This document shows, in pieces, positions 1 to 23,514 of a stretch of DNA of 23,514 bases. The position numbers were made by a program, and so were the translations under genes. Location: positions 1-23,514 of the IMG/VR virus record IMGVR_UViG_3300046001_006355; one strand, given 5' to 3'. The DNA is from a virus. Under the pieces are notes generated by a model that had not been told where the DNA came from, searched no databases, and saw only the letters and a list, made by a program, of their open reading frames with translations. Positions within the stretch are counted from its first letter, which is position 1; every line of letters starts with the position of its first letter.

Positions 1-120
1 GAACGTGGTCTTTCCCCAGCGCCGGCCGATCTCGAGAACCGAGAAGCGCGCGAGCTTCCCGTATACCTCGCGCTGCGACTCATGCAGCACGCTCTCGATG
101 GCGGGAAGCCTGATCCTCAC
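1..120 (-). CDS. terL: Terminase large subunit, N-terminal 40 codons (partial)
   Basis: This is the ATPase/nuclease subunit of the DNA packaging motor, which acts at the capsid portal. Only the first 40 codons are present; the gene runs off the left edge. The visible peptide begins at a GTG whose last two bases lie in the TGA of the small-subunit-like gene (GTGA overlap). It reads through a region with Q17, E19 and the phrase RFSVLEIGRRWGKTT. GRRWGKTT is the Walker A loop typical of large terminases of the RRxGKT type. The overlap with a terS-like gene supports the call. The ATPase Walker B and nuclease domains lie outside the window and cannot be checked. Confidence 0.85.
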   Translation of the reverse strand, partial: MRIRLPAIESVLHESQREVYGKLARFSVLEIGRRWGKTTF

Positions 121-455
121 GCATTGGTTCCGCTCTTGGCGATGGGCTCGATTACGATTGTTTCCTGGAGGATGTCCTGCTCGATGCGTTCGCGCTGGCC
201 GAGCAGCTGCTTTCCGAGCCATATGAGCATGGCGACGTTGCCTTCCTTCGCCTTCTCGTACTGCCACCGTCGGATCGACGCGCGAATCTTGTGGCCGCCG
301 ATCGTGAGCGCGGCGCGGGTGTCCGCGCGCGCGCGAAGGGTGCGCGAGGTGCAGCCGACGACGGCGGCGATCTCGTCCTGCGTTAGACCCATTGAGGCAA
401 GCGCTTCGACTTGCCGCAGGTCGACGGGCTTGACGGTTCCCTTCGGTCTAGCCAC
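117..455 (-). CDS. Terminase small subunit-like protein
   Basis: This 112-residue protein probably recognises phage DNA for packaging. Residues 23-40 form a helix-turn-helix (GLTQDEIAAVVGCTSRTL). They are followed by a region ending in AMLIWLGKQLLGQRER (75-90), a phrase common in small terminase or packaging-associated HTH proteins. The start is GTG at 455, eight bases inside the end of the upstream methyltransferase gene, with an AAGG-type ribosome site upstream. The gene lies directly before and overlaps terL, which is the strongest argument for the assignment. It could instead be a generic HTH protein that happens to sit before terL. No oligomerisation domain can be recognised by eye. Confidence 0.7.
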   Translation of the reverse strand: MARPKGTVKPVDLRQVEALASMGLTQDEIAAVVGCTSRTLRARADTRAALTIGGHKIRASIRRWQYEKAKEGNVAMLIWLGKQLLGQRERIEQDILQETIVIEPIAKSGTNA

Positions 456-1578
456 GGGTGGCCTTCTTTCCTGTCAGCGTCTCCCATCGCTTCACGATCA
501 CATCGCAATATGCGGGGCTGATCTCCATCCCGTAGCACTTGCGACCGAGTTGCTCGGCGGCGATGAGCGTCGTGCCGGATCCGAGGAACGGATCGACGAC
601 TAAATCGCCGCGCACGTTCTGCATGACTTCAGCAAGAAGCTGGACTGGCTTCTGTGTCGGATGGCATCTTTTTTCAGTTCGTTCTTTCGCTGACCATCCC
701 ACCCATCTAATCCAATGAGCCCGACGTTTGTGTGAACACTTGCTCCAAATCAGCTCCAAGTCGTTGCCCAGCATTTCTTTTTCAGCCGGTCCTCGCTTCA
801 CCCAGACAGACCAAGAACCGCCAGTCTCGATCGTTTCTCGATAATAGTCAGCGCCGAACCATATCTCCTCCTTTGCATCTATCGGAACGGTCTTACGGTC
901 GAATGGCCTATCGTCACCAATTACGCGCTCATATGTGTATCCCAAACTATTAGGAGATTTTTTGCTCCCCTTCATGGTCGAGTAGTCGGTATCAAGATTC
1001 ATCCCGTATGGCGGATCGGTGATTATAACTTCAGGCTTCTTGCCATTCATCAATCTTGATAGTTGGTCGGCCTTGGTCGAGTCACCGCATAAAACGCGAT
1101 GCTCCCCGAGGAGCCAAAGGTCGCCGAGCTTCGTGATCGGATCGACGGGAGGCTCTGGAACCTCGTCCTCCGTCACCTCGTCAGGCGCGAGCATCGCGTC
1201 GATGTCGGCATCGTCGAAGCCCGTTGCCTTCGCAAGCTCTTCGTCCTCGATCTGGAGCGCGGCAAGCGTCTGCGCCAGCCCGTCGTCGTCCCACTCCGCA
1301 AGCTCTGCGGTTCGGTTGTCTGCGATCGCGTAGGCGGTCGCCTCCGCGCCCTTGAGCGATGTTCGGACGATCGTTACCTCTGGCCAGCCAAGCGCCTTCG
1401 CAGCCATCAGCGTGCCGTTGCCGGCGCGAACGATGCCGTCCGCGTCGACCACGATCGGCTTCTGCTGGCCGAAGCGCGATAGGCTCGCCTTGATCGCGTC
1501 GAGGTTCTTTTCGCCGTGCCTTCGGACGTTCGCGGGATCGAACTGCACCGAGCCGATGGGTACGCGTTCTGTCTTCAT
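448..1578 (-). CDS. ParB-N domain / DNA (N4/N6) methyltransferase fusion
   Basis: This 376-residue S-adenosylmethionine-dependent DNA amino-methyltransferase probably modifies phage DNA against host restriction. Residues 1-110 resemble a ParB/Srx-type N-terminal domain (VQFDPANVRRHG, then VRAGNGTLMAA). The catalytic part has DPPYG at 188-192, HPTQKP at 306-311 and the SAM-binding DPFLGSGTT at 329-337. Motif IV therefore precedes motif I, the beta-type order. The ATG at 1578 overlaps the FkbM gene stop (ATGA) and is preceded by GGAGG. The target-recognition segment between DPPYG and HPTQKP, coded at about 650-990, is visibly richer in A/T than the flanks. This suggests the specificity region was acquired by recombination. 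Confidence 0.9.
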   Translation of the reverse strand: MKTERVPIGSVQFDPANVRRHGEKNLDAIKASLSRFGQQKPIVVDADGIVRAGNGTLMAAKALGWPEVTIVRTSLKGAEATAYAIADNRTAELAEWDDDGLAQTLAALQIEDEELAKATGFDDADIDAMLAPDEVTEDEVPEPPVDPITKLGDLWLLGEHRVLCGDSTKADQLSRLMNGKKPEVIITDPPYGMNLDTDYSTMKGSKKSPNSLGYTYERVIGDDRPFDRKTVPIDAKEEIWFGADYYRETIETGGSWSVWVKRGPAEKEMLGNDLELIWSKCSHKRRAHWIRWVGWSAKERTEKRCHPTQKPVQLLAEVMQNVRGDLVVDPFLGSGTTLIAAEQLGRKCYGMEISPAYCDVIVKRWETLTGKKATRG

Positions 1579-2183
1579 GCCTCGCCTCCAAGCACCGCGC
1601 GCGCCTTCTCGACGAGCCCGCTTTCCCGATGCACCCACCAGTCCTCGATATGCGCCTGGACGATCTCGTCTTCGCTCTGCATATCCACCACGATGTTGGC
1701 CACGCGGACGTAGCCGCTCCACTCCATGAAACTCCGCATCATGTCGCGGCGCAGGACTCCGCGCTCTCCATCGCGGTACGCGTCATGCTCGACGCAGGCG
1801 ATGCGGAAGCGGATGCGGTCAAGCGGCATCCGAAGCAACACGCGCGCCGTCAGGTCTGGCGGCTCGAGGTCCAGCGATACAAAGTCGACCCATCGGAACT
1901 CGTCGGACGCGAGCCGCAGCCATTGCGCCTCGTAGTCGATGTCCGTCGCATCGGCGCGGTAGATGTTGTCCTTGGCGCGCTGCTCGCGCAGCTGCCTGTC
2001 GTACTCGATGTCCGACAGCAGGCCGCGCCAGCCGAAGCCGCGCTCAAGGGTTACGGTGTTGCTGATCTGCTCGGGATGCCCTGCGCCGATGTCGAAGAAC
2101 GTCCCGCCGGTCTTGCGGTCGAGCGTCTCCCACACGAAGCGGTCCTGTCCCAGCTGGGATTTCCATCGCGCGTCGGTTGTCAT
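1575..2183 (-). CDS. FkbM-type SAM-dependent methyltransferase
   Basis: This 202-residue protein looks like the FkbM/Methyltransf_21 family, which methylates sugars or small-molecule hydroxyls. The family hallmarks are clear at the N terminus: SQLGQDRF (9-16), then FFDIGAGHP (29-37, the SAM-binding loop), then SNTVTLERGFGWRGL (41-55), and an acidic residue D58 at the expected strand end. The start ATG at 2183 follows AGGAGAACGCG. It ends in an ATGA overlap with the DNA methyltransferase gene, so the two are co-translated. The substrate cannot be read from sequence. In a phage it might modify host surface glycans, glycosylated virion proteins or a hypermodified base, but this is inference. Confidence 0.8.
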   Translation of the reverse strand: MTTDARWKSQLGQDRFVWETLDRKTGGTFFDIGAGHPEQISNTVTLERGFGWRGLLSDIEYDRQLREQRAKDNIYRADATDIDYEAQWLRLASDEFRWVDFVSLDLEPPDLTARVLLRMPLDRIRFRIACVEHDAYRDGERGVLRRDMMRSFMEWSGYVRVANIVVDMQSEDEIVQAHIEDWWVHRESGLVEKARAVLGGEA

Positions 2184-2237
2184 CGCGTTCTCCTAGCCGC
2201 CGAGGATCTCGTCGCGGCGGTCTTGAGTGTATCAGCG

Positions 2238-2645
2238 TCAACCGCCGCCGCCGGCGACTCTTTCCATCGAGATCGTTCCGAGCACCGTGTTTGAGTCGCT
2301 TTGGTTGATGACCTGGAACTCAAGAAAGTCTCCACCAGTGTCCAAATTCGCGCTGAAGTACAAGGTATCGCCGTTGACGACGGTAAGCGTGTCCTCATCA
2401 AAGAAGTCGACCTCGCTTCCTCCGTTCTTAGAGTAGCGCTGGTTTTCAGCGTTACTCGTCGTCGTTATGTTTAGCCTGAGAGTGATCGTCGTGTCGATGC
2501 CGGCTATGGTCTTGGTCGCTGTCTCAAATGGCCCGGCGAATCCAGAAATGCTTTCCGTGAAATCGGTGGTGCAAGACACGTCAGAACCTCCTGCTGCAGA
2601 CTTCTTTGTCCTCATCACGATCATGGATGCGATGGAGCAGAGCAT
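2238..2645 (-). CDS. Beta-rich phage protein of unknown function (tail-fibre neighbour)
   Basis: I do not recognise this 135-residue protein. The chosen ATG (2645) overlaps the fibre gene stop as TGATG. The first 20 residues are mildly hydrophobic (MLCSIASMIVMRTKK) but end with positive charges, so this is not a clean signal peptide. The remainder alternates hydrophobic and polar residues with many T, S and N (TITLRLNITTTSN, DTLTVVNGDTLYFSANLDTGGDFLEFQVINQSDSNTVLG split across strands), as in a beta-sandwich. It ends in VAGGGG. Its place directly after a tail fibre suggests an adhesin or fibre accessory subunit. Base composition is more A/T-rich than the rest of the window. Confidence 0.6.
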   Translation of the reverse strand: MLCSIASMIVMRTKKSAAGGSDVSCTTDFTESISGFAGPFETATKTIAGIDTTITLRLNITTTSNAENQRYSKNGGSEVDFFDEDTLTVVNGDTLYFSANLDTGGDFLEFQVINQSDSNTVLGTISMERVAGGGG

Positions 2646-3442
2646 CAGAAGTTTTGTCCTCCGACGAATCCGAGCCACGTCGTTCCGTTGTCAGGCGAGA
2701 TGAACGCAAGCACATCCTTTTTGGCGTTCGTGCTTGTCAGGGTAGGAGCTGTTCCGCCTGCCCATTTCACCGACGCAGGCCAAGTCACGGTCCTTGCCGT
2801 TCCGTCCATCGTGAAGATAAGCGTGAAGGCGTTGACCGTGTTGCTCGTCGCATCCACGTTGGAGATCGTCAGCGTCGTAACGTTCGCATTCAAGGACACG
2901 TCGAATAGCTGCGCGTCGTTGAGATTGAGCGTAAGCGTTCCGCTAGAGATCGTCGGAGCGGTCTTTGGTTCCGTGTAGTCCGTCAGCTTGACCGATGAAA
3001 TCGTCCCGCCAGTTATTGATACATTGCTCGATGCCTGCGTCGATATGGTCCCGAGCCCTAGCGTCGTCCTCTGCGCGGACGCGTCTGCATCGTCGATCAG
3101 AGCTCGACCGGCAGAGGTGCAGGTGATTTCCTGCACAACGCCCGCGCCGGCACTTGATCGACCGAGTATGCGGTCGGTCGCGCTCACGTTCTGTATCTTG
3201 GCGTACGTCACGACCGAGTTGTCGATGGTCCAGGTTGCGCCAGAAGAGGAGACTGTTATGTCTCCTTTGTCGCCATCGCTGACCGCTCCACCTCCACCGA
3301 TCTCCACGACCGTGCCGTTTTCCTTCTTGGTGAACAGCTTTCCGTCCGTCGTATTGATGGCGAGTTCGCCGGTCACAAGGCTGCCGGCTGACGGCGTTGC
3401 GCCAGTCGTCGTAGATCGCTTGTGACGGATCGTGTTTGCCAT
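2645..3442 (-). CDS. Tail fibre / collar-type fibre protein
   Basis: This 265-residue virion fibre protein probably contacts the host surface. The N terminus (MANTIRHKRSTTTGATPSAG, then GELAINTTDGKLFTK) is the typical opening of many phage fibre subunits. The middle carries a repeat unit (ATDRILGRSSAGAG, then TSAGRALIDDADASAQRTTLG, residues 88-130) also present in the upstream fibre. The C terminus has a beta-rich head with the phrases TVTWPASVKWAGG and DNGTTWLGFVGGQNF, common at fibre ends. The start is ATG 3442, 10 bases after the upstream fibre. Trimerisation is likely from family behaviour but is not shown here. Confidence 0.8.
   Translation of the reverse strand: MANTIRHKRSTTTGATPSAGSLVTGELAINTTDGKLFTKKENGTVVEIGGGGAVSDGDKGDITVSSSGATWTIDNSVVTYAKIQNVSATDRILGRSSAGAGVVQEITCTSAGRALIDDADASAQRTTLGLGTISTQASSNVSITGGTISSVKLTDYTEPKTAPTISSGTLTLNLNDAQLFDVSLNANVTTLTISNVDATSNTVNAFTLIFTMDGTARTVTWPASVKWAGGTAPTLTSTNAKKDVLAFISPDNGTTWLGFVGGQNF
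2999..3118 (-). repeat. Fibre repeat module, copy 2
   Basis: These bases code residues 109-148 of the 265-residue fibre (TSAGRALIDDADASAQRTTL, then GLGTISTQASSNVSITGGTI). They match 3503-3622 in the upstream fibre at most residues. The DNA is clearly homologous with scattered substitutions. It is a shared coding module, not a mobile element. Confidence 0.75.
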
Positions 3443-3451
3443 CGCGTTGCC

Positions 3452-4732
3452 TTAGAAGGTTCCGCCGTCGATCGTGATCCCATCGAACGTCGTCAGGTTC
3501 GTGACGCTGCCTCCCGAAATGGAGACGTTGTTCGCGTTCTGCGTGGCGATCGTACCCAAGCCCAGCGTCGTCCGCTGCGCCGATGCGTCGACATCGTCGA
3601 GGATCGCGCGACCCGCCGAGGTCAGCGTCGTGACCGCGTAGGTGTCAGACGCGGTCGTGTAGATCATCCGATCGGCGGTCGTCGTCAGGCCGGCGATGGA
3701 CGCGAGTCCCGCGTCGTATGCCTGCACATTCGTCCCGATGGCGAGGCCGAGGTTGGTACGCGCCGTGCCTGCGTCAGTCGCTCCCGTGCCGCCGTATGCA
3801 ATCGCCACGGCCGTACCCTGCCAGGTTCCCGTCCCGATCGTGCCGACGCTCGTCAGGCTCGAGCCCGTCACGCCAGAGCCAAGGGTCGTGGCGTTGAGGA
3901 CGGACGAGCCGTTGATGTAGAACGCCTTGCCCGTGAGCAGGTTCAAATGCTCGCTCGAGGTCCACGCGTCAGTCGCATCGACCCAGTTGAACGTCTTGTC
4001 GGTCGCGCCCTTCAGCGTGATGCCGCCGCCGTCCGCGGTCGTGTCGCTGGGCGTGGTTACGTCGCCAAGGACGATGTTCTTGTCCTCGACGACGATGTTC
4101 GTGGAGTTGATGTTCGTCGTGGTGCCGTTTACGGTCAGGTTGCCTGAGATGGTGAGGTTCGACGAGATGGTCCCGCCCGTGAGCGGGAGGTACGTTCCCG
4201 ACAGATCGGGTATGTCGGCGCTGACGAGCGCGCGGAATGTCGGCGCGCCCGAGCTGCCGTTCGGCGCGATGAACACATGGTTTGCCGTCTGACTCGCCAG
4301 CGAGAGCGCGATGGTCCCTGAGGTCGTGATTGGGCTGCCGGCAACTGACAGGAACGACGGCGCGGTGAGCGCCACGCTCGAGACGGTTCCGCCGCCGGCA
4401 GAGCTGACCGCAGCCGTTACGAAAGCGGTCGTTGCCAGCTTTGTCGTGTTGTCGCCAGCCGTCTGGGTCGTCGCGGTCGCGCTGGAGCCAAGGGCGACCG
4501 TTCCAGAAAACGTCTTGTTTCCCGTGATCGTCTGCGTACCGCTCAGGCCGACGAACGCGCCGATGCCGCCGATGGCCTCCACGGTCGTCGCCGTGCCGCC
4601 TGCGCCGCCCGTTCCCTTGCCGTAGTAGAGCGTGTCGTCGACCTCGTTGAACGCAAGCTCCGCGTTCGCCAGGCTCGAGGGTGCGCCAGATCCACCAGAG
4701 GCGCGGCGCTTGATTCGCAGGGTGTTTGCCAT
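3452..4732 (-). CDS. Long repeat-rich tail fibre protein
   Basis: This 426-residue low-complexity fibre is rich in G, T, S, A and V. The N terminus (MANTLRIKRRASGGSGAPSS, then LANAELAFNEVDDTLYYGKG) is a widely seen phage fibre opening. It is followed by repeat-like phrases TGTQTITGNKTFSGTVALGSS, DLSGTYLPLTGGTISSNLTI, and IAYGGTGATDAGTARTNLGL. Such segments form extended trimeric beta structures in other phage fibres. Residues 371-410 duplicate a module of the next fibre. It ends in DGGTF, like its neighbours ending DGGNF and GGQNF. The gene starts 10 bases after the small fibre-associated gene. It is probably a receptor-binding or connecting fibre; no enzymatic domain is visible. Confidence 0.8.
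   Translation of the reverse strand: MANTLRIKRRASGGSGAPSSLANAELAFNEVDDTLYYGKGTGGAGGTATTVEAIGGIGAFVGLSGTQTITGNKTFSGTVALGSSATATTQTAGDNTTKLATTAFVTAAVSSAGGGTVSSVALTAPSFLSVAGSPITTSGTIALSLASQTANHVFIAPNGSSGAPTFRALVSADIPDLSGTYLPLTGGTISSNLTISGNLTVNGTTTNINSTNIVVEDKNIVLGDVTTPSDTTADGGGITLKGATDKTFNWVDATDAWTSSEHLNLLTGKAFYINGSSVLNATTLGSGVTGSSLTSVGTIGTGTWQGTAVAIAYGGTGATDAGTARTNLGLAIGTNVQAYDAGLASIAGLTTTADRMIYTTASDTYAVTTLTSAGRAILDDVDASAQRTTLGLGTIATQNANNVSISGGSVTNLTTFDGITIDGGTF
3503..3622 (-). repeat. Fibre repeat module, copy 1
   Basis: These bases code residues 371-410 of the 426-residue fibre (TSAGRAILDDVDASAQRTTL, then GLGTIATQNANNVSISGGSV). They are the counterpart of 2999-3118. The module is a possible site of homologous recombination between the two fibre genes. 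Confidence 0.75.
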
Positions 4733-4741
4733 GATTCGATC

Positions 4742-4954
4742 CTAGAAGTTCCCGCCGTCGACCAGTTCGGTCTGGGCGGTCTGTGTCCATTTCGATGTCG
4801 AGGTCTTGTACTGCAGTACGTCCTTGTCAGCCGGCGACGGCGCGTCTACGTCTGTGAGGTCGCCAAACTGAACGTCGGCCTCTAGCTGCGCGTCGACCAC
4901 GGCGAGTCCGTCGCCTAGGTTGATCTCGTAGGCTGCTGGGTAGACGCGGATCAT
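4742..4954 (-). CDS. Small fibre-associated protein
   Basis: This 70-residue protein lies directly before the long fibre gene. It contains DLTDVDAPSPADKDVLQYKT and ends KWTQTAQTELVDGGNF. The phrase DLTDVD...D.LQY....KW is a short unit frequently found inside phage fibre and adhesin proteins, here as a stand-alone gene. The ATG at 4954 overlaps the lipoprotein gene stop (ATGA). It may be a fibre subunit or a relic of a longer fibre N terminus. No function is demonstrated. Confidence 0.65.
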   Translation of the reverse strand: MIRVYPAAYEINLGDGLAVVDAQLEADVQFGDLTDVDAPSPADKDVLQYKTSTSKWTQTAQTELVDGGNF

Positions 4955-5184
4955 TCGGCGCTCTCCTCATCGACAAACGACGGCGGCACGATGTACCAGC
5001 CCTCAGGAATCGGCACGGCGTTCGACGACAGCACCCACTCGTCAGCGATCCGAAGGTAGACGCGGCCCTTGGTCATCGGGCCGATCCTCATCGGTGTCGA
5101 TTCGTGGACGAACACCGTGCGCCCGCATCCTGTCGCGGATGCGACGGCCAGCGCGGCGCAGCAGGCCGCGGTCGGACTGAGCAT
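4951..5184 (-). CDS. Putative outer-membrane spanin (Rz1-like lipoprotein)
   Basis: This 77-residue predicted lipoprotein overlaps the upstream membrane gene for about 140 bases in another frame. The start ATG at 5184 gives a short hydrophobic segment (AACCAALAVASATGC) ending at Cys20, a plausible lipobox. The mature part (GRTVFVHESTPMRIGPMTKG, then EGWYIVPPSF) resembles short phage lipoproteins encoded beside small membrane genes. Rz1-type spanins fuse inner and outer membranes during lysis of Gram-negative hosts and are often nested in or overlapping Rz. The n-region lacks a positive charge, so an upstream non-ATG start (TTG in the same frame) is possible. The call rests on lipobox, overlap and context. 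Confidence 0.65.
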   Translation of the reverse strand: MLSPTAACCAALAVASATGCGRTVFVHESTPMRIGPMTKGRVYLRIADEWVLSSNAVPIPEGWYIVPPSFVDEESAE

Positions 5185-5269
5185 CGGTCGCCGTGCGCGA
5201 GCGCTCGGCCTGGCCGGCGATGAACCGCAGGACAGCGCCGACGATGGCTTCAAGTGCCTTGGCGAGCAT
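5042..5269 (-). CDS. Small membrane protein, candidate inner-membrane spanin partner
   Basis: This 75-residue protein has a hydrophobic N-terminal stretch (ALEAIVGAVLRFIAG, residues 5-19). A highly charged Arg/Asp-rich tail follows (ERSRTATDAQSDRGLLRRAG, then RRIRDRMR). The ATG at 5269 has an excellent GGAGG seven bases upstream, four bases after the previous stop. It overlaps the predicted lipoprotein gene in a different frame, an arrangement characteristic of Rz/Rz1 spanin genes. It is short for an i-spanin and lacks an obvious long coiled coil, so it may be a different lysis-cassette protein. The gene is likely real; the function is tentative. Confidence 0.6.
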   Translation of the reverse strand: MLAKALEAIVGAVLRFIAGQAERSRTATDAQSDRGLLRRAGRRIRDRMRAHGVRPRIDTDEDRPDDQGPRLPSDR

Positions 5270-5272
5270 GGT

Positions 5273-5485
5273 TCAGCCTCCGTCATCCTCGAGCTCCCGA
5301 ACGCGCTGCTTCAGCTTGTCGATCTCGTCGGCCGCTTCCTCTAGTTCGACCTTGATCTCGCGCCAGAGCGAGAACATCGGAGCGCTGGCGAGCATCCGCA
5401 TCCGCTCGCATCGGTCCTCGCATGAGGCCAGCGCGCGCGAATGGGTCGTCCCTGCTTCAAGCCAGCGCTCCGATGAAGTAGTCAC
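5273..5485 (-). CDS. Small coiled-coil protein of unknown function
   Basis: This 70-residue soluble protein is not recognised as a family. Its C-terminal third is a strongly predicted heptad helix (VELEEAADEIDKLKQRVREL, residues 46-65), and the middle has a Cys-x3-Cys pair (CEDRC). The ATG at 5485 overlaps the end of the holin-like gene. It lies between a holin-like gene and the spanin-like pair, so a lysis-related role, such as supplying the coiled coil missing in the next protein, is conceivable. Nothing in the sequence proves it. Confidence 0.6.
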   Translation of the reverse strand: MTTSSERWLEAGTTHSRALASCEDRCERMRMLASAPMFSLWREIKVELEEAADEIDKLKQRVRELEDDGG

Positions 5486-5670
5486 TTCTTCACCATCGTG
5501 CGCGAGACGGTGTAGCCGAGCGCAGACAGCACGGTCGCTGCCAAGCCGAGAATTTTGTCGCCTTGGCTTTCGCTCGGGAACACGCCGCTTGCGAACGCCG
5601 CGCCGATGCAGAGCGCCGCGAAGGAAAGCCAGAACTCAGTCGTCTTGTAGCCGGGTTTGGTGTCCATCAT
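5482..5670 (-). CDS. Holin-like small membrane protein
   Basis: This 62-residue protein has two likely membrane helices (about 12-30, FWLSFAALCIGAAFASGVF; and 39-55, ILGLAATVLSALGYTVS). It has a short polar loop (PSESQGDK) and a basic C terminus (RTMVKK). The opening phrase KPGYKTTEFW and the ending GYTVSRT are familiar from a common class of small phage membrane proteins often annotated as holins. Size, topology and position before spanin-like genes fit a holin that permeabilises the inner membrane at lysis. The start could be either of two adjacent ATGs (5670 or 5667), both overlapping the preceding stop. Confidence 0.65.
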   Translation of the reverse strand: MMDTKPGYKTTEFWLSFAALCIGAAFASGVFPSESQGDKILGLAATVLSALGYTVSRTMVKK

Positions 5671-5945
5671 TGGTCCTTGATGAGAATGGAGGCGGTTCCT
5701 GTGCCGGTCGATCCGACCCAGAGGCGCGAGGGGTCGATGTACCACTCGAAAATCTGCGTAGTCGGCACGCTGAACGTCTCGCCCGCGGTGTACTTGTTGT
5801 TGGCATCCGTCGCATTGGTCGCGTCGAGAACGTAATAGGCGACGTTGGTGGCCGACGAGAAGAGGATCGGCTTGTATCCGATCGTCGTATCCGTCGTGAG
5901 ACGCTGGAAGGTCGTTCCCGTTGTGTATTGCTTCATTGATGGCAT
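5667..5945 (-). CDS. Small beta-rich virion-associated protein, paralogue B
   Basis: This 92-residue protein is a tandem paralogue of the gene directly upstream. Shared landmarks are RL(T/I)(T/S)D(T/S)TIG near residues 16-24, an A-rich A(T/K)DA segment, AGE(T/F)F, PTT..F.W..DP..(L/V)WV, and TGTAS or TAGTV near the end. The start at 5945 (MPSMKQYTTG) lines up with the paralogue's MPTFGTRTT. The fold looks all-beta. Position among fibre genes suggests a small adhesin or capsid/tail decoration. No named family is recognised. Confidence 0.7.
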   Translation of the reverse strand: MPSMKQYTTGTTFQRLTTDTTIGYKPILFSSATNVAYYVLDATNATDANNKYTAGETFSVPTTQIFEWYIDPSRLWVGSTGTGTASILIKDQ

Positions 5946-5949
5946 GGTG

Positions 5950-6228
5950 TCACTCGTATCGGTAAAGCACGGTTCCTGCCGTAGCAAGCGAGGCGACCCA
6001 GACGTAGTTTGGATCGACACGCCAGGAGAACTTTGCGGTCGTCGGCATCTGGAAGAACTCGCCGGCGGCGAGCGCGTCGCCTGCGTCCTTTGCAGTCAGA
6101 GCAAAGATAAACCGCTGCGCCTCCGTCTGCGCGGAGAACTGCATATCTACGCATCCGATCGTGCTGTCGCTGATGAGGCGCGTCACGGTTGCTGCGGTCG
6201 TTCGTGTTCCGAAGGTCGGCATGGTCAC
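5950..6228 (-). CDS. Small beta-rich virion-associated protein, paralogue A
   Basis: This 92-residue protein starts at ATG 6228, overlapping the lectin-like gene stop (ATGA). Its core (RLISDSTIGCVDMQF, FALTAKDAGDALAAGEFFQM, PTTAKFSWRVDPNYVWVASL) aligns along its whole length with the next gene, so the two arose by tandem duplication and then diverged. Function is unknown. The alternating hydrophobic pattern and the fibre neighbourhood suggest a structural or cell-binding subunit. The pair might form a hetero-oligomer, which is inference only. Confidence 0.7.
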   Translation of the reverse strand: MTMPTFGTRTTAATVTRLISDSTIGCVDMQFSAQTEAQRFIFALTAKDAGDALAAGEFFQMPTTAKFSWRVDPNYVWVASLATAGTVLYRYE

Positions 6229-7028
6229 CTCTGGTACTTGTATTCCATGAACATCCAGTCGATGTGCATCTCGTCGACGATGCTTGCCGCTTCGTTGCTG
6301 CCGCGGATCAGCGCTCCCGAGTGCATCCTGTTGCCTGCCACCGTCGTGTTGCTGGCGTTCGGAAGATGCGTCGGGTCTGTCTCTTCATGGACCTGCACGC
6401 CGTCGATGTACCATCGGGCGAGCGTGCCGGCCGCATTCACCCAGACGCGCAGAACGTGCCAGTCGTTGACGGCGACTCCTGTGTCGATGTATGCATAGGT
6501 CACCGACGCCGAGATGCAGACGACTTGCCACGTCGACTTTGTTCCAGCGACTTGGAAGTTAATCGCGCTGACATCGCCTGGAGGATCACTACTTGAAACG
6601 TGACCCTGGATGAATCCGATGCGGAAGCCCGTCTCGATATCGCCGTTGCGAATCAGCCGAACGCGCGCGGAGCATTCCATCTCGTAAGCGCCGGCAAGGA
6701 TCACCGTTCCGCCGGCAAGGAGGTTGCGTTCGCTGATCCAACCGCGCGACCCTACCGTGCCTGTCGCCAACTTCATCACGGCATAGCAGGCGCAGCCGTC
6801 GAAGTCCATCGTGAACGTGATCGTCGCGCCCAACGTAACGACCGAGTTCCAGTCGCCTAGGTTTGCGAAGTCGCTCCAAAGCTTGAAGCTCCGGCGCTGC
6901 ATCGCGCTCTGGTCGACCGTCGGGCTCGGATAGGTTCCGGCGAGATCGCCGCCCGCCGCGCCGTATGGCGCGCTCCCGACCGTGACCGACTGAACGGTCG
7001 GCGTAACCGTGACCTCTTGCGTAGCCAT
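6225..7028 (-). CDS. Tail fibre with concanavalin/LamG-like lectin domain
   Basis: This 267-residue probable adhesin has an N-terminal part with the fibre phrase AAGGDLAGTYPSPTVDQSAM (residues 24-43), a linker common in phage tail fibres. Residues about 46-265 look like a concanavalin A-like jelly roll: STWQVVCISASVTYAYIDTG, DWHVLRVWVNAAGTLARWYI, DGVQVHEE. The phrase W.....DGV.. is typical of LamG/laminin-G-like folds that bind sugars. The gene overlaps both neighbours by one or a few bases. It probably binds host surface polysaccharide; metal-binding or sugar-binding residues cannot be assigned by eye. Confidence 0.7.
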   Translation of the reverse strand: MATQEVTVTPTVQSVTVGSAPYGAAGGDLAGTYPSPTVDQSAMQRRSFKLWSDFANLGDWNSVVTLGATITFTMDFDGCACYAVMKLATGTVGSRGWISERNLLAGGTVILAGAYEMECSARVRLIRNGDIETGFRIGFIQGHVSSSDPPGDVSAINFQVAGTKSTWQVVCISASVTYAYIDTGVAVNDWHVLRVWVNAAGTLARWYIDGVQVHEETDPTHLPNASNTTVAGNRMHSGALIRGSNEAASIVDEMHIDWMFMEYKYQR

Positions 7029-7369
7029 CAGGTCGTGACCTCCCTATCCACCAGGAACACGCCTTGAACGTCGCGGTGGACAACGCCCGTCGTCGTGTTG
7101 AAGCACTCGAGATCCCAGACACCCGTCGCCGGCGCGTCCATCGCGGCCGTAGTCGTCGCGGCGAATGTCGCCGTCACCACGGAGTTGCTGCCAGCCGTCA
7201 GGCTCAGGCCGCCGCCGCCCGTCGTCAGGCTGAACACGTTCGTCGTGGAGTCGTGCCGCTTTTTGCCCTTCATGCGGGCTGAGAAGCCCGTAAGGTCGAG
7301 GCTTGCAAAGGTAAACGCGACCGTCTCGGTCGCGCCCTGGCGTATGCGTAGTTCGTAAGCGTCAGCCAT
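7028..7369 (-). CDS. Beta-rich tail/baseplate-associated protein
   Basis: This 113-residue protein contains ELRIRQGATETVAFTFASLD and LTGFSARMKGKKR near its start, then NSVVTATFAATTTAAMDAPATG and GVWDLECFNTTTGVVHRDVQ. This is the layout of an immunoglobulin-like or BppU-N-like beta-sandwich commonly found beside phage fibre genes. The ATG at 7369 overlaps the upstream membrane coiled-coil gene by eight bases. It ends by overlapping the fibre gene start. A baseplate-fibre connector is a reasonable guess but not shown. Confidence 0.6.
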   Translation of the reverse strand: MADAYELRIRQGATETVAFTFASLDLTGFSARMKGKKRHDSTTNVFSLTTGGGGLSLTAGSNSVVTATFAATTTAAMDAPATGVWDLECFNTTTGVVHRDVQGVFLVDREVTT

Positions 7370-7634
7370 GCGTCTGCCTCCTCGATGCGCTGTCCTCGAG
7401 CCCCGCGCGCGCCATCAGGATAGTGAGCTCGGACACGCTCGTCGCCATCCGCTCCAGCGACCGTTCCAGCTGGGCAAGCCGCGCGGCCTCTGCCTCGCGT
7501 TCCTTGCGGATCGTCACCTGCAGCTCGCGCAGGTCGCCGCGGAGCCCGTAGACCTCGCGGAGCAGCCAGACGACCGCCCCGATCGAGGGGATGAGAACGA
7601 CCGAGACTACCTTGAAGACGTCTTCCACAGCCAT
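7362..7634 (-). CDS. Membrane-anchored coiled-coil protein
   Basis: This 90-residue protein has an N-terminal membrane helix (VVSVVLIPSIGAVVWLL, about residues 9-25). A long charged amphipathic helix follows (LRGDLRELQVTIRKEREAEA, then ARLAQLERSLERMATSVSEL, residues 31-70), likely a periplasmic or cytoplasmic coiled coil. The topology recalls i-spanins or XhlA-like lysis proteins, but no family is certain. It is the first gene after the terminator at 7691-7725 and so opens the fibre/lysis operon. No strong Shine-Dalgarno precedes ATG 7634; the GTG two codons on is an alternative start. Confidence 0.6.
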   Translation of the reverse strand: MAVEDVFKVVSVVLIPSIGAVVWLLREVYGLRGDLRELQVTIRKEREAEAARLAQLERSLERMATSVSELTILMARAGLEDSASRRQTHG

Positions 7635-7690
7635 GCCGCGATCATCGGCAACGGCGGTCGATCTCCGCAGGGCGGCGCGTTTTATGGCGG

Positions 7691-7725
7691 GAAGAAAACA
7701 GGCGCGCCCGACGATCGAGCGCGCC
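7691..7725 (-). terminator. Intrinsic terminator of the accessory operon
   Basis: Read on the minus strand, GGCGCGC (7725-7719) pairs with GCGCGCC (7707-7701) around an 11-base loop. The T-rich run TGTTTTCTTC (7700-7691) follows. It lies between the end of the 53-residue membrane gene (7748) and the next gene start (7634), so it separates the recombination operon from the fibre/lysis operon. Confidence 0.75.
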
Positions 7726-7747
7726 CGCATGGGGAGAAAAGAGCTTG

Positions 7748-7909
7748 TTAGAACCAGCGCGCGAGCGCACCGAAGGCGCTGCCGAGAAGCCACGTCCAGA
7801 ATGCGATGGACCCTAGGATGGCCGCCACGACGATCGTGACGTAGACGAAGTTCCAGAGCGCTTCGGCGGCAACTGCCTTGAATCCGTCCCTTGGTTCGTC
7901 CTCGATCAT
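7748..7909 (-). CDS. Small membrane protein, last gene of the accessory operon
   Basis: This 53-residue protein has an acidic N terminus (MIEDEPRDGF) and then one long or two short membrane helices (LWNFVYVTIVVAAILGSIAF, followed by WTWLLGSAFGALA). The ATG at 7909 overlaps the rusA stop (ATGA). It is the last gene before the terminator. Function is unknown; size and hydrophobicity would also suit a holin-type or superinfection-related protein, with no direct evidence. Confidence 0.65.
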   Translation of the reverse strand: MIEDEPRDGFKAVAAEALWNFVYVTIVVAAILGSIAFWTWLLGSAFGALARWF

Positions 7910-8280
7910 GCGGTCCTCCGAATGGTGATCTCGACCCGCGGCCTGTCGCGGTCGATGCCCTGGCGCACGGGGAGGTACGTCAGCTGGCGGTCGTTGGAGA
8001 CTAGCCCTGCATCGGCTATGCCGTCGAACGCGGCCTTGAGGGAGGCGAGCAGATTGTCCGCGTCTCGCCCGCGGTTCATGGGGAACCAGAACGCGGCCTC
8101 GACCTCTGCGGCGGTCCATCCGCCGGCGACGGCTTGGGCCTGCATCTCAGCCGCGGTGTAGTAGTGCGCGACCTGCCTGTAGGTCCGCGTGGCGCGGGCC
8201 TTTACGCGCCAATGGGTGCGGCCGTTCGGGGCGAGGCTGCGGTTCGGGAGCTGGAGGGTGATTCGGATGGACTCGCTCAC
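7906..8280 (-). CDS. rusA: RusA-type Holliday junction resolvase
   Basis: This 124-residue endonuclease of the RusA family cleaves four-way DNA junctions, which helps resolve recombination intermediates before packaging. The family signature is complete: GRDADNLLASLKAAFDG with D73, D75, N76, K82 and D86, then SNDRQL with D97. The N terminus (LQLPNRSLAPNGRTHWRVKA) is also typical. Length matches the family, about 120 residues. The start is GTG 8280, overlapping the preceding stop (GTGA). It is in the same transcription unit as the HTH and Gp157 genes, and upstream of it lies the Bet-type annealase operon. Confidence 0.85.
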   Translation of the reverse strand: MSESIRITLQLPNRSLAPNGRTHWRVKARATRTYRQVAHYYTAAEMQAQAVAGGWTAAEVEAAFWFPMNRGRDADNLLASLKAAFDGIADAGLVSNDRQLTYLPVRQGIDRDRPRVEITIRRTA

Positions 8281-8627
8281 AGCGCCTCGGGTATGAAAGA
8301 TTCCCCAGCGGCCGTGTGTTTGCCGTCCGCTGGGGCGCGGGAACACCCCGCAAGTTCGTGTTGTAGCCGGTAGATGGTCTGCCGCGCCTCTGCGGCCTCG
8401 CGGACAGCCTCGTCGCGCTCGGCGGTGAGGCGGGCGACCTCGCGCTGCGCGTCTAGCGCCTCCGCGCAGAACTGCGTCGAACGCTGGTTCCGAGCGCAGC
8501 CCGTGTTCCTGCGAAGCCGCTCGATCTCGTCGGCGGCGCAGTTGAGTCCATCGGCGACATCCTGCACTTCTTGCTCGGCCGCGCCGTTTGCCCAATGTCT
8601 GAGCCGCGCCACGATGTCATCGCTCAT
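8277..8627 (-). CDS. Coiled-coil protein of unknown function
   Basis: This 116-residue predicted helical protein contains MSDDIVARLRHWANG, then CAADEIERLRR (about 33-43) and a long heptad-like stretch (ALDAQREVARLTAERDEAVR, EAAEARQTIYRLQHELAGC). The phrase AADEIERLR is common in small phage proteins of unknown function, including Ea22-like ones. ATG 8627 is chosen because GGAGG lies just upstream. A TTG at 8645 is an alternative six codons longer. It overlaps the preceding membrane gene by 11 bases. Confidence 0.65.
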   Translation of the reverse strand: MSDDIVARLRHWANGAAEQEVQDVADGLNCAADEIERLRRNTGCARNQRSTQFCAEALDAQREVARLTAERDEAVREAAEARQTIYRLQHELAGCSRAPADGKHTAAGESFIPEAL

Positions 8628-8748
8628 CGCGATCCCTCCGCTCAAGCCTCGACACGCGCCGCTCCAGCACCCAGCCGAAGGCGAGGATAGCGAGTATCCA
8701 CAGGACTTTGAACGCCGAATGAAGCAAGTCGAATGTCTCGTCGGTCAC
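8617..8748 (-). CDS. Tiny single-helix membrane protein (43 residues)
   Basis: The start is GTG 8748, overlapping the HTH gene stop (GTGA), with GGAGG eight bases upstream. The peptide has one membrane helix (FKVLWILAILAFGWVL, residues 13-28) and a very basic-acidic tail (ERRVSRLERRDRDER). The charge pattern suggests the tail is cytoplasmic. The good ribosome site and tight coupling make it a believable gene. Function unknown. Confidence 0.6.
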   Translation of the reverse strand: MTDETFDLLHSAFKVLWILAILAFGWVLERRVSRLERRDRDER

Positions 8749-8987
8749 CGCCTGACCTCCGCGATCTGGTCGAGCAGCCGCCGGCACGCGCCAGGCGACA
8801 GCGCGGTCTTGCCCGTATGGCAAAGCGACAGGTACGTCGGGGAAAGCCCGATGGCGCGCGCGAGGGCGCGCAGGGACCGTTCGCCCTTGGCTGCGTCGAT
8901 GATCGCGCGCGACCTGCGCGCGAGCATCGTGTGCGCCGTGTCGGCCGCGTCGAGCGCGGCGCGGATCTCTGTCGGGTCGATCCTCAT
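8745..8987 (-). CDS. Small helix-turn-helix DNA-binding protein
   Basis: This 80-residue protein has a Cro/C1-like helix-turn-helix near residues 38-60 (SLRALARAIGLSPTYLSLCH, then TGK). The N-terminal helical segment (IRAALDAADTAHTMLARRSR) could mediate dimerisation. The ATG at 8987 overlaps the upstream stop (ATGA). It may regulate the accessory operons, for example through the inverted repeat at 11581-11599, but no link is shown. This is the only clear Cro-type regulator in the window. Confidence 0.7.
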   Translation of the reverse strand: MRIDPTEIRAALDAADTAHTMLARRSRAIIDAAKGERSLRALARAIGLSPTYLSLCHTGKTALSPGACRRLLDQIAEVRR

Positions 8988-9373
8988 GGCTGCGGCTCCC
9001 AGCTGTTGAGCAGACGGACGAGGTCTTCCGCGTCGCGATGTTCAAGCTGGAACTCCAGCCGGTGCGGCGTGTGCGGATTGTCTCCCTGCTCGCGGACGAA
9101 CACGCCGTCGTCGCGCATCGGGTTCGGGTAGGTCGCCCAGGTGATGCCGTGTCGGAACATGGGCCGAGCCATCGCGGCCAGCCATTGCATCCGATACCGC
9201 TCGGCCTGCGTCTCGAGCGAGCAGGTCGCGCGCAGCACGGTGATCTCGGTATCCGCGCGCTCGAGCGCGTTCGCGGCATCCTCGATCGCGTCCATGAGCA
9301 TCCCCTTCGGCATTCCCTTGCCGCCGATCGCCTCGCGCAGCGCGGCTATGAGTTCCTTTCGTGTCCGTTCCAT
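8984..9373 (-). CDS. Hypothetical early-region protein
   Basis: This 129-residue protein is not recognised. It has a helical N terminus (ERTRKELIAALREAIGGKGM) and a helix ALERADTEITVLRAT, then a C-terminal mixed region (PHTPHRLEFQLEHRDAEDLV) ending NSWEPQP. ATG 9373 is preceded by AGGAGACACGCG, nearly the ribosome-binding block used at 14499, 12250 and 11539, but without the upstream hairpin. It is coupled to the HTH gene by an ATGA overlap. Confidence 0.65.
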   Translation of the reverse strand: MERTRKELIAALREAIGGKGMPKGMLMDAIEDAANALERADTEITVLRATCSLETQAERYRMQWLAAMARPMFRHGITWATYPNPMRDDGVFVREQGDNPHTPHRLEFQLEHRDAEDLVRLLNSWEPQP

Positions 9374-9387
9374 CGCGTGTCTCCTGT

Positions 9388-9681
9388 TCAGGTTGCGCGG
9401 CAGACCATCTGCTGCCGTCCGTTCGGTCCTAGCCGCGTCTCGCCGGTCGGGGCGATCCTGCGCGCGGCGCGCAGGTCGCTGCATCGTTTCCAGAATCCAG
9501 ACGCGGTCAGCCCTGCGCGAACCGCGGCCTCGTAGTCGGTCAGTCCTGACGAGCCGGCGCGCTGGAACTCCTCGAGCAAGCGGTCGCAGTCTGAGTGCCA
9601 GCGGAACTTTGATTGACGCGCCGTCGACTTGCTCGTCTCTGGGTCGCTCGCGCGCGCCTGGAACAGCGGTAGGTCGTTCAA
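9388..9681 (-). CDS. Winged-helix-like small phage protein
   Basis: This 97-residue protein starts at TTG 9681, overlapping the upstream TGA, with GGAGG six bases upstream. The layout DPETSKSTARQSKF, then LLEEFQRAGSSGLTDYEAAV (about 35-54), then GFWKRCSDLRAARRIAPTGE and TRLGPNGRQQMVCRAT, matches a common class of small phage proteins. These have a winged-helix core (GLTD.E.........R...L.....I...G..R) and probably bind nucleic acid. The exact role is unknown. It sits between the CsrA-like gene and unknowns in the accessory operon. Confidence 0.65.
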   Translation of the reverse strand: MNDLPLFQARASDPETSKSTARQSKFRWHSDCDRLLEEFQRAGSSGLTDYEAAVRAGLTASGFWKRCSDLRAARRIAPTGETRLGPNGRQQMVCRAT

Positions 9682-9935
9682 TCCTGCCTCCGTTCGATGC
9701 GGATCGCGCGGTCGAGCGAGAGACACAGCCGTACCTTCGCGTGGTTCGGAACGTGTTCTACCGCGACGTAGCCGAGGTCGACCCCGTCGCGCGTCAGCCA
9801 GATTCGGTCGCCCATGCGGCACGACCGCATCACGGTTCCCCGCGGGGAGAGGTGCAGGTCGGACTGCACCTCCCCCGCGGCTGGGGAGACACCCGCGTCG
9901 TGCGGGGCCAGTTCTCCCGATTGTATCGCTTCCAT
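9678..9935 (-). CDS. CsrA-like (carbon storage regulator family) protein
   Basis: The open frame codes 85 residues from ATG 9935, with AAGGA upstream, just after the Gp157 gene. The last 50 residues look like CsrA, a small RNA-binding dimer that controls translation. MRSCRMGDRIWLTRDG corresponds to the M..SRK.GE.I opening. KVRLCLSLDRAIRIERR corresponds to the (V/I)R(L/I)GI.AP....V.R.E C-terminal strand, though CLSLDR replaces GI.AP. The CsrA homology begins exactly at an internal ATG (9830) that has its own GGGGA six bases upstream, partly buried at the foot of the hairpin 9840-9880. The true product may therefore be 50 residues, with the longer frame as a leader. It could be a diverged paralogue with other targets. 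Confidence 0.6.
   Translation of the reverse strand: MEAIQSGELAPHDAGVSPAAGEVQSDLHLSPRGTVMRSCRMGDRIWLTRDGVDLGYVAVEHVPNHAKVRLCLSLDRAIRIERRQD
9840..9880 (-). promoter_or_regulatory. Long RNA hairpin over the CsrA-like gene's internal start
   Basis: CCGCGGGG (9840-9847) pairs with CCCCGCGG (9873-9880), and GAGGTGCAG (9849-9857) with CTGCACCTC (9864-9872). That gives 17 base pairs, one bulged A and a six-base loop. In the minus-strand message the 3' arm runs into GGGGAACCGTG-ATG (start 9830), so the foot of the stem overlaps a Shine-Dalgarno and a GGA, the core of CsrA binding sites. It is a candidate autoregulatory element. It is also compatible with coding in the long frame. Confidence 0.55.
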
Positions 9936-9946
9936 GCGTTTCGTCC

Positions 9947-10468
9947 TTACTTGATCGAGATGCGTGTGCCGCGCTCCATGAGCGTTGCGAACTCCAGCTG
10001 CTCGCCGGCCTCCAGGCGGGCGCGAATCGCGTCCTTGTCGGGGTAGACCAACGTCTCGCGCTTGACCGCCCAGACCGGCATGGACTCGATGTCGCCGTGG
10101 ATGTCGAGCGGAGCCTTGCCGCCGTTCCTGGCGAGCGAGAATCGGAAGTTCGGGGTGTCGACCTTGGCAAGCCCGCGGGCCTCCCAGACGAGACGCAGGC
10201 GCTCGCGCAGGTTCTCCGCGGCGGTCGCGTCGGACTTGGAGAGCGCGGCGATGCGCTTGGCCTCGTCGGCGCGCGCATTGCTGCGCGCCTCGAGTTCGTG
10301 GATGAGCCGCGCGTAGTTTTCGAGCTTGCCGTGCAGGTCGCCTTGGATCTCAGCCTCCCAGGCGGTGATGGCCTGGTCGACCTGCGGCGTGATCTCGCCG
10401 CCCGATTCCCAAAGCAGCGACTCGAGAGCGGCCATGTCGGCCGAGATGTCCCAGATGGTTCGCGTCAT
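9947..10468 (-). CDS. Siphovirus Gp157 family protein
   Basis: This 173-residue protein has the Gp157 layout. ESGGEITPQVDQAITAWEAE near residues 21-40 is followed by a long helical region (KLENYARLIHELEARSNARA, then DEAKRIAALSKSDATAAENL, RERLRLVWEARG). The end is a beta-rich C-terminal part (VDTPNFRFSLARNGGKAPLD). Gp157 proteins are widespread in siphoviruses beside replication and recombination genes, but their biochemical role is not settled. ATG 10468 overlaps the upstream stop (ATGA). Length is normal for the family. Confidence 0.85.
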   Translation of the reverse strand: MTRTIWDISADMAALESLLWESGGEITPQVDQAITAWEAEIQGDLHGKLENYARLIHELEARSNARADEAKRIAALSKSDATAAENLRERLRLVWEARGLAKVDTPNFRFSLARNGGKAPLDIHGDIESMPVWAVKRETLVYPDKDAIRARLEAGEQLEFATLMERGTRISIK

Positions 10469-10950
10469 GACCGTGCCTCCGTGTAGTAGTAGCCGACCTC
10501 GACCTGGTCGAGCGGCAGGCATTTCTGAATGTAGGCAACGCGGCCTTCGTGGGTGATCCACGCCGCGCCGTCGTCGTCCTCGCTGATGCATTGGAAGTTT
10601 TCGCCGCGCAACTCGTCCTCTGCGAGTTCCTGCGTTGCGAAGGTCTTGACCGGCCCGTCGATGATCGCGTCGTTCAGCGGATCGCAGATGTCGGTCCCGT
10701 CAGGAGTGAGGCCGTGCGCCATCATCAGTACCTGCTCGCCGGCGAACGCGCAGACGCGCGAGGTCGGCGCTTTGCCTTCGATGCGCTCGATGTACTCGAC
10801 CGCGACGTAGCCGCGCTGCGGCAGCTCCGCGCGCAGCCGGCGCGCGACCTCACCGAGTTGGGAGACGGCGGCGGTTCCCCAGGTTCCCGAGGAACCGAAC
10901 GGCGACCAGCAGCAGACGGTCCAGCGGATGAAGTTCAGTTTCCGACTCAT
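10465..10950 (-). CDS. Hypothetical early-region protein
   Basis: This 161-residue protein is not assigned to a family. It starts at ATG 10950 with GGAGG seven bases upstream, overlapping the tiny gene before it. Visible segments are RWTVCCWSPFGSSGTWGTAA near the N terminus, RGYVAVEYIERIEGK in the middle and YIQKCLPLDQVEVGYYYTEA at the end. The phrase GYVAVEYIERIEGK resembles GYVAVEHVPNHAK in the CsrA-like protein, probably by chance or as a shared strand. It is rich in acidic residues (QELAEDELRGENFQ, EDDDGAAW). No catalytic motif is seen. Confidence 0.6.
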   Translation of the reverse strand: MSRKLNFIRWTVCCWSPFGSSGTWGTAAVSQLGEVARRLRAELPQRGYVAVEYIERIEGKAPTSRVCAFAGEQVLMMAHGLTPDGTDICDPLNDAIIDGPVKTFATQELAEDELRGENFQCISEDDDGAAWITHEGRVAYIQKCLPLDQVEVGYYYTEARS

Positions 10951-11063
10951 GCCGCACCTCCGCGGCAGACGGCCGTCGTCGGCAGCTTCGTGGTGATTCG
11001 GACGCGCGGCGGCAGGTAGAGCGATGCCGCGACGACGGCGACGATGAGGAGGAGCTGCGTCAA
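10947..11063 (-). CDS. Tiny single-helix membrane protein (38 residues)
   Basis: The start is TTG 11063, overlapping the previous TGA, with GGAGG seven bases upstream. It stops overlapping the next ATG. The peptide is one N-terminal membrane helix (TQLLLIVAVVAASLYL) followed by a basic tail (PPRVRITTKLPTTAVCRGGA). The junction GGAGGTGCGGC(T/A)TGA occurs at both its start and its end, so both neighbours use the same coupling sequence. The overlaps leave no other explanation for this 110-base interval. Confidence 0.6.
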   Translation of the reverse strand: MTQLLLIVAVVAASLYLPPRVRITTKLPTTAVCRGGAA

Positions 11064-11539
11064 GCCGCACCTCCGAGCATCTCAGCGCGATAGGCGCGCA
11101 GCTCCTCCGCCGGCGCGGTGTTGATCCACTCCAGATGCTCTGAAAACGTGCAGCCCTTCAACTCGATGTCCAGGAACGATTCGTCTAGCCCGATGTCAGC
11201 AAGGCGCTGGCGCGCCCTATCCGTCGCGGCCTGCTCGTCTCCAACAGGCTCGTCGCGGTAGTTGCAGCCGACGCGCGCCGACTCGTCGCGGATCGCGTCG
11301 AGGTCGATGCCGTCGATGAGCGCCTTGACCGCATCGCGGTTCTCGCGGCGCATCACGCGTGCAAACGCGTGGAGCATGGTTCGCGCCTCGATGAAGTCGC
11401 TGGGCGCTCCGTCGTGGGCATCGCAAACGCGGTCGATGATCTCCGCGCGGATATGAATGGGAAGTCCCTCGCAGGCCTCGATGCGGTCAAGCGCCGCACC
11501 AAAGGTCGGGAACCGTCGCGTTTCGTTCTGGTTGCTCAT
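11060..11539 (-). CDS. Hypothetical protein, first gene of the main accessory operon
   Basis: This 159-residue protein starts at ATG 11539, five bases after GGAGA, with a leader hairpin and a promoter/operator upstream. It is not recognised. Predicted helical content is high (GAALDRIEACEGLPIHIRAE, RTMLHAFARVMRRENRDAVK, ATDRARQRLADIGLDES). A central NYRDEPVGDEQAA stretch is acidic. As the promoter-proximal gene of the operon that carries the Gp157, CsrA-like, HTH and RusA genes, it may be an early protein. Upstream in-frame codons exist but lack a ribosome site. Confidence 0.65.
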   Translation of the reverse strand: MSNQNETRRFPTFGAALDRIEACEGLPIHIRAEIIDRVCDAHDGAPSDFIEARTMLHAFARVMRRENRDAVKALIDGIDLDAIRDESARVGCNYRDEPVGDEQAATDRARQRLADIGLDESFLDIELKGCTFSEHLEWINTAPAEELRAYRAEMLGGAA

Positions 11540-11554
11540 GGCTGTCTCCGTTCT

Positions 11555-11569
11555 GCGGCATCTTGCCGC
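11555..11569 (-). promoter_or_regulatory. 5'-leader stem-loop, copy C
   Basis: GCGGCA (11555-11560) pairs with TGCCGC (11564-11569) around a three-base loop. It is followed on the minus strand by AGAAC, GGAGA and the ATG at 11539. The arms are the same as in copies A and B, but the loop differs. The predicted transcript start falls just upstream, so the message would begin with the hairpin. Confidence 0.6.
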
Positions 11570-11580
11570 GGTTGATATGC

Positions 11581-11599
11581 AGAGTGTAGCAAACACTCT
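11581..11599. promoter_or_regulatory. Operator-like inverted repeat
   Basis: AGAGTGT (11581-11587) and ACACTCT (11593-11599) form a perfect 7-base inverted repeat with a 5-base spacer. It covers the predicted -10 box of the minus-strand promoter. A dimeric repressor here would block initiation. The binding protein is not known. Confidence 0.6.
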
Positions 11600-11610
11600 A
11601 CAGGCTGCAA
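11583..11610 (-). promoter_or_regulatory. Sigma70-type promoter for the operon beginning at 11539
   Basis: On the minus strand TTGCAG (-35, 11610-11605) is followed after 16 bases by TACACT (-10, 11588-11583). The operator-like repeat overlaps the -10. A start about seven bases downstream would place the leader hairpin close to the 5' end of the RNA. Confidence 0.5.
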
Positions 11611-11687
11611 CAGGGTTCGGCGGGATTCCGTCCCGATTTCAGAGATTATTTCGGACGCTAGCAAATCGTCCCAGGAGCCCCGTAGGG

Positions 11688-11718
11688 CCGCCCGACGCTA
11701 GCAGCCCCTATCGGGCGG
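11688..11718 (-). other. GC-rich hairpin at the end of the 180-residue gene
   Basis: CCGCCCGA (11688-11695) pairs with TCGGGCGG (11711-11718) around a 15-base loop that contains the stop codon of the gene ending at 11708. A 10-base direct repeat GACGCTAGCA (11654-11663 and 11694-11703) is beside it. There is no T run, so it is at best an atypical or Rho-dependent terminator or an RNA-end structure. Confidence 0.4.
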
Positions 11719-12250
11719 CAATCCGCCCAGAGCCCCGCAGCGGGGCGCAGCGCGCCCAGAACGCCCTAGCCGTGACCCCGTCGATGCCGCGGTCGGCCAC
11801 GATGTCCGAGACGGCCAGAACCCAGCTGTGCGGCCAGCCGTCGATGGGACCCTCAGGCCGCACCCAGCCGGCAGCCTGCAGCGACGAGATAGCCGCCTCG
11901 CGCGTCTCGTCATCGGCATCGCGGATCTCCTGGCGCAGCCGCGACCATTCCAGCGCCGTCACAATCCTCTGCTCGCTCGCCGTCATCGTCGTCTCCAGTC
12001 GCGCCGCAAGGCGCTCGGCATCCAAACGCTGCTCGCGCGCGATCCGCGCGTACTCGAGGAACCGCGCCGGCAGGAAGCGGCCCGTCTCGCCGCCGTAATC
12101 GAGCGCGTACGCATCGAGCGCCGTCATGCAGTCCCGTGCGTCCAGCGCCGCGATGGCGCGGCGCGCCAGCGCGAACAGCTCTTCGTCCATCGGGCCGCGG
12201 AACATCCTGCGCGCCCGTCCGATGAAACCAGCCAACTCCGTCGAGTCCAT
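11708..12250 (-). CDS. Hypothetical protein, possibly replication-accessory
   Basis: This 180-residue, mostly helical protein starts at ATG 12250 with GGAGA five bases upstream and a leader hairpin before that. The segment LARRAIAALDARDCMTALDA, then YALDYGGETGRFLPARFLEY (about 27-66), weakly recalls phage helicase-loader or loader-inhibitor proteins. Those combine a Y-x-L helix with a [FL]P motif near a second helix. The C-terminal half (SSLQAAGWVRPEGPIDGWPH, then GVTARAFWARCAPLRGSG) is unfamiliar. It forms a one-gene unit between its own leader and the hairpin at 11688-11718. The functional suggestion is weak. Confidence 0.6.
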   Translation of the reverse strand: MDSTELAGFIGRARRMFRGPMDEELFALARRAIAALDARDCMTALDAYALDYGGETGRFLPARFLEYARIAREQRLDAERLAARLETTMTASEQRIVTALEWSRLRQEIRDADDETREAAISSLQAAGWVRPEGPIDGWPHSWVLAVSDIVADRGIDGVTARAFWARCAPLRGSGRIAAR

Positions 12251-12265
12251 TCGCGTCTCCGTTCT

Positions 12266-12282
12266 CGCGGCTCCGTGCCGCG
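12266..12282 (-). promoter_or_regulatory. 5'-leader stem-loop, copy B
   Basis: CGCGGC (12266-12271) pairs with GCCGCG (12277-12282) around TCCGT (ACGGA in the RNA). Six bases separate it from GGAGA, and five more from the ATG at 12250. It shares the GCGGCACGGAGCCGC core with copy A. Confidence 0.6.
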
Positions 12283-12292
12283 TTCAGCGGAC

Positions 12293-12298
12293 AGTATA
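12293..12298 (-). promoter_or_regulatory. Probable -10 box (TATACT) of the operon at 12250
   Basis: TATACT on the minus strand lies 11 bases before copy B of the leader hairpin, the same arrangement as at 11583-11588. No good -35 hexamer is found at 16-18 bases. An A/T-rich run (GAATATTTTTTC) stands there instead, so the promoter may need an activator or be weak. Confidence 0.35.
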
Positions 12299-12340
12299 CC
12301 GAACATCCGAAAAAATATTCTCTCCTCCTGCACGGGTTGC

Positions 12341-12353
12341 ATCCGTATCGGAT
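12341..12353. promoter_or_regulatory. Short palindrome, possible operator
   Basis: ATCCG-TAT-CGGAT is a perfect 5+5 inverted repeat in the divergent intergenic region. Another ATCCG half-site occurs nearby at 12305-12309, beside the -10 box of the minus-strand operon. It may bind a regulator of the divergent region, or be chance in GC-rich DNA. Confidence 0.3.
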
Positions 12354-12360
12354 CACCTTT

Positions 12361-12374
12361 CGCGCGCGCGCGCG
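12361..12374. repeat. (CG)7 alternating tract
   Basis: There are fourteen alternating C and G bases in the divergent gap 12283-12591. The rest of that gap holds the -10 box and palindrome described here, a small hairpin (CGGTTAGAGCAACCG, 12389-12403), purine-rich AGGAGGAGGAG at 12425-12435 with a ten-codon open frame after it (12449-12481), and G-rich runs at about 12501-12530. I cannot support a further gene there. Confidence 0.6.
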
Positions 12375-12591
12375 CGTCGTGCAAATCACGGTTAGAGCAA
12401 CCGAGCCATCTCACGCCACCCGTTCAGGAGGAGGAGAAGAGGTTTGATATGGAGGGGAGTACCGAACCAGCAAGCGCGTAGTTGGTACGCAGGGCTCAGG
12501 TGGGGGGATTCTAAAGGGGGGAGGTGCTAAAAGTCCATAGAAAAAATCTTGGGATTTCTTCGAAATGGCTAGAATGTTTTCGGAGGCCTTT

Positions 12592-13044
12592 ATGAAGTTC
12601 GATCCGTCCATTCTCCAAGCCATTCGTTCCAAGATGATTTCCGTCGATCCGACGACTGGCGACATCACAAACGCAGAAGGAAGACTTCTTCGCGGCGAGT
12701 GGAAGAACGGATATCGCGTTCTTGTCTTCAGTCTCGCCGGCCAGAGAGTCCGCGCGAGATGGCATCGCGTTGTCTGGCTTGCGGTTCACGGAGAAATCCC
12801 GAATGGCTTTTCGGTATGCCATCGGGACAACGACAAGACGAACAACGCGATCGACAACCTTTATCTAGCGACTCATGCCGAGAACATTGCCGATGCCTCA
12901 AAGACTGGTCGGATGTACGGGAAATGCTCCGACGCTGTGGTCGCGCGGATACACGCCTTGACTGGAATGGGTTACTCCATCGACCGCATTTGCAGAGAAA
13001 CAGACATCAGCAGGCCGACCGTGCTTCGCGCTTTGTCTCGATAA
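12592..13044 (+). CDS. HNH endonuclease (free-standing homing type)
   Basis: This 150-residue protein is one of very few plus-strand genes. The core ARWHRVVWLAVHGEIPNGFS followed by VCHRDNDKTNNAIDNLYLAT (residues 55-94) is the HNH_3-type nuclease motif. H58 and H77 with N84 and N89 are the likely catalytic and metal positions. A C-terminal helix-turn-helix (YSIDRICRETDISRPTVLRA, 128-147) would recognise DNA, the usual architecture of phage homing endonucleases. ATG 12592 is preferred over upstream ATGs because GGAGG lies five bases upstream. Lower GC content, opposite strand and intergenic position suggest insertion as a selfish element. Confidence 0.9.
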   Translation: MKFDPSILQAIRSKMISVDPTTGDITNAEGRLLRGEWKNGYRVLVFSLAGQRVRARWHRVVWLAVHGEIPNGFSVCHRDNDKTNNAIDNLYLATHAENIADASKTGRMYGKCSDAVVARIHALTGMGYSIDRICRETDISRPTVLRALSR

Positions 13045-13078
13045 AAAGAACGCGACCCCGCATTTCTGCAGGGCCGCG
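13042..13078 (-). terminator. Intrinsic terminator of the bet operon
   Basis: On the minus strand CGCG-G-CCCTGCA (13078-13067) pairs with TGCGGGG-T-CGCG (13062-13051) around a GAAA loop. G-U pairs are the only irregularities. TTCTTTTTA (13050-13042) follows. It stops leftward transcription from the bet operon before it runs antisense through the HNH gene. Its T run overlaps the HNH stop codon. Confidence 0.8.
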
Positions 13079-13086
13079 CCTCCGAC

Positions 13087-13103
13087 GCAGGGAACATCCC
13101 TGC
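13087..13103. other. Second small hairpin beside the bet-operon terminator
   Basis: GCAGGGA (13087-13093) and TCCCTGC (13097-13103) form a perfect 7-base stem with a 3-base loop, touching the stop codon of the gene ending at 13104. There is no T run. It may stabilise the 3' end of the message or assist the neighbouring terminator. Confidence 0.5.
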
Positions 13104-13466
13104 TCAGTACCGATCGGCTGCGCGCAGCAGCAGCACTAGCCGGATGGCGCGCGCCACCAGGTCAAACCGCGTCTGCTGGTCCGCGAGTTCCCACGCCAGC
13201 TCCCGCCGCTCAACGATGCCGACCGAGCAGGACAGCCGCTCACCGATCGCCTCGCGCGTCGGCCGCAGGTGACCTGGCATCAGGTCGAGGACGATGCCGA
13301 CGAGAGCCGCCTGTCGAAACGCGCCGACGCTTGCGTCCCTCGAGACGATGCGCGCCGCGTCGACGGCTTCCCCCAGGCTGACGGCGCGGAACACCCCCGC
13401 GTCGTCAGCCGCGATGCCGACCTGCCAGCGGACGGCCGCTGACCCTGCCTCATGGTCGCGGTTCAT
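13104..13466 (-). CDS. Hypothetical protein downstream of bet
   Basis: This 120-residue protein starts at ATG 13466, overlapping the bet stop (ATGA). It is translationally coupled to bet and is the last gene before the terminator. No family is recognised. Features are an N-terminal AVRWQVGIAADDAGVFRAVS, a hydrophobic AALVGIVLDLMPG, and a long C-terminal helix (RRELAWELADQQTRFDLVAR, then AIRLVLLLRAADRY). Coupling to an annealase would suit a recombination accessory protein. No nuclease motif such as the YqaJ/lambda-Exo D-E-K pattern is visible, so it is not an obvious exonuclease partner. Confidence 0.6.
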   Translation of the reverse strand: MNRDHEAGSAAVRWQVGIAADDAGVFRAVSLGEAVDAARIVSRDASVGAFRQAALVGIVLDLMPGHLRPTREAIGERLSCSVGIVERRELAWELADQQTRFDLVARAIRLVLLLRAADRY

Positions 13467-14416
13467 GACCGTCCCTCCGCGATGATCTCGCGCGCGATTC
13501 TCTTCCCGCCGACGACCTCGATACGGACGAGGCTCGAGATGCGAAACGCGATGTTTGCCTCCAGCTGCGAGGCAAGCTTGGCATCCGTGACCGCGATCGG
13601 CTGCGGGCAGTTCGGGCAGTCGAGCCGCCAGACCGTCCCGCCGCGCTTGCCGGCGACCTGCGCGACCGCGCAGTCGGGCGGGATCCAGACCTGATCCTCT
13701 GCCGTGACCTCAGGGGCGGCCGCAGCCGCCGCTACGGGCGTTGGCGACATGAGCGCGTCCAGATCGGCCTTCCGCTCCGCGGGGCTCTGGGGAGCCTCTA
13801 CGGGCGCAGGCAGGGCCGCTGGGGCGGCCTTGGGCGCGGGCGCGGCCTCGGGAGCCGTCTCGGCCTGGGCCATCTCCTCGGCCGTGTAGAGGCCAGACAA
13901 CTCCGCGGGAAAGGCTTTCCTCAACGCCAGCGCTTCGGCGCACTTGGCGAGCATGAGGCTCGGCATCTTGGCCCACATGGGGAGCGGCTGGCCTGTCTTG
14001 TTGTTCCGCGGGCAATACTCCCGCCACAGCGCCGTCGCGTACAGAGGCTCCGCGAATCCGCGGCGGTAGCAGCCCACCCGCGCCGCCGCCGGCGGCTCGT
14101 CGGAAAGCCAAATGTCCCGCCAGACGCCGTCAGCGGCGCACCAGGTGACGGCGGTCTGTCCTGCGTATTCGCCCGACCGCTGCGCGACGAGCCGCGCGCC
14201 GTCGATCGAAACCTGAGGCTGACGGACCTCCATGCCCAACTTCGCGTCCCAGCGCGGAACGAGGTAGATCTGACGGGCGAACGGGTCGAGGCCCGTGCGA
14301 TCGCAGATGGCCACGAAGAGCGCGAGTTCGTCGCGCGAAGCGCCCTTGGCGATGGTGCGGGTCAGCAGGTCGACGCGCTCAGGCGAAAGCGCCTGCCGTG
14401 CAAGTTCGGTCGTCAT
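13463..14416 (-). CDS. bet: Bet/RecT-type single-strand annealing protein with extra C-terminal domain
   Basis: This 317-residue recombinase anneals complementary single strands during phage recombination. Residues 1-185 match the lambda Bet family: FVAICDRTGLDPFARQIYLV (34-53), a polar segment with VSIDGARLVAQRSGEYAGQT, then PMWAKMPSLMLAKCAEALAL and RKAFPAELSGLYTAEEM (146-182). A Pro/Ala-rich linker (about 185-245) leads to an additional domain containing PPDCAVAQVAGKRGG and LDCPNCPQPIAV, with a CxxC pair, which could bind metal or recruit partners. The start has AAGGAGGCG just upstream and overlaps the tiny membrane gene. No partner exonuclease is seen in the window. Confidence 0.9.
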   Translation of the reverse strand: MTTELARQALSPERVDLLTRTIAKGASRDELALFVAICDRTGLDPFARQIYLVPRWDAKLGMEVRQPQVSIDGARLVAQRSGEYAGQTAVTWCAADGVWRDIWLSDEPPAAARVGCYRRGFAEPLYATALWREYCPRNNKTGQPLPMWAKMPSLMLAKCAEALALRKAFPAELSGLYTAEEMAQAETAPEAAPAPKAAPAALPAPVEAPQSPAERKADLDALMSPTPVAAAAAAPEVTAEDQVWIPPDCAVAQVAGKRGGTVWRLDCPNCPQPIAVTDAKLASQLEANIAFRISSLVRIEVVGGKRIAREIIAEGRS

Positions 14417-14499
14417 CGCGCCTCCTTGTCGTCGAACAGAGGCCAGAAAGCCGCGGCGAGAATGAAGGCGATGAACGCCCCGACCATTACGATGTCCAT
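14413..14499 (-). CDS. Tiny membrane peptide (28 residues) leading the bet operon
   Basis: ATG 14499 lies five bases after GGAGA and behind the leader hairpin copy A, so this small frame, not bet, uses the conserved leader. The peptide MDIVMVGAFIAFILAAAFWP continues LFDDKEAR: one membrane helix with an acidic-basic tail. Its stop overlaps the bet start (ATGA), so it would couple translation into bet. Its size hides it from ordinary gene calling. Confidence 0.6.
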   Translation of the reverse strand: MDIVMVGAFIAFILAAAFWPLFDDKEAR

Positions 14500-14516
14500 G
14501 CGTGTCTCCTAGTTCT

Positions 14517-14531
14517 GCGGCTCCGTGCCGC
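14517..14531 (-). promoter_or_regulatory. 5'-leader stem-loop, copy A
   Basis: GCGGC (14517-14521) pairs with GCCGC (14527-14531). The RNA reads GCGGC-ACGGA-GCCGC, identical in core to copy B. Seven bases separate it from GGAGA and five more from ATG 14499. No convincing promoter hexamers were found immediately upstream. Confidence 0.6.
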
Positions 14532-14540
14532 GTTCCGTAA

Positions 14541-14831
14541 ATGGTAATCGGTATTCCGCGCGTGCGCCTACAGGAAAATCAGAAAAATCTCCATCCGAGC
14601 CTCAAATCCCGCAGGGTGAGGGCGTTTCTTCTGCGGACGAGGGCCGCCGTACGGCGCACGGACGCGCCGTCCGGCGGTTCCCGCAGGCCCGCCGAGCGCG
14701 CGGAACTCGAGCGCCACGACCTCGACCTGCTCGACCTGCTGACGCTCGCGCTCGACACCGCTGAGGACCATGACCTGCAGATCCTCATCAGCTACGCACG
14801 AACGAGCCTTATCCTCTCGCTCACGCGATGA
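14541..14831 (+). CDS. Possible small plus-strand gene
   Basis: This open frame of 96 codons has a second half that reads like a real protein (RAELERHDLDLLDLLTLALD, then TAEDHDLQILISYARTSLIL), a leucine-rich amphipathic helix pair. GTG 14616 is a likelier start than ATG 14541, because the first 25 codons are A/T-rich and overlap the leader region of the bet operon. It converges with the structural gene ending at 14821 and overlaps its end by 11 bases. A minus-strand frame (14568-14820) is also open but Arg-rich and less protein-like. The region also contains a strong hairpin. Treat as uncertain. Confidence 0.35.
   Translation: MVIGIPRVRLQENQKNLHPSLKSRRVRAFLLRTRAAVRRTDAPSGGSRRPAERAELERHDLDLLDLLTLALDTAEDHDLQILISYARTSLILSLTR
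14644..14677. other. Strong GC-rich hairpin between late structural and bet operons
   Basis: CCGCCG (14644-14649) pairs with CGGCGG (14672-14677), and ACGGCGC (14651-14657) with GCGCCGT (14664-14670), around ACGGAC. That is 13 pairs with one mismatch. There is no T run on either strand. The hairpin may mark the end of the late structural transcript. Confidence 0.5.
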
Positions 14832-16188
14832 GGCTGTCCGCGATCGTCTCGCCGCCGAGGTAGTTCTGCGGCAACGACAGACCCTTCCCGTACATATCGA
14901 AGAGGCGGTCAAAGGCGCGGACGAACGCGCCCTCGTTTGCGTTGGAGAACTTCCGCAGCAGGCGGTCCTCCACGATGTAGTTCGTGGAGCCAGCGATGAT
15001 CGAAAGCGCCTGGCCGCCTGGCGCGATGGGCTTCATCTCGCAGACGACGACCTCGTCGATGTAGACGGCAGCCGTGCCGATTCCCGTCGTCGCCTCGACC
15101 ATGATGTAGGACGCAGCCGGCAGAACCTTGGGAGAGCGGACGGTCGTCGAGTACAGCGCCCAGCTCGTCGTCAGGTCGCTCGCCACGGTCAGCGCCTTGG
15201 TCATGCTCCCGACGATGTTGTTGGACGCGTCCTTGATCGAGACGCGGATAGCGCCTGTCGCGCTCGCGTCCTTCTTTGCAGCGAACACGATCGCGTATGG
15301 CCGATCGGGCTGGATCGTGCCGAGCGATCCGCTTTGGCTTCCAAGCTGCTGGCGAATGCGCCATGTCGTCGAGGTCGCGGCAGCCTTGAGGCACGACGCG
15401 CCGCGGTAGAACGTTCCCGTCTCCGCGAGGAAGTCGGTTCCAGCCGTGCCGGTGACGACCGACCATTGGTCGGGAACGTTGCTCGTCCAGTCCTCTAGGT
15501 CCGTGTTCGTCCCGATGTTCGCATATTGCGTGCCGTAGTCGATGCCGGCGGTCGCGCTGGCTAGCGTCATCTGCGCGCCAGAACCAGCGGGGAACCGCCA
15601 GTCAAGCCCGCCATAGGCGGCCGTTCCCGTGATTCGGAACAGCTCCGAGCCAGCCGTCAGCGCGCCGTCCTGCGCGTCCTGGATGCATTGCGCGACAAGC
15701 AGGTCGGCACGGATGTTCGGCCAGTCGTTCGTCGAACCGAGCAGGACGTTCGGAGCTTCGTTGAGGAACAGCATCGTTCCGTTGCCCGTGCCGCTTGTAC
15801 CGAGCACGCCGCCGGCAACCGTCGTTCCCTCCACCGAGTTGGAGGTCGCGTCCATGTCGCGAATGAGGTAGACCAGCGCGTCCTCGATGGCCTTCGTCCG
15901 CATCGTGCGGTTGCTGCTCGTCTGTGCGTCGCCCCAGAGCATTTCCACCAGCGTCTTGACCGCGGCGGCCTGTACATCGAGCAGGATGTTTCCCGCCTCC
16001 ATCTGCCGCATCTCGAGGTTCCCCGAGAGTTGGTCGATCATGTAGCGGTCGGTCGCGCTGTACTCGCCCTGCACGTTGTCGAACAACGTCTTGAGGTTGT
16101 TCTGGTGCGTGCGGATAGCGTCCATCATGTAGACGAGCGCTCCGAGGCGGGTGAAAAGACCGTTGCTGCCCGTGTAGGTGATCGCCAT
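14821..16188 (-). CDS. Large structural protein with carbohydrate-binding-like domain
   Basis: This 455-residue protein opens with MAITYTGSNGLFTRLGALVY, a start I recall from uncharacterised phage/prophage proteins. Residues 1-220 are mixed (helical DRYMIDQLSGNLEMRQMEAG, then IEDALVYLIRDMD). Residues about 224-385 look like a CBM4/9-type jelly roll (NTDLEDWTSNVPDQWSVVTG, ASCLKAAATSTTWRIRQQLG, AAVYIDEVVVCEM). The C terminus (YIVEDRLLRKFSNANEGAFV, then RAFDRLFDMYGKG) returns to the first style, as if the jelly roll were inserted. AAGAAGGG precedes ATG 16188. It is the last gene of the late cluster and is likely virion-associated and sugar-binding. Confidence 0.75.
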   Translation of the reverse strand: MAITYTGSNGLFTRLGALVYMMDAIRTHQNNLKTLFDNVQGEYSATDRYMIDQLSGNLEMRQMEAGNILLDVQAAAVKTLVEMLWGDAQTSSNRTMRTKAIEDALVYLIRDMDATSNSVEGTTVAGGVLGTSGTGNGTMLFLNEAPNVLLGSTNDWPNIRADLLVAQCIQDAQDGALTAGSELFRITGTAAYGGLDWRFPAGSGAQMTLASATAGIDYGTQYANIGTNTDLEDWTSNVPDQWSVVTGTAGTDFLAETGTFYRGASCLKAAATSTTWRIRQQLGSQSGSLGTIQPDRPYAIVFAAKKDASATGAIRVSIKDASNNIVGSMTKALTVASDLTTSWALYSTTVRSPKVLPAASYIMVEATTGIGTAAVYIDEVVVCEMKPIAPGGQALSIIAGSTNYIVEDRLLRKFSNANEGAFVRAFDRLFDMYGKGLSLPQNYLGGETIADSLIA

Positions 16189-16190
16189 TT

Positions 16191-16439
16191 CTAGCCCTTC
16201 TTCCGTTCATCGGTGAACGGCATGGCCGCATTCAGCGCGGCGCGTCTCTCCTGGCATCCGCAGTCGCCACCGGCGACCGCCTCGACCGCCTGCCCGATGC
16301 CGACCGCGTGGAGCGCGGAATGTACGACATCGCCCATGCCTCGCGCGCGGCCGCGGTAGCGGGCGCACGTCGCGCACTTCGCGTCATCCGTCGCGCTTAG
16401 GATCGCGGCGTGGCTGCACCGATCGCCCTGGCGGAACAC
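16191..16439 (-). CDS. Small Cys-motif (probable zinc-binding) phage protein
   Basis: This protein has about 82 residues. The C-terminal phrase GDCGCQERRAALNAAMPF is a motif seen in many small phage proteins (CGC..RR..LN....F). Cys8, the C-x2-C pair KCATC (22-25) and the C-x-C pair could bind zinc. No in-frame ATG follows the preceding stop, so GTG 16439 (FRQGDRC...) is chosen, with moderate certainty. It overlaps the stop region of the Cys-rich gene upstream. It is probably a small tail-associated or assembly protein. Function is not established. Confidence 0.65.
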   Translation of the reverse strand: MFRQGDRCSHAAILSATDDAKCATCARYRGRARGMGDVVHSALHAVGIGQAVEAVAGGDCGCQERRAALNAAMPFTDERKKG

Positions 16440-16443
16440 GCAT

Positions 16444-17409
16444 TCAGCTGATGGCGGTGATCTGGAATGCAGAAACCATCTCCTCGCTGAAAGTGCGCGC
16501 GACGATTCCGTCCTCGTTGTACGGCGGGAAGTTGAACGACGATCCGCATTGCAACGGCGGGCTCTGACCGAAGCATGAATGGGTATCGAAGATGTTCTCT
16601 GGACACATTTCAACGGTGTGGCCCATGTCGGGATACGGTCGCGTCGTCGCGTTGCCTCCTGAGTCGAAGCAGATACCGAACGACTTCTCCTGGTTCGTGC
16701 AGTTCTTGTTTCCCGTACCCCACCAGACCGGCTGGCGAGCTGGAACGAGTCCGCATCCGTTGAAACCGTCGCAAGGCGCGCCGAAGTTCTCGATGGCGTA
16801 GTCCTTGAACTGGAACTCGTTGAGACATCCTGAACGACTGGCCACGACCGACACGAACCGCGGTGCGGTACTGTTGAACGCCACGCTGCCCTGCACAGAT
16901 CCGTTCTCACGGTAGTAGGTGTCGTTCCATTCGAACGGACCTCCACCGATCAGGCGGAATCCCGAGTAGATGTTTGAGCCTCCGAGGCATTGGAAGCAGA
17001 ACGGGCGGTTCTGGACGATGCCGCCGCCGAGCGAGAATGCTTCGTTCGTCAGCGGCGCGTCGATGATCGGCACGGCCACGCGAGTCTCTGCCAGGTATCC
17101 CGAACGGCATGGGTAGCATGGCTGGCTACCGAACGAATCGCCGTGAAACGCGTAGCGCTCGGATGCCGCGTTCCAGCTGTAGGTCCCAGACTCGACGACC
17201 ATATAGGCGCTCGAGCCGCTGCCGACGCGGACGAAGGTCGCGTCAGCAGAGAAGGACCATTCACCGCCTCCGCGCTTCATCGCGAACCATCGCTCGGTGA
17301 TCCGGAAGACAAAGGACAGCGACACGGAAACGCGGTTCGGAAGACACGCGTTCCATTGCGGGCAGTTGATAGCGCCGCCGCAGCAGCACCTGCCCGCGAA
17401 CTCAAACAT
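16444..17409 (-). CDS. Cysteine-rich putative virion protein
   Basis: This 321-residue protein has 17 cysteines by my count, extraordinary for a phage structural gene. They include CCCGG at 8-12 with C16 and C22, CxxC pairs in QPCYPC and FCFQC, CDGFNGC, and further singles near the end (NCTNQ, GICFDS, EMCPEN, HSCFG, LQCGSS). The rest is rich in aromatic residues, Gly and Asn, suggesting a beta-structured, disulphide- or metal-stabilised tail protein. ATG 17409 overlaps the preceding stop by eight bases. It lies among tail genes. No family is recognised. Confidence 0.7.
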   Translation of the reverse strand: MFEFAGRCCCGGAINCPQWNACLPNRVSVSLSFVFRITERWFAMKRGGGEWSFSADATFVRVGSGSSAYMVVESGTYSWNAASERYAFHGDSFGSQPCYPCRSGYLAETRVAVPIIDAPLTNEAFSLGGGIVQNRPFCFQCLGGSNIYSGFRLIGGGPFEWNDTYYRENGSVQGSVAFNSTAPRFVSVVASRSGCLNEFQFKDYAIENFGAPCDGFNGCGLVPARQPVWWGTGNKNCTNQEKSFGICFDSGGNATTRPYPDMGHTVEMCPENIFDTHSCFGQSPPLQCGSSFNFPPYNEDGIVARTFSEEMVSAFQITAIS

Positions 17410-17767
17410 CCTGCTCGACCCCGTAGACGGTGACCGCGATATGCGAAGCCGTCCCGCCACGCGCGATCAGCTTTTCGCCAGCGCCCATATGCACGGCAAA
17501 CTCAGCGACGGTCGTCGTATAGGACGCACAGTCGAGTTCATAGAACAGCGCGTTCGACGTTCCTGCCGACTCGCCTGGGATGACATGGAACACGCGGAGC
17601 GTGACCTTGCTCGAGTGCGTGTTGCAGAACACCATCGTCTCGACTTCCGCGATGCGACCGCTCGGACACTCGTAGACGAGCGCGTCGGTCGCCGGCAGTA
17701 CGCGCGCGGCAAGCCGCCGGCGCGGGCGCATCCGCCTGTAATCGGTGTTCGTCGTCGTCTCGCTCAT
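17402..17767 (-). CDS. Beta-sandwich structural protein
   Basis: This 121-residue protein starts at ATG 17767, overlapping the upstream stop (ATGA). After a basic N terminus (YRRMRPRRRLAARVL) it follows a pattern seen in small phage virion proteins: TDALVYECPSGRIAEVETMV, FCNTHSSKVTLRVFHVIPGE, then AEFAVHMGAGEKLIARG and VTVYGVEQDV. This layout (cap strand, N-x-[TS] turn, polar strand, G-E loop, VxxYGVE end) suggests a beta-sandwich decoration or tail-tip subunit. No enzymatic motif is present. Confidence 0.7.
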   Translation of the reverse strand: MSETTTNTDYRRMRPRRRLAARVLPATDALVYECPSGRIAEVETMVFCNTHSSKVTLRVFHVIPGESAGTSNALFYELDCASYTTTVAEFAVHMGAGEKLIARGGTASHIAVTVYGVEQDV

Positions 17768-18471
17768 GGGCAAGTCACCTCGTAGCCGTTCGGAACGCAG
17801 AAGTTCCAGAAGCCGTTTCCGTCCTGCGTTGCTAGCACGATTACGTCGTTCCTGATCGGCTGGCGGATGTAGGTTCCTGGCGGCAGCTTCGCGCCTACGC
17901 CGTAGGTCGGAGCCGCGTCGAGCACGTTCTCCGCGCCGTTGTACGCGAGGAACTGGCCGCCGTCGCTGGCGTAGGTGATCGGATTCGTGCTGCTCAGCTT
18001 GACCGGCTGAAGCGTGTAGTTCCACCGCTGGTTTGCCGTCGCCACCGTGTTTGCGATCACCTTCGCCATGCGCCCGCCGTTGCCACCGCCCTGCATGGGA
18101 TGGAAGACAAGACGGCTCTTGTCGTCGTACAGCGGGAACACCATCAGGATGTCGTTGGTGTTGAATCCCGTACCGATGAGCGGGTAGCCCCATTGGTCAC
18201 CCTCGCGCTGCGAGGTACGACCGCCAGCCACGGGAACCGCGTTCCCGATGGCGCGGCTTTCGGGATAGGTATGCTCCGTGAAGCTCCACTCGTTGAACGT
18301 GCCGCTCTTGAGCGTCCCGACCTTGGCGAGAAACGGCGGCTGGTTGACGAGGCTACCCAGGCCGACGCGCGCGCTCGGCTGCTCGAGCGCTTCGATGCGG
18401 TCCATGATCTCGTTCAGCAGGCTGAACGTGAGGTTGCCCGTACGGCCGCTGGTGAAACGCGTGAACGCCAT
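17764..18471 (-). CDS. Hypothetical structural protein
   Basis: This 235-residue protein lies in the late cluster and is not assigned. The N terminus has a helical segment (GNLTFSLLNEIMDRIEALEQ, 12-31), followed by beta-rich, Gly/Asn/Tyr-rich sequence (YPLIGTGFNTNDILMVFPLY, FLAYNGAENVLDAAPTYGVG), ending in FCVPNGYEVTCP. The short helix followed by an extended beta region suggests a trimeric fibre-like or tail-tip protein. It starts three bases after the upstream stop. Confidence 0.65.
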   Translation of the reverse strand: MAFTRFTSGRTGNLTFSLLNEIMDRIEALEQPSARVGLGSLVNQPPFLAKVGTLKSGTFNEWSFTEHTYPESRAIGNAVPVAGGRTSQREGDQWGYPLIGTGFNTNDILMVFPLYDDKSRLVFHPMQGGGNGGRMAKVIANTVATANQRWNYTLQPVKLSSTNPITYASDGGQFLAYNGAENVLDAAPTYGVGAKLPPGTYIRQPIRNDVIVLATQDGNGFWNFCVPNGYEVTCP

Positions 18472-18474
18472 AGG

Positions 18475-18840
18475 TCAGTCGCTGAGGATGTAATACTGAA
18501 GGTCGACCGCCGCGGTGTTCGCCAGCGCGTACGGCGCGTTCGTGCCGAGACGCAGGATGCACGACTCGCCCGCCTTGAGCTTGACGAACGGGTAGAACGT
18601 CGAGGACACAAAGACTCCGACCTCGACGTAGTTGGCCGTGGCGGTGTTGCGGAAGAACGCCCAGCCGGCGGTTCCCGTGTCTCCGACCGCGACCGTTTCG
18701 GCGGTCGTTCCGATGTTCTGGATGCCTCCGCAGCCGCGCTTGCCGGTCATGGTGATCGACTGCGTCCCAGGCTCCTCCTTGTGGACGAGGAAGCCGTTCT
18801 CGACGAGTAGACGGAGATTGATCGTGATTTCGTTCGCCAT
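18475..18840 (-). CDS. Small beta-sandwich structural protein
   Basis: This 121-residue protein starts at ATG 18840, overlapping the previous stop (TGATG). Phrases such as MANEITINLRLLVENGFLVH, FFRNTATANYVEVGVF, FVKLKAGESCILRLG and VDLQYYILSD show regular beta-strand alternation. They match a recurrent style of phage virion-associated beta-sandwich subunits (N.....NYV.VG.........L.AGE...L.L........A...V.L.Y.I). It may be a tail-tip or decoration protein. The exact role is unknown. Confidence 0.7.
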   Translation of the reverse strand: MANEITINLRLLVENGFLVHKEEPGTQSITMTGKRGCGGIQNIGTTAETVAVGDTGTAGWAFFRNTATANYVEVGVFVSSTFYPFVKLKAGESCILRLGTNAPYALANTAAVDLQYYILSD

Positions 18841-19655
18841 CAGAAGTTCTCGGAGATCAGGTTGAAGTTCGTCGTCGTCGGGTAGGGCTGGATCCAGCGG
18901 ACGGAAACCGCGCGCGGATACGTCTGCGTCGGGTCGACCTCTGGTTGGCGCTGCGAGTTGAGCCGCGGCTGCTGTGCCATATGGTAGAACTGGTCGTAAA
19001 GGAACCGATGCGTGAGGCTGAACGCCGTGAGCGTCACGCGCCGCGCGCTCGCGCCTTCATAGAGCAGCGTTCCCGTAGCCGCGCCGAAGAACGGAGAGGA
19101 GTTGCGCGTCCCGACCGCGCTTCGCGCTCGAGCCGTTGCGGCCTGTACGTCGGAGACAGCAATCGTTTCTTCGATGACGAGCCGATGCTGCTGGACCAGG
19201 ACAGACATAGGCACGCCAGCCGCGTCGATCGGCGTTCCGGCACAGTCTGCCGTCGCGTTCGGCGCGCCTCCGAAAAGAGATAGGTTCGGCTGCGTCCTGT
19301 AGAAGTCCTTGAACTGCGCGCCGTATTCCATCGAGAGCTGGATGTATCCAGGCTCGGTCGGCAGGATCTCGGGCGGCGGCGTTCCGCCTCCTCCGCTCTG
19401 GTAGCTGAACTCGACCCGCCAGACGTTGTTGGAGTTGGCGATGACCTCAATCTCGTAGCTGACCGCGTAGACATCCGTTTCGCCTGGGAACAGGTCACCG
19501 ATGTCGGGAAGGCCAGCCGTACCGAATGCGATAGCAGACGGCTCCGAGATCGCCGTCGTGTCGTCGAAGACATGGAACACGCGAGTTCCGCGGACGGATC
19601 CGCCACCCGTGCCGAGCCGCCGGCTCTCCTCTGATTCAAAGACGACGAGCGCCAT
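18840..19655 (-). CDS. Hypothetical tail protein following the tape measure
   Basis: This 271-residue protein starts at ATG 19655 inside the tape-measure stop (TAATG). Its position directly after the tape measure is where a distal tail protein would be expected. However, I cannot see a recognisable Dit signature. Features are a Gly-rich turn (SYQSGGGGTPPPEILPTEPG), IQLSMEYGAQFKDFYRTQPN, HRLVIEETIAVSDVQ and a basic/aromatic C terminus (RWIQPYPTTTNFNLISENF). It is probably a tail-tip component. Confidence 0.65.
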   Translation of the reverse strand: MALVVFESEESRRLGTGGGSVRGTRVFHVFDDTTAISEPSAIAFGTAGLPDIGDLFPGETDVYAVSYEIEVIANSNNVWRVEFSYQSGGGGTPPPEILPTEPGYIQLSMEYGAQFKDFYRTQPNLSLFGGAPNATADCAGTPIDAAGVPMSVLVQQHRLVIEETIAVSDVQAATARARSAVGTRNSSPFFGAATGTLLYEGASARRVTLTAFSLTHRFLYDQFYHMAQQPRLNSQRQPEVDPTQTYPRAVSVRWIQPYPTTTNFNLISENF

Positions 19656-20794
19656 TAGATCGGGCCTCCCTGCGTAGCCATCTCGTTCGCCTTGGATCGA
19701 ATGAGCTGCACTTCGCGCAGCAGCTGGCTATCCACCTGCTTCTTCTCCGCATCGCTGTACGCAGAGAACTTGAAGGTTCCGAACGAGGTCTGCATCGTCC
19801 CCGTCTCCTGCGCGATCGCCATGCGCTGGTTCTCAAGTCCCTCGATCTGCTCCGCGGAGTCCTCGAGCGCCTTGCTGACATTTTTGGCCATCTCCTCTCC
19901 AACGGATTCCGCTAGCGAGTTCATCAGCTCGATCTCGTCGAGGATGTCGGCCTGCGCCTGCGCGGCGGCCTTGTCGTCGGCTTCCTTGCGCTTGGCGACC
20001 TCGTCGTCGAAACGCTTCTGGTAGGCCGCGGCCTCCTTCTCCGACGCGGTGCGGCGCGTGCGCTCGATCGACGCGGCTTCCAGCTTGGCGAGTTCGCGGA
20101 TCGCGGCTTCCTCAGCCTTGAACCGCTCGCGCGCTTCCTTCTGGTTCTGCCGGTCGCCAAGTTCCGCAAGCTCACGCTCCTGCGCCGCGCGCATCGCGGC
20201 CAGGTCGCCTTCCAGCTTCTCCGCGGCGGCGCGCTTCTTCGCCTCTGCCTCGCGATTTATCGCCTCGACGACGTTGCCTTCGGCGCGAAGCCTGTCGATC
20301 TCGTCGCGCTCTCGCGCGGATGTCAGGTTCGCCTGCAGCTGCTCAGGGCGGTCCAAGCGCTCGCCAAGGAACTTCAGCCGCAACTTCTGCGCCCGCTGCT
20401 CGGCCTCCATGTCCAGCTCTGCAAGCGCCTTGCCAGCCTCGTCGCTGATGATGTCGCCAATGGACTTTCCGATGCCGTAGAAGATGCCGACGACGGGAAT
20501 CCGCTCGAGCGCCTGCGTGATTCCTTCAGCCCATGTACCGCCGTCTGCGACGGTGCGAAGCACGCCGTTGAGGGCGTTGGCGATCGACAGCGCGCCGGCC
20601 GCCTTGGTCAGCTTCATGCCCATGTCGTTCGCGGCCTGGTCGATGTATCGCCGCGCGTGACCTTGAAAGCCCTTGCCGAACTTGTCGCCAGCTGCATCGC
20701 CGTGCGCCTGCGACTTTGACACGACATCAGCGAGCTGCCCATCGAGGGCAGCGTAGTTCGCAATCACCGAGATTTCGATTTCGCCGGCCTTCAT
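19655..20794 (-). CDS. Tail tape measure protein (short)
   Basis: This 379-residue tape measure would set tail length and be ejected ahead of DNA. It follows the frameshifted chaperone genes, the normal place. N terminus: KAGEIEISVIANYAALDGQL, typical of tape measures. Residues about 60-118 are hydrophobic (LTKAAGALSIANALNGVLRT, RIPVVGIFYGIGKSIGDIIS). Residues 130-300 are a continuous charged coiled coil (EMEAEQRAQKLRLKF-like, then NREAEAKKRAAAEKLEGDLA). By the usual relation of about 0.15 nm per residue the tail would be near 57 nm, short for a siphovirus. ATG 20794 overlaps the chaperone extension stop. Confidence 0.85.
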   Translation of the reverse strand: MKAGEIEISVIANYAALDGQLADVVSKSQAHGDAAGDKFGKGFQGHARRYIDQAANDMGMKLTKAAGALSIANALNGVLRTVADGGTWAEGITQALERIPVVGIFYGIGKSIGDIISDEAGKALAELDMEAEQRAQKLRLKFLGERLDRPEQLQANLTSARERDEIDRLRAEGNVVEAINREAEAKKRAAAEKLEGDLAAMRAAQERELAELGDRQNQKEARERFKAEEAAIRELAKLEAASIERTRRTASEKEAAAYQKRFDDEVAKRKEADDKAAAQAQADILDEIELMNSLAESVGEEMAKNVSKALEDSAEQIEGLENQRMAIAQETGTMQTSFGTFKFSAYSDAEKKQVDSQLLREVQLIRSKANEMATQGGPI

Positions 20795-20994
20795 CGCCTC
20801 GCGGCCTCCTCGACGTACCGTCTATGCCACGGCCTCTCATCGACCGAGCCACCGTTCGCCGCTAGTGCGAGGTGGCGGTCGAACTCCGCGACCGTCATGT
20901 CGAGCGGGTTCCCGAGCCCTGGCGCGGATCGCGCGATCACATGAGCCTCGGCCAGCCAGTCGCGCGTCCATGCGCGCGCGGCCGGCGCGCTCAG
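20791..20994 (-). CDS. Tail assembly chaperone extension made by -1 frameshift (gpT-like)
   Basis: The -1 frame continues for 67 codons after the slippery site, from CTG at 20994 to the stop overlapping the tape-measure start. It reads LSAPAARAWTRDWLAEAHVI, PLDMTVAEFDRHLALAANGG, SVDERPWHRRYVEEAARR. There is an in-frame ATG at 21042, but no ribosome site there, so expression is expected as a fusion of 129+67=196 residues. The Trp-containing ending and position before the tape measure match gpT/gpGT-type products. Confidence 0.8.
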   Translation of the reverse strand: MSAPAARAWTRDWLAEAHVIARSAPGLGNPLDMTVAEFDRHLALAANGGSVDERPWHRRYVEEAARR

Positions 20995-21380
20995 TTTCCC
21001 GCGTTGTTCCCAGCGCGCGCCGCGACATCGACACCGAGGCATCGCGCCGCAAGCACGCCGACCTCGCCAGGCTCGAGCGCGCCGCCGATCGCCTCCGCGT
21101 CCTCCTTGCTCGATGCCATTCCGAGGACAAGCATCGCGCCCTCAAACGTGAACGCCGCGACCACGACCGCCGAAACGCGCTCGGCCTCGAGCGCGGCATC
21201 CGCGATGATCTCGGCAAGTTCCTTGCCGGTCAGACCCGCGGCCTTGCCAGCCTCGACGGCACGCGCGCGCGCCCGCTCGACGAGGATGTTGGAGAACTGG
21301 AGCCGCTGACGGACGGTCAAGGGCTTGAGCATCACCTGCCGCTCGTCGAGCGTGACAGGGAACGGGGCTGCTAGCTGCAT
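20991..21380 (-). CDS. Tail assembly chaperone (gpG-like)
   Basis: This 129-residue chaperone binds the tape measure during tail assembly. It lies between the major tail protein and tape-measure genes. Features are FPVTLDERQVMLKPLTVRQR, then ERARARAVEAGKAAGLTGKE and an Ala-rich helix (DAALEAERVSAVVVAAFTFE), ending in ARAGNNAGN. The last codons are GCG-GGA-AAC-TGA, so the slippery heptamer sits exactly before the stop. ATG 21380 overlaps the upstream small gene by 10 bases. The family is poorly conserved in sequence, so order and frameshift are the main evidence. Confidence 0.8.
   Translation of the reverse strand: MQLAAPFPVTLDERQVMLKPLTVRQRLQFSNILVERARARAVEAGKAAGLTGKELAEIIADAALEAERVSAVVVAAFTFEGAMLVLGMASSKEDAEAIGGALEPGEVGVLAARCLGVDVAARAGNNAGN
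20994..21000 (-). promoter_or_regulatory. Programmed -1 ribosomal frameshift site GGGAAAC
   Basis: On the minus strand G-GGA-AAC fits the X-XXY-YYZ slippery rule, in the zero frame, immediately followed by TGA (20993-20991). After slipping, decoding goes on at CTG. Lambda uses GGGAAAG in the same gene pair. No downstream pseudoknot could be assigned by eye. Confidence 0.8.
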
Positions 21381-21628
21381 TCGCGTATTCTCCGCATGAG
21401 TCTGTCGAAATGATCGTCCGCAGGAACCTCGACGGTAGCGTCGGAAGCCCTGCGGATCGTAGCGTCGAGAACGTCTTTCGCGGCGACTCCCGACAGGTGG
21501 ATCGAGATACGCAGAACGTCTTCCTCTGGCATCGACCCAGGCGAAAAACGACGGCGCATCACACGCCCGTCCCGTAGGACCAGCGTCGATACCCAGTCGT
21601 CTCGATTCGCAGCGAATACGTCGAGCAT
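21371..21628 (-). CDS. Small unknown protein between major tail and chaperone genes
   Basis: This 85-residue protein is not recognised. It starts at ATG 21628, two bases after the major tail protein stop, and overlaps the chaperone gene by 10 bases. Sequence: VFAANRDDWVSTLVLRDGRV near the start, then DVLRISIHLSGVAAKDVLDA and a basic end (DHFDRLMRRIRECS). Position suggests a role in tail assembly. It might be a third chaperone or a minor tail protein. Confidence 0.65.
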   Translation of the reverse strand: MLDVFAANRDDWVSTLVLRDGRVMRRRFSPGSMPEEDVLRISIHLSGVAAKDVLDATIRRASDATVEVPADDHFDRLMRRIRECS

Positions 21629-21629
21629 C

Positions 21630-22088
21630 TCAGATCAGCCAGGTCACCACGGGCGCGAAGCCGTCCGCGTTCTCGAAGTTGCAGGACAGCGTGGCCTCTC
21701 CGGCCTTGTCGCTGTTGAATGCAAAGTTGTTCATGACGACCTTCGACACAATCTTGGCCTCGTTGGTGGTCGACGCGGTCGAGCCACCGAGCTTCAACGT
21801 CAGCTCCACGACCTCGCTGGTGTTGTAGGTCCGCTGCTCGCTCTGGAAGAAGTTGGTGGTGACGGGCGTGGCGGTGTTGTCGAGGCCGAGGACCGCGTTG
21901 AGCGAGCCCGTGACATCAAGCATACCGAGCCGCTTGCGGCGGCCCGTGTCTCCGAATGCCGTCAGGTCGACCGAGTTGCGGGTGAGAGTCGCCGCGTACG
22001 ACCGCACGCGGAAGATGGTCTGCGTGGTCGTGCCGGCCTTGAAGGTCGCGTCGCCGTCGTTTCCGATGAGGTAGTGGGTGACTGCCAT
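21630..22088 (-). CDS. Major tail (tube) protein
   Basis: This 152-residue protein is the probable building block of the tail tube. The sequence AVTHYLIGNDGDATFKAGTT, then SYAATLTRNSVDLTAFGDTG, VTGSLNAVLGLDNTATP and GEATLSCNFENADGF shows the phrase T.....D.T.F.D..R and the beta-rich style of siphovirus tube proteins. Its place between the tail terminator and chaperone/tape-measure genes is the conserved order. The ATG at 22088 follows a GGAAAG-type ribosome site. Confidence 0.8.
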   Translation of the reverse strand: MAVTHYLIGNDGDATFKAGTTTQTIFRVRSYAATLTRNSVDLTAFGDTGRRKRLGMLDVTGSLNAVLGLDNTATPVTTNFFQSEQRTYNTSEVVELTLKLGGSTASTTNEAKIVSKVVMNNFAFNSDKAGEATLSCNFENADGFAPVVTWLI

Positions 22089-22098
22089 GACTTTCCTT

Positions 22099-22497
22099 TC
22101 ACGCCGTGCGGAACGCGACGGCCCTGTAGTTGTCGGTCATCGTCCAAGCATCATCCTCGTATGAGGGCGTGCCGACCGCCGTGCGAATGAAGACGACGCG
22201 ATCGAAGCCCGTCGCCGCAAGCTGCGTGTCTAGCGCGGTCTTCAGTTGGCTGGACAGCGTGTGCATCGTCGTGCCGTCCGATGCCTTCTGGAAGAACTGG
22301 AACTGGACCTGCAGGTCGAACCGTTCGATGCCGCCGAACAGTTGCGCCGTGTTTGCCGAGGCAACGCGGTAGACCAGCAGCGGAAGCGCCACGTTTGCCG
22401 CCAGCTGGTCGAGCCCGATGCGGCCGCCGAGCGTCGTGTTGATCGTGGAAGCCGCCAGGCGGGTCGCCAGCGCGTCCAGAATCGCTTTCTGGCTCAC
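22099..22497 (-). CDS. Tail terminator / tail completion protein (DUF3168-like)
   Basis: This 132-residue protein caps the tail tube and joins it to the head. It starts at GTG 22497, overlapping the gp10-like stop. The layout is VSQKAILDALATRLAASTIN, LDQLAANVALPLLVYRVASA, FDLQVQFQFFQKASDGTTMH, then TLSSQLKTALDTQLA and a C-terminal WTMTDNYRAVAFRTA. It fits the DUF3168/gp17-like family (P.v.y.......D.Q........L......L). Gene order supports it. Confidence 0.75.
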   Translation of the reverse strand: MSQKAILDALATRLAASTINTTLGGRIGLDQLAANVALPLLVYRVASANTAQLFGGIERFDLQVQFQFFQKASDGTTMHTLSSQLKTALDTQLAATGFDRVVFIRTAVGTPSYEDDAWTMTDNYRAVAFRTA

Positions 22498-23006
22498 TTG
22501 CCACCTCCTGCCGGCGACTGCGGGCCGAACCAACGGCGGAACGCCACGCCGAAGATGCGGCCGACCTGCTTGCGGAATACGTCGACGGTCGGGCGCAAGT
22601 ACGGGCGCGCGCGCATCCGACGCGTGCCATACTCGAGCATCGGCGCGTACGTCACGCGGCTGCCGTAGTTCAGGATCGTCTTCGTCTCGGTCTGGTCGAC
22701 GCGGGCATAGCCGTACTTCCATTGCCCGAGCTGGTCGGAGATGAAAGACGCGCGCAGGCGGTTCGTGTTGACCGCCGGCGGGAAGCCGGCCGCGCTGGCT
22801 CGGTGGAATCCGGCCGCGCGCAGGTTGCGCGCGCCGCGCCCTCGTCCGCGGGACACGCGGTAGATGCGACCCGTGCCTGGCTGCGAGAGCTTCGTGCGGA
22901 CCAGACGGCCTAGCGCGATGAACGAGACGTTCATGGCCTCCAGGTTCGCAGAGTCGAACGTGGCCTTGATCGCCTTCGGGTCGATGTTGACCTTCGCTTT
23001 TGCCAT
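22494..23006 (-). CDS. HK97 gp10-like neck/tail protein
   Basis: This 170-residue protein starts at ATG 23006, overlapping the preceding stop (TGATG). HK97 gp10-like proteins belong to the neck and connect head and tail. Family-like phrases include MNVSFIALGRLVRTKLSQPG, the central Arg-rich segment (YRVSRGRGRGARNLRAAGFH), TNRLRASFISDQLGQW and especially YAPMLEYGTRRMRARPYLRP (about 126-145), typical of this family (Y...vE.GT..M.arPfl.P). The Arg-rich part is longer than usual. Confidence 0.8.
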   Translation of the reverse strand: MAKAKVNIDPKAIKATFDSANLEAMNVSFIALGRLVRTKLSQPGTGRIYRVSRGRGRGARNLRAAGFHRASAAGFPPAVNTNRLRASFISDQLGQWKYGYARVDQTETKTILNYGSRVTYAPMLEYGTRRMRARPYLRPTVDVFRKQVGRIFGVAFRRWFGPQSPAGGGK

Positions 23007-23389
23007 CAAAGCGCCACCGTTGGCTCGACCTCGACGACATCGACGGCCGTCATGTTGAGATGGAGCGCCGCAAGGGTCCGTCCCATCTCGCCTGGATTGA
23101 CCGCGCCCGTGACGCGCCATGCCGTCACGCTGCCCGATGTCCCGCTGTAGATTTCGTCCTCGATTCGGATATCGAGCGCGCCGTCAAAGTAGGCGGTTCC
23201 AGTTGTTCGGCTCGACGCGCGCCCCTCAAACACATCCTGCGTCTGTCCTGTCGGCTGCACGAAGCCGCGCGCGGTGATCGCCGCTGACGAGAAGGTTCGG
23301 ACGACCGTCCCGTCAGATGCCGTCGTCAGCGTCGGCCTGTAGACGTACAGGTCGATCCCGAAGCGCCCGACGAGGCTCGAGATGCTCAA
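23006..23389 (-). CDS. Head-tail connector / head closure protein
   Basis: This 127-residue protein fits the head-tail joining (SPP1 gp16-like) class: a small beta-barrel stopper that closes the filled head. It starts with TTG 23389, overlapping the adaptor stop. The content is beta-rich: GIDLYVYRPTLTTASDGTVV, ITARGFVQPTGQTQDVFEGR, ALDIRIEDEIYSGTSGS, MTAVDVVEVEPTVAL. The location between an adaptor and gp10-like gene supports the role; sequence alone is only suggestive. Confidence 0.7.
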   Translation of the reverse strand: MSISSLVGRFGIDLYVYRPTLTTASDGTVVRTFSSAAITARGFVQPTGQTQDVFEGRASSRTTGTAYFDGALDIRIEDEIYSGTSGSVTAWRVTGAVNPGEMGRTLAALHLNMTAVDVVEVEPTVAL

Positions 23390-23514
23390 CGGAGCCTCCG
23401 ATAGCCGTCGAGCAGCGCGCGCGCCTCTCCGTCGATCTCAGCTGCCGCGCGCAGGCTGTACGAGTAGCCGCCGAGCGATTCGCTCTGGACTCCGAAATCG
23501 CGCTTGCGGCCGCC
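23386..23514 (-). CDS. Head-tail adaptor (gp6-like), C-terminal 42 residues (partial)
   Basis: This is the end of a gene that enters from the right edge. The visible residues FGVQSESLGGYSYSLRAAAE, then ARALLDGYRRLR, match the usual tail of gp6/gp15-type adaptors (V.SE..G.YS.S.......A..LL..YR). These attach under the portal ring. Its TGA overlaps the TTG start of the next gene. The N-terminal helices are outside the window. Confidence 0.75.
   Translation of the reverse strand, partial: GGRKRDFGVQSESLGGYSYSLRAAAEIDGEARALLDGYRRLR

Follow-up and report, generated by a model that had tools for sequence, protein, structure and literature searches.

Conserved sequences repeated at the start codons of early genes are known from phages; the best-known of these, SAS (2011), still lack an established role. 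SAS of the Cluster K mycobacteriophages is a short sequence, present in many copies, that marks start codons of non-structural genes and includes the Shine-Dalgarno sequence (SD), and some copies are accompanied by an upstream inverted repeat and a promoter (ESAS); the element is confined to particular phages and almost missing from the genomes of hosts, and motifs similar to SAS occur in Cluster EF Microbacterium phages (PMC3203893, PMC11373665, PMC7302621). The loop A(N)GGAX, carried by a stem with a closing C-G pair, is bound by RsmE (PMC4005645). A stem-loop at the 5' terminus is known to stabilise mRNA, and RppH requires unpaired 5' nucleotides (PMC3997798). CsrA homologs are also found on mobile elements, namely the RsmM-type proteins in Pseudomonas phages and the plasmid protein RsmQ (PMC7366521); phage- and plasmid-borne CsrA homologs amounted to 85 records. 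Here, we analyzed a 23,514-nucleotide stretch of DNA from an uncultured phage (IMG/VR record IMGVR_UViG_3300046001_006355; hereafter the window), in which three leaders belong to a family of start-associated RNA hairpins of phages that is absent from Rfam.

Three leaders in the window

A preliminary description of this DNA had reported one arrangement at three sites on the minus strand, comprising a hairpin, a spacer of 5-7 bases, GGAGA, exactly five bases and ATG, and direct reading together with simulation confirmed it. In leader 1, the hairpin GCGGC-ACGGA-GCCGC (14531-14517) is followed by AGAACTA, GGAGA, CACGC and the ATG at 14499, with the region of the ribosome-binding site (RBS; 14502..14509) around GGAGACAC. 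Leader 2 comprises the hairpin CGCGGC-ACGGA-GCCGCG (12282-12266), AGAAC, GGAGA, CGCGA and the ATG at 12250, and its RBS region (12255..12262) reads ACGGAGAC. Leader 3 has the same arms with a different loop, GCGGC-AAGAT-GCCGC (11569-11555), followed by AGAAC, GGAGA, CAGCC and the ATG at 11539, and its RBS region (11544..11551) is likewise ACGGAGAC. In both leader 2 and leader 3, the RBS holds a second ACGGA motif, and the A and T of the leader 3 loop could form an extra pair. The five bases between GGAGA and ATG are constant in the window but not in the near relatives L004 and L005, which carry GGAGA-CACA-ATG.

The -10-like boxes that had been described for leaders 2 and 3, so close that the RNA would begin just before the hairpin, were both found at their positions on the minus strand, TATACT at 12298-12293 and TACACT at 11588-11583, the latter with TTGCAG 16 bp upstream; leader 1 has a -10-like box, TACCAT (14546-14541), without a clear -35. 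Leaders 1 and 2 have the expected start approximately 3-4 nt ahead of the hairpin, and leader 3 has it approximately 7 nt ahead, so that "just before" holds only approximately for leader 3.

The whole window contains three copies of the palindrome GCGGCN5GCCGC, each at the leader position. Among 3000 windows simulated under a dinucleotide model, a single copy of the cassette appeared once and never more than one, and a relaxed cassette with any 5-bp stem gave one copy in 6 of 300 simulated windows and three copies in none. Three cassettes in the window are therefore far above chance. A search for more copies in the rest of the genome had been suggested; the 23.5-kb record holds only three, as does a near relative of 30.8 kb.

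The genes described below are encoded on the minus strand. Leader 1 precedes an ORF for a hydrophobic peptide of 28 aa (14414..14499); peptides alike in size and hydrophobicity, without sequence identity to it, stand before bet in L006, L098 and L103. The next gene encodes a Bet/RecT-like ssDNA annealing protein (13463..14416; PHROG 2780, E 1.5e-61) and has an ordinary GGAGG RBS without a hairpin. The third ORF of this first unit (120 aa; 13104..13466) is conserved in L098 and L103, and the unit ends with a hairpin resembling an intrinsic terminator, with 14 pairs and a U-run (13049..13080; a consensus match only). Leaders 2 and 3 precede ORFs of 180 aa (11708..12250) and 159 aa (11060..11539), respectively, and the cluster ends with a gene for a CsrA-like small protein of 50 aa (9678..9830). 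A DNA search of named phages gave one match, of 120 bp, in Microcystis phage Mae-JY09.

A leader family with a covarying stem

We represented the leaders by a covariance model (R1) featuring a 5-bp stem, an AYGRN-type loop, AGAA..GAGAC and ATG. Approximately 48 copies scoring above 20 bits were detected on 19 of 50 phage contigs; the copies of the window scored 33-40 bits (E 1e-6 to 1e-8), by construction since they belong to the seed alignment. The consensus of the family is GCGGCACGANGCCGCAGAAACGAGAC. The stem is short and GC-rich, and its closing C-G pair carries a pentaloop that is A-Y-G-R-N in most copies. AGAA and the unusual RBS NGAGAC follow the hairpin; GGAGG is the RBS of neighbouring genes that have no hairpin. 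Many relatives carry a -10 box 5-6 nt before the hairpin, so that the transcript would start at the hairpin base; L059, L062 and L074 have the hexamer TACCAT of leader 1 at a distance of 5 nt from the hairpin, on its upstream side, and the counterpart of leader 2 in L003 has the -10 box TATAGT with TTGGAC 18 bp upstream. Many other copies are operon-internal and have no promoter. L007 carries eight copies in 3.3 kb, each before one of eight successive genes, and four of them start 1-7 nt after the upstream stop codon. Because of such copies, the hairpin is more than the 5'-end element that had been suggested for the window. At the gathering score, no Rfam family matched the window, L006, L007, L086, L098 or L116, and the exact cassette was absent from the bacterial genomes searched, which gave no host or prophage in this way.

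The preliminary description had proposed that structure rather than only sequence seems conserved. This could not be concluded from the window, in which all three copies have identical stem arms, but holds for the relatives, in which the stems changed and both sides matched. Uncompensated stem changes in related phages had been named in that description as evidence that would speak against it; the changes in these relatives are compensated. When sites were selected by the loop and the downstream sequence only, leaving the arms free, 27 of the 35 sites had arms complementary at all five positions, whereas the corresponding counts were 0 of 5 for a control loop and 35 of 573 when any loop was accepted; without the loci that had been retrieved through a stem pattern, the count was 14 of 19. 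Covariation was 0.295 against 0.089 in shuffles, with changes on both sides at three of the five stem pairs. Before proteins sharing 74% identity, the arms are GCGGC/GCCGC in L007 and GAGGC/GCCTC in L103. Likewise, the orthologs of the 180-aa gene each possess their own, differently paired leader, with CGCGGC/GCCGCG in the window, TCCGC/GCGGA in L007, CTTCGC/GCGGAG (one U.G) in L103 and GCGGCGC/GCGCCGC in L006. One stem pair appears as G-C, G.U and A-U among the copies of L096 and L098, and in the L005 counterpart of leader 2, a T at one arm base gives a G.U pair. Altogether, the wobbles in the family comprise five G.U and no A.C, the pattern that pairing in a sense-strand RNA should leave. 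Judged from these comparisons, base pairing maintains the stem while its own sequence is free to vary, and the leaders very probably share a conserved RNA hairpin at start sites. Covariation thus argues that the element works as RNA.

Candidate functions of the hairpin

The hairpin is an RNA element that probably serves as a switch or a shield of gene expression. The cassette is reused before a subset of early genes, both adjacent to promoters and within operons, and most likely marks its genes for shared post-transcriptional control at translation initiation. We infer shared control from the conservation of loop and RBS beside a variable stem, and from the plain GGAGG without a hairpin at the neighbours. 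A protein would bind the loop and, in the manner of CsrA/RsmA proteins, repress or activate at the RBS beside it, and the first candidate would be the small CsrA-like protein from the end of the cluster, although a host protein could also serve; at +1, the hairpin would additionally shield the 5' end. On sequence grounds, we tentatively favour control of the hairpin genes in trans via the loop, with somewhat less than even confidence. Promoter hairpins are also enriched in AYG loops where the phage lacks the CsrA-like protein (12 of 26, compared with 598 of 5811), an observation that counts against trans control.

It is only slightly less likely that the leader is a passive structure with no dedicated protein, in which a hairpin at +1 prevents decay that depends on the 5' end (RppH/RNase E or RNase J) and operon-internal copies insulate the RBS from upstream sequence or protect a processed end. 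Phages without the CsrA-like protein indeed have 26 promoter-hairpin-SD leaders with the hairpin 5-6 nt after a -35/-10 promoter, that is, at +1; 32 promoter-hairpin leaders were found over all loci against 3 expected in shuffles; and in structure predictions, the hairpins keep the RBS out of the stem. A passive leader, however, leaves the conserved loop and the special RBS of the hairpin genes unexplained and needs processing for the operon-internal copies, and the window hairpins lie 3-7 nt past the expected start, which leaves enough unpaired bases for RppH.

The fixed 5-5-5 palindrome adjoining the -10 box in the window would also suit a DNA operator, to which a repressor would bind where transcription starts at each early promoter. 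This is very unlikely, as the arms vary with compensation even among the copies of one genome (L007, L103), the wobbles are G.U only, many operon-internal copies lack a promoter, and the position is tied to the RBS. Lambda boxB has the same stem and loop sizes (5 bp and 5 nt) and a GNRNA pentaloop fold. A boxB-like antitermination (nut) site at the start of early transcripts is nevertheless hardly credible, because the leader loops begin with A, outside the GNRNA pattern, no boxA was noticed, and eight copies within 3.3 kb, each ahead of a single gene, are hard to reconcile with antitermination; both of these readings were rejected. Paralogous genes with copied leaders do exist (L007 12233 and 12746), but a functionless duplicated RBS segment, palindromic by chance, is equally improbable, being contradicted by compensatory change at orthologous sites of diverged phages.

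As an example of a phage RNA-binding protein that could recognise the hairpin, the preliminary description had named the CsrA-like protein, with its GGA core in the ACGGA loop. The core is present in the loops of leaders 1 and 2 and absent from leader 3 (AAGAT) and from most relatives, the loops of which are ACGAN or ATGAN. The ORF at 9830-9678 on the minus strand looked CsrA-like by eye, and neither Pfam (including PF02599) nor PHROGs gave a family match for it. A relative's protein (G013) was the only member of its family to match Pfam CsrA, with an E value of 1e-6, below the Pfam cut-off; once G013 was left out, neither profile comparison (probability 0.8%) nor fold search linked the family to CsrA. 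Fold searches with models of the CsrA-like proteins returned nothing significant and no PDB fold match, and, against the five-stranded, domain-swapped dimer of CsrA, AlphaFold predicted five strands for the L098 relative and only three for the window protein alone. Most family members have Arg aligned to CsrA Arg44, replaced by His in L103. On these sequences, the CsrA homology of the small protein is weak.

The small-protein family occurs on all 7 contigs with at least 3 leaders and on 1 of the 43 others (Fisher p 8e-8). This co-occurrence is confounded by descent, since the unrelated neighbouring family of the 180-aa gene is distributed nearly alike (6 of 7 against 0 of 43). Twelve further contigs, several of them fragments, have a leader without a detectable CsrA-like gene. 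VvAW1 and phi297, phages with true CsrA genes, have no such leader array, and a search for more phages with the CsrA-like protein as query added no contig to the set. A hairpin CCGC-AYGAC-GCGG upstream of the csr-like gene (window, L007, L103) was disregarded, since it falls on an apparently conserved coding stretch of the upstream frame (P-H/Q-D-A). Thus, the CsrA-like protein would be a plausible partner of the hairpin, the co-occurrence being suggestive only. That a divergent phage CsrA-type protein controls its own early-gene regulon, with loop specificity shifted from GGA to AYGA, seems rather unlikely; if true, a phage would carry a self-contained programme of post-transcriptional control. 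As a small candidate partner can be named and the element acts at the RNA level, a direct reporter test is possible.

Comparison with known systems

The small CsrA-type protein on a mobile element recalls RsmM and RsmQ, from which the window protein is far more divergent. The leader loop opens with A above a closing C-G pair, like that of the CsrA/RsmE targets, whose stem-loop adjoins an SD GGA, and the window has the ACGGA loop twice; the difference lies in the GGA missing from the loops of most relatives. Like the 5' stem-loops of the ompA/papA type, which stabilise bacterial mRNA, the leaders would place a hairpin ahead of the RBS at +1 or close to it, but they differ in being repeated, with many operon-internal copies and a conserved loop. 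Against a stem within approximately 0-2 nt of the 5' end, inferred starts place the hairpin at 3-7 nt in the window and at +1 in many relatives, while the L007 copies are internal.

The closest known kind is SAS, likewise a short, multi-copy, phage-restricted element at start codons that includes the SD. SAS is a conserved 13-mer, GGGATAGGAGCCC, whereas the leader family has an unrelated consensus and is distinct from SAS. Furthermore, the ESAS repeats have no support for RNA pairing and are read as DNA sites, in contrast to the leader family with its covarying stem and constant loop.

The leader cassette and its setting

The hairpin-GGAGA-ATG arrangement that the preliminary description reported at three minus-strand sites (hairpins at 14517-14531, 12266-12282 and 11555-11569) agrees exactly with the sequence. 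GCGGCN5GCCGC occurs three times in the window, which is the entire 23.5-kb virus record, each time 5-7 nt 5' of GGAGA followed by five bases and ATG. A cassette with this stem occurred once in 3000 simulated windows; when any stem was permitted, 6 of 300 windows contained one cassette and none of 300 contained three. RNA folding predicts the hairpin with the RBS outside the stem, at energies just moderately lower overall than those of shuffles (z of -0.65, -2.41 and -1.58). Since an intrinsic-terminator-like hairpin (13080-13049, minus strand) ends the first unit and a -10-like box precedes each leader, the three leaders would, judged from the sequence, represent separate transcription units. 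On the plus strand, the interval separating the first unit from promoter 2 (-10 at 12293-12298) contains an HNH endonuclease gene (12565-13044). The near relative L003 diverges from the window immediately 5' of this -10, retaining the entire cassette and the -10 with one base changed, and carries TTGGAC 18 bp 5' of the -10.

Several other elements were observed. The palindrome AGAGTGT-ttgct-ACACTCT (11581-11599, minus strand), a candidate repressor operator, spans the -10 of promoter 3 (11583-11588) and is retained in L003 and L005. A second hairpin with ACGGA in its loop (GGGACGGAATCCC; 11620-11636, minus strand) lies 3' of the 180-aa gene (11708-12250, minus strand) and 5' of promoter 3. A tiny hydrophobic peptide gene with a hairpin leader (14414-14499, minus strand) immediately precedes the Bet/RecT-like gene bet (13463-14416, minus strand); such genes also precede bet in L006 (9907), L098 (34 aa) and L103 (30 aa), with location and hydrophobicity kept and sequence not kept. 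The protein encoded at 448-1722 (minus strand) has an N-terminal part resembling ParB and a C-terminal DNA methyltransferase part.

Base pairing and position of the hairpin in related phages

Conservation of structure rather than only sequence, as proposed earlier, was a premature reading of the window, in which the arms are identical, and is borne out by the stems of relatives. Phages were collected via the Bet protein and via DNA patterns, and sites were selected by loop and downstream sequence alone, leaving the arms free. Fully complementary arms were found in 27 of 35 sites with the family loop, 0 of 5 with a control loop and 35 of 573 with any loop. As contigs L085-L103 were retrieved by a stem pattern, their arms partly reflect selection; omitting them left 14 of 19 in the free-arm listing. 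In 26 aligned leaders, both-sided changes occurred at three of five stem pairs, and covariation was 0.295 (0.089 in shuffles, at most 0.162 in slid alignments), albeit part of these leaders was chosen for pairing, making the free-arm test fairer. The covariation check suggested beforehand thus came out positive, with compensation at orthologous genes: GCGGC/GCCGC in L007 (13280) corresponds to GAGGC/GCCTC in L103 (5729), the proteins being 74% identical. The window, L007, L103 and L006 each have a different stem in the leader of their 180-aa gene, and one stem pair in the near relatives L096 and L098 appears as G-C, G.U and A-U. The wobbles in 32 core stems, five G.U and no A.C, favour sense-strand RNA over a DNA palindrome, although the number is small.

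The loop is mostly A-Y-G-R-N, closed by C-G in 26 of 26 aligned leaders, and the hairpin is followed by AGAA and then an NGAGAC RBS; hairpin-less genes in the same clusters mostly have GGAGG. In L007, the cassette precedes eight early genes in succession, and the element need not accompany a promoter, since four leaders start 1-7 nt 3' of the preceding stop codon. In other phages it does accompany one: 26 leaders have a -10 box 3-8 nt 5' of the hairpin, mostly 5-6, i.e., the stem begins at +1. Near-consensus promoters with a hairpin from +1 and then an SD were seen in L034, L046, L049, L054, L008 and L027, with loops including ATGTC, AATGAT and AACGTC and AYG again enriched. L086, retrieved by DNA pattern alone, bears several promoter-hairpin-AGAAC-GGAGA leaders (3669-6715, plus strand; loops AGGGA, ATCCC and AAGCCC).

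The CsrA-like protein and possible roles of the leaders

A link to the CsrA-like protein of the region (50 aa; ORF 9830-9678, minus strand) had been proposed, and the idea is attractive because the ACGGA loop and ACGGAG RBS of the window resemble the two-site CsrA arrangement described in PMC4005645. Relatives of this protein were found in L096, L098 and L007 (E at most 2e-5), weakly in L006 and by profile in L103. A member of the family is encoded by 7 of 7 contigs that bear at least three leaders, against 1 of the 43 remaining contigs, which speaks for the link. Against it, the window ORF matched no Pfam or PHROGs family, and the 180-aa gene family, which there is no reason to take for the regulator, is distributed nearly alike (6 of 7 and 0 of 43), so that common descent is about as good an explanation of the co-occurrence. 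A leader without a CsrA-like gene is present on twelve contigs, several of them fragments. A similar protein of the relative G013 matched Pfam CsrA at E 1e-6 with 23.7 bits, under the cut-off of 27, and profile comparison of the family with CsrA gave 0.8% without the G013 protein and 25% with it. Fold searches with the CsrA-like protein gave no match, and the five-stranded order in one AlphaFold model of the family is only suggestive of a CsrA relationship. No leader array was found in two phages with genuine CsrA genes. A 13-bp hairpin (9830-9896, minus strand) lies immediately 5' of the CsrA-like gene start, and the gene starts in L007, L096 and L098 are long and structured, with a GTCTCC able to pair with the SD.

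The leader element may act in the manner of a CsrA target or of a stabilising 5' structure and is a candidate member of either class. Considering the descent control, the leader-only contigs, the profile and fold results and the CsrA phages lacking an array, we regard trans-acting control of the leaders as a tenable but tentative reading and its strong CsrA version as unlikely. That the hairpin is a passive shield or insulator is possible, albeit somewhat short of probable.

Distribution and relation to start-associated sequences

Of 50 phage contigs scanned with model R1, the covariance model of the start-site hairpin family, 19 carried leaders with an E no higher than 0.001, and seven had three to eight copies each. 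The cassette pattern had no exact match in a genome collection of 257 billion bases and matched 16 stretches in viral contigs; no Rfam family matched the window or five relatives. The leaders are a real, conserved, phage-specific RNA family. Among known elements, the nearest in kind are the SAS/ESAS sequences found in Cluster K mycobacteriophages together with similar Microbacterium phage motifs, which are repeats at the start codons of non-structural genes, of unknown role and rare in hosts (PMC3203893, PMC11373665, PMC7302621). In contrast to the SAS/ESAS inverted repeats, for which RNA pairing is unsupported, pairing is supported for the present leaders, which are a novel form within this kind of start-associated sequence.
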